A DNA stretch of 64,000 nucleotides from a virus. Of the stretch, positions 1 to 64,000 are shown in pieces. The DNA lies in the IMG/VR virus record IMGVR_UViG_3300043772_003377, positions 1-64,000 of that record; one strand, written 5' to 3'. The position numbers and the translations under genes were made by a program. The notes below the pieces were generated by a model, which saw nothing but the letters and a program-made list of their open reading frames with translations, was not told the origin of the DNA and made no database searches. How positions within the stretch are numbered: the stretch's first letter is position 1; each line of letters opens with the position of its first letter.

Positions 1-40
1 AGGTTCTCACAAATAGGTGTAATCTCAGCCTAACCAATAG

Positions 41-115
41 TGCGGGTCGGAGAAATGGCAACTCGTTTGGCTCATAACCAAAAGACTGATGGTTCGATTC
101 CATCACCCGCTACCA
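41..115 (+). tRNA. tRNA with CAU anticodon, initiator-like (tRNA-fMet-like)
   Basis: A complete cloverleaf can be folded by hand. The acceptor stem is 41-47 with 105-111, the D stem GAG/CTC is 50-52 with 62-64, and the anticodon stem TTTGG/CCAAA is 66-70 with 78-82 around anticodon CAT at 73-75. The T arm is GATGG-TTCGATT-CCATC (88-104), and CCA is encoded at 113-115. Three traits point to an initiator: bases 1 and 72 do not pair (T and T), the 11-24 pair is A-T as in bacterial initiators, and two of the three G-C pairs of the initiator anticodon stem are present. Against it, the third of those pairs is T-A. It could instead be an elongator Met or a lysidine-modified Ile tRNA. Confidence 0.88.
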
Positions 116-522
116 AGTGACTCCAGTTAAGTAGTGTTTAACCAATACACTCGATGTGAATGAGTTTAAAGTTATGACATCAAAAAAAAAGGTTCAGTTC
201 TTTAATGTGTGTATGATTTAGATTCGTATTTGTTCACCAAGTTTCTAACTGAGATTTGAAACCATAAAAAACAAACGAACCCCAATAAAAAGTCCTTAGT
301 ATGACTAATCAATGGGTAAAAAGATAAAAAAGACTAAAACTATGTTTTTTTAAGGTGTGGATTTTTTGTGATAACCACAGGGGTTTTTTCAAGTGATGAT
401 AAAAATCCGATAAAAACACAAACGTTCTAAAGTATACTGGTCATCACTAACGTCAAAGTGTCAATCCTATCTCACTCATTGGATTATCAGGTCGAACTTA
501 CTGAATGACAGAGTTCACGGCT
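116..522 (+). other. Non-coding stretch between tRNA and terminator, possible structured RNA
   Basis: No credible reading frame is present on either strand. The stretch lies between a tRNA and a strong terminator, so it is probably transcribed. Complementary segments exist, for example AGTGATGA (about 393-400) with TCATCACT (about 443-450), and AATCC with GGATT near 465-485. I could not match it to any RNA family I know. It may be a tRNA-processing trailer or an independent small RNA. Confidence 0.35.
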
Positions 523-567
523 AAGAGGGAAGAATTTGAGTAGCCATCAATTCTTCCCTCTTTTTTT
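523..567 (+). terminator. Rho-independent terminator upstream of smpB
   Basis: A perfect 14-bp stem, AAGAGGGAAGAATT (523-536) with AATTCTTCCCTCTT (549-562), is followed by a run of T. It ends the tRNA-containing transcript. Confidence 0.9.
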
Positions 568-605
568 ATTTAAAAAAAAATCAAATAACATATAAAAAAA
601 ATTCT

Positions 606-613
606 TATCTTTG
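606..613 (+). promoter_or_regulatory. Bacteroidota-type -7 box for smpB
   Basis: TATCTTTG matches the Bacteroidota sigma-A consensus TAnnTTTG. It ends four bases before the smpB ATG, so the transcript would be nearly leaderless. No clear -33 TTG was found. Confidence 0.55.
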
Positions 614-617
614 TTTA

Positions 618-1052
618 ATGAAACATTCGGTTAATATTGTTAATAAAAAAGTAAAGTTTGAATACGAATTTATCCAAACAGAAATTGCTGGAATTCAATT
701 AATTGGGTCTGAGGTAAAATCTATTAGGGAAAATAAAGCCTCAATTTCAGAGAGTTATTGTTATTTTAGTAATGGTGAATTATTCGTTAAAGGAATGACT
801 ATTTCAGATTATGGGTATGGAACTTTCCACGAAACCAATAGGGATAGAAAATTATTACTCAAGAAAAAAGAATTAAGAAAATTAGAGAATCAATTAATAA
901 AAGGATTAACAATTATTCCGTATAGAATTTTCATTAATGACAGAGGTTTGATTAAAATAGAAATTGTTTTAGGTCGAGGTAAGAAACTTTACGATAAAAG
1001 AGAATCAATTAAAAATCGAGACATTGATCGGGATATGAAAAGAAATATTTAA
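618..1052 (+). CDS. smpB: SsrA-binding protein SmpB
   Basis: SmpB binds the tRNA-like part of tmRNA and delivers it with EF-Tu to stalled ribosomes, where its C-terminal tail occupies the empty mRNA channel. The 144-residue protein keeps the family signature throughout: an OB-type core beginning VNKKVKFEYEF, the segment GIQLIGSEVKSIRENKAS (residues about 25-42), the GTFHETNRDRKLLL region (about 69-82) and the terminal GRGKKLYDKRESIKNRD. The basic tail is short, as in Bacteroidota SmpB. Its tmRNA partner lies 650 bases downstream on the other strand, so this phage carries both halves of trans-translation. It has its own host-type promoter and its own terminator. Confidence 0.96.
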   Translation: MKHSVNIVNKKVKFEYEFIQTEIAGIQLIGSEVKSIRENKASISESYCYFSNGELFVKGMTISDYGYGTFHETNRDRKLLLKKKELRKLENQLIKGLTIIPYRIFINDRGLIKIEIVLGRGKKLYDKRESIKNRDIDRDMKRNI

Positions 1053-1066
1053 AGTTCAGATAACAG

Positions 1067-1088
1067 ACCACCTTCGGGTGGTTTTTTT
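1067..1088 (+). terminator. Terminator after smpB
   Basis: ACCACC-TTCG-GGTGGT hairpin with a stable tetraloop, followed by a T run, 14 bases after the smpB stop codon. Confidence 0.9.
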
Positions 1089-1126
1089 ATTCACCTCCAC
1101 ATACTTTTTCCCATCTCCACACTATT

Positions 1127-1134
1127 TATTTATA
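1127..1134 (+). promoter_or_regulatory. Late-type motif TATTTATA before the HNH gene
   Basis: Exact TATTTATA ending 9 bases before the ATG at 1144. The same octamer precedes many structural genes in this window. Confidence 0.5.
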
Positions 1135-1143
1135 AAAGACATT

Positions 1144-1686
1144 ATGAGTAAAAATAAATCAAAACGGAAAATGGGGGAATGTACTTGTGATAATTGCGGA
1201 ATTACATTCAAAAAAACTTTAACTGAGTTATCACGAAGTAAAAAATTAGGTAGAAAAAATTTTTGTAGTAGAACCTGTGTGGGTAAAAATAATATTAAAA
1301 ATTTTGGAGATAAAAAAATCAATTATGATATATCCCAACATTCGGCTAATTCAAGAGACGAATTCACAGGACTAAGAGCTCTTTTACGTAGAATTAAAAA
1401 TAAATATCATAATCACGATGTTGATTTGGATTATCTTAAAGAGGTTTGGGATAATCAAAATAAATGTATATATACTGGCGTCGATTTAGTATTACCTAAA
1501 TGGAAAGGTATAAACAACCCTTTATATACCGCATCAATAGATAGGATAGATTCAACTAAAGGATATGTTAGAGGTAACATACAATACATTTCAATTACAT
1601 CAAATCATGCGAAAAATTCAATGTCTCACGAACAAATGATTGAGTTTTGTGAATTAATTATAAAAAGCAAAAAACCCATCAATTGA
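1144..1686 (+). CDS. HNH homing-type endonuclease
   Basis: A free-standing HNH endonuclease of the kind common in large phages. A zinc ribbon is visible near the N-terminus (CTCDNCG ... FCSRTC). The nuclease half contains CIYTG, then SIDRIDSTKGYVRGNIQYI and a late SNHAKNSMS segment, which is the usual layout for this HNH group. I start it at the ATG at 1144 because the frame extended upstream uses GTG and overlaps both the smpB terminator and the late-type motif. It sits between smpB and the tmRNA gene, so it may be a mobile gene inserted in the trans-translation locus. Its 3' end lies inside a bidirectional terminator hairpin. Confidence 0.85.
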   Translation: MSKNKSKRKMGECTCDNCGITFKKTLTELSRSKKLGRKNFCSRTCVGKNNIKNFGDKKINYDISQHSANSRDEFTGLRALLRRIKNKYHNHDVDLDYLKEVWDNQNKCIYTGVDLVLPKWKGINNPLYTASIDRIDSTKGYVRGNIQYISITSNHAKNSMSHEQMIEFCELIIKSKKPIN

Positions 1687-1698
1687 TGGGTTTTGTTT
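1671..1698. terminator. Bidirectional terminator between HNH gene and tmRNA
   Basis: AAAACCCATC-AATT-GATGGGTTTT is a perfect inverted repeat with T-rich sequence on both exits. It ends the plus-strand HNH gene (overlapping its stop) and follows directly on the CCA end of the minus-strand tmRNA. Confidence 0.8.
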
Positions 1699-2084
1699 TG
1701 GTGGAGGTAGCGATTTCGAAATCGCGTCTCGTTCATCTTAAAAATTAAGTACTACATGCTTAGGTTAATGTTTTCTAACATTCCAAAATATTTAGTTTTT
1801 TCTTCACCATCGTAAACTAAAAACCAATGGACGACTCGATTTAGGGTTCAGTCATTTTTCCACCTCAATAAGGACTTCTGTTTCTAGGTTATATGTCCAC
1901 CGACCCGTTGTTGTTTCTTAACTATTAAGCTACAACTTCAGCGTTTTCACGGATTAAACCGATAGTCGCCATTTTGTCTAAAACGTTGCCGTTTGAACTT
2001 TGAATCCATAGATTTAAGTGATAGGAATCCTCTCACCGCATGCACCTAACAATTAACAATGCCGATCAATACCATTTTACCCCC
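1699..2084 (-). ncRNA. ssrA: Transfer-messenger RNA (tmRNA)
   Basis: Read on the minus strand, the 5' end GGGGGTA pairs with TACCTCC just before ACCA at the 3' end, forming the tmRNA acceptor stem. Two blocks match bacterial tmRNA closely: GGTGCATGC near the 5' part and AAGCATGTAGTAC near the 3' part. The tag frame ends GAA AAC GCT GAA GTT GTA GCT TAA, giving ...ENAEVVA. If translation resumes after TAGAC the whole tag is KMATIGLIRENAEVVA, but the resume codon is uncertain. The T arm is the perfect palindrome GCGATTTCGAAATCGC, implying a 6-base rather than 7-base loop. Length about 386 nt. SmpB is encoded nearby. Confidence 0.94.
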
Positions 2085-2111
2085 CAATATTTTCAATGAA
2101 CTTTTACAATA

Positions 2112-2119
2112 CAAATATA
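2112..2119 (-). promoter_or_regulatory. Bacteroidota-type -7 box for tmRNA
   Basis: On the minus strand TATATTTG matches TAnnTTTG exactly. It lies 27 bases upstream of the mature tmRNA 5' end, leaving a short leader that RNase P would remove. Confidence 0.65.
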
Positions 2120-2151
2120 CAAATAAAATTTAATTAATTAAACTTTTTAAG

Positions 2152-2159
2152 TATTTATT
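2152..2159 (+). promoter_or_regulatory. Late-type motif TATTTATT
   Basis: One-base variant of TATTTATA, 19 bases before the ATG at 2179. A partly palindromic ATATAAATATTT follows it. Confidence 0.35.
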
Positions 2160-2178
2160 ATATAAATATTTTATTTTA

Positions 2179-3639
2179 ATGGAATCTGACGGTAATTTAA
2201 GAAGAGAAGCCTATAAACAGAGTGAAATAATCGAAGATAATGAAAAATTAACCTTTCTTAAATCGAATGGTTATGATTCCGTGTCGTATTTTGGACCTAA
2301 ATTCATTAAAGATGCTTATTCTAAAAAATTTCAATATTATGACATATATTTTATAATTGATAAAACCAAAAATCCTACCTCTGAAAAATTTTGTATTACA
2401 TTACTAAGAAAAAAAACTGGTAAAGATGTTAATTATAATGGTTTTAGTATAGTTGATAAAGAAAATGATGATATTGAAGATCCTGACGATTATATTAAAA
2501 GTAATTTCCATTCGATCTACGACAAGTATTTGGAACTAATGAGTAATTCTATTTATAATATTTTATCGAACATAAAAAAAGGTTCTGATATTGTAAATGA
2601 TATTGATATTTCTGATTTTGATAATTTAATTTATGATATTAAATATAGTCCTTCAAAACCTGGCGCTAGTCAAATTATATTAAGATTTGATTCGGTAACT
2701 GATTTTTTTAATATTTTTACAGATAATGACGATGAGGCTTGGTTTTTAACCACTATTGGTAATGGAAGAAGTGGTTATGAATTTGAGCCTTGGGATACTT
2801 CTCACTATGAATGGAAAGATGGTTATATGTTTTATCATTTTACGGTGGAAAATAAACAAAAGATGATTGAAATTTATAGTTATTTAAATACTGCAGAAAG
2901 AATTACAATAGAAAACTTAGAAGAAAATAGTGTAATTATTGCAAGAGATTTAGATAAATATTTTTCAAGTGAAGTTGATAATATTATTTCAGAATACAAT
3001 GAATTAATTAATGAATGTAAATACGATACAACCGTTGACCTGATTAACGGAGAATTTTGTGACGTATTTTCAAATTACGGAATCTTTGTAAAAGATAATA
3101 ATTGTTTTTGGTCATATAGAACAAGTGTTAAAATATTAACAACTTTATTTGAAATATATGGCGCAAAACATATGTCTGTATATGAGTTACTTCAAAAAAT
3201 AAATAAAGAAAGTATTCATTTAGATCCTAATTATTATGAGTATGCTTATGAAACTTATTGTAATGACCAACACAATGAAATTTTTTCTAAAAGATTTAAT
3301 AATTATGTCTCTTCAAAACTTGACGACATATTAGAAGAAATATCAACAGATGAAAAATTTACAAGTCAAGAATTCATTAATTTTAAAGATAATGTTTTTA
3401 ATAAATATAAATTAGGAGAATGGTATCAATTACCTCACGACCCAAATACTAAAGAAAGAAAATTTAGGATTTATAAGTATGACCCTGAAAAACAAGTTGT
3501 GATAGTTCATTATACTCCCGCCCAATTCAAACCTATGGAAACTAGGTCTTATAATTACGAATCTTTTATTGATTTTTTACATAATAGAGAACTTTTTGAG
3601 AGAAAAGTTGTTAACAAAGGAAAAAAGCGTTACATTTGA
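2179..3639 (+). CDS. Unknown protein, 486 aa
   Basis: I do not recognise this protein. It is acidic and rich in Asp, Asn and Tyr, with no signal peptide or membrane segment. The C-terminal part (about 410-480) is more basic and contains WYQLPHDPNTKERKFRIYKY. It starts after a late-type motif and ends only three bases before the peptidase gene, so the two are probably co-transcribed. The pairing suggests a shared expression time, but gives no clear function. Confidence 0.75.
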   Translation: MESDGNLRREAYKQSEIIEDNEKLTFLKSNGYDSVSYFGPKFIKDAYSKKFQYYDIYFIIDKTKNPTSEKFCITLLRKKTGKDVNYNGFSIVDKENDDIEDPDDYIKSNFHSIYDKYLELMSNSIYNILSNIKKGSDIVNDIDISDFDNLIYDIKYSPSKPGASQIILRFDSVTDFFNIFTDNDDEAWFLTTIGNGRSGYEFEPWDTSHYEWKDGYMFYHFTVENKQKMIEIYSYLNTAERITIENLEENSVIIARDLDKYFSSEVDNIISEYNELINECKYDTTVDLINGEFCDVFSNYGIFVKDNNCFWSYRTSVKILTTLFEIYGAKHMSVYELLQKINKESIHLDPNYYEYAYETYCNDQHNEIFSKRFNNYVSSKLDDILEEISTDEKFTSQEFINFKDNVFNKYKLGEWYQLPHDPNTKERKFRIYKYDPEKQVVIVHYTPAQFKPMETRSYNYESFIDFLHNRELFERKVVNKGKKRYI

Positions 3640-3642
3640 TGT

Positions 3643-4455
3643 ATGAAACGCGATTATAACCTACTTAAAGAAGTCCTATCAATACCAACGGTAACCTATA
3701 ACGAAGGCAAAATGGTTGATTTTATTGTTAATTGGTTAACCACCAACAATATACCATTTTATAAAGATTCTAGTAATAACATCTATGCTACAAAGAAAAC
3801 GGATAATGTTGATTATTATCCTTGTGTGGTTGCTCATACCGACACCGTACACGACATAGATACTATTAATATTATTGAGAAGATGTTACCAAACGAACAA
3901 AAGGTTTTAAAAGAATCTTTAACCGCAATAAATGATGATGGAGAACAAACAGGAATTGGTGGAGATGATAAGTGCGGGGTTTATGCTTGTTTGGAACTAT
4001 TAAAAGAACTTCCAAATTTGAAATCGGCATTCTTTGTATCTGAAGAAACAGGATGTCACGGTTCAAGAAAAGCCGACCCAAATTTCTTTAAAGACGTTGG
4101 TTATTCTATTCAGTTTGACGCACCTGGAAATTCAATGGTTACAGAATATTGTATGGGGGTTAAATTATTTGATAGAGAAGACGAATTCTTTAAATCTTGT
4201 GATGAGATATTAACTGAAAGTTTTGATAATAGAAATAAGTATTATTCTCATCCATATACAGATGTTTATGCGTTAAAAACTAAATTCGATTTCTCTTGTA
4301 TTAATTTCGCTATTGGTTATTATAACTACCACAGAAAAAATGAGTATGTTGTAATTGAAGATGTTTATAACGGGATTGATACAGGTAAAAAAATGATAGA
4401 AAAATTAGGTTATAAAAAATATAAAAAAATATCAACTGAAAAAAGTCGGTTATAA
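3643..4455 (+). CDS. Compact M20/M42-type zinc metallopeptidase
   Basis: Zinc aminopeptidases of the M20 clan (PepT-like) trim small peptides or remove N-terminal residues. The metal-ligand and catalytic motifs are in order: AHTDT (H65, D67), GGDDK (D108/D109), SEET with the catalytic and ligand Glu at 134-135, FDAPG (D159) and a late YHRKNEY (H230). At 270 residues it is well below the usual 370-410, and the inserted lid or dimerisation domain appears largely missing. It lies back-to-back with the phage ClpC gene across a shared terminator. A role in finishing degradation of ClpP products is an inference from that context; a cell-wall peptide substrate is an alternative. Confidence 0.85.
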   Translation: MKRDYNLLKEVLSIPTVTYNEGKMVDFIVNWLTTNNIPFYKDSSNNIYATKKTDNVDYYPCVVAHTDTVHDIDTINIIEKMLPNEQKVLKESLTAINDDGEQTGIGGDDKCGVYACLELLKELPNLKSAFFVSEETGCHGSRKADPNFFKDVGYSIQFDAPGNSMVTEYCMGVKLFDREDEFFKSCDEILTESFDNRNKYYSHPYTDVYALKTKFDFSCINFAIGYYNYHRKNEYVVIEDVYNGIDTGKKMIEKLGYKKYKKISTEKSRL

Positions 4456-4457
4456 AA

Positions 4458-4486
4458 AAAGGGGATTTTAATCCCCTTTCTTTTTT
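4458..4486. terminator. Bidirectional terminator between peptidase and clpC
   Basis: AAAGGGGAT with ATCCCCTTT around a short loop, followed by T runs in both directions. It serves the plus-strand peptidase and overlaps the last codons of the minus-strand clpC. Confidence 0.85.
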
Positions 4487-6498
4487 CTCTTCTTTTTCTC
4501 TTTTATCTTGACCTCTTTTTCGTCAACATAAATTTCATATTCTTTATCTTCAGAAATTTCACCTTTCAAAACTTCTTCTGAGATATAATCTTCTACTTTA
4601 TCTTGTAAAGCTCTTTTTAATGGTCTTGCCCCATACAACTCATCAAAACCAACTTCAGAAATTAAATCAACCAATGATTTATCATATGAGAATTTGTATT
4701 TTAAATTAGATAATCTTGATATTAGTTTTTTAACTTCAATATCAACAATCTTACTAATATCCTCTTTATTTAATTGATTAAACACAATTATTTCATCAAT
4801 ACGATTTAAGAATTCAGGAGAGAAAAACTTTTGTAATTCTTTTTTAAGAATGTCTTTTTTCTGTTCTTCTTGAACATATGTTGATGTAGAAGATTTAAAC
4901 CCTACCCCTGTTCCGAAATCCTGTAGTTTTTTAACACCCAAGTTTGATGTCATAATAATCAAACAATTTTTAAAGTTAATTTTTCTACCAAGACTATCTG
5001 TAATATGACCATCATCCAATAATTGTAGTAATACTGAGAAAATATCTTTGTGGGCCTTCTCAACCTCATCGAAAAGAATAACTGAATAAGGTTTATTTTT
5101 AACCATTTCCGTTAATTGTCCACCATCTTCATACCCAACATAAGAAGGAGGTGCTCCGATTAATCTTGTTATGGTGTGTTTTTCTTGATATTCACTCATA
5201 TCAACCCTAATTAAGTTTTCTTCACTACCAAAAATTTCTTTGGCCAGTTGTTTTGCTAAATGAGTTTTACCCACACCTGTTGAACCTAAGAATATAAATG
5301 ACCCGATTGGTTTATTTGGTTCTCTAATACCTAATCTATTTCTTCTGATAGATTTTGCAATTTTTAAAACCGCTTCAGACTGACCAATAACTTTACTATT
5401 AATATTATCTGCCAAACTAATTAAATTTTTTGTCTCATCTGAGTTTAATTTAGTGATGGGTATTTTAGTCATATTTGAAACCACGTCATAAACCAAATCA
5501 TCAGTTACTTCTTTTTTCTGAATCTGTAACTCTGTTTCAAACTTCTTTTTCTCCGCCTCTAATTTATCTAAAATCTTTCTTTCTTTATCTCTTAAAGATG
5601 CTGCCAATTCATAATTTTGTTTTTTAACAACATCCAATTTTTCAAGTTTAACGTCTTGAGCCTCCAATTTTAACTTCTCAATAATTTCAGGTAATTTAAT
5701 ATCTACCTGACTTCTCGCACCAACTTCATCAATAATATCGAACGCCTTATCAGGAAATTCTCTATCTGTAATATATCTTTCCGCCAATTCCACACATAAT
5801 TTTAATATTTCATCAGTATAGTAAACATTATGGTAAGATTCATATTTTTCTTTAGCATTTTGTAAGATTTGTAATGTCTCTTCTTTAGTTGCGGCATCAA
5901 CAATCACTTTTTGGAATCTTCTTTCCAAAGCACCATCTTTTTCAAAATTCTTTCTGTATTCATCAAGAGTAGTTGCACCAACACATTGTATTTCTCCTCT
6001 TGCTAATGCGGGTTTAAATATGTTTGAAGCGTCTAATGAACCTGATGTATTTCCCGCCCCAACAATTGTATGTATCTCATCAATGAAAACTATAATGTTA
6101 GGATTCGCCTGAAGTTCTTCAATAATCACTTTCATCCTTTCTTCAAACTGACCTCTATATTTTGTCCCCGCAACAATTGATGTCATATCTAATGAAACAA
6201 TTTTTTTATCCATTAGGTTTCTAGGACAATCTCCATTTTGGATTTTAATCGCTAACCCTTCAATTATAGCGGTTTTACCACAACCTGGCTCACCAATAAT
6301 AATTGGGTTATTTTTCTTTCTTCTTGATAGGATTTGAGCAATTCTATTAATCTCTCTTTCCCTACCAATAACAGGGTCTAATTTACCTTCTTCCGCTAAT
6401 TTTATTAAATCCCTACTAAAGTTATCTAATACAGGTGTGCTAGAAGTACCTTCACCTTTACCTTTATTCTTACCACTATTTTCCGCAGATTCAATCAT
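4468..6498 (-). CDS. clpC: ClpC-type AAA+ unfoldase lacking the N-terminal domain
   Basis: A class-I Clp/Hsp100 unfoldase that threads proteins into ClpP. It has two AAA+ modules: Walker A GEPGCGKT (69-76) with Walker B VFIDE (137-141), and Walker A GSTGVGKT (405-412) with Walker B FDE (476-478). A UVR-type linker (about 291-310) sits between them, as in ClpC. The second module keeps the pore segment YVGYEDGG and the loop FGTGVGF (VGF at 532-534), the tripeptide by which ClpC docks ClpP. The roughly 150-residue N-terminal adaptor-binding domain is absent; only a short Gly/Lys-rich leader precedes module 1. No phage ClpP is seen here, so host ClpP is the likely partner. Closest in style to Bacteroidota ClpC. 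Confidence 0.95.
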   Translation of the reverse strand: MIESAENSGKNKGKGEGTSSTPVLDNFSRDLIKLAEEGKLDPVIGREREINRIAQILSRRKKNNPIIIGEPGCGKTAIIEGLAIKIQNGDCPRNLMDKKIVSLDMTSIVAGTKYRGQFEERMKVIIEELQANPNIIVFIDEIHTIVGAGNTSGSLDASNIFKPALARGEIQCVGATTLDEYRKNFEKDGALERRFQKVIVDAATKEETLQILQNAKEKYESYHNVYYTDEILKLCVELAERYITDREFPDKAFDIIDEVGARSQVDIKLPEIIEKLKLEAQDVKLEKLDVVKKQNYELAASLRDKERKILDKLEAEKKKFETELQIQKKEVTDDLVYDVVSNMTKIPITKLNSDETKNLISLADNINSKVIGQSEAVLKIAKSIRRNRLGIREPNKPIGSFIFLGSTGVGKTHLAKQLAKEIFGSEENLIRVDMSEYQEKHTITRLIGAPPSYVGYEDGGQLTEMVKNKPYSVILFDEVEKAHKDIFSVLLQLLDDGHITDSLGRKINFKNCLIIMTSNLGVKKLQDFGTGVGFKSSTSTYVQEEQKKDILKKELQKFFSPEFLNRIDEIIVFNQLNKEDISKIVDIEVKKLISRLSNLKYKFSYDKSLVDLISEVGFDELYGARPLKRALQDKVEDYISEEVLKGEISEDKEYEIYVDEKEVKIKEKKKRKKKGD

Positions 6499-6552
6499 AT
6501 CTTTATTTTTTTATAATTATAGTAATTTATATTTCATTTTCAATATTTGATA

Positions 6553-6593
6553 ATATGTCATATTTACAAATTTTATTATGACATTTTGTCATA
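6553..6593. promoter_or_regulatory. Inverted repeats in the clpC/UVR divergent intergenic region
   Basis: ATATGTCATAT at 6553-6563 and TATGACA-TTT-TGTCATA at 6577-6593 share the half-site TGTCATA/TATGACA. They lie between the divergent clpC and UVR genes, where an operator for a regulator could be expected. No regulator is identified. Confidence 0.4.
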
Positions 6594-6670
6594 TAATTTA
6601 CAATTAAATGTTTTGGCATATATTTAGTAGTGTCGAGCAAAAAAAATAAATAAAATAAAAAAAAACAAAA

Positions 6671-7138
6671 ATGAAAAAATTTAATTACTTAAAAAACTTA
6701 GATGAAATGATGAGAGATTTCTTTACAAACTACACTAGTCAAACTTACCCTTTGAATAATATTATGGGTGAAACTAAAACTGAAAGTGGTGTCGATGAAA
6801 ATGGTGAATGGACTAAAACTACTTATCAAACACCTGACGGAACATACTCTTCTGTTAGTTTTATTAGATTTACCAATGATTCTGAAACTAATGTAGCTTC
6901 AGAATCTAATTTAAAAACGGAATCTAAAAAAACATTAACACTTAAAAAAGAACTTGATTCATTGATCAAGAACCAAGACTTTGAAAAGGCTTGTGAAGTT
7001 AGAGACCAAATTAAAAAACTGGAAACTAATAAATCCGAAATTGAAAAACTTAGAAAAGAACTCGAAGATTCAATTAAGAACGAAAACTTTGAAGATTCAA
7101 TAAAACTTAGAGATAAGATTAAAAAATTGGAAAAATAA
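6671..7138 (+). CDS. Double-UVR-motif protein, possible ClpC adaptor
   Basis: The C-terminal third holds two consecutive UVR motifs (about 91-118 and 127-154), each of the form L(K/R)KEL..I(K)N..FE....RD.IKKLE. UVR motifs occur in UvrB/UvrC, in ClpC itself and in McsA, the activator of ClpC in Firmicutes. The first 90 residues are unknown and contain no CxxC zinc fingers, so this is not a full McsA. It is divergently transcribed from the phage clpC across only 170 bases with shared inverted repeats. I infer a ClpC adaptor or regulator. The visible fact is the motif pair; the partner is not proven. Confidence 0.8.
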   Translation: MKKFNYLKNLDEMMRDFFTNYTSQTYPLNNIMGETKTESGVDENGEWTKTTYQTPDGTYSSVSFIRFTNDSETNVASESNLKTESKKTLTLKKELDSLIKNQDFEKACEVRDQIKKLETNKSEIEKLRKELEDSIKNENFEDSIKLRDKIKKLEK

Positions 7139-7174
7139 AAATAAACCCTCGACAAAGTTCGGGGGTTTATTACT
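7139..7174 (+). terminator. Terminator after the UVR gene
   Basis: AATAAACCC ... GGGTTTATT stem extended by CTCGA/TTCGGG with G-T pairs, starting directly after the stop codon. The T run is short. Confidence 0.7.
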
Positions 7175-7190
7175 TTTAAAAGAAAAAAAT

Positions 7191-7436
7191 ATGGGAATAA
7201 AAAAAGAAATTATATCGGGAAGTAAAATTATTAATGAGATAGAATCTAGTAATCTCTCAAAAACCGAATACGATACTGAAACAAAAAAATTAATAGTTGA
7301 ATTTAAAAGTGGGTTAAAATATGAGTACGATGAGATTCCCCACCAATTGTACACTCAATTTAGGATGTCAGAGTCCCAAGGGAAATTTTTCTCAAGTAAG
7401 ATATCGAAAACTTTCAAATATAGAAAATTGACATAA
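7191..7436 (+). CDS. KTSC-domain protein
   Basis: An 81-residue protein that is essentially one KTSC domain. It has ESSNLSKTEYD, then LIVEFKSGLKYEYDEIP and a final SQGKFFSSKI.KTFKYRK. This small domain is common in phages and bacteria and is sometimes fused to lysyl-tRNA synthetase; its function is not established. It follows the terminator of the UVR gene and precedes the cell-wall enzyme. Confidence 0.85.
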   Translation: MGIKKEIISGSKIINEIESSNLSKTEYDTETKKLIVEFKSGLKYEYDEIPHQLYTQFRMSESQGKFFSSKISKTFKYRKLT

Positions 7437-7442
7437 TTGACA

Positions 7443-7450
7443 TATTTATT
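7443..7450 (+). promoter_or_regulatory. Late-type motif TATTTATT before the cell-wall enzyme
   Basis: ATATTTATTTG ends almost at the ATG: only three bases separate the octamer from 7454. If this is a promoter the mRNA would be leaderless or the start site unusually close to the motif. Confidence 0.45.
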
Positions 7451-7453
7451 TGT

Positions 7454-9688
7454 ATGAACGATTTTAACTCAATACTTAAAAGTTTCAATATTCAAGATAA
7501 TTTAAATCCTAAATTTTGGAAAAAATCTGAAAAAGATGAAACAACCAAATTAAATCCCGAAATAAGGAAAAGATTATTAGAAATTGCTCACCAATTCATA
7601 GAATTTCTAAAAGTAGATATTGTTGTGTCTGATATCATAATAACGGGTTCAATTTCTAATTATAATTGGTCTAAATTTTCTGACATTGATTTACATATAA
7701 TGGCGGATTTCGGTCAATTCCCTAAAAAAACATTACCACTTTATGAAGAACTTTTTAAATTAAAAAAGGCGGTGTTTAATGATAAACACGATATTAAAAT
7801 TTATGGTTATGATGTTGAGCTATATGTTCAAGATGATACAGAATCTCACACAAGTACTGGAATTTATTCTGTACTAAACGATGAATGGGTAATTGAACCA
7901 AAAAAAGAAGATTTTAAAGTTAATAAAGAATTAATTAAAGAAAAATCCAAACAATGGATGGATATTATTGACTCTGTTATTGAATCAGCTAAAGATGAAA
8001 ATTTAGAGGATGCAAAAAAAATAATTACTAAATATAAAGAAAAATTAAAAAAATATAGAAGTTGTGGTTTAGAAAAAGGTGGGGAATATTCAGATGAAAA
8101 TCTTGTTTTTAAAGTATTAAGGAGAAATGGTTATGTTGAAAAATTATTTGATTTTGACAATAAAAATATGGATGATAAACTGACTTTAAAGGAGGCGGTT
8201 TTAAATCGACCAATTGATAGCTGGAATATTACAAGTCCTTATGGTCCTAGATGGGGAAAACAACATCATGGGATAGATTTAGGAACACCTTCCGGAACTG
8301 AAATTAAATCACCGTCAGACGGAGTTGTATTAGATGCCGCATTTAAAGATGGTGCTTGTGGAGGTACAATTTATATAGACCATGAAAATGGTTATAAGAC
8401 AAGATATTGTCATGCGAAAGAAATTAATGTAAGTAAAGGTGATAGGGTTAAATCAGGTGAAGTGATAGGTTTAACTGGCGGAGGTAAAGATGATAAAGGA
8501 AGAGGTAATTCACAAGGAGCACATTTACATTTTGAAATGTATAAAGACGGTAAGATAGTCGACCCTCAAAGTATAGAATATTCTAAAGAATTAGTTTATT
8601 CTACAGATGAAGTTAAAGATGAGGAAAAACTTAAAACAATTGATATTGTTAAAACTCTAATTGATAAAAGACAGGAATTTAAAGATAAAACAATTGACGA
8701 TGTTTTAAACACTTATGAAAGTTCTAAATTTTTAGCCAATTTTATTGAAATTCCTCAAAAAAATAAGACATATGAAAATATGAGAAAATACGGTAAAATA
8801 TCTTTTGATGAAGACGTTAAAAAAATTCAAGAGGCTTTACAATATTTGGGGTTTTCATTACCTAAATGGGGAATTGATGGATTATTCGGTCCTGAAACTG
8901 AAAAAGCGGTTAAAGATTTTGAAAAAAAATATGATTTAAAAAATGATGGTAAGGTAGATGGTGAAGATATTAAATATATAATTTCCTTATTATTATTAAA
9001 AGGTTTTAAAGATGTTGAATTAGGTGAATTAAAATATGATTCTGAAACAACAATCAATGGTGATGTAGATTTTAGTAAAGCCGGATTTAATTCTACTCAA
9101 ATAGGTAATATTAACTTAATAATTGATGAGATGAAAAATAAAGGAATAACTAACCCCTACACACAAATTGGTATATTATCTGTAATTGGTAAGGAAAGCG
9201 ATTTTAAATCCTTTAAAGAAATGTCATATTCAAATACATCAAATTCAAGAATAAGACAAATATTTGGAAATAGAGTTTCAAAATATAGTGATTCTGAATT
9301 AAATGATTTTAAAAAAGATGATAGTAAATTTTTTGACCTTGTATATGGTAAAGATTCAGGTGTTAAGTTAGGTAATAACCGGCCAGGTGATGGATGGAAA
9401 TATATTGGTAGAGGATTTAATGGGATCACTGGAAAGTCCAATTATAAAAAATACGGAGATGCTGTTGGTATTGATTTAGTTTCAAATCCGGAATTATTGG
9501 AAGACCCCAAAGTCGCCGCAAAAGCTGCGGTATCATATTTTACTAAAAATAAATCTGTGTCTGAGATACCAAATTTTAACAATAAAGACGAATCGATTAA
9601 ATATTTTTCTGATATAAACGCTGGAGGACAATCAAGTTGGGCTTTAGGTAAAGCCAAAGAATCAGGAGATAGGTTTGAGATTGCGTAA
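7454..9688 (+). CDS. Four-domain protein: nucleotidyltransferase, M23 peptidase, peptidoglycan-binding, GH19-type lysozyme
   Basis: Four domains can be read in order. Residues about 35-200 resemble a nucleotidyltransferase fold with the GS...SDIDLH signature (G65-S66, D77, D79). Residues about 250-380 form an M23/LytM zinc endopeptidase with HHGIDLG, YCHAKE and HLHFE. Residues about 450-515 form a peptidoglycan-binding repeat with GIDGLFGPET. Residues about 545-740 resemble a GH19 lysozyme or chitinase with GDGWKYIGRGFNGITGKSNY. Two lytic activities suggest a cell-wall-degrading virion enzyme or lysin. The N-terminal nucleotidyltransferase is unexpected in such an enzyme. There is no signal peptide. 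A late-type motif lies immediately upstream. Confidence 0.9.
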   Translation: MNDFNSILKSFNIQDNLNPKFWKKSEKDETTKLNPEIRKRLLEIAHQFIEFLKVDIVVSDIIITGSISNYNWSKFSDIDLHIMADFGQFPKKTLPLYEELFKLKKAVFNDKHDIKIYGYDVELYVQDDTESHTSTGIYSVLNDEWVIEPKKEDFKVNKELIKEKSKQWMDIIDSVIESAKDENLEDAKKIITKYKEKLKKYRSCGLEKGGEYSDENLVFKVLRRNGYVEKLFDFDNKNMDDKLTLKEAVLNRPIDSWNITSPYGPRWGKQHHGIDLGTPSGTEIKSPSDGVVLDAAFKDGACGGTIYIDHENGYKTRYCHAKEINVSKGDRVKSGEVIGLTGGGKDDKGRGNSQGAHLHFEMYKDGKIVDPQSIEYSKELVYSTDEVKDEEKLKTIDIVKTLIDKRQEFKDKTIDDVLNTYESSKFLANFIEIPQKNKTYENMRKYGKISFDEDVKKIQEALQYLGFSLPKWGIDGLFGPETEKAVKDFEKKYDLKNDGKVDGEDIKYIISLLLLKGFKDVELGELKYDSETTINGDVDFSKAGFNSTQIGNINLIIDEMKNKGITNPYTQIGILSVIGKESDFKSFKEMSYSNTSNSRIRQIFGNRVSKYSDSELNDFKKDDSKFFDLVYGKDSGVKLGNNRPGDGWKYIGRGFNGITGKSNYKKYGDAVGIDLVSNPELLEDPKVAAKAAVSYFTKNKSVSEIPNFNNKDESIKYFSDINAGGQSSWALGKAKESGDRFEIA

Positions 9689-9729
9689 TCATAAATTAAT
9701 AAATTTTTAAATTATTTAATATTCTAATA

Positions 9730-9737
9730 TATTTATA
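9730..9737 (+). promoter_or_regulatory. Late-type motif TATTTATA
   Basis: Exact octamer within ATATATTTATATAA, 30 bases before the ATG at 9768. It could drive the run of genes leading to the terminase. Confidence 0.55.
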
Positions 9738-9767
9738 TAAAAATAATTTTTTTAAAATTAAACAAAA

Positions 9768-11219
9768 ATGGGAAATTTAAAGCCAATTGGAAGTGAAAAA
9801 CTTCAAGGAATGGATAAAATAAATAGGATAATGGAAATTGCTAGATATAAAGAAAACAAGCCGACCCCTATTAATGAAACATCATCTAACGAATATAGTA
9901 AAGTGTTACCTGATGGTAATAAGTATGAGATAGTTAAAGAAAAAAACGGATATGTTATTAAAAAACAAATATCTGAAAATGTTTCTGACTATGTAGAACC
10001 AATGAAAAATAGAAAGTACTATTCTTCGTATTCCCAAGCGTTAAAAAGATTAAATTTAATTATTAAAGAAGTTAATTCTTTAACAGGTAATAAAAAAAAT
10101 GTTTCATTATTTAACGAAAGTGAACTAGATGAAAAAGAAACTAAATATTACCTTAAATTAGACACTAAAGAACAGGCTGACCCTAACGTGGCACCCGCTC
10201 CGGCACCGGCGCCAGCTCCTGTACCCGCACCATCACCTTCGGAAGAACCTCCTGTTGAGGAGCCTCCTGTAGAAGAACCTATGGATACGGAAGATGTTCC
10301 TGAACCTGATACTGAAGGAGAAGATAAACCTGAAGAAAAAGTTACATTTAAAACCATACAGAAATTAACAGGAAAATTAGGTCAAAAATTAAGAGTACTA
10401 TCTTCAGATGAAGAACAAGAAATGTCATCTAATGATGTCAAATATGTGATAAATTCAATATTATCCGCATTAGATTTAGATAAATTGGAAGATGAAGATA
10501 AAGAACAAATTATGTCCAAATTTGAAAGTGAGGATTTGGGTAATGAGGACAACGTAGACAATAACGTGGAAGATATGGGTGACGAAGAAGTTTCTGTGGA
10601 AGAACCTCAACCACCTTCAGAAGAACCTGCACCTGAAGAAATGGGTGAAGAAACTGAAGATGTTGAGAAAAAATTGATGGGTGTTTTTAGTGAAGATGAG
10701 AACTTTGAGGACGATAGATTTTATAGATTCTTGAAAAATTCAGGACATAAAGAATATGGTGATGATGAAGATGATATTTTAACAAAACCTAAACCAGTAA
10801 CTAGACCTGATATCGATATAGACCCTGATTTCGATCCTTTTAAAAATCCTGACCCTAAAGATGATCCTGAAGCTAGAATGCGTAGCAGAAGAAATAGACA
10901 TAATTATAAAATGTTTGACGATGAAATGGAATCTGATTCATTGTTTTCGGAGTCTAAAGTCGATTCTATTTTAAAAAAATATTTTAAATTAGATGAAAAG
11001 GAGAAAAAAATGTTACAAGAACAAAAACAACCGAATAAAAAAGAATTGATTAAGAAAATTAAACAATTATCTGAAAACATTGTTCAAGAGGTTGCGGTAA
11101 CAAAATTATTAACTGAAAATAAAAATACAAAATTATTAGGTAAAACTAATAAAAATAATATAGTTGTTAAAGTTGGTAATAAAGAAGTAAAAATTTCACC
11201 TGACGGGAATACAATATGA
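9768..11219 (+). CDS. Acidic Pro-rich probable virion protein
   Basis: I do not recognise the family. The protein has a lysine-rich N-terminal third, a long Ala-Pro then Glu-Pro linker (about 141-185), and an acidic middle. A motif PDFDPFKNPDPKDDPEA occurs near residue 350, and the C-terminal end is basic. Almost the same motif occurs near the C-terminus of the protein encoded at 11622-12530, so the two probably share a partner or process. The gene is first in a tight cluster ending with the terminase, with a 4-base ATGA overlap into the next gene. A structural or scaffolding role is plausible but unproven. Confidence 0.8.
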   Translation: MGNLKPIGSEKLQGMDKINRIMEIARYKENKPTPINETSSNEYSKVLPDGNKYEIVKEKNGYVIKKQISENVSDYVEPMKNRKYYSSYSQALKRLNLIIKEVNSLTGNKKNVSLFNESELDEKETKYYLKLDTKEQADPNVAPAPAPAPAPVPAPSPSEEPPVEEPPVEEPMDTEDVPEPDTEGEDKPEEKVTFKTIQKLTGKLGQKLRVLSSDEEQEMSSNDVKYVINSILSALDLDKLEDEDKEQIMSKFESEDLGNEDNVDNNVEDMGDEEVSVEEPQPPSEEPAPEEMGEETEDVEKKLMGVFSEDENFEDDRFYRFLKNSGHKEYGDDEDDILTKPKPVTRPDIDIDPDFDPFKNPDPKDDPEARMRSRRNRHNYKMFDDEMESDSLFSESKVDSILKKYFKLDEKEKKMLQEQKQPNKKELIKKIKQLSENIVQEVAVTKLLTENKNTKLLGKTNKNNIVVKVGNKEVKISPDGNTI

Positions 11220-11632
11220 ATCACTTAATTTATGTTAATGAATTAGGTCCTAATTATAAAGGAGATAATATATATGAATTTATTTTCTCTGATAATTTGG
11301 AAGGTGTCTGGGGAGATTCTTGGGAATCAAAACCGGCAAATGGTTATCCATCACCTCCTGATTTAGAACATATAAAAAAAGTTGGAGTATTAAAAAATAA
11401 TTCATTAACTTTGTCAGTAATTCAGAAATCAGATTGGTTTTCAATGGTCGACTCAATTGATAATGTAATCGCATTATCTTGGGAAAATGACGATAACGAA
11501 ACAAGTGTTAATTTTGACCACGTTAAAAGATTGGTATTTCATTTTGGTGAAACTGAGGAATCTGTTAAAAATAAATTGTATGAACGAGATATTGTTCTTG
11601 AATTTGAAAAAAAAGTAGTATATGAAAAATAA
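11216..11632 (+). CDS. Unknown protein, 138 aa
   Basis: No family recognised. It is acidic, with aromatic-rich segments such as GVWGDSW and KSDWFSMVD, and no membrane segment. The start overlaps the stop of the preceding gene (ATGA) and its own end overlaps the next start, indicating translational coupling within the cluster that leads to the terminase. Confidence 0.75.
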   Translation: MNHLIYVNELGPNYKGDNIYEFIFSDNLEGVWGDSWESKPANGYPSPPDLEHIKKVGVLKNNSLTLSVIQKSDWFSMVDSIDNVIALSWENDDNETSVNFDHVKRLVFHFGETEESVKNKLYERDIVLEFEKKVVYEK

Positions 11633-12530
11633 CGAAAAAAAATTATTCCTTATCAAAAATGGTTTAAGCATAAATTTAATAACCAATTTAAATGAAGGTC
11701 AAGTTAATTCTTTATATAAAAGATTAATTGAATCTAAAAAAGAAGAAAAATGTGGTTGTGGGTGTGATAAAGATACTTGTAAATGTGGTCCTGAATGTAA
11801 AAAATGTGATTGCGGAAAAAAGAAAAAACAAGAAACTAAGGAACAAACACAAGAAAAACAAACCACAAAAACCGTGGTAGGCCCTTTAGGTGGTATTGTT
11901 AATGTTAAGCCCGGTCAAACTAAAGTTAGTTTAAAACCTGTACCTAATCAAACAGGTTCATTTGAGGTTGTTGAAAATGAACAAGAAATAGAAGAAAAAT
12001 CAGTATCTCAGAAACAACAAGAATTTTTTGGTGTTGTTAGAGCAATGCAAAAAGGTAAATTACCTAAAAAAGGTAAAGCCGGTGAATCCGCTGACGAAAT
12101 GTCAAAAAAAGATGTTAAAGATTTTGCATCAACAAAACACAAAGGTTTACCAAAAAGAAAAGAAACTAAAGAAGGTTATTTTGATGCGGTGTCAAACGCA
12201 TATTATAAAAATATGTCAGAAAAAATGAATGAATTACCAATTAACGTAACTTTTGAATCTAAATTAGAAAAAGATATTAATGATATTATTGAGTCTACGT
12301 TATACCCTAAAATGAGTAAAAGAGATTTAATCAATTTAATTAGAGAAAATAGTCCTTTAAATCCTGATACTGAAGAGGAAACAATTACAAAACCAAAAAC
12401 TCCGACTAAACCTGAGATTAACCCTGACTTCGATCCTTTTACAAATCCTGATCCTAAAGATGACCCTGAGGCGGAAGGAAAAGATTTTTTTGTATCAATG
12501 GCTAAAGATATGGGATTAATAAGAAATTAA
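11622..12530 (+). CDS. Cys-rich protein with DUF3008-like region
   Basis: Residues about 43-66 form a metallothionein-like cluster, KCGCGCDKDTCKCGPECKKC, with nine cysteines in about 22 residues counting the next CDCG. This suggests metal binding. Residues about 127-185 resemble DUF3008, with QKQQEFFGVVRAMQKGKLP and a DVKDFASTKHKGLP end. The C-terminal part holds NPDFDPFTNPDPKDDPEA, nearly identical to a stretch in the protein from 9768. The function is unknown; its place before the terminase suggests a virion or assembly protein. Confidence 0.8.
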   Translation: MKNNEKKLFLIKNGLSINLITNLNEGQVNSLYKRLIESKKEEKCGCGCDKDTCKCGPECKKCDCGKKKKQETKEQTQEKQTTKTVVGPLGGIVNVKPGQTKVSLKPVPNQTGSFEVVENEQEIEEKSVSQKQQEFFGVVRAMQKGKLPKKGKAGESADEMSKKDVKDFASTKHKGLPKRKETKEGYFDAVSNAYYKNMSEKMNELPINVTFESKLEKDINDIIESTLYPKMSKRDLINLIRENSPLNPDTEEETITKPKTPTKPEINPDFDPFTNPDPKDDPEAEGKDFFVSMAKDMGLIRN

Positions 12531-12543
12531 AATTTATATTGAG

Positions 12544-14187
12544 ATGAATTTAAATAGTAAAATTAGTGAAATTAAGAAAGTTGGAAAAACTTTAGAAAAA
12601 AAATTAAACAATGAGGGTTTAACTAAAATTGAAAAGAATGTTTTAAATGAAATTAGACAATTCTTATCTGAAGATGTTCCTATGAGTTTTGACCCTGAAG
12701 AAGTTGGCGGAGCAAGACCTAGTAGAGGGGTTCAAAGTAAAATAGAGGGAGGGAAAACTCCTTTAAGTCAATTAGGTCTAACTCAAGAACAAGTTGATTT
12801 TTTCACTTCTGAGGCGTTTAAATCCTCAATAAAGAAAATGGAATCTTTGTTAGGTAATTATTCAGGTGTAGAAAGGTCTTTAAGTACGGCCAATAGAAAT
12901 CTTAAAAAAGATGCTCAAACCGCATTTTCTTCATTATATTCATTAGTGGGAGAACTATTAAATGAATTAACAAGTTTACAATATCAATACCAAACAGAAT
13001 TAGAAGAAATTGCTACCGAAGCGGTTGAAAAGGCGATGGGTATTGACAGAACTTTTTTTGATAAGAAATTAAAATTAGATGGTAAATTTTCAGGTTTTCT
13101 AAGTAAACTTGAAGGAATGAAAAATAGAGTTGAAAATGTATCGGAAGATGAGATTTTAAATAAATTTGCTAATATAGATAAAGAGAAAAAAGAAAAGTTA
13201 GAACAACTTAAAAAAGATTTTGAGGAGATGGGTGCAGATTTTGATGAATCGAAAGCTAAAGAAGCCATCGACTCAACTTTTAAAATGTCAGATGAAACAA
13301 AAAAAGAGGCTAAGAAAGAATTTTCTGACGAAGTTTCAAGAAGGATGATTATTAATTTATTTAGACGAGGAATGTCAATTTATTATGATAATGCTTATGA
13401 AATATGTAAAGACAAAATATTAGCATTACCTGATGGAGAAAGATTATTACAAATCTCAAATATGGTACAACCAATAATGGTTCATTTATATTGGTTATTT
13501 TCTGACATCGGTTCTATAGGTTCTTCAGGTGGAGGTCAAATTGGTCAAATACAAGTAGTCCCCCCAAGTCAACCATCAAGTCAAAATGACGATGAAGATG
13601 AATCATCATTACCTAACGACAAGGAAGATAAAAAACCTGAGACACCACAAGGATCACAACAACCTCAAGGACCATTCGTTATTAGAGCAAGAGCTATGAC
13701 ATTTCCTTTAATTGTTCACGAATTAATTAAAGGTGTCATTATGTTCTTTACTTCTGCGGGCGGAACAGATAATGAAAAAGGTCAATTAGCTAAAAAACAA
13801 GCAACCTCATTAGAAACTGAGGCTTATGATTTAACTTATAGTGAAAAATTTTATGAAGAATTTTATAATTTATTTAAAGAAATTGTTCCTGATGTCCAAG
13901 AACAAAGAGATTTAACTCCATTTGTTTTAAAATTTATTTCTGAAGAGAAATATGAAAAATTATTAGAATTGACAAAATCTTTATTTACTTTAGGATTATC
14001 TTCAGATTTTGCAAAAAGTTATATTGAAAGTTTGGTTGAAAAATCAAGAAAATTAATGAAAACTATGGGTCAAAACCCTTCTTACCTCGAAAAGAAACAA
14101 TATAAATCTCCTGAACCACCTAAAAAAGATGATGAAGAAGAGGATAATTGGGATGAGGATATGAGTTGGTTGGATGACGAAAATTAA
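12544..14187 (+). CDS. Unknown large helical protein before terminase
   Basis: 547 residues, mostly predicted helical with long charged stretches (about 160-290). It also has a flexible Pro/Gln/Asp-rich segment (about 335-375) and an acidic Trp-containing tail (EEDNWDEDMSWLDDEN). The N-terminus contains helices ending in a QFLSE sequence (about residue 43), a possible gp21-type cleavage site. It ends three bases before the terminase start. I cannot assign a family; a head or neck component is possible. Confidence 0.75.
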   Translation: MNLNSKISEIKKVGKTLEKKLNNEGLTKIEKNVLNEIRQFLSEDVPMSFDPEEVGGARPSRGVQSKIEGGKTPLSQLGLTQEQVDFFTSEAFKSSIKKMESLLGNYSGVERSLSTANRNLKKDAQTAFSSLYSLVGELLNELTSLQYQYQTELEEIATEAVEKAMGIDRTFFDKKLKLDGKFSGFLSKLEGMKNRVENVSEDEILNKFANIDKEKKEKLEQLKKDFEEMGADFDESKAKEAIDSTFKMSDETKKEAKKEFSDEVSRRMIINLFRRGMSIYYDNAYEICKDKILALPDGERLLQISNMVQPIMVHLYWLFSDIGSIGSSGGGQIGQIQVVPPSQPSSQNDDEDESSLPNDKEDKKPETPQGSQQPQGPFVIRARAMTFPLIVHELIKGVIMFFTSAGGTDNEKGQLAKKQATSLETEAYDLTYSEKFYEEFYNLFKEIVPDVQEQRDLTPFVLKFISEEKYEKLLELTKSLFTLGLSSDFAKSYIESLVEKSRKLMKTMGQNPSYLEKKQYKSPEPPKKDDEEEDNWDEDMSWLDDEN

Positions 14188-14189
14188 AT

Positions 14190-15953
14190 ATGTCTTTAAC
14201 TAAAGAACAAGTTTTATTAGAATATGTGAAGTGCGTAAAGGACACCCCTTACGCACTTCGTACTTATTTACAAACCTACGATAATACCGTATCAAAATAC
14301 GTTCCATTAGAATTATTCCCAGACCAAATTTCATTACTTGAAGATTTTGAAAAGTATAATGAAAATATTGCGTTAAAATATAGACAGGCTGGAGTATCAA
14401 CGGTTACCGCGGCTTGGGCGTCTAAAAAATTAGTTTTAGCACAAAAAACAAAACCTGAGAAAATACTTATAATTGCAAACAAATTAGACACATCTCAAGA
14501 GATGGCTAATAAAATAAGGACATTCGTTTCTCAATGGCCTTCTTGGACGGGTATTGATTTTTCTCCGGAAAAAAACTCCCAAAAACATTACAAATTAACA
14601 AATAATTGTGAAGTTAAGGCGGTTGCAACATCAAAGGATGCTTTAAGGGGTTTTACACCAACAATACTTATATTTGACGAGGCGGCATTTATCGATGCTG
14701 ATAGTGATTTTTGGGCGGCTTGTATGGCATCACTTTCTACTGGTGGTAAAGTTATTGTTATTTCCACGCCAAATGGGTTTGACCCAATTTACTACGAAAT
14801 TTATGACCAAGCTTTAAGAAGTATGAATGACTTCAAAATTTCTGAAATGTTTTGGTTTAGAGACCCAAGATATACTAAAGATTTATATTTTGTTAAAACT
14901 GACGATATTGTTCATTATCTTTTAAATAAAGAAGACTATAAAAATAATGAAGTTGTTAATTGGTCAAATATTGATTTTGACGATCGAAATTTTGAAGATG
15001 CTAAAAAACTAATGAGTGAAGGTTTTAAACCTTGTTCTGATTGGTTTGAGAGGATGGTTAAAAAATTAAAATTTGACAAACGTAAAGTATCGCAAGAGTT
15101 AGAGTGTAATTTCTTAGGTTCAGGTGATAACGTATTTGATTCAAAATTATTACAAAAAATACACGAGACATATGTTAAAGAACCTGTTAATAGAATGATA
15201 GGTAATTCTCTATGGATATGGAAAGAACCTATTATGGGTCATAGATATGTTATGGGTGTTGATGTTAGTAGAGGAGATAGCGAAGATTTTAGTTGTTTTC
15301 AAATTATCGATTTTGATGAAAGAGAACAAGTTGCCGAATATATCGGAAAATTACCTCCTGATAATATGGCGGAAATTTGTTTTAAATGGGCTAATATGTA
15401 TTCCGCATATATAGTTGTCGATATAACGGGGGGGATGGGTGTATCCACATCTAGAAAACTACAAGAGATGGGATATAAAGATTTATATGTTGATGGTGTT
15501 GATATAACAAATAAATGGAAATACGTTCCAAAATCTGCGGAAAAAATACCAGGAATTAATTTTAACAACAAACGGGTTCAAATAATTGCCTCATATGAAG
15601 AAGCATTAAGACACGATTTTAAAATTTATAGTAATAGATTATTCAATGAAATGAATACATTTATTTATATAAACGGAAGACCCGACCATCAGAAAGGTCA
15701 TCACGATGACTTAATAATGTCAATTTCTATGGCAACATACGTTGCCGAATCTTCTTTTAGTAATTTAACTAAAGTTTCAGAACAAGCCAAAGTTATGATT
15801 GAATCTTGGGCGGTAAGTAATAATGACACAATTACAGAACAAATATCATTCAATCCCGTTATACCTGTTAATACTGATAGGTCAAATCTTAGAAACGAAC
15901 AAATAAGTAAAGACGATTATTTAAAATATTCTTGGTTATTTGGTCGTAGATAA
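14190..15953 (+). CDS. terL: Large terminase subunit (gp17-type)
   Basis: The packaging motor ATPase-nuclease. The N-terminal ATPase shows the variant P-loop YRQAGVST (about 69-76), the Walker B with catalytic Glu ILIFDEAAF (about 165-173) and the coupling motif ISTPNG (about 191-196). The C-terminal RNase-H-like nuclease shows its acidic residues in GVDVSRGD (about 356-363), VVDITGG (about 409-415) and HDDLIMSIS (about 510-518). The length of 587 is normal for T4-type TerL. A strong 11-bp hairpin lies within codons 13-23. No small terminase was recognised nearby. Confidence 0.95.
   Translation: MSLTKEQVLLEYVKCVKDTPYALRTYLQTYDNTVSKYVPLELFPDQISLLEDFEKYNENIALKYRQAGVSTVTAAWASKKLVLAQKTKPEKILIIANKLDTSQEMANKIRTFVSQWPSWTGIDFSPEKNSQKHYKLTNNCEVKAVATSKDALRGFTPTILIFDEAAFIDADSDFWAACMASLSTGGKVIVISTPNGFDPIYYEIYDQALRSMNDFKISEMFWFRDPRYTKDLYFVKTDDIVHYLLNKEDYKNNEVVNWSNIDFDDRNFEDAKKLMSEGFKPCSDWFERMVKKLKFDKRKVSQELECNFLGSGDNVFDSKLLQKIHETYVKEPVNRMIGNSLWIWKEPIMGHRYVMGVDVSRGDSEDFSCFQIIDFDEREQVAEYIGKLPPDNMAEICFKWANMYSAYIVVDITGGMGVSTSRKLQEMGYKDLYVDGVDITNKWKYVPKSAEKIPGINFNNKRVQIIASYEEALRHDFKIYSNRLFNEMNTFIYINGRPDHQKGHHDDLIMSISMATYVAESSFSNLTKVSEQAKVMIESWAVSNNDTITEQISFNPVIPVNTDRSNLRNEQISKDDYLKYSWLFGRR
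14228..14259 (+). repeat. Perfect 11-bp inverted repeat inside terL
   Basis: GAAGTGCGTAA (14228-14238) and TTACGCACTTC (14249-14259) pair around a 10-base centre AGGACACCCC. It is GC-rich for this genome and falls in the first 25 codons of terL. Confidence 0.8.
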
Positions 15954-15961
15954 TATTTATA
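15954..15961 (+). promoter_or_regulatory. Late-type motif TATTTATA
   Basis: ATATTTATA begins on the last base of terL and the octamer ends seven bases before the ATG at 15969. Confidence 0.55.
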
Positions 15962-15968
15962 TAATATT

Positions 15969-16235
15969 ATGGGATTATCAAGAAGAAAAAGAAGCCCCGA
16001 TAGATTTATCGGTGGTAGTAAATTAAATGTACCCGGACAAGGTATTTTTAGTGTTAAATTAATCGATAACGATAAAGAACCTGTAGGTCCTCAGGATAAA
16101 ACCAAATCTCATTCAAGACCAAAACCTGAAACTACAACAACCACAACTACAATACCTGTGGTTGACTATAAACAATTCCAAGATTATGTATTTTTTGAAT
16201 TTATGGATGGAGAACAATATGATTTCCAAAATTAA
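15969..16235 (+). CDS. Small tail-cluster protein with Thr-rich linker
   Basis: An 88-residue protein of unknown family. It has a basic N-terminus (GLSRRKRSPDRF), a run of eight threonines within residues 54-61, and a short C-terminal segment rich in aromatic and acidic residues. It lies between terL and the first tail-fibre gene, with late-type motifs on either side. Confidence 0.7.
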   Translation: MGLSRRKRSPDRFIGGSKLNVPGQGIFSVKLIDNDKEPVGPQDKTKSHSRPKPETTTTTTTIPVVDYKQFQDYVFFEFMDGEQYDFQN

Positions 16236-16237
16236 AA

Positions 16238-16245
16238 TATTTATC
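16238..16245 (+). promoter_or_regulatory. Late-type motif TATTTATC
   Basis: ATATTTATC, a one-base variant, 14 bases before the fibre ATG at 16260. Confidence 0.4.
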
Positions 16246-16259
16246 AATAAAACTTTAAA

Positions 16260-19250
16260 ATGGCAATATTAACAAGTAGAATTCAAGCTTCAGGAGTAAC
16301 ATTAGATGATTTAATTCATATAGTTATAACAAGTGATCAATCACAAAATCCTGCTGGTTCATCATATAAAGCAACTATAGGTCAAGTTTTTGATTCGTTA
16401 TCGTCTTACACATTTACAAATTTATCTGTTAATGGGAATTTAAATGTTTCAGGGAATACAATATTAAATAACGTTATTACAAATACTTTATCGGCAACAA
16501 CTTATTTAGGTTTACCTGGGGATATTTTTATAACAGGCGGTACTTTCGATAAAAATACGGAAACATTAACTTTAGATAGTAGTAGCGGATCTCCAATAAC
16601 AATTACAGGGTTTACCGATACCTATGTTACAGGTTTTACATATGATGATGCAAACACAATAACATTATCACAAAGTAATGGTCAAAGTAGTGGTGTTACA
16701 TTAAATACTTTTACAGGGTTAACTATAAACGGGGGATTAAGTGCAACGAGTATTTCGGCAGACACTTATTATAATTTACCACCATTTACAGGGACAAATT
16801 TTATTAATATCACATATGACGAACTTTACACTAAAGTTACAACAGATTTATTAGAACCAAATAGGTGGTATAGATTAACTGATTATAGGTCGGTGAATTA
16901 TTTGAATGGGTGGAAAACTGCTATTGATAACCCGACTCCAAACTTTCCAAGTTTTATCCCACAAGAATTATACACAGGAAGTACTGAAGTTTTATTGTTA
17001 CAATCAATAACAACAAATAAAATATCACCAATAGGATATTCAGAGACATATCCACAAGATATAATTCAATATTCTGTAACGGGTAACCCATATAGTTTGT
17101 CTTATGGTTCATCATTTGGATGGATAACAAGAAGAATTGATACAGAAAAAAATGTGGATGTCCCATTTGATTTTAGGGGAAGAAAATATAGAAGATTTGA
17201 GGTTGAAATATTTGGTAATATATCATCTTTTAGTGCATCGAGTTCTTATATTGGTACATCAAATACTAAGTATGGTAATATTGGAGGAGTACAATCATCG
17301 GGTACGAGCATTGCCACATTTAATTTCACAATAATTAGTGGTTCTCCCGTAACAACAAGTCCAATATCAGTAGTATATCCTGGAAAATATTTTAAAATTG
17401 GTGATACTATAACAATAGATGGGGGTAATATTGGTGGTAGTTCTGGTTCAGATGATGTTACAATAACGGTAACCGGAATTTATTCTAATATAGGTTATTG
17501 GTGTATTGGTGACCAATTAGGGTCACAAATAAGTACTGGTAATTATCAAGATTATGACGTATTTAATGATTACCCAAATACATATAACATTAAATGGTTT
17601 GATATCGGTGACGTTGAAGCGTTGTCATTAGGTAATCCGTTTGGATTGAGTGATAATGTTGTTTTTAAAGGATTTACTTATAATAATATTATTGGTAGTA
17701 ATTTTTATAACAACACTTTTGGAGATAATAACTATTCAAACACTTTTGGAGATAATAACTATTCAAACACTTTTGGAGATAATAACTATTCAAACACTTT
17801 TGTAGATAATAACCAGTCAAATACTTTTGGTAACAACAATATTAAAAACGTATTTGGGAATTTTAATACTTTAAACATTTTTTGGGAAGATTACTATTCA
17901 AATACTTTTGGTGATAATAACATTAGAAATAGTTTTGGAAGTGATAACACTTCAATCATATTCGGTAATTTTAATTCCGACATTAGTTTTGGAGATAGTA
18001 ACTCTTCAATTGTATTTGGTGACAGTAATAGCAGAAGTAGTTTTGGAGAATTTAATCGTAAAAACACTTTTGGTAATGGTAATAGTTTTAATGATTTTGG
18101 AGATAATAACACATTAAATACTTTTGGGGATAATAACACATTAAATACTTTTGGAGACGGTAATGCCTCACACATTTTTGGGGATAATAACTCTTCAAAC
18201 ATTTTTGATAATGATAGTGTATCAAACATTTTTGGGAATTTTAACATTTTAAACACTTTTGGTGGTAGTAGTGTCAATATCACTTTTGGGAATGGGAACG
18301 AATCAAACACTTTTGGGATTAGTAATACCAATATTATTTTTGGGAATAGTAATAATAAAATCATTTTTGGAAATGATAACACTCGAAACACTTTTGGAGA
18401 CGAGAACTCCAATAACACTTTTGGACGTAGTAATTCCAATAACACTTTTGGAAACGAGAACTCGGACAACACTTTTGGAGACGAGAACTCCAATAACACT
18501 TTTTTGAACGGTAATTATGAAAATACATTTGGGAATAGCAACAATTCAAACACTTTTTTGAACGGTAATTATGAAAATACATTTGGGAATAGCAACAATT
18601 CAAACACTTTTTTGAACGGTAATTATGAAAATACATTTGGGAATAGTAACTCCAATAACACTTTTGGAAACGATAATTATCAAAATACATTTGGTGATGG
18701 TAATTCTTACAACTATTTTGGTGACGGTAATAACATAAATTATTTTAACAACAATAATAATTCAAACATTTTTGGGGACGGCAATTATTCATTTTTTTAT
18801 TATCAAAATGATAACAATTCAAACACTTTTGGGAATAACAATTATTTAATGTCTTTTGGTTCTGGATGTACCTCAAACACTTTTGGGGATTATAATACGG
18901 ATGTTAGTTTTGGATACGACTGTCATTCAAACATAATTGGAAATTATAACAACATAAATTATTTCCTTGATAACAATTCTTCAAATATTTTAGGTAATTA
19001 CAATGAATTAAGCACCTTTGGTTATGATAATGTTTTAAACAATTTTGGTTCATATAATAACGGAAACACATACGGTGATAATATGAAATTAAATAATTTT
19101 AAGGTATCTGTGTCAGGTACAAACTTCACATTAGCGACTCACGTAAAAGGTAACTACAATTGTGAAATATTTTCAAACTTTACTGGTGGAACCAAATTAA
19201 GTTACTACAACGCGTCAAACGTATTAACAATAACAGATATAACATCCTAA
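16260..19250 (+). CDS. Tail fibre with long 9-residue-repeat solenoid
   Basis: A 996-residue fibre-like protein. The N-terminal part (1-170) carries short beta repeats and the module LSATSISADTYYNLP. The middle (about 180-470) resembles the minus-strand fibre at 47512-50454, including WYRLTDYRSVN. From about 480 to 940 there are dozens of copies of a nine-residue repeat of type NTFGDNNYS, which should form an elongated beta-solenoid. The C-terminus ends KLSYYNASNVLTITDI, matching the end of the same minus-strand fibre. Likely a host-recognition fibre; the receptor is unknown. Internal DNA repeats of 27 and 54 bases show that repeat number can change by slippage. Confidence 0.85.
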   Translation: MAILTSRIQASGVTLDDLIHIVITSDQSQNPAGSSYKATIGQVFDSLSSYTFTNLSVNGNLNVSGNTILNNVITNTLSATTYLGLPGDIFITGGTFDKNTETLTLDSSSGSPITITGFTDTYVTGFTYDDANTITLSQSNGQSSGVTLNTFTGLTINGGLSATSISADTYYNLPPFTGTNFINITYDELYTKVTTDLLEPNRWYRLTDYRSVNYLNGWKTAIDNPTPNFPSFIPQELYTGSTEVLLLQSITTNKISPIGYSETYPQDIIQYSVTGNPYSLSYGSSFGWITRRIDTEKNVDVPFDFRGRKYRRFEVEIFGNISSFSASSSYIGTSNTKYGNIGGVQSSGTSIATFNFTIISGSPVTTSPISVVYPGKYFKIGDTITIDGGNIGGSSGSDDVTITVTGIYSNIGYWCIGDQLGSQISTGNYQDYDVFNDYPNTYNIKWFDIGDVEALSLGNPFGLSDNVVFKGFTYNNIIGSNFYNNTFGDNNYSNTFGDNNYSNTFGDNNYSNTFVDNNQSNTFGNNNIKNVFGNFNTLNIFWEDYYSNTFGDNNIRNSFGSDNTSIIFGNFNSDISFGDSNSSIVFGDSNSRSSFGEFNRKNTFGNGNSFNDFGDNNTLNTFGDNNTLNTFGDGNASHIFGDNNSSNIFDNDSVSNIFGNFNILNTFGGSSVNITFGNGNESNTFGISNTNIIFGNSNNKIIFGNDNTRNTFGDENSNNTFGRSNSNNTFGNENSDNTFGDENSNNTFLNGNYENTFGNSNNSNTFLNGNYENTFGNSNNSNTFLNGNYENTFGNSNSNNTFGNDNYQNTFGDGNSYNYFGDGNNINYFNNNNNSNIFGDGNYSFFYYQNDNNSNTFGNNNYLMSFGSGCTSNTFGDYNTDVSFGYDCHSNIIGNYNNINYFLDNNSSNILGNYNELSTFGYDNVLNNFGSYNNGNTYGDNMKLNNFKVSVSGTNFTLATHVKGNYNCEIFSNFTGGTKLSYYNASNVLTITDITS
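16734..16781 (+). repeat. 48-bp direct repeat, copy 1 (fibre cassette)
   Basis: Identical over 48 bases to 19319-19366. It encodes GLSATSISADTYYNLP in both fibre genes. Confidence 0.85.
17712..17819 (+). repeat. 27-bp tandem repeat in fibre gene
   Basis: About four copies with period 27, starting at 17712, 17739, 17766 and 17793. The first three are nearly identical; each encodes NTFGDNNYS. Confidence 0.85.
18495..18656 (+). repeat. 54-bp tandem repeat in fibre gene
   Basis: Three copies with period 54 (starts 18495, 18549, 18603), each encoding two solenoid units, NTFLNGNYENTFGNSNNS. Confidence 0.85.
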
Positions 19251-19255
19251 ACACT

Positions 19256-21943
19256 ATGGATATAAAATACATAATAGACAATAACGATAACTCCTTAACA
19301 AATCAATTTGTTAATGGTGGATTAAGTGCAACGAGTATTTCGGCAGACACTTATTATAATTTACCAACTTTTACAGGTAACACTTCTGGTGATTGTATAA
19401 TAGATTTATATGTTAGTAATGTTAATTCTTGTTCACCATTACACATTCAACCATTAAATACTGGTGATGTTTATATTGGTGAAAATGGGGGGGTTAATGT
19501 AGGTATTGGAACAAGTTCACCATCTAGAGTTTTAGATAGTAGAGGTACTTTTAATCTACAACCAAGTACTAACACTTTTTTAAGATTTGATGGTACAATT
19601 ATGGAGGCTCAAGTTGGTAGTTCTAATAATCAATTGACTTTAAACAGAGATAACTTCGGAATTACCGATTTAAAAGGTAGTGGTGGGGTTATCGTATCCA
19701 ATCCAACATATTCAAATTCATTAAGTATAGGTACTAATACGATTTTAAGGGAAAATGATAAAATAGTATTTTCTAGTAGTGACAATTTTGTTAGGGGATG
19801 GTGGGATATACAAAATAGTAAATTTAGAGTTGGTGGTGGCGGATATTCACCGGTCTACTCCTCAACCACAGAAACATTTGAAGTTGTCGGTACGTCTAAA
19901 GTAACTGGAAATGTCGGTATTGGTATAACGGGTTCAACTGATTCAACATCAAGACTACAAATTAAAGGTTCAGATTCTTCATCATCAAACTATGGATTAA
20001 AAGTCCAAAATAGTGGTGGAACAGATAATTTAGTTGTTAGAAATGATGGTAATATTGGTATTAATACTTCAAATCCAAATTATCAATTAGAAGTTTTACC
20101 TAAAGATTTAACAGGTACAACAAATGTGGTTATTAGGAATACCAGTACATCACCAAATTGGGCACCAGTTGGACTTTCTGTCATCAACGGGTCTAATCAT
20201 GGGGTTGGTATGTCAACATCATCAAATGGTGTGGATACACAATTAAATATTAATTCCGGTATATATTCACAATTAACACATTCAGTTAACGGTACATCTG
20301 TCGCTGAATTAGGTACTGCTGGTGATTATTTGTTATGGAGATTACCCAATACTTTTGATTTTAGAAAAAGGTCAAATAATTATACTTGGTTAAGATTTGA
20401 TTCTTTAAATCAAAATCTTTCTATTTTTAATGAGACGGGTTCTCCTCCATCAATCAATTCCAAATTGGGTGTTAGAGGTTCAGATTCTTCATCATCAAAT
20501 TACGGTTTAAAAGTTCAAGATAGTGGTGGTACTGATAATTTGGTTGTTAGAAATGATGGTTTAATAACTGTTAATGATGTTACAAATGGTAGTGACAGTA
20601 GTAATACTGTAAGATTTTATCAAACCATACCTACAACCGGAACTTATAACTACGGATTTTATTCTTCAGGTGCACCCAATGTCGCGAACTTCGGGGCAGT
20701 TGGTAATACATCCAGAACACATTTTTATTCAAGTGAAAGTCAAAAAACCGCTTATGAAGCGGATATGGCTGCGACGGTTTCTTCACCATTTAGAGTAGGA
20801 TTCAACGCAAGTATTGTTGGCACTAATACCGGAGGTACTAATGTTGCGTTATATTCTGATGTAAGAAATGGTGTTAGTAATTATACCATTTATTCTGTTA
20901 ACGGAGATTCGTTTTTTAATAAAACTTCAATGTTATTGAATGGTAAGACGAATGGAACAGACCCAATTTTATCATTGAACAATCTTACAGGAACAACATT
21001 GTTTTATGTTAGGAATGATGGTAATGTTGGTGTTGGGACAAGTACTCCTAATGCGAAGTTACATATTAATAATATTACAACTGGTAATACCGTATTATTT
21101 GAGGATGATACTAGTCCTGACCCTTCACCATTTGTTATTGATAATGGTGGTAAAGTTGGTGTTGGAACTACAACCCCATCAGAAAAATTAGAAGTTAATA
21201 ATGGTTTTATAAAAACAAATCAAGGAGTTATTGTTGATGGAGGGACTTTTTATGGATTAAGATTTAATGGTAGTGGTAATAGTAGATTTGCAATCGATAA
21301 CTCATATAAATTAAATGCCGCCTTTACAGAAGGATTTAAATTTACTAATGGTGTTTACGACTTTTTTAATTACGACCAAAGCGGTTTTGGAGACACGTTC
21401 CAAATTGGTAATGGTTTAATAAAAGGTAGAACCACAGGTACTACGGATGTTTATTTAGGGATTAATGTTTTAGGTACACCTTCATCAACATTGGAGGTTA
21501 ACGGTAAAACAAAAACAACGACTTTGCAAGTAACATCAGGTTCACCACAAGTAGGTTATGTCTTAACCGCAACCGATACTGACGGTAATATGAGTTGGGA
21601 CTCTCTAGTTGACTCTTTTTATGTTGAACCTTCATCAACCGCCGTAACTTGGAACGTAAGTGGCAATAGTTCAAATTATAAATTAACCTTAACTGCGAAC
21701 ACGACCTTAAATTTAAATAATGTTAGAAATGGTGACTACGGTACAATAATTTTAACACAAGATTCTGGAGGAAACAAAACGGTAACTTTAGGAACTGTTA
21801 ATGGAGCTGCCGCAACACATAAAGTTGTTAACGGTGGTGCTGGTTTAGTTAGTTTAACCACAACGGCAAACGCAATTGATATTCTATCGTTTACTTATGA
21901 TGGGACAAATATGTATTGGAATAAAGGTTTAAATTACACATAA
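19256..21943 (+). CDS. Tail fibre with GIGT-type beta repeats
   Basis: 895 residues. After the shared N-terminal cassette GLSATSISADTYYNLP comes a series of phage-fibre repeats of the form NVGIGTS.P...L (near 80, 220, 270, 580 and 630). There is also a duplicated 28-residue unit beginning GSDSSSSNYGLKV. No C-terminal intramolecular chaperone catalytic motif is evident. The C-terminal 100 residues are beta-rich and contain GTIILTQDSGGNKTVTLG. The gene starts six bases after the first fibre gene and ends three bases before the next, so the fibres are co-expressed. Likely a trimeric adhesin or fibre shaft. Confidence 0.85.
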   Translation: MDIKYIIDNNDNSLTNQFVNGGLSATSISADTYYNLPTFTGNTSGDCIIDLYVSNVNSCSPLHIQPLNTGDVYIGENGGVNVGIGTSSPSRVLDSRGTFNLQPSTNTFLRFDGTIMEAQVGSSNNQLTLNRDNFGITDLKGSGGVIVSNPTYSNSLSIGTNTILRENDKIVFSSSDNFVRGWWDIQNSKFRVGGGGYSPVYSSTTETFEVVGTSKVTGNVGIGITGSTDSTSRLQIKGSDSSSSNYGLKVQNSGGTDNLVVRNDGNIGINTSNPNYQLEVLPKDLTGTTNVVIRNTSTSPNWAPVGLSVINGSNHGVGMSTSSNGVDTQLNINSGIYSQLTHSVNGTSVAELGTAGDYLLWRLPNTFDFRKRSNNYTWLRFDSLNQNLSIFNETGSPPSINSKLGVRGSDSSSSNYGLKVQDSGGTDNLVVRNDGLITVNDVTNGSDSSNTVRFYQTIPTTGTYNYGFYSSGAPNVANFGAVGNTSRTHFYSSESQKTAYEADMAATVSSPFRVGFNASIVGTNTGGTNVALYSDVRNGVSNYTIYSVNGDSFFNKTSMLLNGKTNGTDPILSLNNLTGTTLFYVRNDGNVGVGTSTPNAKLHINNITTGNTVLFEDDTSPDPSPFVIDNGGKVGVGTTTPSEKLEVNNGFIKTNQGVIVDGGTFYGLRFNGSGNSRFAIDNSYKLNAAFTEGFKFTNGVYDFFNYDQSGFGDTFQIGNGLIKGRTTGTTDVYLGINVLGTPSSTLEVNGKTKTTTLQVTSGSPQVGYVLTATDTDGNMSWDSLVDSFYVEPSSTAVTWNVSGNSSNYKLTLTANTTLNLNNVRNGDYGTIILTQDSGGNKTVTLGTVNGAAATHKVVNGGAGLVSLTTTANAIDILSFTYDGTNMYWNKGLNYT
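19319..19366 (+). repeat. 48-bp direct repeat, copy 2 (fibre cassette)
   Basis: Second copy of the sequence at 16734-16781, with no mismatch across 48 bases. Confidence 0.85.
19967..20560 (+). repeat. 84-bp imperfect direct repeats in second fibre gene
   Basis: The two copies are 19967-20050 and 20477-20560. Each encodes a 28-residue unit starting GSDSSSSNYGLKVQ and ending NLVVRNDG. Confidence 0.8.
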
Positions 21944-21945
21944 TA

Positions 21946-22803
21946 ATGTCTAGGTTATTTTTTAGTTCATTAAGTGGTGTTGATTACGGAGGAAGTATTG
22001 ACCCACTAAGTTTAAACCCAACGGTTTATTTTCAGGTATTTGATACAAGTTATTTAACACCCTCGTCCCCATCATCAGGGGATTCAATTACGGAAATTAG
22101 ACAATATACCGCACAAACGTATACCGCGTCAGGAACAAGTGGATGTGTTGCAACATACGACACAATTTCAAGCCAAGATGTTTTATATTTTCCTGGTGTG
22201 AATGGCGGGTGTTGGCCTCCTCCATGTTCGGGGTCTTGTACCACATACTACTCAACCGACCAAAATATTGGGTTTATGTCTGAAAGTGGTTATTCATTTA
22301 CATTATATTTTGTTGGTAAGCCTTTATCTGGACAAACATCACTTGGACATATTATTTGTGATAATTATATGGCGGCACCTAAACCAAATACTGTACAATA
22401 TTTAACTGTTAAAGATTATAAAAATATATATTTTGTAAGTGAACTTGATGGGTTTGGGGGTAACATATTAGAAATTCCAATAGAAGTTAATTCAACATCA
22501 TTAGATTTAAACTCAAAAGATTTGAGAGTTTTCTCAATTAGAGCTCAGGATACGGGAGATTTAATCTCTACCGCAGCATATTCTTATGTGAACGATATTC
22601 AAACAAGTTCGGTAACTCAAACCAATTTATCTACATTTACAACTCCAAATTCAATCGCCAATTTAGGTGGAATTGATGATGGAGATAGTTTAAATACATA
22701 TAGAGGGTATTTTGGTGAAATAATAATATTTAATGAATTACATACTTTAGATACTCACACAAAAGTAATTAATTTCTTGAAAGAAAGATGGAATATAACA
22801 TAA
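21946..22803 (+). CDS. Lectin-like (LamG/concanavalin fold) tail protein
   Basis: 285 residues with the pattern of a concanavalin-A-like jelly roll. Its end, YFGEIIIFNELHTLDTHTKVI followed by NFLKERWNI, matches the common closing motif of LamG-like domains on phage tips and bacterial surface proteins. A Cys/Pro-rich patch, CWPPPCSGSC (about 89-98), may be a disulphide or metal site. It follows two fibre genes with two-base spacing, so it is probably a fibre tip or receptor-binding accessory that recognises sugars. The ligand is unknown. Confidence 0.75.
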   Translation: MSRLFFSSLSGVDYGGSIDPLSLNPTVYFQVFDTSYLTPSSPSSGDSITEIRQYTAQTYTASGTSGCVATYDTISSQDVLYFPGVNGGCWPPPCSGSCTTYYSTDQNIGFMSESGYSFTLYFVGKPLSGQTSLGHIICDNYMAAPKPNTVQYLTVKDYKNIYFVSELDGFGGNILEIPIEVNSTSLDLNSKDLRVFSIRAQDTGDLISTAAYSYVNDIQTSSVTQTNLSTFTTPNSIANLGGIDDGDSLNTYRGYFGEIIIFNELHTLDTHTKVINFLKERWNIT

Positions 22804-22824
22804 TCAAAACTATTTAATTATAGG

Positions 22825-22832
22825 TATTTATA
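22825..22832 (+). promoter_or_regulatory. Late-type motif TATTTATA before portal gene
   Basis: Exact octamer, 14 bases before the portal ATG at 22847. Confidence 0.6.
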
Positions 22833-22846
22833 ATTAAAATTACTAC

Positions 22847-24658
22847 ATGGAGAATAACAATAATCAAAATTTAACGGTTTGGCAAAGATTACAAAGGGCT
22901 ATGGGACCTAATGCTTTGTTAAATCAGGATTACCCTGTATATAAGTTCGACAAAGAACAATTACTTAAAACAACGTCAAAGCAAGAATACGAAAGAGAAA
23001 AGTTAGAAGCTCAACAAACCTTCTTTCTATCAAATCAATGGGCAAAAATTGAGAGTAACTTATACACTCAAGCGGTTTATTACGAACCAACGAGATTAGC
23101 ATCATTTTACGACTATGAAAGTATGGAATATACTCCGGAAATATCGGCAGCTTTAGATATTTACGCTGAGGAATCTACAACCGTTAACCAAAATGGTTAT
23201 ATGTTACAGATATATTCTGAATCAAAAAGAATTAAATCCATATTAGCCGACTTATTTAATAATGTTTTAGATCTTAACACCAACTTACCAATGTGGATTA
23301 GAAACACTTGTAAGTATGGTGATAATTTTGTTTATCTTAAACTAGACCCTGAAAAAGGAATAATTGGTTGTATGCAATTACCAAATATTGAGATTGAACG
23401 TTTAGAAAGAGGAATGCCTGCGAAGTCCGCGAGAATGGAAGAACCCCAAGAAAATAAAGGATTGAGATTTAAATGGAAAACTAAAGATATGGAATTTAAT
23501 TCTTGGGAAATTGCTCATTTTAGATTATTAGGTGATGATAGAAAACTTCCATATGGAACATCAATGCTGGAAAAGGCTAGACGTATCTGGAAACAATTAT
23601 TGTTATCTGAAGATGCTATGTTAATTTATAGAACATCGAGAGCCCCTGAAAGACGTGTATTTAAAGTATTTGTTGGTAATATGGACGACAAAGATGTTGA
23701 GCCGTATGTACAACGTGTTGCGAATAAATTCAAAAGAGACCAAGTTGTAGATAAAAATACGGGTAATGTTGATATGAGGTTCAATCAAATGGCGGTCGAC
23801 CAAGATTATTTTATTCCTGTTAGAGACCCGGCCAGTCCAAACCCTATTGAAACATTACCGGGAGCTCAAAATTTAGGAGAAATTGCCGATATTGAATATA
23901 TTCAAAAGAAATTATTAACCGCATTACGTGTTCCTAAAGCCTTCTTAGGGTTTGAAGAACCTGTTGGTGATGGTAAAAATTTATCTTTAATGGACATTAG
24001 ATTTGCTAGAACAATAAATAGAATTCAAAAGTCTATAATATCCGAATTAAACAAAGTTGCAATTATTCATTTATTTTTACTAGGTTTTGAAGATGAGTTA
24101 TCTAATTTTATGTTAGGACTTACAAATCCATCAAAACAAGCCGATTTATTATCGGTTGAAATTTGGAAAGAAAAAATATTGGCGTATAAGGACGCGGTAA
24201 CCGCGGATCAATCAGGTATTGCACCGGTATCGTTCTCTTGGGCTAAGAAACATATTTTAGGATTTTCGGATGAAGAAATTAAACTTGATTTACAACAACA
24301 AAGAATTGAGAGAGCTGTTGGCGCTGAGTTATTAAATTCCGCAACAATAATAACTCACACAGGTATATTCGATAATGTCGATAAATTATATAAACAAGTT
24401 ACAGGAGCAACATCTTCTACCGCAACACCTCCACCTCCACCTGAAGAAGGAGGAGAAATGGGTGGAGGAGCTCCACCGCCACCACCAGAAGCTGGAGGAG
24501 GACCTGGATTAGCCCCGGAGTCAAAATCTAAAAGTAATTTAAATATTTTATTAGAGAGTGATTCATTAATAGGTGACGATTCTTTTATTGATTTATCAAA
24601 AGCGAGAAATTCTTTAGGAGAAATGGAAGAACAATTAAAAAATATACTTAGAGACTGA
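22847..24658 (+). CDS. Portal protein (gp20-type)
   Basis: The 603-residue dodecameric portal at the unique capsid vertex. Family features are clear: YESMEYTPEISAALDIYAEE (about 86-105), WIRNTCKYGDNFVYLKL (about 147-163), PYGTSMLEKARRIWKQL and DIEYIQKKLLTALRVPKAFLG (about 347-367). The C-terminal region carries two Pro runs separated by Gly/Glu-rich sequence, then a helical end. It is the first gene of the head module, preceded by a late-type motif; the order portal, protease, scaffold, capsid is conserved with T4. Confidence 0.95.
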   Translation: MENNNNQNLTVWQRLQRAMGPNALLNQDYPVYKFDKEQLLKTTSKQEYEREKLEAQQTFFLSNQWAKIESNLYTQAVYYEPTRLASFYDYESMEYTPEISAALDIYAEESTTVNQNGYMLQIYSESKRIKSILADLFNNVLDLNTNLPMWIRNTCKYGDNFVYLKLDPEKGIIGCMQLPNIEIERLERGMPAKSARMEEPQENKGLRFKWKTKDMEFNSWEIAHFRLLGDDRKLPYGTSMLEKARRIWKQLLLSEDAMLIYRTSRAPERRVFKVFVGNMDDKDVEPYVQRVANKFKRDQVVDKNTGNVDMRFNQMAVDQDYFIPVRDPASPNPIETLPGAQNLGEIADIEYIQKKLLTALRVPKAFLGFEEPVGDGKNLSLMDIRFARTINRIQKSIISELNKVAIIHLFLLGFEDELSNFMLGLTNPSKQADLLSVEIWKEKILAYKDAVTADQSGIAPVSFSWAKKHILGFSDEEIKLDLQQQRIERAVGAELLNSATIITHTGIFDNVDKLYKQVTGATSSTATPPPPPEEGGEMGGGAPPPPPEAGGGPGLAPESKSKSNLNILLESDSLIGDDSFIDLSKARNSLGEMEEQLKNILRD

Positions 24659-24666
24659 TATTTATA
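24659..24666 (+). promoter_or_regulatory. Late-type motif TATTTATA
   Basis: GATATTTATAA begins at the portal stop; the octamer ends 15 bases before the ATG at 24682. Confidence 0.6.
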
Positions 24667-24681
24667 ATAAAAAATAATAAA

Positions 24682-25365
24682 ATGAGATTCGGAATTATAA
24701 AATCAAAAATAGAAAAAGTGTTATTAGAGTCATATTCAAAAAACACTTTTAAAGAAGAAATTAAAAAATTTAATTCTTTAGTATTAGAAAATAAAAATAT
24801 AAGTAAACTTTTTTATTTATATGATGATTTAAGTTCAAATAAAGGACTGACTGAAAACGTTGCTAAAGATTATATTAATGAATCTATTAAAATTTATGAA
24901 AACACTTTAAATAAAATAAAAGAAAGTGATTTTATTAAAATTAATGAATGGGTTAATAATGTAAAAACAAATATTAGCATTCTCAATTTAGAATCAAATA
25001 TTAAAAGTAAAAATATTATAGTTGAGGGTCTTACAAAATCCGAAGAAAAACCTAAAGAGGTTTTAAATATACCAATAAAATCAATGATTAATATTGCAAA
25101 TAAAACTTTTGCAAATTATGTTGGGTCTTTAAATGAATCGGAACAAAAAGAATTAAAATCTTTATTACAGGAAAGTGATGACTCATTATCATTAAAATAT
25201 GATTTGATTAAAGAATCTGTAATAGAGAAATTAAATGGAATAAAATCAAGTGAAAATGATGAATCGGTTTCATCAAAAATTGATGAAACTATAGAAAAGG
25301 TTAATTCCGAAAAGTATAATAAAATTAATTACGTTAGACTAAAATCTTTAAAAGAAAATCTTTAA
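24682..25365 (+). CDS. Unknown helical protein in head module
   Basis: 227 residues, nearly all predicted helix, with high Lys, Asn and Glu. The N-terminus ends in KIEKVLLE|SY, a possible gp21-type cleavage site, like many proteins of this phage. In T4 the space between portal and protease genes holds the prohead core proteins gp67 and gp68, and this gene occupies that position, but no sequence similarity can be claimed. Its 3' end overlaps the convergent bS21 gene by four bases. Confidence 0.75.
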   Translation: MRFGIIKSKIEKVLLESYSKNTFKEEIKKFNSLVLENKNISKLFYLYDDLSSNKGLTENVAKDYINESIKIYENTLNKIKESDFIKINEWVNNVKTNISILNLESNIKSKNIIVEGLTKSEEKPKEVLNIPIKSMINIANKTFANYVGSLNESEQKELKSLLQESDDSLSLKYDLIKESVIEKLNGIKSSENDESVSSKIDETIEKVNSEKYNKINYVRLKSLKENL

Positions 25366-25553
25366 TCGTTTGATTTAAATTTTTTCTGAACGTACTGAGC
25401 TTTTTTAATCTGTTCTCTAATATGGACAGATTTTTTTTTGTGTTCTTTTCTGTCTATTAGTTCTGATTGTTGTCTTGTCTTAATTACTTTACTCTTGTAA
25501 ATTTTTAAAGCCTTCTCTAACGGCATATTATTATTTAATTTTACAATTATCAT
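25362..25553 (-). CDS. rpsU: Ribosomal protein bS21
   Basis: A 63-residue basic protein with the bS21 pattern: a beta-strand start IIVKL, then PLEKALKIYKSKV, then a Lys/Arg-rich double helix with SELIDRKEHKKKSVHIREQI and KAQYVQKKF. The KKSVHIREQIKKAQYVQ part follows the Bacteroidota form (KPSV..R...KA.Y.Q). bS21 sits next to the 16S rRNA 3' end on the small subunit; in Flavobacterium it helps to sequester the anti-Shine-Dalgarno tail. A phage copy could be swapped into host ribosomes. It is encoded alone on the minus strand inside a plus-strand head module. No Shine-Dalgarno is seen upstream. Confidence 0.88.
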   Translation of the reverse strand: MIIVKLNNNMPLEKALKIYKSKVIKTRQQSELIDRKEHKKKSVHIREQIKKAQYVQKKFKSND

Positions 25554-25648
25554 ATTGTTATATATATCTTGTTTATCTGAATTTTTTTTGACTATGGTAT
25601 TAAATATACTTATTATTTTTTAAAATAAACTAAAAAAAATGAAAACGA

Positions 25649-26104
25649 ATGAAAAAAGGGAAAACCTCAAAAATTCAGGGGTTTAAGAGTATGAAGGTTA
25701 TGTACGGAACCGTTGACTCTGTTAATTTTAAATCCATCTATCTAAACATTCAAACTTGGGTAACACCAATAAAAGAAAGTGAAAATTGGTCAAGGATCGT
25801 CTTAAATATGTCAAGACAAATAAAACATTTAATTTTTGAGTTACTCGATAGAGAAGTATTTGAAGAGAGTTTTATTGTCGATTTAGATTTAAGGTCTAGC
25901 GGTATAACACAAGGAAAAAAATCTTTTATGAGTTTAGAAATTAATTTTTACCTTAAAAAAACAGAATTAGATTTTAAATCATCTTACTTTAAAAACTACT
26001 TTAAGAAAATGTCAAAAGATATTAATAGTTTTGTATTTTCAAAAACAGATTACTTTGAATATAGTCTTTCCAAATCAAAAAAAGAATTAATTAAACAAAG
26101 TTAA
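25649..26104 (+). CDS. Unknown protein in head module
   Basis: 151 residues with a mixed alpha/beta pattern and no recognised family. The middle has alternating hydrophobic strands (FIVDLDLRSSGI and FMSLEINFYL), and the C-terminus is lysine-rich. It lies between the bS21 gene and the prohead protease. The upstream ATG at 25640 leads to a short overlapping frame, so I use 25649. Confidence 0.7.
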   Translation: MKKGKTSKIQGFKSMKVMYGTVDSVNFKSIYLNIQTWVTPIKESENWSRIVLNMSRQIKHLIFELLDREVFEESFIVDLDLRSSGITQGKKSFMSLEINFYLKKTELDFKSSYFKNYFKKMSKDINSFVFSKTDYFEYSLSKSKKELIKQS

Positions 26105-26113
26105 ACTATCAAG

Positions 26114-26121
26114 TATTTATA
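26114..26121 (+). promoter_or_regulatory. Late-type motif TATTTATA before protease gene
   Basis: Exact octamer, 31 bases before the ATG at 26153. Confidence 0.5.
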
Positions 26122-26152
26122 TAGTATATTAACTTTAAAAAAAGTTTAAATC

Positions 26153-26869
26153 ATGCACATAAATACAAAAAATGAATTAGGTAAAAAATTAATTCTTATT
26201 GAGGCTGATGCCGGATACATCTCACCTAATGACGTAAATAATAAATATATTATGGAGTCTAAACAGATGTTGGATCATTCAAAACCATTTGAGTTTTATG
26301 CTGTTTTACAAAAGTACAATACTCCAAATAGAAATGGTAGAATTTATCCTGAGAAAATATTAAAAAGAGAAGCGGAAAATTATAAAAAGATGATTGAGAA
26401 AGGAACTTCTTTATCGGAGTTAAACCATCCTGAATCATCTTTAATTGACTTGGATAGAGTGTCTCACATAATTACTGAAGTATGGTGGGATGGGCCTGTT
26501 CTTATGGGTAAATTAAAACTTTTAACATCACCAGGATTTCACGAAAGAGGAATTGTATCAACTAAAGGGGATATGGCTGCCAATTACCTAAGACAAGGAG
26601 TAACACTTGGAATTTCTTCAAGAGGGGTTGGTTCACTTAAAAAAGTTGGAGAGCAAAACGAAGTTCAAGATGATTTTGAATTAATCTGTTTTGATTTGGT
26701 TTCATCTCCATCAACACCTGGTGCTTATTTATTCTTGGATAAGAATGATAGATTTAAATTTGAAGAGAATATTGAAGAAGAACAAAAATTAAGAGATACA
26801 AAAAATCTTGGAGTAAACGACAAAACAATTGACTTAATGAAAAAATTATCCCATTTTTTGGATAAATAA
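26153..26869 (+). CDS. Prohead core protease (gp21-type)
   Basis: The serine protease that matures the T4-type prohead by cutting after Glu in (L/I)xE sites. The 238-residue protein shows the family elements: NRNGRIYPEKIL (about 60-71), the catalytic His in LSELNHPESS (about 85-94), and the nucleophile region LGISSRGVGS (about 147-156). The closing FDLVSSPSTPGAYL follows at about 181-194. Its probable substrates in this window are the capsid protein and the many proteins starting with a short helix ending in (L/I)xE. It is followed within 10 bases by a restriction enzyme-like gene, an unusual neighbour. Confidence 0.93.
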   Translation: MHINTKNELGKKLILIEADAGYISPNDVNNKYIMESKQMLDHSKPFEFYAVLQKYNTPNRNGRIYPEKILKREAENYKKMIEKGTSLSELNHPESSLIDLDRVSHIITEVWWDGPVLMGKLKLLTSPGFHERGIVSTKGDMAANYLRQGVTLGISSRGVGSLKKVGEQNEVQDDFELICFDLVSSPSTPGAYLFLDKNDRFKFEENIEEEQKLRDTKNLGVNDKTIDLMKKLSHFLDK

Positions 26870-26878
26870 TTAAGTTAA

Positions 26879-27457
26879 ATGACTAAAAAAGAATTATTCC
26901 TAAAATTATCTCGACCTGATAATTTTGGTATTTCTAGATGGGTAAGTAAAAATGAATTCATTGACGAATTTAAATCTTTAGACTTTAACAATGGATGTCC
27001 TTGGATACGGAGTTTTAATTACCTATATGAGACTAAAAAAGAAAATAAAATTTGGAAAGTTAGATTAGTTGGTTTTAAAAAAAACGATTCAAGACCCATC
27101 TCAAAAAAAATACGAAAATTAATTTGTTCACAATCATCTTGTCATTCAGGTTTACCCGGAACTTCAAACGACTATATAATCCCTGACCATAAAAATGGTA
27201 GATATGATAAAACATCAGTGCTTGATGTTGAAACTCAAATACTTGATGATTTTCAACCATTAACGTTAAGAGAGAACTTATTTAAGCGTCAAATATGTAA
27301 AGTTTGTAAAGAAACAAATAAAAGATTTGACGCTAAAAAACTAAGTTTTAGTTTTTCTTTTTTAGTGGGGGATGAAAACTATGAAAAGGAAATTGGGTGT
27401 GAAGGATGTTATTGGTATGATTGTAAAAAATTTAAAGAATCATTAAAATGGAAATAA
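26879..27457 (+). CDS. HNH restriction endonuclease (probable type II)
   Basis: 192 residues. The core has CSQSSCHSG, then DYIIPDHKNGRYD, LRENLFKRQICKVC and a terminal CEGCYWYDCKKF. This is an HNH/zinc-finger layout like that in some type II restriction enzymes. The start of the neighbouring methyltransferase overlaps its end by 10 bases, the normal arrangement for a restriction-modification pair. The specificity cannot be read from sequence. It could instead be a homing HNH enzyme, but the overlapping methylase argues against that. Confidence 0.8.
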   Translation: MTKKELFLKLSRPDNFGISRWVSKNEFIDEFKSLDFNNGCPWIRSFNYLYETKKENKIWKVRLVGFKKNDSRPISKKIRKLICSQSSCHSGLPGTSNDYIIPDHKNGRYDKTSVLDVETQILDDFQPLTLRENLFKRQICKVCKETNKRFDAKKLSFSFSFLVGDENYEKEIGCEGCYWYDCKKFKESLKWK

Positions 27458-28203
27458 ACAAATTTTATAATGAAGATTGTTTATTAACAATGTCAAAAAT
27501 GCCAAACGAATTTATTGATGTTGTATTAACATCTCCCCCATATAATATGACAAAAAGAAAAGGAGGATATGCGGATAAACAAAAAAGATATGACACATAT
27601 TCTGATTGGAAAACCGATGAAGAATATTTAAATTGGTCAGTTAATATATTTAAAAATATAGATAGGGTTTTAAAAAAAAATAAAGTAATACTTTATAATT
27701 TTTCATATTCAATAGAAAATCCTGTATTACCGTATTTATTGGTTTCAAAGATTAATAGTGAAACAAATTTTACAATAGCGGACACAATTATATGGAAAAA
27801 ATCAAATTCGATTCCCCATCCAGCTTCTTACAATAGATTAAATAGAATTATAGAATTTGTTTTTGTTTTTGTAAGAAAAAATGAAATTAAAACTTTTGAT
27901 TGTTTTAAAAAAGTTGTAAAAGTCTCTGAAAAGGGTCAAAAATATTATGAGATAGTTGATAATTTTATTTCCGCCAAAAATAACGATGGCAGTAATGATT
28001 TAAATAAAGCGACATTTTCAACTGAATTATGTGAAAAGTTATTAAATGTATATTCAGATGAAAACGATTTGGTTTACGATCCTTTTATGGGAACGGGGAC
28101 TACTGGGGTTGCTTGTAAAAAAATAGATAGAAGTTTTATTGGAAGTGAGATTAGTGAACAACAAGTCAATTTCTCTAATAATAGGATTAGAGAAATATTT
28201 TAA
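27448..28203 (+). CDS. DNA methyltransferase (beta-type, SPPY motif)
   Basis: An amino-methyltransferase that modifies adenine N6 or cytosine N4. The catalytic motif TSPPYN (about 29-34) precedes the SAM-binding motif DPFMGTGTTG (about 211-220), giving the beta-class order. SPPY is typical of N4-cytosine and some N6-adenine enzymes. With the upstream HNH endonuclease it forms a complete restriction-modification unit inside the phage head module, where it could protect phage DNA, attack competing DNA, or simply persist as a selfish unit. Confidence 0.9.
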   Translation: MEINKFYNEDCLLTMSKMPNEFIDVVLTSPPYNMTKRKGGYADKQKRYDTYSDWKTDEEYLNWSVNIFKNIDRVLKKNKVILYNFSYSIENPVLPYLLVSKINSETNFTIADTIIWKKSNSIPHPASYNRLNRIIEFVFVFVRKNEIKTFDCFKKVVKVSEKGQKYYEIVDNFISAKNNDGSNDLNKATFSTELCEKLLNVYSDENDLVYDPFMGTGTTGVACKKIDRSFIGSEISEQQVNFSNNRIREIF

Positions 28204-28260
28204 GAGATAACCTATTGACTTATTAAATAAATTTACAGATAATTATAAAAACTAAAAACT

Positions 28261-28470
28261 ATGGATGAAAAATATTTTGTGGCAAAAGTAACCATTGATA
28301 TGGTAGATGCTGAATCAGGAAAATTAAAAAAACAAAAAGAGGAGAAATTGGTTAAAGGATTTAGTCCAACGGATGTTGAGGCGAAAGTAACAAAACTTTT
28401 TGAGTCGTTCACTCAAGATTGGAGAATCACGGCAATTGTTGAAAGTAAAATTGATGAGGTGGTAGAATAA
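28261..28470 (+). CDS. DUF4494-like small protein
   Basis: 69 residues with the pattern YFVAKVTIDMVDAESGKLKKQ...EKLVKGFSPTDVEAKV and a final DWRITAIVESKIDEV. This resembles the DUF4494 family found mostly in Bacteroidota. Function unknown. A terminator follows. Confidence 0.75.
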   Translation: MDEKYFVAKVTIDMVDAESGKLKKQKEEKLVKGFSPTDVEAKVTKLFESFTQDWRITAIVESKIDEVVE

Positions 28471-28491
28471 TTAATTTTAATTACAATTAAT

Positions 28492-28521
28492 AAAAAGGAG
28501 GGAATTATCCCTCCTTTTTTA
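28492..28521 (+). terminator. Terminator after the restriction-modification segment
   Basis: AAAAAGGAGGGA with TCCCTCCTTTTT, a perfect stem with a 4-base loop and T run. Confidence 0.9.
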
Positions 28522-28530
28522 TTTTCCATA

Positions 28531-28538
28531 TATTTATT
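28531..28538 (+). promoter_or_regulatory. Late-type motif TATTTATT
   Basis: ATATATTTATTG, four bases before the ATG at 28543. Confidence 0.45.
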
Positions 28539-28542
28539 GTTA

Positions 28543-29517
28543 ATGAAAATTGTAATTACAAAAGAACAATATCAAATTTTACAAGAAGCTTTCAAAAAAA
28601 GAGAAGAGGATAAAATCGCGACCGCTATTAGAGATAGTCTTAAATTAGTTTATCAACCAAAAGGAAAATGGGGAGTGATTAACGAACCTGATAATAATTG
28701 TGAAACAGGTGAAGGAGTTATTGGTGTGTACCCTCATTTAGAAGGAATTGATAATTGGTCAATCTTAAATAGATTCGATACAAATAGTTTAGTTAGAAAT
28801 AGGTTAAAAGAAATTTATACTAAGGACACAAATAATTCTAATTATAATAATGAAGAATTTATTAAATGGTTATTAGAAAATAAAGAAAAATTATTTGATG
28901 GTGAATATACTCAAGAATTAGTTGATTTAAATAAATCAACCGTAGATAAAGGGAATAGAAATGAGCAATTCGCAATTGATGTTTTAAAAACCGAATTCCC
29001 TAACTCAAATATTAAAAGATTTTGTTCAGGTGATAAAAGAGATACCAGAATGGGTATGGATATTGCGATAGAATCTGAAGGCGATGTTATGTTCGCACAA
29101 GTTAAATCGTTTGAAAGTGTTAAACATATGTACGAACCTGAAACAGGTAAAGAATTTTATATGGTTAAGGCATATTTTAATCACGAAAAATACTCAGAAA
29201 CAAATGTTCAGTTTTTCTTCTTTGTTAATTTTGATAAGGGAGAATACGTATTATTTCAAAATATAAAATCCAATATTCAAACTTCAGGAAATCAAAAAAC
29301 ATTATTTTTAGAAAACCCTTTATTAATATCGGATAATTTAGAATTAGGTAGTGAACCTGAAGAAAGAGTATATAGACAAACAAAAAACATCAAAAAACAG
29401 AAAAAAGTTAAAGATATATTCAAAACATCTAACAAAAAATTAGATAATTTAATTAAGAAAAGAGAACTTATCGATAAATTAATCGCTAAAGAATTAGAAA
29501 ATATTAAAACGAGTTAA
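28543..29517 (+). CDS. PD-(D/E)XK nuclease-like protein with possible head-targeting N-terminus
   Basis: 324 residues from the ATG at 28543; the longer frame would need TTG within the promoter-like motif. The N-terminal helix ITKEQYQILQE|A resembles the T4 internal-protein leader cut by gp21. The centre has GNRNEQFAIDVL, MGMDIAIE and then FAQVKSF, matching the D...(E/Q)xK core of PD-(D/E)XK nucleases. The C-terminus is lysine-rich. A nuclease packed in the head and injected with DNA, as in T4, is an attractive idea but unproven. Confidence 0.7.
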   Translation: MKIVITKEQYQILQEAFKKREEDKIATAIRDSLKLVYQPKGKWGVINEPDNNCETGEGVIGVYPHLEGIDNWSILNRFDTNSLVRNRLKEIYTKDTNNSNYNNEEFIKWLLENKEKLFDGEYTQELVDLNKSTVDKGNRNEQFAIDVLKTEFPNSNIKRFCSGDKRDTRMGMDIAIESEGDVMFAQVKSFESVKHMYEPETGKEFYMVKAYFNHEKYSETNVQFFFFVNFDKGEYVLFQNIKSNIQTSGNQKTLFLENPLLISDNLELGSEPEERVYRQTKNIKKQKKVKDIFKTSNKKLDNLIKKRELIDKLIAKELENIKTS

Positions 29518-29570
29518 TAAAAAAATAGATAGGAAATTATTAAAAATAAGAATTTTTTAATAATCACACA

Positions 29571-29578
29571 TATTTATA
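29571..29578 (+). promoter_or_regulatory. Late-type motif TATTTATA before scaffold gene
   Basis: Exact octamer, 23 bases before the ATG at 29602. Confidence 0.6.
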
Positions 29579-29601
29579 TTAATAAATTATAACCAAAAAC
29601 T

Positions 29602-30990
29602 ATGGCAAAAGAAAAATCAGTAGTTGAAGAAGCGATACTTCAAATGAAAAATTTAGAAGAAACAGTCGCTGAAAATGCAAAAGGAATACTTGCGTCTACA
29701 ATGAAGCAAGAAATCAAAGAACTGGTAAAAGAATCTCTATCCGAACAAGAAGAAGAGGAAGAAGAGGTTGATGATGTTGAAATGGATTCTGAAATTGAAG
29801 AACCTGAATCTGATGATGAAGGTGATGAAATGGATGATGATATGGAAACTGATAACGAAGAAGATATGGATTTCCCAGACATGGAAATACCTTCAGATGA
29901 AGAAGAACCTATCGACTTAACGGGAAAATCTGACGAAGAAGTTCTTCGTGTATTCCAATTAATGGGTCCTAATGACAATGTTATTGTTACAAAAGACGAC
30001 TCAGGAAACATCAATCTTAAAGATGGTGAGAAAGAATATATGATAGTACAAGAATCTGAAGAAGAAGATGTTATGGACGAAGTTTCTGACGAAATGATGG
30101 AAGACATGGAAATGGAAGAATCTGAATTGGATGAAGAGGAAATGGATGAATCTGAATTAGATGAAGAAGAAGAATCAACCGAAATGGATGAATCTTACGA
30201 AGAAAAAGATGAAGAAATCGTTTATGAAATCTCTTTTGACGATGATGAAGAAGAAGAAGAATTTTTCGAATCTGACGAATCTTTAATGGAATCTAAAATG
30301 AAAATAAAAGCTAAAGGTAAAGTTGGTAATGGTCCGAAATTCAAATATTCCACAAAACCAAACATGGCTGGAGGATTTAAAGAAAAAATGAAACAAGGTC
30401 CTAAGTCAGTTGGTACAGGTAAAGCCAAATTTGAATACAAAGAAGGTGAAAACATGGATGGAAAAATGAAGAAGGTTACCAACGTAAAAAAAACCGAAAC
30501 AAAAGAAGCTTCTCGTACTTTAGGTGCGGGAAGAAAGTTTGGAAGAAAAGGATTACCCAAACCAAAAGCAGCTCCGAGACACATTCAAGTTGAGTCTACG
30601 GATGTTGAAGTTAAACTTCTTAGAGAGAAAAATGAAGAATACAGAAAAGCACTTAACGTATTTAGAAATAAGTTAAATGAAGTGGCAGTTTTCAATTCAA
30701 ACTTAGCTTACGCTACACGTTTGTTCACAGAACACTCAACTTCAAAACAAGAAAAAATAAATATTTTAAGAAGATTTGATTCTGTTGAATCGTTAAAAGA
30801 ATCTAAGAGTTTATATCAAACCATTAAAAATGAATTGTCCACAGACAAAGGAAAAAGTATAAATGAGTCAGTTGAAAGAATTATTGAAAGTACTCCTACT
30901 ACAGGTTCAGCAACAACTTTAATTGAATCAAAAACTTATGAAAATCCTCAGTTCTTGAGAATGAAAGATTTGATGGGAAAAATAAAATAA
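29602..30990 (+). CDS. Prohead core scaffolding protein (gp22-type)
   Basis: 462 residues. The first 60 are helical. Residues about 50-230 form an extremely acidic Glu/Asp/Met region, followed by a basic segment (about 235-330). The C-terminal domain is helical, with REKNEEYRKALNVFRNKLNE and VAVFNSNLAYATRLFTEHST, typical of gp22-type scaffold proteins. It lies directly before the major capsid gene, as in T4. Several internal (L/I)xE sites would let gp21 degrade it during maturation. Confidence 0.88.
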   Translation: MAKEKSVVEEAILQMKNLEETVAENAKGILASTMKQEIKELVKESLSEQEEEEEEVDDVEMDSEIEEPESDDEGDEMDDDMETDNEEDMDFPDMEIPSDEEEPIDLTGKSDEEVLRVFQLMGPNDNVIVTKDDSGNINLKDGEKEYMIVQESEEEDVMDEVSDEMMEDMEMEESELDEEEMDESELDEEEESTEMDESYEEKDEEIVYEISFDDDEEEEEFFESDESLMESKMKIKAKGKVGNGPKFKYSTKPNMAGGFKEKMKQGPKSVGTGKAKFEYKEGENMDGKMKKVTNVKKTETKEASRTLGAGRKFGRKGLPKPKAAPRHIQVESTDVEVKLLREKNEEYRKALNVFRNKLNEVAVFNSNLAYATRLFTEHSTSKQEKINILRRFDSVESLKESKSLYQTIKNELSTDKGKSINESVERIIESTPTTGSATTLIESKTYENPQFLRMKDLMGKIK

Positions 30991-31017
30991 AAATAAAAAA
31001 AATAAAAAACAAAAAAA

Positions 31018-32817
31018 ATGGGAGCATTATTAGAATCAGGTCTTGTTGGTAACATCGGGTTAAAACACCTTAAAGTTATTAAAGAAGATACAATTAACAA
31101 ATGGGATAAATTAGGATTCCTAGAAGGTCTTAAAGGACATTTAAAAGAGAACGTGGCTCAATTATATGAGAACCAAGCATCTTTCCTAATTAATGAGGCG
31201 ACATCAGAAGGTTCAAACGGAGCGTTTGAAACAGTTGTGTTTCCAATCGTAAGACGTGTTTTCTCTAAATTATTAGCGAACGACATCGTATCAGTACAAG
31301 CTATGAATTTACCTATCGGTAAATTATTCTACTTTGTACCTAAAATTCAAGGTTATAATACCGGTAATGAACACTTTGCACCAGTAGGAGCACCTAATGG
31401 AGCTAACGTTGGTGATGGTTACGGTGCTGGTAGTACTTACGGAAATAAAAATCTTTACGATTTATTCTATGAAGGTTCTGAACCAGGATTGAATCCAGCA
31501 GGGTTATTTGATTATTCTAAAGGTCAATTCACAGCGGTTACAGCATCAACAAGAGTTCAAGTATGGTCAGGTTCAGAATTAATTGATGAAACTACTGAAT
31601 TAGATGGTGAAACAGTAAGAAAAGTTATCATCAAAATGTCAGGTTTCTCAAATTCAGGAGCGGGTAAATTAATCGGACCTGATGGTAATGAAATCGATAC
31701 TGAAACTTTCTTATCTGATTTAGTTATCACTAAAGGTGCTGGTTTAGATGTTGACGCTGATTCAGCTTGTGAAGTTGCTGATAACACTCCATTATTATTT
31801 AGAGTTGTTACACAACAATATGGTAAAGGAATTGTTCAGTATGGTAAAACTACAACCGTTAACTGGGCAGAAGGAAATGGTGGTTCATTTAAAGATGTTT
31901 GTGACGCTGAAGGTTACATTTATTTAGAAGTTGACTTATCTTGTCCGGCTTGTGTTGGTTGTGGTGCCGATACATTAGATGGTTACACAGGAACAACTAT
32001 AGTTTCTGCGGCAACAACTACTTCATTCGTTGCAGTATTTAAAAGATACCGTGAATTAGAATTTGAAGATAAAATTGGTGAAGTTTCTTTTGATTTAGAT
32101 TCAGTTACCGTTTCTGTTACTGAAAGAAAATTAAGAGCACAATGGTCTCCTGAATTAGCACAAGACGTTGCGGCATTCCACAACATCGATGCTGAAGCTG
32201 AATTAACAGCATTATTATCTGAACAAGTTGCGGCCGAAATCGACCGTGAAATTTTACGTGATTTACGTAAAGGTGCGGCTTGGTCATTACGTTGGGATTA
32301 CAACGGATGGAGAAGAGTTACAGGATTATCAACTTCTTATACTCAGAAAGATTGGAATCAAACTTTGATTACTGCAATTAACCAATTGTCAGCTCAAATC
32401 CACAAGTCAACTCTTCGTGGTGGTGCTAACTGGATCGTTGTATCAAGTGAGATTTCTGCAATCTTCGATGATTTAGAATACTTCCACGTATCTAACGCAT
32501 CTCCTGAGCAAGATCAGTATAATATGGGTATTGAAAGAGTAGGTACTTTAGCAGGTCGTTACCAAGTGTATCGTGACCCTTACTTCCCACCAAACACAAT
32601 TTTGTTGGGTCATAAAGGAACATCGTTACTTGACACTGGTTACATCTACGCACCTTACGTTCCACTTCAATTAACACCTACAATGTATAATCCGTTTAAT
32701 TTCACTCCAATAAAAGGAATAATGACAAGGTATGCTAAGAAAATGGTAAACAACCGTTTCTACGCGAAAATTACCGTAGATGGTGTTCGTACATTTGATT
32801 TAAGAGAGTTAAGATAA
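31018..32817 (+). CDS. Major capsid protein (gp23-type)
   Basis: 599 residues of HK97-fold capsid protein of the gp23 family. A likely gp21 cleavage site is visible at LINE|ATSEG after residue 60, close to the T4 gp23 site at residue 65. Following it are FPIVRRVFSKLLANDIVSVQ and GKLFYFVPKIQ, and near the end KGIMTRYAKKMVNNRFYAKI. Base use is less AT-biased than in neighbours, as expected for a very highly expressed gene. The leader before the ATG is almost pure A, with no Shine-Dalgarno. A strong terminator follows. Confidence 0.96.
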   Translation: MGALLESGLVGNIGLKHLKVIKEDTINKWDKLGFLEGLKGHLKENVAQLYENQASFLINEATSEGSNGAFETVVFPIVRRVFSKLLANDIVSVQAMNLPIGKLFYFVPKIQGYNTGNEHFAPVGAPNGANVGDGYGAGSTYGNKNLYDLFYEGSEPGLNPAGLFDYSKGQFTAVTASTRVQVWSGSELIDETTELDGETVRKVIIKMSGFSNSGAGKLIGPDGNEIDTETFLSDLVITKGAGLDVDADSACEVADNTPLLFRVVTQQYGKGIVQYGKTTTVNWAEGNGGSFKDVCDAEGYIYLEVDLSCPACVGCGADTLDGYTGTTIVSAATTTSFVAVFKRYRELEFEDKIGEVSFDLDSVTVSVTERKLRAQWSPELAQDVAAFHNIDAEAELTALLSEQVAAEIDREILRDLRKGAAWSLRWDYNGWRRVTGLSTSYTQKDWNQTLITAINQLSAQIHKSTLRGGANWIVVSSEISAIFDDLEYFHVSNASPEQDQYNMGIERVGTLAGRYQVYRDPYFPPNTILLGHKGTSLLDTGYIYAPYVPLQLTPTMYNPFNFTPIKGIMTRYAKKMVNNRFYAKITVDGVRTFDLRELR

Positions 32818-32839
32818 TTAAACTCTTAATGATAAAATT

Positions 32840-32870
32840 AAAAGGTCAGAGAAATCTGACCTTTTTTTTT
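32840..32870. terminator. Terminator after the major capsid gene
   Basis: AAAAGGTCAGA with TCTGACCTTTT around GAAA, then a run of nine T. Its mirror may also serve the converging endonuclease gene. Confidence 0.92.
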
Positions 32871-34488
32871 AAATAACAACAAGTTCGTATTTTAAATTAC
32901 CGGTATCCCAAATTTTATCAAAACCCAACTCATACATTATCTCATTTTCAGTTTTTGTCTTATCGTACCCCATACTAACTAACTTATCTTTTCTAAAATT
33001 ATATCTATGATACCTAATGGAATAATTTTTAGTATATGAATAATTAGGTTTTGTTTCTCCAACAAAATTAAACCCCATTTTACTATAAAAACAAAATTCA
33101 TCTGATGGTGACCAATTTCTATCGGCATATGTAATTATTTTTTTTGGCGAATGTATTTTAATAAAATATTTTAATAATTTAGAAAACCCTCCAATAACAT
33201 TTAAGTTACAATATCTATAAATTTCAAATTCACCATCTTTAATATTCTTATGACCTAAAGAATTTCGTAATTTACCAAAGGTAATTACTGACACCAATTC
33301 CTTATTATACTCCAACCCATAAAAAATAGAGGATTTATCATTACCCTGTAAATGATTTTTATTTAAAAAATCTTTTTTTTGTTCATTGGTTAATTCAATG
33401 ACCTTACAATTTCTAGCATATATTTTACTCTGGTTTAAATTTAAAATAGTTTTTAATCTTTCTTTAATTATATTTTTCTTATCACTCCATTCATCTGAAA
33501 AGATATGGATTAGTCTTATATTTTTATTTAAACATTTTTTTGTTTTATCTATATGATACGTTTTTGTTTTACCTCTTTTTTCTGAATGCCAATATAAACC
33601 ATTATATTCTATGGCCATATTATGATCCGGTATGAAAATATCTAATTCAGTACCATTTAAAACACTTTTATTGTTAACTAATATATTTAAACCCAAACCA
33701 CTAATAAATTCACTTATTTCATTTTCAGATTGACTTCTATAATATACTCCTAATTCAATATCATTTAATTGGTCAACAAATTTTTTATGTAAATTATTTG
33801 ATAATATTTCACGACCATATAAATTTTTGTATTCTTCTTGTGTTATGTTGTGTAATTTCAAATGAGTGTTTGATAAAATTTTCAATTTTTCATTACATAT
33901 CATGCAAGTTGTGAAATTACCAACATCTTCAAATAAAGTATTTCTTTCAACATATTTCTTTAATGTATTAAAAAATATTTCATAATCGGGATTATTCTCA
34001 ATAAATTCTGAAATAGATCCGTGAGTTTTGTCTATATGTTTAGTAAATGAACCCGTTTTATTAGTTAAGTCATTAGTTTCCCACTCACATAACGGACATT
34101 TTAATTTTTCAATTTCTTCAATTTCTTTTTTAATAAAAAAATCTGAATGAAAATGATGACCATTTTCTTTTAAAAACATTCTTCGTTTAAAAGAGGATGG
34201 AATTATTACATCAGGATAACATTCTTTTATGTGATTCGTTATTGACCCGCTTTTATTTTCATAATCATTAAATGTTTTTTTGCATTTTTTACATTCTAAT
34301 GTGTGAGGGTCTATTTTAATGACATTGTCTTTATTTAGATATTTGGTCTGACCTCCTTTTTTTCTTATATCCACATTATTATCTTTTAAAATTTTTTTCA
34401 ATTTTAATTTACCAATTTTAAATTCTTTACATAAATCCTCCAAAGAAGAATTCGAATTTTTGTATTTTTCAATTATAAGTGTTTCCAT
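32869..34488 (-). CDS. Homing endonuclease, zinc-finger plus VSR-like nuclease
   Basis: 539 residues. An N-terminal helix-turn-helix (about 10-45) is followed by three C2H2-like zinc segments (CKKCKKTF, CPLCEWET, CMICNEKL). A nuclease core then reads LDIFIPDHNMAIEYNGLYWH, the EDxHD/VSR-like PD-(D/E)XK signature seen in phage homing enzymes. The C-terminal part contains the RNWSPSDEFCFY region, and the protein ends KIWDTGNLKYELV. It lies just after the capsid gene, a frequent location for intron-less homing endonucleases. A fragment of a related enzyme survives 40 bases away on the other strand. Confidence 0.82.
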   Translation of the reverse strand: METLIIEKYKNSNSSLEDLCKEFKIGKLKLKKILKDNNVDIRKKGGQTKYLNKDNVIKIDPHTLECKKCKKTFNDYENKSGSITNHIKECYPDVIIPSSFKRRMFLKENGHHFHSDFFIKKEIEEIEKLKCPLCEWETNDLTNKTGSFTKHIDKTHGSISEFIENNPDYEIFFNTLKKYVERNTLFEDVGNFTTCMICNEKLKILSNTHLKLHNITQEEYKNLYGREILSNNLHKKFVDQLNDIELGVYYRSQSENEISEFISGLGLNILVNNKSVLNGTELDIFIPDHNMAIEYNGLYWHSEKRGKTKTYHIDKTKKCLNKNIRLIHIFSDEWSDKKNIIKERLKTILNLNQSKIYARNCKVIELTNEQKKDFLNKNHLQGNDKSSIFYGLEYNKELVSVITFGKLRNSLGHKNIKDGEFEIYRYCNLNVIGGFSKLLKYFIKIHSPKKIITYADRNWSPSDEFCFYSKMGFNFVGETKPNYSYTKNYSIRYHRYNFRKDKLVSMGYDKTKTENEIMYELGFDKIWDTGNLKYELVVI

Positions 34489-34530
34489 AATAATATAATT
34501 ATACCTAATAATGGTATAAAATCAAATAGT

Positions 34531-34602
34531 ATGAAAAAATATTTAAATTTCAATAAAATATGGGATTGCGGTTTATTTAAATATAAACTGATTATCAAGT
34601 AG
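34531..34602 (+). pseudogene. C-terminal remnant of a homing endonuclease
   Basis: A 23-codon frame reads NFNKIWDCGLFKYKLIIK before its stop. This matches the C-terminal end of the minus-strand homing endonuclease next to it (FDKIWDTGNLKYELVVI). Nothing else of the enzyme is present on this strand, so it looks like a deletion relic of a second copy. Confidence 0.65.
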
Positions 34603-34639
34603 TTAATAATTTATTTTTTTTAAAATCAAATTATTTTTG

Positions 34640-34647
34640 TATATTTG
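34640..34647 (+). promoter_or_regulatory. Bacteroidota-type -7 box before the first CAP gene
   Basis: TATATTTG, an exact TAnnTTTG match, ending four bases before the ATG at 34652. Confidence 0.6.
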
Positions 34648-34651
34648 TATT

Positions 34652-35200
34652 ATGAGAATATTGATAATTTTATTGTTAATTAGTTTAACACTTAATTCAC
34701 AGACATTTACTGAAAAAAACTTTAATGTTCACATTTTTAACAAAAAATTATACCAAAAAATTAACGATTATAGGAAAAAGAACAATATCGATACATTAAT
34801 TTATTCTAATGTTTCTGAAGAATTGGTTTCCAAAATTAATGTTAATAAAATGGTTGAAAAATCATTATGTTATCATCCTGATGTTAATTTTTATGATGGT
34901 AGAAAAATTGGTGAATCATTGTTTATTGAGTATTATAAAAAATTGAATTTGAAGAGGGAGTATCCGGAGGATGATTTTGTCACATATGCCGAAATTTCTG
35001 CCTTTACAAGTAGGACATTTAATAATTATGATGATATGACGGAATATTTTTTAAATTGTTGGATAAACTCACCAAAACATAAAAAAATATTACACATCCC
35101 ACTTTATAATGGATTATGTTCATCATTTATAAAAAAAGGTAAAGAAGGGTTTTACGTCACCTTTGATTTTATCGACATTAGTGTTTTTACCATACATTAA
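34652..35200 (+). CDS. Secreted CAP-superfamily protein, copy 1
   Basis: 182 residues from the ATG at 34652; the longer TTG-initiated frame would run through the promoter box. The N-terminus RILIILLLISLTLNSQ is a signal peptide. The rest resembles a CAP (SCP/PR-1-like) domain: INDYRKKNNIDTLIYS, a metal-type His in SLCYHPDVNF, GESLFIEYY, then WINSPKHKKIL and GLCSSFIKKGKEGFYVTF. Bacterial CAP proteins are exported and of varied function. A second copy follows, and its strong similarity shows a tandem duplication. In a phage it might act on the cell envelope or exclude other phages; this is conjecture. Confidence 0.8.
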   Translation: MRILIILLLISLTLNSQTFTEKNFNVHIFNKKLYQKINDYRKKNNIDTLIYSNVSEELVSKINVNKMVEKSLCYHPDVNFYDGRKIGESLFIEYYKKLNLKREYPEDDFVTYAEISAFTSRTFNNYDDMTEYFLNCWINSPKHKKILHIPLYNGLCSSFIKKGKEGFYVTFDFIDISVFTIH

Positions 35201-35302
35201 ATAATATATTAATATGAATATGTTTCTTTTTAAAAAAATAAGGAAAATTGAAAATTTGTTAAAACAACCTGTTTTTAACTTTTTAGTGTTAAAATAAACA
35301 AT

Positions 35303-35860
35303 ATGAGAAAATTAATTTTAATTATCGGTTTAATTTATTTAGGGATGATCACTTTTTTGGGGCAAATTAATAATTTTAACGTCAACACATTCAATAAAAA
35401 AGTATATCAAAAAATTAACGATTATAGGAAAAAGAACAATATTGACACATTAATTTATTCCAAGGCATCCGAAGAATTGGTCTCCAAAGTTAATGTTAAT
35501 AAAATGACTGAGAAATCATTATGTTATCATCCTGACGTTAATTTTTACGATTATAGAAAAATTGGTGAATCATTGTTTATTGAGTATTATAAAAAATTGA
35601 ATTTGAAGAGAGAATATCCAGAATTTGATTCTGTTTGGTACGCTGAAATCTCAGCTTTCACAAGTAAAAAATTTAATAATTATGATGAAATGGTTGAGTA
35701 TTTTTTAAATGGTTGGATAAACTCACCAAACCATAGAGAAATTTTAAATACCAACTTTAAATTGTCACACTCAGGTATTTGTTCGACATATATTAAGAAA
35801 GGTAAAGAAGGTTATTATGTATCGTTTAATTTTATTGGTATGATTATTACCAATAATTAA
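35303..35860 (+). CDS. Secreted CAP-superfamily protein, copy 2
   Basis: 185 residues, a close paralogue of the preceding protein with long identical stretches such as KINDYRKKNNIDTLIYS and ESLFIEYYKKLNLKREYPE. The signal peptide (RKLILIIGLIYLGMITFLGQ) differs more than the mature domain. It keeps the HPD and WINSPNHREIL segments and has SGICSTYIKKGKEGYYVSF near the end. No TAnnTTTG box was found directly upstream. The gene ends two bases before a convergent OmpA-like gene. Confidence 0.8.
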   Translation: MRKLILIIGLIYLGMITFLGQINNFNVNTFNKKVYQKINDYRKKNNIDTLIYSKASEELVSKVNVNKMTEKSLCYHPDVNFYDYRKIGESLFIEYYKKLNLKREYPEFDSVWYAEISAFTSKKFNNYDEMVEYFLNGWINSPNHREILNTNFKLSHSGICSTYIKKGKEGYYVSFNFIGMIITNN

Positions 35861-35861
35861 A

Positions 35862-36980
35862 TTATTTCAAATAATTTGAGACCAATGATTCAAATGAATC
35901 ATTCCCTTTTGAATATTGTCCAGTGTCAGGAGAATATTTCGATAGATTCATAAATTTTTTTAATTCGTTTAAATCCCCTTCACTATCTTTAATGTTCTCT
36001 TTAAAAACCTTATTATTTTTCTCCAAAGAAATCTTATTAATTTTTCCATTTTCCCAATAAAAATTCCATCTGATTTTTGGGTAAACTTCAGTCGAGAATC
36101 GTTCCTTTTCTTTTGCTAAGTCGGTAGATAATTTTTGACTATATTTTATTTCGTATATCGCAATATAATTACCCAAATTTTTAGTATCAGGTGTTTGAAA
36201 TTTACCACCACTATCTTTACATCTTAATGGGGTAACATTAGACGCAAATTCGCCGGCGCCATTTTTTGAATTACAAAAATAACTGCCTTGGATAATATAC
36301 TTCGGATCATATTTTTTTGGTATAACCGTTTCCTTAACATCAGTTTTTATGTAATTAAAAGTTAAATTAACCGATATAAATTGACCTGGCCTTAAATTCG
36401 CCGGTCTATTTGGGGAATTGTCAGTAAATCCACTCGTATTGATAACTACAGATGAGGTTACCTTTGGGACTGAATCATCGACAGAAACTCCAATACTCTT
36501 TAAATAAGTTGTTAATTGTGGTAAAAATATGTCAGCTCTTTGTTTTGCCAAATTTAAATTATTTCTGTAACCATTATCATTTGGTGTTTTTGGATTTTTT
36601 GTGGTTCTATCATTTTCTAAATCATACCCTGTCGCCTTATTTCCCCAACTATTACTGGCCGAACCCATAACCGATATGTTGGTTAATTTTATATTTTTAT
36701 CTTCTAACATTTTTTTTGATTCAGGGTTAGAATTTATTGATGTTAAAATTCCTTCAGTAAATGATTTATAAGATTCCGGTGTTAATGTATTTGAACCTGT
36801 CGAATAAACAACATCTTGAGAATAAGGTATTGATATGGATTGGGTTGTTGTTTCTGTTGTTTTTGTACCCCCTTCAACCCCCTGTTTCGTTACGGTTGTT
36901 GTTTTTTGTTCGGATATGACCTTACCCTTTTCATAATTTACAAGGTATTGTATCCTTAATAATTCTTCTTTAATATTCAT
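35862..36980 (-). CDS. OmpA-like domain protein with possible head-targeting leader
   Basis: 372 residues. The N-terminus IKEELLRIQYLVNYEKGKVISE|Q is very like that of the protein at 39612 and ends in a possible gp21 site. The middle (about 50-210) has an OmpA-like pattern: VVYSTGSNTLTPES, NISVMGSASN and NLAKQRADIFLPQLTTYLKS. OmpA-like domains bind peptidoglycan. The C-terminal third is unknown. The combination suggests a virion protein that meets the cell wall during entry, but this is inferred. Confidence 0.7.
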   Translation of the reverse strand: MNIKEELLRIQYLVNYEKGKVISEQKTTTVTKQGVEGGTKTTETTTQSISIPYSQDVVYSTGSNTLTPESYKSFTEGILTSINSNPESKKMLEDKNIKLTNISVMGSASNSWGNKATGYDLENDRTTKNPKTPNDNGYRNNLNLAKQRADIFLPQLTTYLKSIGVSVDDSVPKVTSSVVINTSGFTDNSPNRPANLRPGQFISVNLTFNYIKTDVKETVIPKKYDPKYIIQGSYFCNSKNGAGEFASNVTPLRCKDSGGKFQTPDTKNLGNYIAIYEIKYSQKLSTDLAKEKERFSTEVYPKIRWNFYWENGKINKISLEKNNKVFKENIKDSEGDLNELKKFMNLSKYSPDTGQYSKGNDSFESLVSNYLK

Positions 36981-36983
36981 ACC

Positions 36984-36991
36984 TATAAATA
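36984..36991 (-). promoter_or_regulatory. Late-type motif TATTTATA (minus strand)
   Basis: Exact octamer on the minus strand, only three bases before the ATG at 36980. Confidence 0.5.
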
Positions 36992-37025
36992 TATTATGTT
37001 AGTGTTTAATTTACTATTAATAGGA

Positions 37026-37033
37026 TATTTATA
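37026..37033 (+). promoter_or_regulatory. Late-type motif TATTTATA
   Basis: GATATTTATAA, five bases before the ATG at 37039. With the minus-strand motif at 36984 it makes a divergent pair. Confidence 0.55.
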
Positions 37034-37038
37034 ACTAT

Positions 37039-37461
37039 ATGAAACTCAAACAATTAATTAGAGAACATTTATTATTAGAAAAAAGAATAGGTCAGTTGGT
37101 GGATACTCTTGAGGTAACTATGTCCTTCGATTTAATCAAACATATGGGTCATGCAGAACAAAGGTCTATGGGTATTGGTAGGGAAAAAATTGAGGACTAC
37201 GATATGAGGCCTGTAACCAATATGGAAATCAGATACTTCATCGACCTTTTTAAAAGAGATATTGCGGAAAAAATATTAACAGGGGAAATTAAAAATGAAG
37301 AACCTTTTGTCATTAGAAGTTCATCAAAAGGTTTGGCAATTCCTCTTAAACCAATTCATAACGCAGGGACTAATTGGAAATTAGTCGTTTTAACCGTTTG
37401 GAGGGAAAGTAATATTCACAAATTAAAAACATTTGAAGGGCAAGTAATCATTGAGAAATAA
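37039..37461 (+). CDS. Unknown protein with possible head-targeting leader
   Basis: 140 residues. It begins KLKQLIREHLLLE|KR, matching the short-helix plus (L/I)xE pattern of candidate internal head proteins. The rest is alpha/beta with VIRSSSKGLAIPLKPI and WKLVVLTVWRE; I do not recognise the family. It is followed at once by a bidirectional terminator. Confidence 0.7.
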   Translation: MKLKQLIREHLLLEKRIGQLVDTLEVTMSFDLIKHMGHAEQRSMGIGREKIEDYDMRPVTNMEIRYFIDLFKRDIAEKILTGEIKNEEPFVIRSSSKGLAIPLKPIHNAGTNWKLVVLTVWRESNIHKLKTFEGQVIIEK

Positions 37462-37462
37462 A

Positions 37463-37490
37463 AAAGGGGACAATCGTCCCCTTTGGTTTT
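37463..37490. terminator. Bidirectional terminator
   Basis: AAAGGGGAC-AATC-GTCCCCTTT. It ends the plus-strand gene at 37039, and on the minus strand its T6 tract would end the small RNA transcribed from 37651. Confidence 0.85.
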
Positions 37491-37651
37491 GAAATTTTTG
37501 TCTGAGCTTGTGATCTAATCGGTTATCCGCGTAATGAACAAAGGTACCTTCAAATTATTCCATCTTAACGATTGAGGTTTACCACACCTTGAGTTGATCG
37601 TCACTCATTCCGCCGAGTTGTTAGGGTAATCTCGGTTCAACCCTTTTTCAT
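37491..37651 (-). ncRNA. Candidate structured small RNA with host-type promoter
   Basis: About 160 bases with no coding frame, bounded on the minus strand by an exact TAnnTTTG box and a strong terminator. The RNA folds locally: GGGTTGA pairs with TCAACTC around a CCGAG/CTCGG hairpin. Farther on are AGGT/ACCT pairing, the palindrome AAGGTACCTT and a CGG-ATAA-CCG hairpin. It is not a tRNA, tmRNA, SRP or RNase P RNA as far as I can see. The promoter arrangement is the same as that of the phage tmRNA. Confidence 0.6.
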
Positions 37652-37655
37652 TATA

Positions 37656-37663
37656 CAAATATA
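37656..37663 (-). promoter_or_regulatory. Bacteroidota-type -7 box for the small RNA
   Basis: TATATTTG on the minus strand, exact TAnnTTTG. The start site would be about 37650-37652. Confidence 0.6.
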
Positions 37664-37683
37664 CAAACTTTTTTTGATTATTC

Positions 37684-38037
37684 CTAATCTTCAATAAAAT
37701 AAATTTGAATGTTAATGTAATTAACACCCCTCATATTAAGATTTGTATTTGTCATAATAAGATAATTTTTTAATTCAAATTCAAATTCTTTGTGATTAAA
37801 TTTAACATCAGAACAATGTTCAAATGAGTAGTTTGACAAATGAAAATCATCCATTTGGTCGTAACAAGTTCTGTCAATATGTTTTGATATAAAATCATCG
37901 CCAAGGGTTATTGTAACATCCACCTGAAGATGAGAAAAATCTTCTCTATATCTTGTAACATATATATTTTCAAAAAACGGATATTGTTTTTTTAAAATGA
38001 TGTTTAATGTCTTTTCGTATCTTTCTTTTTCTGTCAT
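37684..38037 (-). CDS. Unknown protein, 117 aa
   Basis: No family recognised. The sequence suggests an alpha-beta fold, with strands LQVDVTITLGDDFI and VNYINIQIYFIED. A late-type motif lies upstream. The gene ends 21 bases after the promoter box of the small RNA. Confidence 0.65.
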   Translation of the reverse strand: MTEKERYEKTLNIILKKQYPFFENIYVTRYREDFSHLQVDVTITLGDDFISKHIDRTCYDQMDDFHLSNYSFEHCSDVKFNHKEFEFELKNYLIMTNTNLNMRGVNYINIQIYFIED

Positions 38038-38042
38038 TTTTT

Positions 38043-38050
38043 TATAAATA
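38043..38050 (-). promoter_or_regulatory. Late-type motif TATTTATA (minus strand)
   Basis: Exact octamer on the minus strand, five bases before the ATG at 38037. Confidence 0.5.
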
Positions 38051-38074
38051 TTCTATTTTTTTATTAATTGAATA

Positions 38075-38082
38075 TATTTATA
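38075..38082 (+). promoter_or_regulatory. Late-type motif TATTTATA
   Basis: ATATTTATAAA, 18 bases before the ATG at 38101; divergent from the motif at 38043. Confidence 0.55.
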
Positions 38083-38100
38083 AATAAATTGAATTTTCAT

Positions 38101-39585
38101 ATGACGACTATTGAGGGAGTATCGAGTAATTTAAAATATCTTTTTACGGATAAAGGTATTATACAATTAGGTGATTATTATAAAACAAATAATAAAAAAA
38201 ACATTATAGAATATTCATTTGAAAATCTCCATATCGCGCTAGACATATTAAAAGAACATAAAGAACTTTATTACAAATTAAACAAAATTTCAGTTACAGA
38301 ATACGTTAATTCTTCAAGAAAATTTCTTTATGAATTAATGGAAACTTTCAATTTAAAAGATAATATCAGTATTATTAAAGAATGGGAAGAAAAGTTCGGT
38401 TCAAAACTTTTATTACTAAATGAATCGACCGATAAATTATTAATAGAAGAAAGAGTTAATAATTCTTGGGAGTCAATAAGAACTATGTTGGAAGAAGCGA
38501 CTTGGAATCCTTTTAGTTCTGATTTTTATTCTAAAGAAAATTTTAAAGGATTGGGGCAAGACATTAAAGGTGCGGTTAAAAGAGTCGATAAATTTGCGAA
38601 AGATACTGCGAAAAGTGCGGTTGATTGGACTAAAGAACAAGGGAGACAAATATCTCAAAAAGGTCTTGGGGGGTATCTTAAAGATAAGGCTAAATCAGTT
38701 TTTAATAGTGTTAAAAATGCCGTTGCTAAAGTTTGGAAATGTCTTACTAATAATCCTATAGAGTGTATGATGGAGGGTCTTAGAACTGCCGCGTTTTCGG
38801 CTTTAGGTATGGGAGCGTTGACCGCATTAACCGTGGCCTTTCCTGGTGTTGGAAATATCCCTGATGCAATTATATTTGGTTCTTTATTGATTTGGGATAT
38901 ATATAAAGCGTTAAGTGGAAAATATGAAAGTGGTGAATATAAATGGAGTTGGACGGATATTATTGTTGATGCGGTTTGTTTAATACTACCGGCGTTAGGA
39001 GGGGCGTTAAAGTCCGCTCTTTCAGGTATTAAAGGTTTTGGGGAACTGGCCGTTAAAGCCTCAACTAAAGGAGGTGTTTTTGCGAAGGCTGTTAATACGA
39101 TTAAAAATGGTATTGGAACTATAATAAGTTTAATAGGTAAAGCAGCCGCTTGGATAGGTCAAAAATTAGGTATTAAATGGTTAAGCGAATTTGGGGGTAA
39201 AGCTCAGAGTTTTATGAAAAATAGTGCTGATGAATTAATTACTAAAGTAAATCAAGGTGTTTCTAAAGTAAAAGAAATACATGGAGTTGCAAAAGAAAAA
39301 TTGGCAACCGCAGGAAAAGAAATCAAACAATTCTCAAAAACTTTACAAACTATGACACCAAAAAGAGTCATTATTAAAAAATCCGGAACCGCGGTATTAT
39401 TAACCGCTGCATTTTGTGCTGCTTTAGGGGTGGACGATCCTTGGATGTGTCAACATAAAGTTGAAAGTGGTCAAGTTAGTGAGGAAGAAATTAATAAAAT
39501 ACAAAACGCAATAAATTCTAAAGGATTTCAAAACCAACTAGACCAATTGTCTGTTGATGATGCGGAAAAATTAGGATTAATATAA
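38101..39585 (+). CDS. Hydrophobic-region virion-type protein
   Basis: 494 residues from the ATG at 38101; the open frame from TTG at 38068 runs through the late motif and is unlikely. The first 150 residues are soluble and include RTMLEEATWNPFSSDF. Residues about 225-320 contain several hydrophobic Gly/Ala-rich helices (AAFSALGMGALTALTVAF, AIIFGSLLIWDIY, IIVDAVCLILPALGGAL). More amphipathic helices follow. This pattern fits a membrane-active protein such as an ejected pore or a secreted toxin, but no family is recognised. Confidence 0.7.
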   Translation: MTTIEGVSSNLKYLFTDKGIIQLGDYYKTNNKKNIIEYSFENLHIALDILKEHKELYYKLNKISVTEYVNSSRKFLYELMETFNLKDNISIIKEWEEKFGSKLLLLNESTDKLLIEERVNNSWESIRTMLEEATWNPFSSDFYSKENFKGLGQDIKGAVKRVDKFAKDTAKSAVDWTKEQGRQISQKGLGGYLKDKAKSVFNSVKNAVAKVWKCLTNNPIECMMEGLRTAAFSALGMGALTALTVAFPGVGNIPDAIIFGSLLIWDIYKALSGKYESGEYKWSWTDIIVDAVCLILPALGGALKSALSGIKGFGELAVKASTKGGVFAKAVNTIKNGIGTIISLIGKAAAWIGQKLGIKWLSEFGGKAQSFMKNSADELITKVNQGVSKVKEIHGVAKEKLATAGKEIKQFSKTLQTMTPKRVIIKKSGTAVLLTAAFCAALGVDDPWMCQHKVESGQVSEEEINKIQNAINSKGFQNQLDQLSVDDAEKLGLI

Positions 39586-39611
39586 TAAAAATAAAAATAA
39601 AAATAAAAATA

Positions 39612-40871
39612 ATGAATAAAAATTTAATTATTGAAGAACTTAATAGAGTTAGGTTGTTAATGAATTATGATACAAAAAAAACTTTATCAGAAAATAAAGA
39701 TAAATATTTTTTTGGTGATATTTTAAATGAGGGAACTGGTAACGAAATGATTGAATTGTTATTTAAAGACATTGCAAAAACTGAGGGTTCTGCGGGTTTA
39801 AGAAGTGCGATTGAGTCGGCAATTAAAGATTTTGGAGGTATTAATATTAAGAGTGATAGAAACATTTTTACATTATCTAAAGATGTCGATGAAATTGTTA
39901 AAGCTATGGAAACTGGAGCAATTGCTTCTGCGACTGAAGCTGGTAAGTTAGCCAAATCACTATTTAAAAATGGGGGTAGTATTGAAGTGAAAACCGCCGG
40001 AGCCGACGCAATTGTCGGTATGACATCATTCACAAAAAAATATGTGGGAATGACTAAAGAGGAGATGATTGAGGCTTTAAGTGCTAAATACTCTAAATCT
40101 GAAGCCGAGACTTTATATAATAGATTTCAGCGTAAAAATAAAATACCTGAACCTGTTAAACCTGAACCCGTTAAACCTGAACCTGCCAAAGTTGAGCCTG
40201 TTGATCCTGTAACTTGGAAGACTAAATTAAAAAAATATTTAAAATATGGGTTAATATCGGGAGGTTTATTGCTTTTGTGGCAATGGTTAACATCTGATAG
40301 TAGTCCTTATCCTGATTGTATTAAAGACAAACTAACTGAAGAAGATGCTAAGAAGGTTGGTGATATGGGTCAGGAAGGTTTAATTATTATCACAAAAACT
40401 AATAATCCTGAAATTGATGCCGATGGCGGAGGTATTTTTTATGAGAACGGTACTTTCCAAAGTGCTGGGGGTAAAATTAAAGGTAAATGGTCTGGGGAAG
40501 ATGAAATATTGGTAACATCAGCTGACGGTAAAACTTATAATATATCTTGTGGTAAAGGTGATGAAGATGTTGTAACAACTACCACAACTATTAGTGGAGG
40601 AAAATGGAGAAAATGTAGTGGGACTTATAGTAGAGGATGTTATGAAACTGAACAAGACGGACCTATACATCAAGTTCAAACTTGTATAGGTACAACGTCT
40701 GATGGTAAATTTGGTCCTAAAACCGAGGCGGCTTTAAAACAAAAAACAGGAAAAACATCTTTTACTGATGCGGATATTGAGAAAATTTGTGGCGGTGCTC
40801 AAGAGGATGAAAAAGGTGATGATTGGAAAAATATAGAGCCTGAAACAGGGGATGATAGTGCGGAGGGTTAA
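39612..40871 (+). CDS. Membrane-anchored protein with peptidoglycan-binding domain
   Basis: 419 residues. The N-terminus LIIEELNRVRLLMNYD...TLSE|N is a possible head-targeting leader, like the one at 36980. A Glu-Pro/Lys-Pro linker (about 178-200) precedes a single membrane helix YGLISGGLLLLWQWL (about 212-226). The C-terminal region (about 350-395) has VQTCIGTTSDGKFGPKTEAA, a peptidoglycan-binding repeat. It may link membrane and wall during DNA entry. It forms a plus-strand run with the neighbouring genes. Confidence 0.7.
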   Translation: MNKNLIIEELNRVRLLMNYDTKKTLSENKDKYFFGDILNEGTGNEMIELLFKDIAKTEGSAGLRSAIESAIKDFGGINIKSDRNIFTLSKDVDEIVKAMETGAIASATEAGKLAKSLFKNGGSIEVKTAGADAIVGMTSFTKKYVGMTKEEMIEALSAKYSKSEAETLYNRFQRKNKIPEPVKPEPVKPEPAKVEPVDPVTWKTKLKKYLKYGLISGGLLLLWQWLTSDSSPYPDCIKDKLTEEDAKKVGDMGQEGLIIITKTNNPEIDADGGGIFYENGTFQSAGGKIKGKWSGEDEILVTSADGKTYNISCGKGDEDVVTTTTTISGGKWRKCSGTYSRGCYETEQDGPIHQVQTCIGTTSDGKFGPKTEAALKQKTGKTSFTDADIEKICGGAQEDEKGDDWKNIEPETGDDSAEG

Positions 40872-40912
40872 ATATATTAAAAATAATAATTAAATGGTAG
40901 AATTAAAATATT

Positions 40913-41971
40913 ATGAAAAAAATAATTAAAGAGCAGAATGAACATAGTATAGATCTAGTTAAAGGTAGGGATATGTATAAATGTCCTTTCTTAATTGGTG
41001 CCGAATTAGGAGATAGTCAAAAATTTGGTAAAGGTGTTATGAGAAGAATCGCGAACAGTGATAGTCCTAAGAAAAATTATTTAGTTGGTGACACTTTAAT
41101 TATAAAGTCAAACTATACTTATGATGTTATAAGAAACAATTCGTATGTTAAACAAGGACTTCCTTGGAAATGTTCTACTATGGGAACGATTGAGGTTAAA
41201 CCTCAATTATCCGCAGACCAACAAAGAAGTGTTGACGATAAGATTAGTTTTTATAAATCTGAAGACGGCCAACCTTTATATCAAAAAGAAACTCCTACTG
41301 CGGATCAAATGAATGACTTTGAAAAAATTAATTTAAAAGATGACCCAAATTTTAAAGAATTAATAAAGTTCGATTATTTTATTTGGAAAAGAAAAGGTTT
41401 AAGACAAACTGAAGGTCCCCAACAAAGGGCAATTATTAAAACTTTTACAGATCAAGGTTATCTTGATAAGGGAGGTAAAATAAATCCTGCTGAGGAAGAT
41501 ATGTACGAAGTTATTGACCTTAGCACCGTATATCCTACAGAATTTACTAAACCTTATAAAGTATATAGAAAATTAGAATCTGCGGATACTAATAAAATAG
41601 TAAAAGAACTTGATTCTTTAGTAAGACAAAGAAATTATGGAGATAGAGAATTTTGTAGAAATTTTATTAGAAACTATGATAATGCGAGAAAATTAAAAGC
41701 ACCTGTAAGTGGTCCTCAAATATTAAAATGGAAATCAGGTGTTAAAATGTGTAAACAAAAAAATACAAATTTCTTAGATTTAAATATAACTAACAGAATT
41801 CTAAAAAAATTAGAGACCGATACCGGAAAATATGGTATTTCAGATAACGCGACTCCAGCAAACCAACAATCTATGAACGAATCTTTTTATAATTCAAATA
41901 AAATTTTAAAATCAAGAATCCATAATATGTTACTGGAGACTTATTATAAAAAAAAATATAACAAAAAATGA
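40913..41971 (+). CDS. Unknown protein, 352 aa
   Basis: Family not recognised. It starts KKIIKE|QNEHSI, a minimal version of the candidate leader. The body is basic with scattered cysteines (YKCPFLIGAELGD, WKCSTMG, REFCRNF), and the C-terminus is very lysine-rich. It overlaps the next gene by four bases, so the two are probably made together. Confidence 0.7.
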   Translation: MKKIIKEQNEHSIDLVKGRDMYKCPFLIGAELGDSQKFGKGVMRRIANSDSPKKNYLVGDTLIIKSNYTYDVIRNNSYVKQGLPWKCSTMGTIEVKPQLSADQQRSVDDKISFYKSEDGQPLYQKETPTADQMNDFEKINLKDDPNFKELIKFDYFIWKRKGLRQTEGPQQRAIIKTFTDQGYLDKGGKINPAEEDMYEVIDLSTVYPTEFTKPYKVYRKLESADTNKIVKELDSLVRQRNYGDREFCRNFIRNYDNARKLKAPVSGPQILKWKSGVKMCKQKNTNFLDLNITNRILKKLETDTGKYGISDNATPANQQSMNESFYNSNKILKSRIHNMLLETYYKKKYNKK

Positions 41972-43110
41972 AAAATTTATTTATAATAAACGAAGATGAG
42001 AGAAAAAGAATTTTAGGTCTTCACGAAAATGCAACTAAAAAACAATATTTAGGTGAAGCCAAAATAACTGGTGACCAATATAGCGGAAGAAATATTAAAT
42101 TTGATTCTGAAGATCCGATCACCCAAAGTATTTTTAATCTTGTTCACAATGTATCTGATATTGATGAGACTAAATTAGTTAAGGAAATTCTTAAAATAAA
42201 AGACAAAAATACATTTGTTAAAATTAATAACGAATTAAAGAATGTTTTTAAAATGATGGGGTCTAAATATACTGGTTTGGATAGTGTAATTGCAGATGCG
42301 ATGGATTATGATTACGACCAATATGATACGTATAAAGTATTAGAACCTCACCTAAAAAAAATAGGAATTAATACAGATAGATTGGGGTATGACGACTACG
42401 TTTTCAAAAATCTACCAACTAATACAAGTATGGCGGCAAATCCTGACCAAAATAAAAAAACAGATACTTTAACACCGGCTCAAAGAGAAATGAGTTTCGC
42501 AAGTAAATATGGTCAAACCTATCCTTGTGTTGTTGGTGGTACTAAATTAAAATACACTAAAAATGATGGAGGTTTTTATTATAAACTTGGTGATGTTGCG
42601 TATTATATAAATGGTGAGTATAAAAACCTTACAACAGGATCCAAAGGAACTTTTAAATGTAATGGTAAACAAATTTCATTGGATGGTAAAACAACCGCAA
42701 ATCCTGATGTAACTCCAAAACAAAGAGTTGTGCCAACAACTAGCGACGAATTATTACAAGGTAAAGGGTATTTAAAATTAAATGATAAAAATGATTTGGT
42801 AAAACTAGTTCAAAATCAATTAATAAGTGCTGGAGAAACCGTTACACCATCAGGAATTTTTGACAAGACCACATATGATGCGGTTAAATCATTCCAAAGT
42901 AAACAAACCCCACCATTAAAGACCGATGGAATTGTAGGTAAAGGTACTTGGTTAATATTATCTAAAGTAAAGTCAGAAATGATGACACCTAAAGAAGTTA
43001 CATTAACTAATCCACAACAAAATAGTTCCACAACAAACGATAAATCGGTAACAAGTAATTCAACACAACCAACACCTACAAGTAATCAACCTGATGAAGC
43101 CGAAGGATAA
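41968..43110 (+). CDS. Peptidoglycan-binding domain protein with possible head-targeting leader
   Basis: 380 residues. The N-terminus INEDERKRILGLHENATKK...LGE|A matches the candidate leader family. Residues about 265-332 form a peptidoglycan-binding repeat: NDLVKLVQNQLISAG, GIFDKTTYDAVKSFQSKQ and GIVGKGTW. The C-terminal tail is Thr/Gln/Pro-rich and likely disordered. It resembles the 39612 protein in architecture but has no membrane helix. Confidence 0.75.
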   Translation: MKNLFIINEDERKRILGLHENATKKQYLGEAKITGDQYSGRNIKFDSEDPITQSIFNLVHNVSDIDETKLVKEILKIKDKNTFVKINNELKNVFKMMGSKYTGLDSVIADAMDYDYDQYDTYKVLEPHLKKIGINTDRLGYDDYVFKNLPTNTSMAANPDQNKKTDTLTPAQREMSFASKYGQTYPCVVGGTKLKYTKNDGGFYYKLGDVAYYINGEYKNLTTGSKGTFKCNGKQISLDGKTTANPDVTPKQRVVPTTSDELLQGKGYLKLNDKNDLVKLVQNQLISAGETVTPSGIFDKTTYDAVKSFQSKQTPPLKTDGIVGKGTWLILSKVKSEMMTPKEVTLTNPQQNSSTTNDKSVTSNSTQPTPTSNQPDEAEG

Positions 43111-43111
43111 T

Positions 43112-43324
43112 TTATTTTTCTTTAGATAAGACCCTTATAGATTTAGAAATAATTTCTGTCTCCCCAATTGAAAACGCGCCTGAATGATAGGCGTGTTTTA
43201 CTGCTTGTATAAGTATGTATTTTGAAAACTCTTCATTCATATTATTATATAATGTATCAAAATGGTCTTCACTTAATAAGGGTATTGAATTAAATAACTT
43301 TCCGTAAACTTTTTCTTCTTCCAT
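43112..43324 (-). CDS. Unknown small protein, 70 aa
   Basis: A small acidic helical protein of unknown family. It converges on the preceding gene, with one base between the stop codons. Confidence 0.6.
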   Translation of the reverse strand: MEEEKVYGKLFNSIPLLSEDHFDTLYNNMNEEFSKYILIQAVKHAYHSGAFSIGETEIISKSIRVLSKEK

Positions 43325-43340
43325 TTTATATAGTTTGTTA

Positions 43341-43348
43341 TATTTATA
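43341..43348 (+). promoter_or_regulatory. Late-type motif TATTTATA
   Basis: Exact octamer, 22 bases before the ATG at 43371. Confidence 0.5.
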
Positions 43349-43370
43349 ATAATAAGAACTTTTTATTTAA

Positions 43371-44150
43371 ATGTTAAGAGATTTAATAAAACAAATATTG
43401 AGAGAAGCGACATCTGATAGTACAGGTGCGAGAGGATCGTATGTACTTCCATTACAACCTGGTTTAAGAAAATTTAAAAAAAATGAATTAAAACCTTTTA
43501 CCGAAGAATTATCTGAAATAGATAACGCCGAAAAATATTGGGATAGTTTGGATGGTGATTTAACTAAAACAAAAAATAAAAGATTATCTGAAACCGATAT
43601 TGATAGAATAGTTAAAAATATTTTAGAATCGGATTCTTCCGTGTCTGCCGGTGAATATAGTGGTCCTATAGAGTTAGGTATAAAAAAGTGGTCTAAAAGT
43701 GAATTAGGACCTTTTTATGAGTTTGTTGATACAGAACACAATCATAAGAAGGTTAAGAGTACCACTAAGAATAATATAGAAAGAGAAGTGGGAATGTGGG
43801 AAAAAGGTAAAGATGGTACTTATGATATTGATACCCACCCTGTTCATACCATAAAAGAAGATTTAGCCGTTTGGTTTGGTACTAAAAAGAAACCTAAAGG
43901 TAGTTCACAACCTAAAGGTCCTTGGGTTAATATATGTAAAAAGGTTGATGGTAAACATCCACCTTGTGGTAGACCTGAAGCAACTGATAAAGCGTATCCT
44001 AAATGTAGGGCAGCTGGTGTGGCAGGTAAAATGTCAGATTCTCAAAAGAGAGCGGCGTGTAATCAAAAAAGAAGGGCTGAAAAATCAAACCCTAAACCTG
44101 GTACAGGAAACAAACCTAAAATGGTAAGTTACAAACCTAGAAAGAAATAA
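43371..44150 (+). CDS. DUF5872-like protein with duplicated leader unit
   Basis: 259 residues. It begins LRDLIKQILRE|A and repeats a similar unit internally (SETDIDRIVKNILE, about 75-88), each followed by a related 30-residue stretch (GLRKFKKNELKPF and GIKKWSKSELGPF). The C-terminus resembles DUF5872: WVNICKKVDG, then CGRPEATDKAYPKCRAAG and a basic RKK end. The function of that family is unknown. The duplication of a leader-like unit is unusual. Confidence 0.75.
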   Translation: MLRDLIKQILREATSDSTGARGSYVLPLQPGLRKFKKNELKPFTEELSEIDNAEKYWDSLDGDLTKTKNKRLSETDIDRIVKNILESDSSVSAGEYSGPIELGIKKWSKSELGPFYEFVDTEHNHKKVKSTTKNNIEREVGMWEKGKDGTYDIDTHPVHTIKEDLAVWFGTKKKPKGSSQPKGPWVNICKKVDGKHPPCGRPEATDKAYPKCRAAGVAGKMSDSQKRAACNQKRRAEKSNPKPGTGNKPKMVSYKPRKK

Positions 44151-44414
44151 TTATAAACTATCTTTCTTTGTTTCCTCTACTCTAACTTCTTCTTTTACTT
44201 CAGTTTTTTTTGGTTTTTTTTCATTAACACGAATTGTGTCATAAAAAATTTTTTTAACTTTAACGGTATCATATACCACTTTTTTATCAACACTGGTGTA
44301 ATCTTTATCTTTTTTAGGGCCTATTATACTGAGTGTCGACATTAAAATTATAAGCAAAATAGGTGTACCAATTAATGTTAATCCTGTTAAGAATATCTTA
44401 TCAAATTTGTTCAT
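44151..44414 (-). CDS. Small membrane protein
   Basis: 87 residues. A single N-terminal membrane helix (about 8-32, IFLTGLTLIGTPILLIILMSTL) is followed by a charged Lys/Glu-rich tail. Unknown family. It overlaps the upstream gene on the same strand by 14 bases. Confidence 0.65.
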   Translation of the reverse strand: MNKFDKIFLTGLTLIGTPILLIILMSTLSIIGPKKDKDYTSVDKKVVYDTVKVKKIFYDTIRVNEKKPKKTEVKEEVRVEETKKDSL

Positions 44415-44814
44415 TTGTGATGTTTTTAAAAATGTTACTTAATGAATGTTTTACGTTAGACCTGATTTCGTCTTCCATTTTCTTTCTACGAGTTTCTACC
44501 TCATTATCAAATGAATTGTATAACCTATCACTTGTTTTAGGTGTTAGTTCGATTGTATAACTATAATTGTGATTTACGATGGTGATGACTCTTTTATCCA
44601 TAATAATAAAGATTTGGTCATCATAACTCTTAATATACCTTTTTCCTGAGATTGGGGAAATTAGTAATTTTGTGGATTCCTTGTTAATCAGGTTCTTACA
44701 AATGCCGATACATTCATACTCATACTCTGATTTAACATACTCTTCTTTGGGGGTTGTTTTTTTTATGAAGGTAATCCCTACTTTTTGGAAGAACCTCTTT
44801 ATTTTGTGTTTCAT
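44401..44814 (-). CDS. Unknown protein, 137 aa
   Basis: I use the ATG at 44814 because a host-type promoter box lies at 44819-44826, leaving almost no leader; the longer frame would include that box. The protein is basic at the N-terminus (KHKIKRFFQKVG) and mixed alpha/beta beyond it. Family unknown. It and the following small membrane protein probably form an early operon. Confidence 0.65.
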   Translation of the reverse strand: MKHKIKRFFQKVGITFIKKTTPKEEYVKSEYEYECIGICKNLINKESTKLLISPISGKRYIKSYDDQIFIIMDKRVITIVNHNYSYTIELTPKTSDRLYNSFDNEVETRRKKMEDEIRSNVKHSLSNIFKNITNEQI

Positions 44815-44818
44815 AATA

Positions 44819-44826
44819 CAAAGATA
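44819..44826 (-). promoter_or_regulatory. Bacteroidota-type -7 box (minus strand)
   Basis: TATCTTTG on the minus strand ends four bases before the ATG at 44814, the same spacing as at smpB and the first CAP gene. Confidence 0.6.
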
Positions 44827-44860
44827 CAACTTTTTTTAGAAACTACAAAAAAAAATTAAA

Positions 44861-45340
44861 TTATTTTTTCTTCCATTTACCACCCTTTTCTTTATATCTT
44901 TTTGCGGCGGCACCATTACAATAAGCGCTTGGACATACTTTGTATCTTGATTTAGCCCAAGATAAGCATTGAGACCATAATTTCGGGTTTGTTGGTACAT
45001 TTTTTTTCTTTTTACCTTCTTCCATCATTTCGGGTTCAGAAGGAACCATAACCTCATCTTCCATTTTATGATAACGTTTTGTTTCATTCATAATGAAGTC
45101 AAAAACTTGGTCAAGGTTATTTTTGGATTCTGCTATGTGATCTTGAGCCCAATCGTGACCATTTTCCAATAACTCAGTAACTTCATTTTTATCCAAATTT
45201 AATAACAATTCACATTGTCTTTTCATTTGTTCTAAATTTGAAAAGAACATATATCGAGATGAATCATCATCGTGAGTCTCATTTAGAACTCTTTGAACTA
45301 TCTTAGTTAAGTCCGATTCTTTTAGTTTAATGACTCTCAT
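44861..45340 (-). CDS. Leader-type protein with basic C-terminal domain
   Basis: 159 residues. The N-terminus KLKESDLTKIVQRVLNE|T is a clear member of the candidate head-targeting family. The C-terminal 40 residues, beginning NPKLWSQCLSWAKSRYK and containing VCPSAYCNGAAAKRYKEKGG, match a small basic domain that recurs in phages and is often paired with DUF5872-type sequences. It overlaps the next gene's start codon region by one base. Confidence 0.75.
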   Translation of the reverse strand: MRVIKLKESDLTKIVQRVLNETHDDDSSRYMFFSNLEQMKRQCELLLNLDKNEVTELLENGHDWAQDHIAESKNNLDQVFDFIMNETKRYHKMEDEVMVPSEPEMMEEGKKKKNVPTNPKLWSQCLSWAKSRYKVCPSAYCNGAAAKRYKEKGGKWKKK

Positions 45341-45642
45341 TATTCTTCGTCTTTTAACATAGTTGTATCCAACATATTTAAATCCAATAAACGTTTGGTT
45401 AAAGTTTTTCTACCTAACTTTCTTAAATATCTAATAACAATAGGAGGAACATCGTCAGAGTACTTTCCAAATAAAGTCGCAATTTCATCTTCTTTTGGTG
45501 TGGATTCATAATCCGCTCTTGATCTTGATGATCTAATACCTCTAGGACCTTTTTCATAAGGAGTCTCGTCTTCACTTTCTTTGATTACTCTTTTTACGAT
45601 TTGTTCTAAATCTGATTCAGTAAGTTTAACAATTTTTTTCAT
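45340..45642 (-). CDS. Leader-type protein, 100 aa
   Basis: The N-terminus KLTESDLEQIVKRVIKE|S is nearly the same as that of the neighbouring gene. The remaining 78 residues are charged, without a recognised domain; RYLRKLGRKTLTKRLLDLN could be a helix. It may be an internal head protein. Confidence 0.7.
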   Translation of the reverse strand: MKKIVKLTESDLEQIVKRVIKESEDETPYEKGPRGIRSSRSRADYESTPKEDEIATLFGKYSDDVPPIVIRYLRKLGRKTLTKRLLDLNMLDTTMLKDEE

Positions 45643-45643
45643 A

Positions 45644-46030
45644 TTAATTTAATGTTTGTTTTGATAACGTTTCTATTTTATTTATCTCATCGGCATATTT
45701 TTTAAAATGATTGGTTGCCAAATCAATATGACTAACTAATTCATCTTTTTTATCTTGAGGCATTTTAGATGAATTTATATTATTTTTTAATGAATCTAAA
45801 TCAATCATTATTTTATGATTTGGCTCATCTAATTTTTTTAATTTAGACATTAATCTTTGTAAACTACTTAAATGTTTGAAGTAAGGAAATCCGTGACCTC
45901 TAAAAAATCCTTTAGCCCCTTGATACAAGTCTTTAACGTCTCCAAATAAATCTTCATTTAAGTTTGGATTATTAACTTCATTTACCAATTTTTGTAATTG
46001 TTTTTCCGTTATTTTAACTGAAGTCTTCAT
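45644..46030 (-). CDS. Leader-type helical protein, 128 aa
   Basis: The N-terminus KITEKQLQKLVNEVNN...LNE|D fits the candidate leader family. The rest is predicted helical (LQRLMSKLKKLDEPNHKIMI, then SHIDLATNHFKKYADEIN). No family is recognised. It is the first of three adjacent leader-type genes on this strand. Confidence 0.7.
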   Translation of the reverse strand: MKTSVKITEKQLQKLVNEVNNPNLNEDLFGDVKDLYQGAKGFFRGHGFPYFKHLSSLQRLMSKLKKLDEPNHKIMIDLDSLKNNINSSKMPQDKKDELVSHIDLATNHFKKYADEINKIETLSKQTLN

Positions 46031-46033
46031 ATT

Positions 46034-46041
46034 AATAAATA
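46034..46041 (-). promoter_or_regulatory. Late-type motif TATTTATT (minus strand)
   Basis: One-base variant on the minus strand within ATATATTTATTAATATG, three bases before the ATG at 46030. Confidence 0.45.
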
Positions 46042-46048
46042 TATTATT

Positions 46049-46441
46049 TTAAGAGTTTAATCCGTTAGGACCTCCTAAAGTTATTGCGTTTAATTGAGTT
46101 ATAGGTTTTCCGTATCCGTCAGTCCAAACAGGATGAGGAGGAACTATTTCGGTGAAAGTTCCGGTAGTACAAGTCTCAACACATACTATGGTTTCGGTAT
46201 TTGCACTTTTTGGTAGGTTAATTAAACAATTAAAACAAACATCAAAAGATTCTGATAATGTTATTGATGAATAACTTCCAGAGTCTCCGGTTAAAATTGT
46301 GAAACAAGATGTAATAGGAATCCCTCCATCGGTAATCTCTAATTGGTAAACACCATTAATTGTTAGAGAATCATCAACAATTGTTGATGAGGAATATTCA
46401 AAATTAGTATCACAATCTTTATAAATGTAGTAAGATGCCAT
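46049..46441 (-). CDS. Small tail protein with GGxNGLN C-terminus
   Basis: 130 residues, beta-rich with several cysteines. It ends PVWTDGYGKPITQLNAITLG followed by GPNGLNS, very similar to the end of the protein at 50457 (PTWTNSYG ... VLIGGNGLNG). It closes the minus-strand fibre group, so it is probably a fibre-associated or adaptor protein. Confidence 0.7.
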   Translation of the reverse strand: MASYYIYKDCDTNFEYSSSTIVDDSLTINGVYQLEITDGGIPITSCFTILTGDSGSYSSITLSESFDVCFNCLINLPKSANTETIVCVETCTTGTFTEIVPPHPVWTDGYGKPITQLNAITLGGPNGLNS

Positions 46442-46453
46442 AGTTTTTTATAT

Positions 46454-46461
46454 TATAAATA
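46454..46461 (-). promoter_or_regulatory. Late-type motif TATTTATA (minus strand)
   Basis: GATATTTATAAT on the minus strand, 12 bases before the ATG at 46441. Confidence 0.55.
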
Positions 46462-46501
46462 TCTAATTTATTTGTAATTTTATTTTAAATTATTTATATT
46501 T

Positions 46502-47509
46502 TTATTCGCCTACCCATCTTGCTTGGAACCAAGACCTTGACGCGAATTGACTTCTTGAATTTGATGCTCCACCAACATTTACAATGTTTATGAAATCAGT
46601 TGATCCGTTTAGATATACAATTTTTGTTATTGTTTGAGCCACCGAGTTAAAAGAACCCGCGGCAGCAACAATTACATTATTTTTCTTAATTCCCATACTC
46701 GCTTCAGTATTTCTATAAACATCATACGACGCAGTAATTTCCCAATAACCTACCTTTTGCGGTGTAAATGTATAATTAGATGTATTAAACCAACTACTTG
46801 ATACATTAACCGAATTACTTACAATACTATATCTACAAGGATCTTCAGTAAATGAACCCGGTAAGTTATAAGTTATATCCTCAGTTGTTGCTTCAAGTAA
46901 ATAAAGAGTTGGTACAAGATTTGTGGATACACTATTCCCTAAAGTAGTCAAATCAAAATACCCACCTCTAGCATTACCACCCTGCTCAAAGATTCTTAAT
47001 CTATTTTGATAAACATCAATTGTTATACCATCACCCGAAAGTGACGTGTTGGTTGCCGCTTTCCCTAATAAAATCTCACCTCCTTCATCCCCTGATTGAA
47101 ACAAAAGACTTAATTTAGCGCCATCAAAAGTAATAAGTGATTCTGCGTTTAATTCGCCAACGTTTCCTGTTGCCGTAATTATTCTGTTGTTTACATTATT
47201 TAATATAGTCACTCCAGAATCAGTCCCACCTGTATAAGCGGTTGTTTGTATGGTGTCATCAGGAAAAGTTAGACCTGTCGAAGAAAAACTCCAGGCAGTT
47301 CCGATTCCATAGGAGAAGTTAATGTCAACATCTGTTTCGTTTGCAACAACGGCAGTTCCAGGTGCCGTTGGCCCACTACTTATAGAAGTTGGGATTGGTA
47401 AATTTGAATAAGTGTTAGCAGAAATTGTATCTGTAATAATTGTTGTTGAATTTATTTCAGATATTGTTTGTCCTGATAAATTATTTACTATGTATTTTGT
47501 TATTGACAT
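46502..47509 (-). CDS. Tail fibre with C1q-like end
   Basis: 335 residues. The N-terminal TISANTYSNLP segment resembles the SISADTYYNLP cassette of the plus-strand fibres. The middle is repetitive beta. The last about 120 residues (YTFTPQKVGYWEITASYDVY, then SMGIKKNNVIVAA and SWFQARWVG) have the pattern of a C1q/TNF-like jelly roll, often used as a receptor-binding tip. It lies two bases downstream of the large solenoid fibre gene. Confidence 0.78.
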   Translation of the reverse strand: MSITKYIVNNLSGQTISEINSTTIITDTISANTYSNLPIPTSISSGPTAPGTAVVANETDVDINFSYGIGTAWSFSSTGLTFPDDTIQTTAYTGGTDSGVTILNNVNNRIITATGNVGELNAESLITFDGAKLSLLFQSGDEGGEILLGKAATNTSLSGDGITIDVYQNRLRIFEQGGNARGGYFDLTTLGNSVSTNLVPTLYLLEATTEDITYNLPGSFTEDPCRYSIVSNSVNVSSSWFNTSNYTFTPQKVGYWEITASYDVYRNTEASMGIKKNNVIVAAAGSFNSVAQTITKIVYLNGSTDFINIVNVGGASNSRSQFASRSWFQARWVGE

Positions 47510-47511
47510 TT

Positions 47512-50454
47512 TTATTCATTTATATTTTTTATTGTTAATACATCTGATTCGTCATAGTATGATAACCTATTTGTTAATGATGAATTTTTAAAAATCTGAC
47601 AAGTGTATAATTCATAAACAGATGGTGTTTGACTAACACCCGTAACGGTAACAATAACACCATTAGAATAAACTGAATCTACCGTTATTGATATATCTTC
47701 CGTACCACCAAATACAGATCCGGTTATTGTTAATATTTCTCCAACCGCATATCCAGTACCACCCTGATTTAATACTACACTATTAACTAATCCATCAACA
47801 ACCTCAACATCAAATGTTGCGTTTTCACCACCAGTACCTTGTGCAAATATATTAGGGTATGAACCTGTGACACCTGTTACACTACTCACAAACCAATTAT
47901 TAGGGATAATGTTCCAAGTGCTACCGGAGTCCGAACTATATAATAAAATTACAATGTCAACACCACTTCTTTCCTGCATTCTAACTTTGATAGGATATGT
48001 TCCACCTGTTAATGTTATAGGATACTGATTTCCGTTCGGAAGATTTCCACTATCACCATGCCCCCCATACCAATCAGCAACTTTAATTCCATTAATGAAT
48101 GCGTCTGAACCATCATCACTACTTAATCCAAAATAGTATGTATTGTTGGAAGGAATGTTTATAATACCTTCAATTACCATTCCATAGTCACTTTGATCAA
48201 CACCTGTTTGTGTTGAATATGAAACGCCCTGAATATTAGGAGAATTGTATGTATCAAAAAGAGGACTATTATTTATTAGATAATCCATTTCTGTTTCATT
48301 AGTTGGGTAAGTATATGTTGAATCGGCAGGTTTATAAATTTTAACACTTAGTTTGTTATTAATTGAAAACCCATTTATAGTGCCCGAAGAACCGCCAATT
48401 TCAGTTCCTGGTATTGTTATTGTATCACCTACTTGGTATAACTTACCTGATGTATTACCACTGACACCTATTACAGTATTCCCCGAAACTTCAACATCAA
48501 AAGACGCATTAATACCGTTACCGTTTGTTGTTCCGGTTAAATTAGTGTAAATACCATCGGTTGCTCCAGTACCTAAAGCGTTATATGTAAACGCAGTTAT
48601 AATACCGTAATTTGTTGTAAAATCAACATTATTTACATATGTGTCAACGATATTCCATTGGAAGAATTCCCCAATTGTGTTATTGTAAAAGTTATCAGGA
48701 ATTGTATTATTGTAGAAGTATTCACCAATAGTATTATTATAAAAATAATTCCCGATCCTATTACCTTGATTAGATGAACCACCAAATCCAAAATCAGGTG
48801 CAATAGAATTGTTACTAAATAAATTTCCAATTTGGTTATATGAGAACTTATCACCAACTGTATTGTTATTAAATTCGTTTCCAATTACATTAAATTGAAC
48901 ATCTCCAAGTGTATCATTTGAGTAAAAATCATTACCAATCTTATTTCCACTAAAATCATATAACCCAATAGTTAAATTGGTTCCGATATCATTATTATTA
49001 AAAACGTGTTCAATATTATTTTCGTAGAAATTTGAATATATGGTATTACCATTATAACCGTTTCCAATTAAATTACGATAAAATTCTGAATAGATTTCAT
49101 TTTGATTATATCCATTACCAATATCATTATTATAGAAGTCATCATAAATTTTATTATCATTAAACTGGTTTCCTATTTCATTATTTTGAAAATCATTATT
49201 AGTCCAAACATTATTATTAAAATTATTTCCAATATTGTTTCTATAAAAATCACTACCTAGTAAAGTGTTACCATAAAAATCACTACCAATTCTATTATTA
49301 TTGAAATTTGATGTGATGTAATTGTTCCTAAAATTTTCCCCAATTATGTTACCGTCAAAGTCATCATTTGTTGAGTTGTTATAAAAACTATCACCTATTT
49401 GATTATTATCACAATCATCGTTAAATGTGTTATTATAAGAACCGTTACCAATGGTGTTGTTTCTAAATGAACCATTTAATAATACATTATTTGCAAGTAA
49501 AAAATCTCCAGTACCAAATTCTAAATGTAAATTAGAATAGTTACCAATATAGTTATTAACCGCGCCACCATCATCAATAGCATCACCAAATGTTGTGTAT
49601 TCGTAAACTTGATTTTGTCTTATATTAGGTTGATAATAACTCATTATACCATCGTCATTTCCAAAATAATAAAGTGAGTCAGTAGTTTCATTTATTGTCA
49701 CACCTGATATAATTGCTAAAGAATTACTCTCTACAGAGATGATTTCAAAAAACACAGGATCTAAATTTCGTACTGAAACAATGTCACCAGTTGAGAAATT
49801 TGAAACAAATGTTGTACCTGTATTACCATATAACACTGCAGTTGTCCCTGTTAAACCACTTATACCAACAAGACCACTTAATGGACTATCTTCGTCATAT
49901 GAATATCCATTATATCTTTTAAATAAGATACTTCTGTGATCGTAGTCGGTTCTGTTATTGTATTGATCAATTCTTTCTGTAATTCTACCTTTTGCTGGAC
50001 CACTAGTGATTTCAGTCGTATCCCAAGTAATATCGTAAGTTATATGATCTTGAGGGTATAATGCGGAATATATGGTAGGTGAAAAATCTGTTGTAGATAT
50101 CGCCAATAATAATATAGGCTCTGTTGTTCCTGTTTTATAATTACCTGTAGTAATAGGGTTTTTGGTATTATCGTAGTTTGGTTGGTCATAACACGTTTGG
50201 AAATCTGTTATTAAATAATAAGAACCTTCAGTTAAACTTGATGAACCAATTAAACTGGTTAATTCTGAATACGTAACTTCGGTAACTCCACTCGACCCTG
50301 AAGACCCGCTTAGTATATAAGTTTTAAGGTCGTTTAATGTTGTATGTTTTGTTTCTCCCAAAACACCTAAATAACTTACGTTTACAAATAAGTCACCAGG
50401 AGTATATCCTGTGTAACCAACGTAAGGTAAATCTGAAATTCTAATATCTTCCAT
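47512..50454 (-). CDS. Large tail fibre with solenoid repeats, paralogue of the plus-strand fibre
   Basis: 980 residues. The N-terminal half shares segments with the fibre at 16260-19250: a TYSELTSLIGSSSLTEGSYY region, LYPQDHITYDITWD, and RITERIDQYNN matching WITRRIDTEKN. Residues about 330-620 form a solenoid of roughly ten-residue units (NNTIGDNFYN-like), different in letter but alike in design from NTFGDNNYS. An inserted region (about 650-860) includes a PA14-like pattern (YYFGLSSDDGSDAFINGIKV). The end LSYYDESDVLTIKNINE matches the plus-strand fibre end. Likely a receptor-binding fibre. Confidence 0.82.
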   Translation of the reverse strand: MEDIRISDLPYVGYTGYTPGDLFVNVSYLGVLGETKHTTLNDLKTYILSGSSGSSGVTEVTYSELTSLIGSSSLTEGSYYLITDFQTCYDQPNYDNTKNPITTGNYKTGTTEPILLLAISTTDFSPTIYSALYPQDHITYDITWDTTEITSGPAKGRITERIDQYNNRTDYDHRSILFKRYNGYSYDEDSPLSGLVGISGLTGTTAVLYGNTGTTFVSNFSTGDIVSVRNLDPVFFEIISVESNSLAIISGVTINETTDSLYYFGNDDGIMSYYQPNIRQNQVYEYTTFGDAIDDGGAVNNYIGNYSNLHLEFGTGDFLLANNVLLNGSFRNNTIGNGSYNNTFNDDCDNNQIGDSFYNNSTNDDFDGNIIGENFRNNYITSNFNNNRIGSDFYGNTLLGSDFYRNNIGNNFNNNVWTNNDFQNNEIGNQFNDNKIYDDFYNNDIGNGYNQNEIYSEFYRNLIGNGYNGNTIYSNFYENNIEHVFNNNDIGTNLTIGLYDFSGNKIGNDFYSNDTLGDVQFNVIGNEFNNNTVGDKFSYNQIGNLFSNNSIAPDFGFGGSSNQGNRIGNYFYNNTIGEYFYNNTIPDNFYNNTIGEFFQWNIVDTYVNNVDFTTNYGIITAFTYNALGTGATDGIYTNLTGTTNGNGINASFDVEVSGNTVIGVSGNTSGKLYQVGDTITIPGTEIGGSSGTINGFSINNKLSVKIYKPADSTYTYPTNETEMDYLINNSPLFDTYNSPNIQGVSYSTQTGVDQSDYGMVIEGIINIPSNNTYYFGLSSDDGSDAFINGIKVADWYGGHGDSGNLPNGNQYPITLTGGTYPIKVRMQERSGVDIVILLYSSDSGSTWNIIPNNWFVSSVTGVTGSYPNIFAQGTGGENATFDVEVVDGLVNSVVLNQGGTGYAVGEILTITGSVFGGTEDISITVDSVYSNGVIVTVTGVSQTPSVYELYTCQIFKNSSLTNRLSYYDESDVLTIKNINE

Positions 50455-50456
50455 TT

Positions 50457-50696
50457 TTATCCATTTAATCCATTACCTCCAATTAAAACAGCGTCTTTTA
50501 ATAGTACTTCAATACCATAAGAATTTGTCCAAGTTGGTTTTGGTGGGTTTATTTTAACTAAAGTATAAATAGTGGTACTATCCCCAATATAATATAGAGT
50601 ATCTTGAGTAATTATTGGTTTATAATTCTCAGTAACCAATCTAAAAACTGATTTTTTGATACAAGTTGTACATATTACACCTGTTTGATTACTCAT
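50457..50696 (-). CDS. Small tail protein with GGxNGLN C-terminus
   Basis: 79 residues. It has a CxxC pair (ICTTC) near the N-terminus and ends with the same WTNSYG...IGGNGLN tail as the protein at 46049. It overlaps the preceding gene by one base. Confidence 0.65.
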   Translation of the reverse strand: MSNQTGVICTTCIKKSVFRLVTENYKPIITQDTLYYIGDSTTIYTLVKINPPKPTWTNSYGIEVLLKDAVLIGGNGLNG

Positions 50697-52162
50697 TATT
50701 TATAGTTAACTATTTGAAATTTTATTTGTTTTTTATAAATACTAATTTCACCCGAACTTTCCACTTTAATATCAATATAATATTCGTTTGGAATTTTGTC
50801 CCTAGTGTCAAAGATAAAATAATACTCGTTTGGAGTTCTATTTATTTGAGTCCAATCTTGAACTTGAACTTCCGTTTGACCTTCTCTAACATAAATTCTA
50901 TATTCGGCATGAACTTTATTTAATAATTTGTTTGTTGTGTAGGCCTGTTTAATTATAACACCAACTTTTCTAATATCGGTATTGAAAATTTTCTCGTCTT
51001 GTTTAATACCATAAAAATCAAATCCATAAAGTTTTGGTTCTACTGAATTAGTCCCAATCTGTAATGAACTTTTCAATGGTAATAATGTAAATTCGTTAAA
51101 AATATCCGGTAAAGAAAAACCATTTAATGTTATATTAGTCCATTTGTCCGTAAACGTACAAGGAGTTTTATAACCTAATAATGGTGGTATTGTAACTTCA
51201 TAAACACCTTTTGTTCTCCTACAACTTGTTAAACCTGTTAAACCCGCAATAGGTTCACCTGAATTATCCAGTATGTTAACTTCGGGAGTATAATCCAAAT
51301 TAACAGGAATTCCATTATCGTAAACATATAGATATAATTTATTTACTTTACCTAAAGTAAAAAGATTTCTGTCATCATCGATTAAATCGTTATAAATTGT
51401 TTCAAGAAAAGGTTCGTAAAATGTTTGTGTATGTCTTGTAAAAAATTGAACTTCGTAAGATTCACTTAATCCTGATAAATTTTCTAATTGAGGTTTAAAA
51501 GCGATTACCCAACCTGAAACATTATCTAATGTACCATCAAGAATCTGATTGATTTCATTTGTCATATCAAATTCAATATTTTCATTACCAAATTCAAAAT
51601 GTTGCTCCGCAATTTTTGTTAACGCGCTATAAGGATAAAACCCTTCGTTATTATTGTTATATAATCCAGGTTCATCCCAAACTCCAATAGTTGTCGTTTG
51701 ATACCAATTTGACGGTCTATCGGAAAAATTTTTATCCGAATCGGAAATTGTGTATTGTAAATCAGCGAAATCATACCCAACACCCTCATCCCAAATTTGG
51801 GGTGTGTCAGGGTTGTAATCAATAAAAGGTATTCTAAATAATTCTAAATCAAACGAGGTCGCTCTTTTCCTTCCTTGCGAAGTTGAGGTATTTAAGAATT
51901 CTAAATCAAATGTTGATGTATTAGTCATTCTTAAAATGTGTTTCATATTATTAACACAATCATTTGAAATAGTTCCGTCAATTACTTTATTTTTTAATAA
52001 AGTTAAATCTAAATTAAAGATGAATCTACTAAAACCAGTAGGATACTGAGTCGAAATAGGTGTTCCAAAAAATAGTTCGGTGACAGGGTTTCTACCTGTA
52101 TTAGTAAAACTATTTGATATTAATGTATTATTTTTACTAAAGTAAGAATTATTAATTGACAT
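50696..52162 (-). CDS. Probable structural tail protein, 488 aa
   Basis: No family recognised. It is beta-rich, with long regions like fibre or baseplate connectors (SFDLELFRIPFIDYNPDTP, LYLYVYDNGIPVNLDY). It sits between the hub-like protein and the fibres in one minus-strand operon behind a late-type motif, so a baseplate or fibre-attachment role is the best guess. Confidence 0.65.
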   Translation of the reverse strand: MSINNSYFSKNNTLISNSFTNTGRNPVTELFFGTPISTQYPTGFSRFIFNLDLTLLKNKVIDGTISNDCVNNMKHILRMTNTSTFDLEFLNTSTSQGRKRATSFDLELFRIPFIDYNPDTPQIWDEGVGYDFADLQYTISDSDKNFSDRPSNWYQTTTIGVWDEPGLYNNNNEGFYPYSALTKIAEQHFEFGNENIEFDMTNEINQILDGTLDNVSGWVIAFKPQLENLSGLSESYEVQFFTRHTQTFYEPFLETIYNDLIDDDRNLFTLGKVNKLYLYVYDNGIPVNLDYTPEVNILDNSGEPIAGLTGLTSCRRTKGVYEVTIPPLLGYKTPCTFTDKWTNITLNGFSLPDIFNEFTLLPLKSSLQIGTNSVEPKLYGFDFYGIKQDEKIFNTDIRKVGVIIKQAYTTNKLLNKVHAEYRIYVREGQTEVQVQDWTQINRTPNEYYFIFDTRDKIPNEYYIDIKVESSGEISIYKKQIKFQIVNYK

Positions 52163-52179
52163 TATAAAGTTGTTTAACT

Positions 52180-52187
52180 TATAAATA
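52180..52187 (-). promoter_or_regulatory. Late-type motif TATTTATA (minus strand)
   Basis: GATATTTATAAG on the minus strand, 17 bases before the ATG at 52162. It starts right after the stop of the upstream gene. Confidence 0.6.
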
Positions 52188-53774
52188 TCAATTAATTCGG
52201 ATATTTTGATTTAGAATTGTATTTTCTGCATTAGATAATAATTCCTCGATTGTTTGAATCGTAACTCCACTACCCTCACTTTGTTTACAAGGAGACATAA
52301 ATGCTATTGGGTGTACGTGGTCTCGTAAAAATACAAACATAATTCTAATTAAAGATAATAATTCTTCCCCTCTTACAGATGAATATGTTAAATTTTGAAT
52401 ACTATTTTCGTTACCCACAAATTTATCTTGAGGGATACCATATAAAGTTTCATTTAAATTTATCCCTCCTTTAGGTCCTATAGAATCTTGAGATAATAAA
52501 TATAATTTTTGAGCACCCATAACTCCATAACTTGTTGGTGTTGGAGTATATTTTGACGGAGTTATTTCAGTTGTTTTTATTTCTTTTTGAGGTCCAAAAA
52601 TAGGTTTATCCTTATTTAACCCTGAAACAATAAAAAAACCTTTTTGTTTATTTAAAGATATTTCGGTTGAGAATTTTGAAAAATTGGCAAATTCTTTAGT
52701 ATCTACCGACAAATCTGTTAAATTAAATTTACTACCTTTCAAATAAGTTATTTTGTTTGGAGTTACCAAAAATGGGAATTGATCGGTTATTTCATAAGTT
52801 AAGGGCGAGCTATATCCCGGTAGTCCAGGTAAATTAATCTTATTCTTTAAAACACCATAAATATATAAATTTATCAGATTTACCGTATCAACAAATGACG
52901 AACCACTAAATGATGCCAAACTTTCATTAATTATTTTATAGTCAATTCCTTCATTATATTTTGTGATTGTCTGTCTGTCGGCGGTCGTTGTTGTTATTTG
53001 ACTATTTATCACATCATATAAAGCGATTTGTCCCGTAAAGGAGTCTTGGTCGTTTTCTAAATTGATTATTGTCCAAATAACCATCTTCTTAATTTCTTGT
53101 GACTTTTCTTTTGTGGATATTATAGTTTCCGTATTACCCTCTTCTTTTTTAGTGTCAAAATGTGATAGCTGAATAAATGACCTATTAATATTTGATGTTG
53201 GGGTTAATGTAGTATCTAATTCTCCGTTGTATTTACCTGATCTAAGTAGTACTTCATTTTTTTTAACAATAACGTCAGAATTACCTCGACCTAATAATGA
53301 ATTATCTCCGGGGTCAGGAAAAATACCGGCACTATCACCGGTATACACTACTAAATTATTTAAAGAAAATTGAGTTCCTTGTGCTAGCATTGATTTAGCA
53401 ACTCGATAATCTTCTTTTTTAATATTTCTCACGTCAGTTAAAACGTTAGAAATGTAAAATTGATTTTTAAATTCATACCTATTATCGTAATAAATTACGT
53501 TAACATATTCGTCTTTTAAAGGTACAGGATTAATTGTGTAGGGTAATAAAGGTAAAAATAATTTTGGGTCATTAGTATCCCACTCTTTATAATTTGGGCT
53601 GGCAGATCCGGTTGCGGACATAACTTTACCCTCAACCTCAATTCTTAGTCTACCTAACTTTCTTGGGTCATCGCTACTAATAACCTTACCAGGAAACAAA
53701 ACTTGAGTGATTTGTTTTTCTTGAATGTACTGGTCAACAACCTCCCTAATTAAAGAGTTATCCGGTTTATTCAT
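52188..53774 (-). CDS. Baseplate hub/spike-like protein with OB-type N-terminal domain
   Basis: 528 residues. Residues about 20-110 (VLFPGKVISSDDPRKLGRLR, then PLLPYTINPVPLKDEYVNVI) resemble the N-terminal OB-fold domain of gp5-type spike proteins. The centre is long and beta-rich. The end includes a helix and HVHPIAFMSPCKQSEGSGV, a pattern like the membrane-piercing or closing region of baseplate proteins. No lysozyme motif is present. Role in the baseplate hub is inferred. Confidence 0.65.
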   Translation of the reverse strand: MNKPDNSLIREVVDQYIQEKQITQVLFPGKVISSDDPRKLGRLRIEVEGKVMSATGSASPNYKEWDTNDPKLFLPLLPYTINPVPLKDEYVNVIYYDNRYEFKNQFYISNVLTDVRNIKKEDYRVAKSMLAQGTQFSLNNLVVYTGDSAGIFPDPGDNSLLGRGNSDVIVKKNEVLLRSGKYNGELDTTLTPTSNINRSFIQLSHFDTKKEEGNTETIISTKEKSQEIKKMVIWTIINLENDQDSFTGQIALYDVINSQITTTTADRQTITKYNEGIDYKIINESLASFSGSSFVDTVNLINLYIYGVLKNKINLPGLPGYSSPLTYEITDQFPFLVTPNKITYLKGSKFNLTDLSVDTKEFANFSKFSTEISLNKQKGFFIVSGLNKDKPIFGPQKEIKTTEITPSKYTPTPTSYGVMGAQKLYLLSQDSIGPKGGINLNETLYGIPQDKFVGNENSIQNLTYSSVRGEELLSLIRIMFVFLRDHVHPIAFMSPCKQSEGSGVTIQTIEELLSNAENTILNQNIRIN

Positions 53775-53985
53775 TAGTCTTAGTCCTTTCTTCGTATTCT
53801 TTAAGAATTAAATTATAAGTGTTTTCTAATTTATCTAAATGATTTGTCATTCTGATTAAATTTGATTTGGTTTCCTCAAAATCCTCTTTTATAAAGTCTA
53901 ACGCAAATATTAAATCTTTGTTATTAGATGATTTATAATCTTTAACAATTTTTAAAACTTTTTCTGCCTGTTCTTTTTTTGTCAT
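53767..53985 (-). CDS. Small coiled-coil protein
   Basis: 72 residues, fully helical with heptad-like spacing (KLENTYNLILKEYEE). It overlaps the next gene by eight bases. Probably a small tail assembly factor or chaperone, but unassigned. Confidence 0.6.
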   Translation of the reverse strand: MTKKEQAEKVLKIVKDYKSSNNKDLIFALDFIKEDFEETKSNLIRMTNHLDKLENTYNLILKEYEERTKTNE

Positions 53986-53987
53986 AA

Positions 53988-55904
53988 TTAAAACTTTTTA
54001 CCTGATGTCGTTAAGGGAAAGGTAACTAATGTTGGTGCAACAATTAATGATGGTATTGGTATATCTGTTCTACCGTTTTCCGCTTCTTCACTTGCCATAG
54101 CCTTCATCTGTCCAAAACGAGACAATAAATCTAAATTAGGACTACCATCAGGTAAAGTCCCTGTTGGAATTCCCAAACTTTGAAATTCGTCTATCATCCC
54201 TATAAATGCTCTTGTTTCGGAATATCCATCTAAAAATTTTGAAAGTATTAATAATGGTAATGGAACTCCGTTCGGATTATTTGGTATTAATTTTAATAAG
54301 GATAAAATATCGTCTATAACACTTTTACACTTTCTCCAATCCTGAATTAGGTTAGCAACAACTATTAATATCTCGGTTAATTTAGCAATCATTTTGAGTT
54401 TTTTATTGTTACTTTCTTTAAGAATATCCGAAATAACTTGTTGAACTAGCACTTTAATATCTTTTTTAATTAATTCAAATAATTCCTCAATAAAAAGTGC
54501 TCCTACCTTAGAGACCAAATTAACGACTAATCCGTAGAATTGTCTTGTAAATTGTACAAATGAATCAATGATGTCTACAATATCATTACCCAAACCTTTA
54601 AATGCGATATAAATAGGTAGTAACACTTTAGGAGATAATAACGAAACTATTAGTCCTTGGGACATAAGTTTTACAAAATTAACATTTAAAGTTGCCTGTA
54701 TATCGAACCCATTAAATTGTGGGTCATTGTTTACTTGATTAGTTAGATTATCGGCCTCGTCAATTAAATTATTACCCTCAACAAATACTAAATTATTTAA
54801 GGAATTTATAATTGCATTTGAGTCAACAGGAATATCCACATAGTCACATTCCAAAAATTTAACAACACCATTTCTTATATTCGCAACTCTTTCCTCAATT
54901 GTGGATAAATCATTATCCGTAAATTCAAAAAACGAATCGTCAGCCCCATCCAACTCACTAACTTTAGCGTTCCCACTAACATTTATTTCTTTATCTTCAT
55001 CAAAACATAAACCTAAAATTCTTTGTAATATTATTTGGAATTTTGTCATATCTTCAATTTGAAACTGCCCCGCACCAATACTGATAGAAATCATTCCGGT
55101 AAGTTGTTCCATAATTGACGCAACAATATTCTCAAATTCAACAACTTTAATAGTTTTGAAATAATCTAATAAAAACTCAGAAATTAAAAACCTACCTCCT
55201 CTATTTCTAATATCTACTTTATACCACCCTCCACCTTCTCCTGTAACTGGATGCGATTCTAAAAATGTTATATCGAATAATGGTTGATTTGATTTACCTA
55301 AATAATCAGTCCCGTATTGTGAATTAAAACTAACACCAGGAAATTGTATTCTGTTATATAACTCTTTATTAGTTGAGTTTGGTCTGTCGTTAGGGGCTAA
55401 TGTTCTTTTTTCATATAAACATTTACCCTCAATATCGTTAGGGTCTATTTTTAATAAATCGGATAAATCGATAGATTTAACTTTAATATAAACGGTAGTG
55501 TTTTGATTGAATGCTTGTTGCTGATCACAACCAACCACCTTAAAAATTTCTTTATATAGAATATCTAAAACTTTAGGTTCAATATTATTTAAAGCCTTTA
55601 AAAAAGTTCTCTTAATATAATTGTATGTATTACCACCATTTTCATTTGTTAGTGTTAATACTTCTAATAAATGTTCAAATTGAGTTTTAAGATTTTTTTT
55701 AAATTTTTTTGACTTTTGAGTTATGTCATCGGCGTTTTTTTTTGTATTTGAAAGTTTTTTGTTTGTTTTAACCTTACTTTCCTCAAAAGAATTGACCGCC
55801 TTTTTTTTAAGTTTAGAATACTGATTCTGTAAATCTTTATAATTTTTTATAGATTTAACCTTATCCTTAGCCTTTTTATAATCATTTTCTAAATCTAAAG
55901 ACAT
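53988..55904 (-). CDS. Large probable baseplate protein, 638 aa
   Basis: The N-terminal 90 residues are lysine-rich coiled coil. The middle contains a beta region (NRIQFPGVSFNSQYGTDYLG, then GGGWYKVDIRNRGGRFLISE). Residues about 420-560 carry long amphipathic helices with hydrophobic stretches (LIVSLLSPKVLLPIYIAFKG). No recognised family. Its position at the head of the hub operon, directly after a small gene with a late motif, suggests a baseplate component. Confidence 0.65.
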   Translation of the reverse strand: MSLDLENDYKKAKDKVKSIKNYKDLQNQYSKLKKKAVNSFEESKVKTNKKLSNTKKNADDITQKSKKFKKNLKTQFEHLLEVLTLTNENGGNTYNYIKRTFLKALNNIEPKVLDILYKEIFKVVGCDQQQAFNQNTTVYIKVKSIDLSDLLKIDPNDIEGKCLYEKRTLAPNDRPNSTNKELYNRIQFPGVSFNSQYGTDYLGKSNQPLFDITFLESHPVTGEGGGWYKVDIRNRGGRFLISEFLLDYFKTIKVVEFENIVASIMEQLTGMISISIGAGQFQIEDMTKFQIILQRILGLCFDEDKEINVSGNAKVSELDGADDSFFEFTDNDLSTIEERVANIRNGVVKFLECDYVDIPVDSNAIINSLNNLVFVEGNNLIDEADNLTNQVNNDPQFNGFDIQATLNVNFVKLMSQGLIVSLLSPKVLLPIYIAFKGLGNDIVDIIDSFVQFTRQFYGLVVNLVSKVGALFIEELFELIKKDIKVLVQQVISDILKESNNKKLKMIAKLTEILIVVANLIQDWRKCKSVIDDILSLLKLIPNNPNGVPLPLLILSKFLDGYSETRAFIGMIDEFQSLGIPTGTLPDGSPNLDLLSRFGQMKAMASEEAENGRTDIPIPSLIVAPTLVTFPLTTSGKKF

Positions 55905-56275
55905 TATTTTTTCATTTTAAAAGGTGTATTGTTATCAACGTCTTTGTTAATTAACTCTGATAATATGTTATCGTCAACATCTAAATCAGATAGAGAGAAC
56001 GATTCTTGGGTTGAATTCGTTTTCTCCCAAATACTGGATTGTAGTTTAGAAAGTGCCAATTTTTTATCGACACAATCATTCACTATTTTTTGTTGTTTCT
56101 CGATTACAGGACCTATTAGAGTCATATCTTCAGGTTCTTTCATCATCGCTAACATTTTATTTTGAATCCTAATGGCGGTAGTTCTTTGTTCTACCAATTC
56201 ATTATAAATCTCTTGCATTAGAGATAAAATAGATTCTTTAGTTAAATTTATTTCTTTTTTTGGAGGTCTTCCCAT
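55904..56275 (-). CDS. Small protein next to the late sigma factor
   Basis: 123 residues. It begins GRPPKKEINLTKESIL, an AT-hook-like GRPPKK followed by helices, and has an acidic C-terminal half. It lies 12 bases downstream of the sigma gene and has its own late-type motif. In T4 the late co-activator gp33 works with gp55, and size and location make this a candidate analogue. I see no sequence similarity, so a baseplate or terminase-small role is equally open. Confidence 0.6.
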   Translation of the reverse strand: MGRPPKKEINLTKESILSLMQEIYNELVEQRTTAIRIQNKMLAMMKEPEDMTLIGPVIEKQQKIVNDCVDKKLALSKLQSSIWEKTNSTQESFSLSDLDVDDNILSELINKDVDNNTPFKMKK

Positions 56276-56279
56276 AATG

Positions 56280-56287
56280 TATAAATA
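56280..56287 (-). promoter_or_regulatory. Late-type motif TATTTATA (minus strand)
   Basis: Exact octamer on the minus strand, four bases before the ATG at 56275 and directly after the stop of the sigma factor gene. Confidence 0.6.
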
Positions 56288-57037
56288 TTATTTTACCATA
56301 TTTTGAATTAGGTTCTCATATATTATTTTATATTTTTTCATTGAATTCCTAATTTCTTTGGTACTTAGATTAGTCATTTCTCTTATTGATAATAAAATAA
56401 TATTTTTATTAAATTTATTATTATCATTACCGATAAAAATATCATCATAATCTTCAAATATATCATATAACGCCTTACCCAATTTAACTTCATTTTCGGT
56501 TAAATCTTTTTTAATCAAAAATAAATCAAGTTCCTTTAAAAAATTTTTAATTACTAATTCAGAGTCCATATGTTCCCTATCTATAGTATATGAGAATTCT
56601 TCATTGTTTTCTAAATCAGATGAAATGTCTTCGTAAGATATTTTACGATTAGTTTCTTTTTGGTCTTTTATTATTTGACCCATAAGGTAATTCTTACATA
56701 TCGTACCAAAATAAGAATACGCTTTTTTCTCTTTTGACGGTTTAAACTTCTCAAGTTTTGTCATAAGGAAGGAGTGAGTATCTATATGGATTTCATAAAA
56801 ATCCATATCTTTTCTATATAATTTATATCTTCTAATAATTGAAGATATCATTTTGTCTAAAGGTTTTCTTAAAAACTCATTATATATTTTATTTCTATCC
56901 TCTAAGGAAGTGGCCTCTAAGAATCTTATAACGGCCATTTCCTCTCGGACATCAAAATAATTAGTTTGAGTTGGTTTTCGACCTTTCTTCTTAACTTCGA
57001 AACCAGTTTCTAATATTTGTGGAGTATTTTCTGACAT
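56288..57037 (-). CDS. Late-gene sigma factor (gp55-type)
   Basis: 249 residues. The central part has the sigma region 2-like helix pattern (KEKKAYSYFGTICKNYLMGQ) followed by IIKDQKETNRKISYEDIS, as in gp55-type late sigma factors of T4-like phages. A C-terminal region with NLSTKEIRNSMKKYKIIYEN could be a helix-turn-helix. In T4 gp55 recognises the short late promoter TATAAATA together with the sliding clamp. Here the recurring motif is TATTTATA. The gene starts with a one-base overlap on the upstream glycosyltransferase. Confidence 0.8.
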   Translation of the reverse strand: MSENTPQILETGFEVKKKGRKPTQTNYFDVREEMAVIRFLEATSLEDRNKIYNEFLRKPLDKMISSIIRRYKLYRKDMDFYEIHIDTHSFLMTKLEKFKPSKEKKAYSYFGTICKNYLMGQIIKDQKETNRKISYEDISSDLENNEEFSYTIDREHMDSELVIKNFLKELDLFLIKKDLTENEVKLGKALYDIFEDYDDIFIGNDNNKFNKNIILLSIREMTNLSTKEIRNSMKKYKIIYENLIQNMVK

Positions 57038-57840
57038 TAAACTTCACTAGGTTCGTATTTTATGGCTCTATCATTAATAAAGAAATATTCTTTTTTTGCC
57101 GAGTCAATCCAAAATTTAACCTCACTATCAGTCAAAATATTGTCACCATTTTTGTAGTTCCAGAATATAGAACCTTCTCTTAAATTAGTATGTTTGTATC
57201 CAATTCTTGGTATTGTCAAAAATTTAACAGAATTATGAGTCATTCTTAGAAAGAACTCATAACCAAATGTTAATTTAAATGAAGGTTTAAAAAGTCCAAA
57301 ATCAACGAAAGACGATTTTTTAATAACCATTCCTGATGTTTGGAAGTTTTGATAATTTTGTAATGTTTCGTTTGTTAATAAACCCATTTCAGAAGAAATG
57401 TTAAGTGCAAATGTCGCCTCATTTGTAAATCCTGCAAATGATTCTTTATTATCTGTGTCAATAACAATCGGTAAAAACGCGTCAACATCAGGGTAAGATT
57501 CTGAAAACTTTTTAACGTTTTTGAACCAAATTTTAGAATACTCATCGTCAAATTCAAATAATGATACCCATTTAGATTTGGCACTTCTAACTCCAAAGTT
57601 AACTTGTCCTGAATAATTAGGTTCTTTAGTCCATTCAATTTTTACAACATTGATATCACCAAAATCAAATTGGTTAAGATATTCGACTAGTGAAGTTTCA
57701 TTAGTGTGAACTATAATTAGTTCATTAATCCCTATAACTTGTTGTTTTAAAGATTCTATACATTTTTTAAAGTAATCTTCAAACCATACGTTTGATGAAG
57801 ATTTAATTGGTAATACTACCGATACGTCAAATTTTTCCAT
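57037..57840 (-). CDS. Glycosyltransferase, GT-A/GT2 type
   Basis: 267 residues. It starts with VSVVLPIKSS, a typical GT2 nucleotide-sugar binding strand. It has the DxD-like acidic motif LFEFDDEYS (about 93-101) and the later GMVIKKSSFVDFGLF region. Transfers a sugar to an unknown acceptor. It is coupled by one-base overlaps with the GT-B gene before it and the sigma gene after it. Confidence 0.85.
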   Translation of the reverse strand: MEKFDVSVVLPIKSSSNVWFEDYFKKCIESLKQQVIGINELIIVHTNETSLVEYLNQFDFGDINVVKIEWTKEPNYSGQVNFGVRSAKSKWVSLFEFDDEYSKIWFKNVKKFSESYPDVDAFLPIVIDTDNKESFAGFTNEATFALNISSEMGLLTNETLQNYQNFQTSGMVIKKSSFVDFGLFKPSFKLTFGYEFFLRMTHNSVKFLTIPRIGYKHTNLREGSIFWNYKNGDNILTDSEVKFWIDSAKKEYFFINDRAIKYEPSEV

Positions 57841-58904
57841 TATTGTTCTACTGCTTGAAGTTTATTTAATTGTTCTTCAAAAGATTCTAATCTTTTGTTA
57901 ATATATGATTCAAATAATTCTACCGATTTTGAATAAAATTCTTGTTCTGTCGGTAACTCAGATACGGTTTTTTTCATCCCTTCAAATAAACCTTCACTAA
58001 CATTATCTTCTAACCAATTCTGTAAAAATTGGGAAGTAAAATCAACCAATTGATTTTTATTATTAATCCATAATCCATTATCTTCATTCATCCAACTAGG
58101 TACTAAATTAGGTACTAATCCGATAACAGGAACTCCTGACTTCATAGATTCTAAAGGAAATGTTCCATAAGCACTTGTCTCGTCAATCCATATTGAAACA
58201 AAACAATCTTTTAAATTTTTTGCAAATTCTTTTTGAGACAACCCTCTCATATCTTTAAATGTAATCCATCTGTATTGAGGGAATTTAATATAAAAAGTCT
58301 TAATAAAGTTTGAAGTATCTCTTTGTTCTCTTGAGTGGATTGCGATAATTGGTTTTGCAGGATAATTACTTGGAACAAAATGTTCAGAAATAAAAGGTTT
58401 TAAAACATCATAAGAAACGCTTCTCATAACACTTTCAAGATATTCTTTTTGAATCTCAGAAGTTGTAATACATTTATAAAATCCGTGTTGAGTCCAAGTT
58501 TGACCTGGTTGTAATGTTTCTAACATATGGTCGTACGCTTGACACAAAATAATCTTACCACAAGGTAAATTTGCTATCTGACTCATTACAAATCCAAATA
58601 ATTCGGGGATAATAATAAAGTCTTCAGGTGCAACTTCCAAATTTTGTCCCTCAATAGCTTTATGAGGTAATTTTTCCATATATTCAGACCCTAACCACCC
58701 AGATACTCCAGTATAATCAGGTTTTTCGTGTAACATAATAACATTGTAACCCGATTTTAATAACGACATACCTAAATTGTAAATGTAACCAATTGAGGCT
58801 TTCGCATTACCTTTTGTGTCCTGAACCAAAAGATAAATTCTCGATTTTTTTTCTTTTAAATTTTTAACTGATAATTCCAGTTTTGATGTTTGTTCTTGAT
58901 TCAT
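57840..58904 (-). CDS. Glycosyltransferase, GT-B type
   Basis: 354 residues with a two-domain GT-B pattern. The N-terminal part has IYLLVQDTKGNAKASIGYIY and a Rossmann-like NVIMLHEKPDY. The C-terminal part has FVSIWIDETSAYGTFPLESM and SGVPVIGLVP, resembling the GT4 sugar-nucleotide site (E.fg.s.lEAMa.g.PVi). The acceptor is unknown: phage DNA, virion protein and lipopolysaccharide are all possible. Confidence 0.82.
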   Translation of the reverse strand: MNQEQTSKLELSVKNLKEKKSRIYLLVQDTKGNAKASIGYIYNLGMSLLKSGYNVIMLHEKPDYTGVSGWLGSEYMEKLPHKAIEGQNLEVAPEDFIIIPELFGFVMSQIANLPCGKIILCQAYDHMLETLQPGQTWTQHGFYKCITTSEIQKEYLESVMRSVSYDVLKPFISEHFVPSNYPAKPIIAIHSREQRDTSNFIKTFYIKFPQYRWITFKDMRGLSQKEFAKNLKDCFVSIWIDETSAYGTFPLESMKSGVPVIGLVPNLVPSWMNEDNGLWINNKNQLVDFTSQFLQNWLEDNVSEGLFEGMKKTVSELPTEQEFYSKSVELFESYINKRLESFEEQLNKLQAVEQ

Positions 58905-58907
58905 AAT

Positions 58908-59183
58908 TTAATATTTGTTTATTAATTTTTTATTTAATAAAGAGTTAAATGATAATTTAAAAGGTATTGATAAATCGTTAGTTCCTTTTAAACCTAACGT
59001 TTCATCCACCTCAGCGTCTTCAGTTAAAACCGTATCAATTAACATTTTTACCATCTCATATTTAACCACAGATATTTGGTTTGTAGTGTCTCCCGAAAAT
59101 TCGCTTTCTATAGGGTCTACATTTATGAAATCCTCAATTTCATCTAAATCGAAATAGTAGTGGTCACCTAAAATTTTTAACAT
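58908..59183 (-). CDS. Unknown small acidic protein, 91 aa
   Basis: An acidic protein of unknown family (HYYFDLDEIEDFINVDPIES). It overlaps the HAD-like gene by seven bases and precedes the GT-B gene by three, so it is part of the same operon. Confidence 0.65.
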   Translation of the reverse strand: MLKILGDHYYFDLDEIEDFINVDPIESEFSGDTTNQISVVKYEMVKMLIDTVLTEDAEVDETLGLKGTNDLSIPFKLSFNSLLNKKLINKY

Positions 59184-59776
59184 ATTACTTCTTTTAATTT
59201 GTTTTCAAAATCTTTAATAGTTGTAATCGTATTTTGATTTTGAATTTGTTTATTGTAGTCAGTCTCAAATTTTATAACAATTTTGTCTGACGGATAGTCT
59301 AATAATAAGGAAGGATTTGATGTAAGTAAAACATCAATTTCCTCCCACATAGAATTAATTGTGTAATTACTATAAAATTTTACCTTTTCAAATAGACAAC
59401 CGAACTTAGATAGGAAAAATAAAGTGGCCGGTTTTGATTTACCAATCTCATCTGATATAATGACAAAATCGTGATCATCTCTCATATTAAGATAAATTTG
59501 ATTTAAATCGTTAAATGATGAATATTCTGTTGATTGAGAATGTCCAAATATTTCCATCGGAAATTCTTCATAAAGAAATGAAAATAATTCTTCATCATTT
59601 CTAAAATTAAAATGTTCCTTCAAGTCTAAAGACTCAATAGGTAATTTAATTTCATATTTAAAATCTTCTTCAGACTCGATTCCTTCAGTTTTATCTATTA
59701 GGAATTTTTGATATGTCTGAGTGATTTTATCCATAGTGTTTCTTAATACACCATTAACATCAACTCCTATTCTCAT
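59177..59776 (-). CDS. HAD-superfamily-like protein with altered motif I
   Basis: 199 residues from the ATG at 59776; two more codons upstream lead only to a TTG. Motif I reads GVDVNGVLRNT. In active HAD phosphatases it is DxDG, so the second Asp is Asn here. Motif II-like FVIISDEIGKSK (Ser in VIISD) and a Lys follow, then a C-terminal acidic segment. The substitution should weaken or abolish phosphatase chemistry, unless the enzyme uses a different reaction. It looks like a nucleotidase relative. First gene of the operon with glycosyltransferases and sigma. Confidence 0.75.
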   Translation of the reverse strand: MRIGVDVNGVLRNTMDKITQTYQKFLIDKTEGIESEEDFKYEIKLPIESLDLKEHFNFRNDEELFSFLYEEFPMEIFGHSQSTEYSSFNDLNQIYLNMRDDHDFVIISDEIGKSKPATLFFLSKFGCLFEKVKFYSNYTINSMWEEIDVLLTSNPSLLLDYPSDKIVIKFETDYNKQIQNQNTITTIKDFENKLKEVIC

Positions 59777-59848
59777 AAACAAATTATATTGTTTAACAAA
59801 AAAATGTAAAGTTTTTTGTTAATTTTAGAAAAAAAAGAATAATTAGGA

Positions 59849-59856
59849 TATTTATT
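59849..59856 (+). promoter_or_regulatory. Late-type motif TATTTATT
   Basis: GATATTTATTTAAT, six bases before the ATG at 59863. Confidence 0.45.
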
Positions 59857-59862
59857 TAATAT

Positions 59863-60861
59863 ATGGAAGAAAATAAAAAAAAGATTTGGTCTGAAGAAGA
59901 AATTATTTTTTTAAAGAAAAATTATTCAGATATGTTTAATTACGAATTGTGTGAAGTTTTACGTAGAACTGAACAATCTATTTATTTAAAGGCCAATAAA
60001 TTAGGATTATTAAAATCAAAAATACACAAATCAAAATGTATTTCTAAGAGAAATAAAATGGTTGGTAGAGATTTGGATAATGATATGTTGTTATTAATCG
60101 CTAAAAAATATAAAACCAGATCAGAATTCCAAAAGAATGACCCCGCAGCGTACTCAACTTCAAGAAGAAAGGGTATTTTGGATGAAATTTGTTCTCATAT
60201 GATTTCTAAATCATTTAGTATTCCACAATTAATACTTAAAGATATTGTTTCTAAATTATATAAAACCGATAATGTAATTTATAACGATAAAAAAACATTA
60301 AATCCTTACGAAATCGATGTGTATTTACCTGATTATAATCTTGGGTTTGAGTATAACGGTAAAGGGTGGCACATCGATAATGTAAGAGATAAATTAAAAA
60401 ATGAATTATCTTTATTAAATAACATTTTATTAATAACTATAACCGAAAATAATAGAGATTATGAGTCGGACATTAAAAATCAATTAATTTTTAATATTGA
60501 AAATTTCAAAATAAAAACTTCTGTTAATGAAATTAATGATATTATCATAGATAATCCATATTCTAAAATATATGATATAGACGATTTAATTAGAATTACC
60601 AAATCCTACAACTCTTTTAAAGATTTTTATAAAAATGAACAATCAGTATATGTTAAAATATCAAAATTGGGTTTAATTGACGAATTAACCAAACATATGT
60701 GTTGTAGAAGGAAAAAACGAGAATTAAACGAAGTAATTGAAAAAATAAATATGTACCAATATCTTAATGAATTAATCACTAAAGATCGTGGCACTTATCT
60801 GTATGTTAAGAAAAATAAATTAGAATATTTATTGAACAACCTAAAAAGAATTAAAAATTAA
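59863..60861 (+). CDS. Homing endonuclease, VSR-like with N-terminal Myb-type helices
   Basis: 332 residues. The N-terminus IWSEEEIIFLKKNYSD with RRTEQSIYLKANKLGL is a SANT/Myb-like helix-turn-helix. The nuclease core, NPYEIDVYLPDYNLGFEYNG followed by KGWHID, carries the EDxHD/VSR-like signature also found in the larger enzyme at 32869. C-terminal repeats (LIRITKSYNSFKDFYKNEQ) may contact DNA. It is inserted in plus orientation within a minus-strand region and overlaps the PhoH gene by four bases, consistent with a mobile element. Confidence 0.8.
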   Translation: MEENKKKIWSEEEIIFLKKNYSDMFNYELCEVLRRTEQSIYLKANKLGLLKSKIHKSKCISKRNKMVGRDLDNDMLLLIAKKYKTRSEFQKNDPAAYSTSRRKGILDEICSHMISKSFSIPQLILKDIVSKLYKTDNVIYNDKKTLNPYEIDVYLPDYNLGFEYNGKGWHIDNVRDKLKNELSLLNNILLITITENNRDYESDIKNQLIFNIENFKIKTSVNEINDIIIDNPYSKIYDIDDLIRITKSYNSFKDFYKNEQSVYVKISKLGLIDELTKHMCCRRKKRELNEVIEKINMYQYLNELITKDRGTYLYVKKNKLEYLLNNLKRIKN

Positions 60862-61586
60862 TCGTTGTAACGTTTAATTATTTCTTTAATTATTGGATTT
60901 CTAACGACATCACTATCAGTAAAAGTACTGATTCCAATACCTCTTACATTATTAAGTCGTTTTATCGCGTCATATAGACCCGATTTCTCCTTATCTTTAA
61001 ATTTGTCCGATTGTTCAATATCTCCTGATATGAAAAATTTGCTATTAAAACCAATCCTTGTTAATATCAATTTCATTTCTAACGGGGTTGTATTCTGACT
61101 TTCCTCAACCACACAAATCGCATTGTCTATGTTAAACCCTCTAAGGTATGAAATAGATAGAACCTCAATAAAACCAGCATCTTTTAATTTTTCCCTCGAT
61201 TCTTTACCTATAATTTTATTTAATAAGTAATAGGATGGTAAAATATAAGGCTCCATTTTTTCCTCGTAAGTACCGGGAAGACTTCCTAAACGGGAGTCCC
61301 CACCCTCAACAACGGGTCTAATAATTATTATCTTTTCATATGGTGTTGTTGGGTCACCTAATAAATCAATAGCCGCCTTCATAGAAATGTAACTTTTACC
61401 TGTACCCGCAGGACCTGAGCAAATGGTTATTTCATTGTCTAATAGAGTGTCATAGTATTTCTTTTGATTTTCAGTTAAAAATTTTTGTTTAGTTTTCTTT
61501 TTTACAATTTCACAAATAATTTCTTTTTTTGTTTTATAAATTTTTTGTTCATCGTTTTGAACACTTGGTTTTTTCTTTTGAGTCAT
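60858..61586 (-). CDS. phoH: PhoH-family ATPase
   Basis: 242 residues. It has Walker A GPAGTGKSY (about 59-67), then IIIIRPVVEGGDSRLGSLPG, CVVEESQNTTPLEMK with the acidic Walker B, and FISGDIEQSD. PhoH-like proteins are ATPases, some with RNA helicase or nuclease links, and are common in marine and other large phages; their exact role is unsettled. The N-terminal 40 residues are basic. Confidence 0.92.
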   Translation of the reverse strand: MTQKKKPSVQNDEQKIYKTKKEIICEIVKKKTKQKFLTENQKKYYDTLLDNEITICSGPAGTGKSYISMKAAIDLLGDPTTPYEKIIIIRPVVEGGDSRLGSLPGTYEEKMEPYILPSYYLLNKIIGKESREKLKDAGFIEVLSISYLRGFNIDNAICVVEESQNTTPLEMKLILTRIGFNSKFFISGDIEQSDKFKDKEKSGLYDAIKRLNNVRGIGISTFTDSDVVRNPIIKEIIKRYND

Positions 61587-61596
61587 ATATTATTTT

Positions 61597-63105
61597 TTAC
61601 TCGAAATGAAGTTTATCTTTTAATTTTTCGATATTACTTACAACAAAAGGTAATAGATTATTTTTATAATCATAGTGTAATTTATTTATATTTTCAGAGT
61701 CCTCGTTTCTACTTACAGATTCGTAATGGTACGCAACCAAATTACCATCAGTATAATTTTCTAAACCATTTAATATACAAGACATATTAAGTTCAACATC
61801 CTCAAAACAGCTAACATATTTTTCATTAAAAAAATTACACTTTTCAAAAATATTTTTACGAATCATTAATAATCCGCCGGTATTACCTAAAACTTTTTTT
61901 ATGGATAAATCAAAATTATAGTAACAATTAAGTCCTATGTGAGAAACTCCAAATATTTTATTTTTATTTATAATTCCGTAGATTCCATTATGTTGTATGG
62001 TGTTATTTTCATAATGTAATCTACACCCAACGGTTCCAACTTTAACATTTTCCTTAAAAATTTTTAACATACCATAGATAATGTTATTCATAACTTTAAT
62101 GTCGTTATTTGAAAATAGGATAAATTCGTATTCGTTACTAATATGATTTTTAACAACATCATTATTTATTTTGGCGAAGTTATAGTAATCATATTCTATT
62201 AAATTTATGTTATCGTGTGAAGAAATAAAATTTTTAATTTTTGTTTTTTCTTCTTCACTTGACCCTGTATCGGCAATAAAAATACTGAACATATTTTTAT
62301 TACAATGTTCATAGAAAGAATTGATACAATCGAATAACATTTCAATTTTACCTTTTGTGGGTATAACAATCGCAACCTTACCTATATTTTTAATAAGTTT
62401 TTCTTTAATCTCAGGAACATAAATTTTATTAGGTTTTAAATCTAAAGGTAATACGTGTCTCCATTTTTGTAAGAATTTTTCTTTTGACTCATAGAATTCT
62501 TGATTTGGTCTCCCTACAGACTGATGAGTAATTTCAAATGAAGATGTTACACCAATTTTAACGTCATCCATATAATTTGGTATACAAAATAAATGATCGT
62601 AAAAGTGAAACTTACCAATCGATTCATCAAATTTATGTTTGATTTTAGTCTTATCAAATGAAATGAACAAACCATCAATTGTTACTACCGGTATTAAAAA
62701 AGGTAATTTTGGAGAATATTTACTTAGAAATTTTTTTTGACCTTCAGGTTGATGATAAACTTGACCGACCATAGTTTGGAACATTTTCTCCCAATAAACT
62801 CCTGATTCGGGAAAATAACAAGAACCGGCTTTCCCAATTATACCAAATTCAGAATTATTTGAAAAATCTGATAGTAGTTTTTTACCCCAACCTTTTTCAA
62901 GGTGAATGTCATTATGACAACAAACAACAATGTCGAATTTAGATTGTTCAATACCATAATTATAAACTTGAGATAATGAATGAGTGTTGTGATTAACAAA
63001 CTCAATTATTTGAACATCCTTTAAACCAACACTATCTAAGATATGTTGTTTAAATTTTTTATTGTAGTTCTCGTCTTTGTGCGTTGAATAAATTATTGTT
63101 ATCAT
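61597..63105 (-). CDS. Two-domain glycosyltransferase
   Basis: 502 residues. The N-terminal half looks like a GT-A related domain with DIVVCCHNDIHLEKGWG, including an acidic motif. The C-terminal half (about 240-500) is a GT2 domain: KVAIVIPTKGKIEMLFDCI, FILFSNNDIKV with the DxD-equivalent, GGLLMIRKNIFEKCNFFNE and CFEDVELNM. Probably builds or extends a glycan on DNA, virion or host surface. It is preceded by a methyltransferase on the same strand. Confidence 0.85.
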   Translation of the reverse strand: MITIIYSTHKDENYNKKFKQHILDSVGLKDVQIIEFVNHNTHSLSQVYNYGIEQSKFDIVVCCHNDIHLEKGWGKKLLSDFSNNSEFGIIGKAGSCYFPESGVYWEKMFQTMVGQVYHQPEGQKKFLSKYSPKLPFLIPVVTIDGLFISFDKTKIKHKFDESIGKFHFYDHLFCIPNYMDDVKIGVTSSFEITHQSVGRPNQEFYESKEKFLQKWRHVLPLDLKPNKIYVPEIKEKLIKNIGKVAIVIPTKGKIEMLFDCINSFYEHCNKNMFSIFIADTGSSEEEKTKIKNFISSHDNINLIEYDYYNFAKINNDVVKNHISNEYEFILFSNNDIKVMNNIIYGMLKIFKENVKVGTVGCRLHYENNTIQHNGIYGIINKNKIFGVSHIGLNCYYNFDLSIKKVLGNTGGLLMIRKNIFEKCNFFNEKYVSCFEDVELNMSCILNGLENYTDGNLVAYHYESVSRNEDSENINKLHYDYKNNLLPFVVSNIEKLKDKLHFE

Positions 63106-63135
63106 ATTTGTTTATTTTAATAAAAATACCTGTAA

Positions 63136-63696
63136 CTATAGTTTTTCAAAAACCATTATAGTGTTTCTAAAATAAGAACATTTATCTTCAGGAACTAGTC
63201 TTGCATCTTCGCTCAACCCCTTTAAATACCTAAAACCTAAATCTTCAATTAATGGAAGTATCTCATCATTATTAAGTTCATTAAAATGCCCATACCCCCC
63301 TTGACCTCTAACCGCCCAAGATAGGATTAAATACTTATCGCAATTATTTTTTAGATTATTCAGTAATATTTGTTGATATTCTTTAGGTATATGTTCACCC
63401 ACTTCTAAACAAATAACAATTCCTTTTTTATCCAATACAATTGGTTGGGCTAAATTTAATTTTAAAATGTTAAACTCGTAATCAGTTTTCATAGGGTCAG
63501 CTTCAACACCTGTAATATTTTTAAACCCCCTATTATGTAAATCATTTAGATAATAACCTAAACCACATCCAAAATCATAAATTTGATGTTCTTTATAATC
63601 ATTTAAAAAATTAGAAATCCAATTACTTAGATTCTCACTATGTATATGATGTGAAACCGAATTTTCTTTTAACCAATAACCTGTGTTGTGTATCAT
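63136..63696 (-). CDS. SAM-dependent methyltransferase (class I)
   Basis: 186 residues. SAM-binding motif I is IYDFGCGLGYYL (about 39-50), followed by ITGVEADP and then IVICLEVGEHIPKEYQ, the usual post-motif acidic region. The acceptor is unknown. Its place next to glycosyltransferases suggests sugar or small-molecule methylation rather than DNA methylation. Confidence 0.85.
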   Translation of the reverse strand: MIHNTGYWLKENSVSHHIHSENLSNWISNFLNDYKEHQIYDFGCGLGYYLNDLHNRGFKNITGVEADPMKTDYEFNILKLNLAQPIVLDKKGIVICLEVGEHIPKEYQQILLNNLKNNCDKYLILSWAVRGQGGYGHFNELNNDEILPLIEDLGFRYLKGLSEDARLVPEDKCSYFRNTIMVFEKL

Positions 63697-63720
63697 ATTT
63701 TATTTTATTTTATTTTATTG

Positions 63721-64000
63721 TTATATTAAAAAATTATTAGTTCGTCTATATCCAATGTGGTAGCAAGATGTATTTTCTAACGTTGCGGATAAGTAATTAA
63801 ATTGTTTTGTATGTACAGAACAATAATATTCGTCCCCGAAAGCTGAAATTCCATGTGGAAACATTTTATTATAATCAGATTTTCTTCGTAATCCTGGATT
63901 CCAAGAATATCCATTCCATATTTGAGTTGTTGATACGACATAACTTTGTGTTAATAACCTATATGGGACTAATTTGGTGGTTAGAAGTTTTTCTGAACTA
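63721..64000 (-). CDS. C-terminal part of an unknown protein (cut by window edge)
   Basis: An open minus-strand frame of 92 codons ends at the TAA at 63721-63723 and runs out of the window. It contains YSWNPGLRRKSDYNKMFPHG, then FGDEYYCSVHTKQFNYLSAT and SCYHIGYRRTNNFLI. Its surroundings suggest a glycosyltransferase, and FGDEYY...CYHIG has a weak likeness to such enzymes, but I would not assign it. Confidence 0.6.
   Translation of the reverse strand, partial: SSEKLLTTKLVPYRLLTQSYVVSTTQIWNGYSWNPGLRRKSDYNKMFPHGISAFGDEYYCSVHTKQFNYLSATLENTSCYHIGYRRTNNFLI

What the first reader, a model, noticed from the sequence alone, without database searches (positions are those of the whole stretch)
618..2084. 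A phage that carries both tmRNA and SmpB
A tmRNA (1699-2084, minus) and SmpB (618-1052) are encoded within 1.5 kb. The tmRNA has the paired acceptor ends, the conserved GGTGCATGC and AAGCATGTAGTAC blocks and a tag frame ending in TAA. Phage genomes with tRNAs are common, but a matched pair of the trans-translation RNA and its protein is rare. It could replace or redirect the host's ribosome rescue during infection.
Basis: partly seen in the sequence, partly recalled or inferred. Interest (0 to 1): 0.85.

Follow-up and report, generated by a model that had tools for sequence, protein, structure and literature searches.

The report
Phage ribosome-rescue kit with private tag
A large virus of Bacteroidota bacteria carries its own version of the machinery that frees stuck ribosomes and marks their unfinished proteins, with a protein tag unlike the host's, and in its relatives this kit sits beside a giant RNA 'cage' (GOLLD) whose purpose is unknown, which gives a testable clue to what both are for.

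Summary
RF00023 scores the tmRNA at exactly 1699-2084 minus (61.5 bits), and SmpB is full length. The record is a phage. tmRNA plus SmpB in huge phages was already reported in 2020, so the pair alone is not new.

Three things around it appear to be new.
(1) This tmRNA belongs to a family that ARAGORN finds in only 2 of 31 flanked loci. It encodes a conserved 21-22-residue tag (GNVLDKMATIGLIRENAEVVA here), while Bacteroidota hosts encode nine residues, GENNYALAA-like.
(2) The tmRNA is next to a peptidase and a ClpC-like unfoldase without its N-domain, conserved across 21 loci. Seven GOLLD-tmRNA relatives, including all four largest, also encode ClpP.
(3) The window starts in the last 33 bases of a GOLLD RNA. 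In 50 unselected GOLLD contigs, 28 carry a tmRNA, against 0 of 50 random contigs. In 27 of 29 placed cases it lies within 2.5 kb of GOLLD (3.6 expected), almost always convergent. I found no report of this link.

Most likely reading: a phage-owned trans-translation pathway routed to phage ClpC. The GOLLD link is real, but it may be inherited gene order in one lineage.

The parts
1..33 (+). 3' end of a GOLLD RNA (RF02032) cut off by the contig end
   Evidence: AGGTTCTCACAAATAGGTGTAATCTCAGCCTA matches the end of the GOLLD 3' domain; near-identical relatives L002-L004 have the whole RNA here (306-315 bits)
41..115 (+). tRNA-Met (CAT)
   Evidence: ARAGORN, RF00005 56 bits
116..617 (+). non-coding stretch conserved within the window's sub-clade, with a strong hairpin plus T-run near 523-570; possibly an extension of the GOLLD-tRNA transcript
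   Evidence: 97% identical to L002 over 617 bases; absent in L005/L009/L010, where GOLLD ends 75-87 nt before smpB
618..1052 (+). smpB, 144 aa
   Evidence: PF01668 159.5 bits; full C-terminal tail
1065..1084 (+). terminator-like hairpin after smpB
1144..1686 (+). HNH / endonuclease VII-like gene, a likely insertion; absent or different in most relatives
   Evidence: phrog_3322, 1.2e-17; synteny
1671..1694 (.). two-way terminator-like hairpin between the convergent genes
1699..2084 (-). tmRNA (ssrA)
   Evidence: RF00023 61.5 bits, full length; G3-U70 and 7-bp acceptor stem
1925..1990 (-). tag reading frame GNVLDKMATIGLIRENAEVVA plus TAA
2179..3639 (+). conserved neighbour F2, 486 aa, unknown function
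   Evidence: beside the tmRNA in all 21 loci compared; AlphaFold model pLDDT 83, no PDB match
3643..4455 (+). M20/M42-like peptidase
   Evidence: phrog_4191 3e-41; Pfam M20 weak, just below its cut-off; conserved in 21 loci
4468..6498 (-). ClpC-like AAA+ unfoldase lacking the N-domain, VGF loop present
   Evidence: aligns to ClpC residues 146-803, phrog_4871, loop conserved in 20 loci
14190..15953 (+). terminase large subunit (phage marker)
   Evidence: phrog_2
22847..24658 (+). portal protein (phage marker)
   Evidence: phrog_213 3e-65
31018..32817 (+). major head protein (phage marker)
   Evidence: phrog_138 1.5e-67

Best explanation
The phage encodes its own trans-translation pathway. After alanylation by the host enzyme (G3-U70 identity), the phage tmRNA enters stalled ribosomes with the phage SmpB (or the host SmpB in relatives that lack the gene), frees them, and adds a phage-specific 21-residue tag in place of the host's nine-residue ...YALAA tag. 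The tagged fragments are then preferentially unfolded by the phage's N-domain-less ClpC-like ATPase and degraded by ClpP (host ClpP, or phage ClpP in the larger genomes), and the neighbouring peptidase finishes the peptides. The gain would be ribosomes and amino acids kept in supply while host mRNA is being destroyed, under phage rather than host control. Shown from sequence: the RNA and its structure, the tag and its conservation, intact SmpB, the conserved ClpC with a ClpP-contact-like loop. Inferred: charging, rescue, recognition of the tag by ClpC, degradation.
For: tmRNA structure and covariation: G3-U70 in 57 of 57. Tag: G[ND]V[LI]xK[ML]..GL[VIL]R...VA kept along its length in RNAs that are only about 50% identical to the window's; first 14 codons pN/pS 0.385 against 0.73 and 1.8 in the other two frames. 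Host tags GxxxYALAA/AMAA in 28 of 29 Bacteroidota genomes read, with the phage tag starting at the same position of the gene (90-97 against mostly 94-99). SmpB complete. tmRNA - F2 - M20-like peptidase - ClpC in 21 loci of six tmRNA clusters; the block persists in G088 where GOLLD is 177 kb away. ClpC lacks the N-domain but keeps [VIM]GF in 20 of 20; it is the only Clp unfoldase hit in nine of ten phage records searched. ClpP in G008, G014, G017, G018, G028, G030 and G103. Known biology: longer tags read by a dedicated protease exist (Mesoplasma Lon; from memory).
Against: No experiment. The tag still ends in small hydrophobics (VVA/TVA/NVA), so host ClpXP might degrade it without any phage protease. 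Most GOLLD-tmRNA contigs have no smpB (5 of 50 do), so a private SmpB is not required. ClpP is absent from the window's 104-kb fragment. The neighbourhood could be conserved for reasons of phage gene order only.
Confidence: 0.5

Rival explanations
1. The phage tmRNA and SmpB simply add rescue capacity during infection; the tag is just another degron read by host ClpXP or ClpCP, and the ClpC neighbour has a separate job.
For: Phage tmRNAs of other lineages exist without such neighbours and can be very highly expressed (mycobacteriophage Wildcat, PMC7474061). The tag ends in small residues like other ssrA tags.
Against: It does not explain why the whole 21-22-residue tag is conserved (pN/pS 0.385), nor the constant ClpC neighbour.
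Confidence: 0.28
2. GOLLD, tmRNA and SmpB form one apparatus: the GOLLD RNA cage holds or sorts tmRNA-SmpB, stalled ribosomes or tRNAs during late infection.
For: tmRNA in 28/50 unselected GOLLD contigs against 0/50 random; 27/29 within 2.5 kb (3.6 expected), 27/29 convergent. GOLLD ends 75-87 nt before smpB in several relatives and is directly followed by smpB without a detected tmRNA in G084. GOLLD is a 14-mer RNA cage of unknown function reported to pull down ribosomes (PMC12286853).
Against: Nearly all cases share the same downstream genes, so they may be one lineage's gene order. GOLLD also occurs without a detected tmRNA, and tmRNA+SmpB without GOLLD in the 340-430-kb clade.
Confidence: 0.15
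3. The tag is not a degron: it marks truncated proteins for another fate (protection, localisation or sequestration), or the tag peptide itself acts on a host target.
For: Unusual length and full-length conservation; the host-type ALAA ending is absent.
Against: The ClpC-like unfoldase and a peptidase are the conserved neighbours.
Confidence: 0.1
4. A decaying or passenger copy without function.
For: ARAGORN does not recognise it; one base fewer in the T-loop.
Against: Compensatory changes, invariant G3-U70, tag selection and conservation over many genomes. The 6-nt T-loop recurs in other members.
Confidence: 0.02

Closest known systems
tmRNA + SmpB in huge phages (Al-Shayeb et al. 2020, PMC7162821)
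   Same: Phage-encoded tmRNA and SmpB in very large phage genomes; one of those genomes (735 kb) groups near this phage SmpB clade
   Different: That survey used ARAGORN for tmRNA, which misses most of this family; the passages found describe no tag analysis, GOLLD link or Clp linkage
Bacteroidota host tmRNA (ssrA) and SmpB
   Same: One-piece tmRNA fold, tag starting with Gly at the same position, SmpB nested among Bacteroidota SmpBs
   Different: Tag of 21-22 residues ending in VA instead of 9 residues ending in LAA/MAA; RF00023 scores of about 46-106 bits against 114-161 for hosts
GOLLD RNA (RF02032; Weinberg 2009; PMC12286853)
   Same: Conserved 3' domain at 237-328 bits in relatives, tRNA nearby
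   Different: Here beside smpB and a convergent tmRNA, a context I did not find described in held papers
ClpC unfoldase (B. subtilis / S. aureus)
   Same: Two AAA modules, UVR-like middle part, VGF loop
   Different: No N-terminal adaptor-binding domain
Mycobacteriophage tmRNAs (Bxz1, Wildcat, DS6A)
   Same: Phage tmRNAs, very high expression in Wildcat
   Different: Different lineage; no SmpB partner described in the passages read

Membership tests
tmRNA (RF00023) | Covariance model match above the gathering score | tested here: met
   61.5 against 47 bits, full length
tmRNA (RF00023) | Alanine tRNA-like domain: 7-bp acceptor stem, G3-U70, T-arm | tested here: met
   7/7 pairs, G-U at pair 3, T-stem 5/5 with a 6-nt loop
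tmRNA (RF00023) | Internal tag reading frame with stop | tested here: met
   21 codons plus TAA, conserved
tmRNA (RF00023) | Alanylation and tagging of stalled chains | not testable with these tools
   needs biochemistry
SmpB (PF01668) | Profile match and complete C-terminal tail | tested here: met
   159.5 bits, tail 16 residues after DKR
GOLLD (RF02032) | Conserved 3' domain | tested here: inconclusive
   Only the last 33 bases lie in the window and the record has no hit; full domain in 97%-identical relatives
ClpC | Two AAA modules with D2-small and ClpP loop | tested here: met
ClpC | N-terminal Clp_N domain | tested here: not met
   aligns to ClpC only from residue 146 on, so it is called ClpC-like

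The most novel reading that the evidence does not exclude
GOLLD RNA cages and the phage tmRNA/SmpB/ClpC set are parts of one phage ribosome-rescue or ribosome-custody system, which would give GOLLD its first functional assignment.
Probability: 0.18. Interest if true: 0.95.

Novelty: new variant of a known kind. Interest (0 to 1): 0.72.

Why it matters
Phage tmRNAs have been counted with a program that misses most of this family, so trans-translation in phages is under-reported. A conserved private tag next to a phage unfoldase makes 'why do phages carry tmRNA?' testable. The association with GOLLD is a concrete lead for a giant RNA cage whose function is an open question.

Tried and rejected
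ARAGORN on the window and relatives: misses the gene; it finds 2 of 31 flanked tmRNAs. Default Rfam filters miss it. GOLLD-smpB as the primary link: rejected as the general rule, since only 5 of 50 unselected GOLLD contigs have smpB while 28 have tmRNA. Independence of the GOLLD-tmRNA adjacency: not established, because 21 loci in six clusters share the downstream genes. Hidden tmRNA in GOLLD contigs without one (L151, L175, L191, L170): none found. F2 neighbour: no Pfam or PHROG match and no PDB fold match; in the viral structure library two hits pass E 0.001 but with TM-scores near 0.2. Cultured phage with the same tmRNA: none found; hits cover only the last ~32 bases.

Full report
What is there. 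ARAGORN and the default Rfam filters miss it. The acceptor stem GGGGGTA/TACCTCC pairs 7 of 7, with a G-U at the third pair (the alanine identity element), the T-stem pairs 5 of 5 around a 6-nt loop, and CCA is encoded. SmpB at 618-1052 scores 159.5 bits and has a complete C-terminal tail. The record is a 104,513-base virus fragment with a large terminase, a T4-like portal and a T4-like major head protein.

Relatives. SmpB searches of viral contigs gave 12 and then 80 loci. Whole-record searches found a tmRNA in 12 of the 12 virus records first searched, the window's included, and in most records of the closest clade. An SmpB tree places 29 of these phage SmpBs in one clade (support 99/95) nested among Bacteroidota, with Chitinophagaceae and the 735-kb phage as nearest relatives; Lak phages and two ~640-kb phages lie elsewhere. 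So SmpB was taken from Bacteroidota more than once.

The tag. In the window the tmRNA encodes GNVLDKMATIGLIRENAEVVA. Across relatives whose tmRNAs are only about 50% identical in sequence to the window's, the tag keeps the pattern G[ND]V[LI]xK[ML]xx[VIL]GL[VIL]R....VA and a length of 21-22 residues. In its first 14 codons pN/pS is 0.385, against 0.73 and 1.8 in the other two frames. Twenty-eight of 29 Bacteroidota host tmRNAs read by ARAGORN encode nine-residue tags of the GENNYALAA or GESTYAMAA type at the same position of the gene. The phage tag is therefore a different, selected peptide. An alignment of 24 phage tmRNAs has compensatory changes in 31 of 43 predicted pairs, and G3-U70 is present in 57 of 57. 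ARAGORN recognises 2 of 31 of these genes even with flanks.

The neighbourhood. In 21 loci representing six tmRNA clusters the order tmRNA, F2 (unknown), an M20/M42-like peptidase, and a ClpC-like unfoldase is conserved. The unfoldase aligns to ClpC from residue 146 on, so it lacks the N-domain, and it keeps the [VIM]GF loop that contacts ClpP in known ClpC proteins in 20 of 20. ClpP itself is encoded in eight of 20 phage records searched, including four GOLLD-tmRNA genomes of 280-320 kb, and nine of ten records have a single Clp unfoldase hit. F2 folds confidently (pLDDT 83) but resembles nothing in the PDB.

GOLLD. The first 33 bases of the window are the end of a GOLLD RNA; 97%-identical relatives carry the full domain here, and in several relatives it ends 75-87 nt before smpB. 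To test this without selecting on SmpB, I scanned viral contigs for a GOLLD 3'-domain pattern and searched 50 of the contigs, none of which had come from the SmpB searches, whole. Twenty-eight have a tmRNA above the cut-off, against 0 of 50 contigs drawn by a random 14-mer (Fisher p = 4e-11). Of 29 placed tmRNAs, 27 lie within 2.5 kb downstream of GOLLD where 3.6 are expected, and 27 are convergent with it. At 90% identity the 25 sequences in hand collapse to 15 clusters, 14 of them adjacent to GOLLD. Only five of the 50 have SmpB. Thus GOLLD and tmRNA are the core neighbours and smpB is a later insertion between them in the window's clade.

Limits of that link. The linked cases share the genes downstream of the tmRNA, so the adjacency is inherited within one broad phage lineage. 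G107 (same strand, 1.7 kb apart, no match to the seven window proteins in the 20 kb read) may be an independent case. GOLLD occurs without a detected tmRNA in other contigs, tmRNA with SmpB occurs without GOLLD in the 340-430-kb clade, and in G088 the two are 177 kb apart although the tmRNA-ClpC block is intact. The random-contig control is not matched for genome size or tRNA content; the positional test does not depend on it.

How it most likely works. A phage-controlled trans-translation route: the tmRNA frees stalled ribosomes and writes a phage tag that the phage ClpC-like unfoldase reads. Charging, rescue and tag recognition are inferred. Literature: tmRNA and SmpB in huge phages were reported in 2020 (PMC7162821); about 2.3% of deposited phages carry a tmRNA (PMC9004378); GOLLD forms a 14-mer cage of unknown function and has been reported to pull down ribosomes (PMC12286853). 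None of the held papers that mention GOLLD, among those I opened, describes a tmRNA or SmpB link; the original 2009 GOLLD paper and a 2020 mycobacterial GOLLD paper were not available to read.

Noticed in passing
L151 (5629-6112), L175 (725-1100), L191 (3976-4490): Another group of GOLLD phages, with no tmRNA found, has a tRNA-Glu-like gene (TTC) with an insertion of about 50 nt just after GOLLD, and a ClpC-like gene 2-3.7 kb downstream on the same strand.
   Followed up: partly
LR745206.1 420875-425218; LR756502.1 434685-442556: In two ~640-kb phages GOLLD lies 2-6 kb upstream of a ClpC-like gene, a second arrangement that puts GOLLD near ClpC.
   Followed up: partly
L170 (G084) 1-775: GOLLD directly followed by smpB (71% identical to the window's) on a 117-kb contig with no tmRNA detected.
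   Followed up: partly
G107 14354-16510 (L432): GOLLD and tmRNA 1.7 kb apart on the same strand, with no match to the window's F2, peptidase, ClpC, terminase, portal or capsid in the 20 kb read: a possible independent co-location.
   Followed up: partly
window 1144-1686: HNH / endonuclease VII-like gene between smpB and tmRNA; the GOLLD-tmRNA gap holds different genes in different relatives, like an insertion hot spot.
   Followed up: partly
G087 43390-43753 (L278): A phage tmRNA with another long tag, GNIYNSEDMMSIPTFITRVAQEAKPEVLEVA, 6.5 kb from GOLLD.
   Followed up: no
several tmRNAs, e.g. L002, L005, L010: Many of these phage tmRNA genes do not encode CCA (ACTT, AGAT, ACGT instead), so they would need CCA addition after 3' trimming.
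   Followed up: no
window 7454-9688: A 744-aa protein joining an M23 peptidase, a peptidoglycan-binding domain and a chitinase-like domain, probably a cell-wall lytic enzyme.
   Followed up: no
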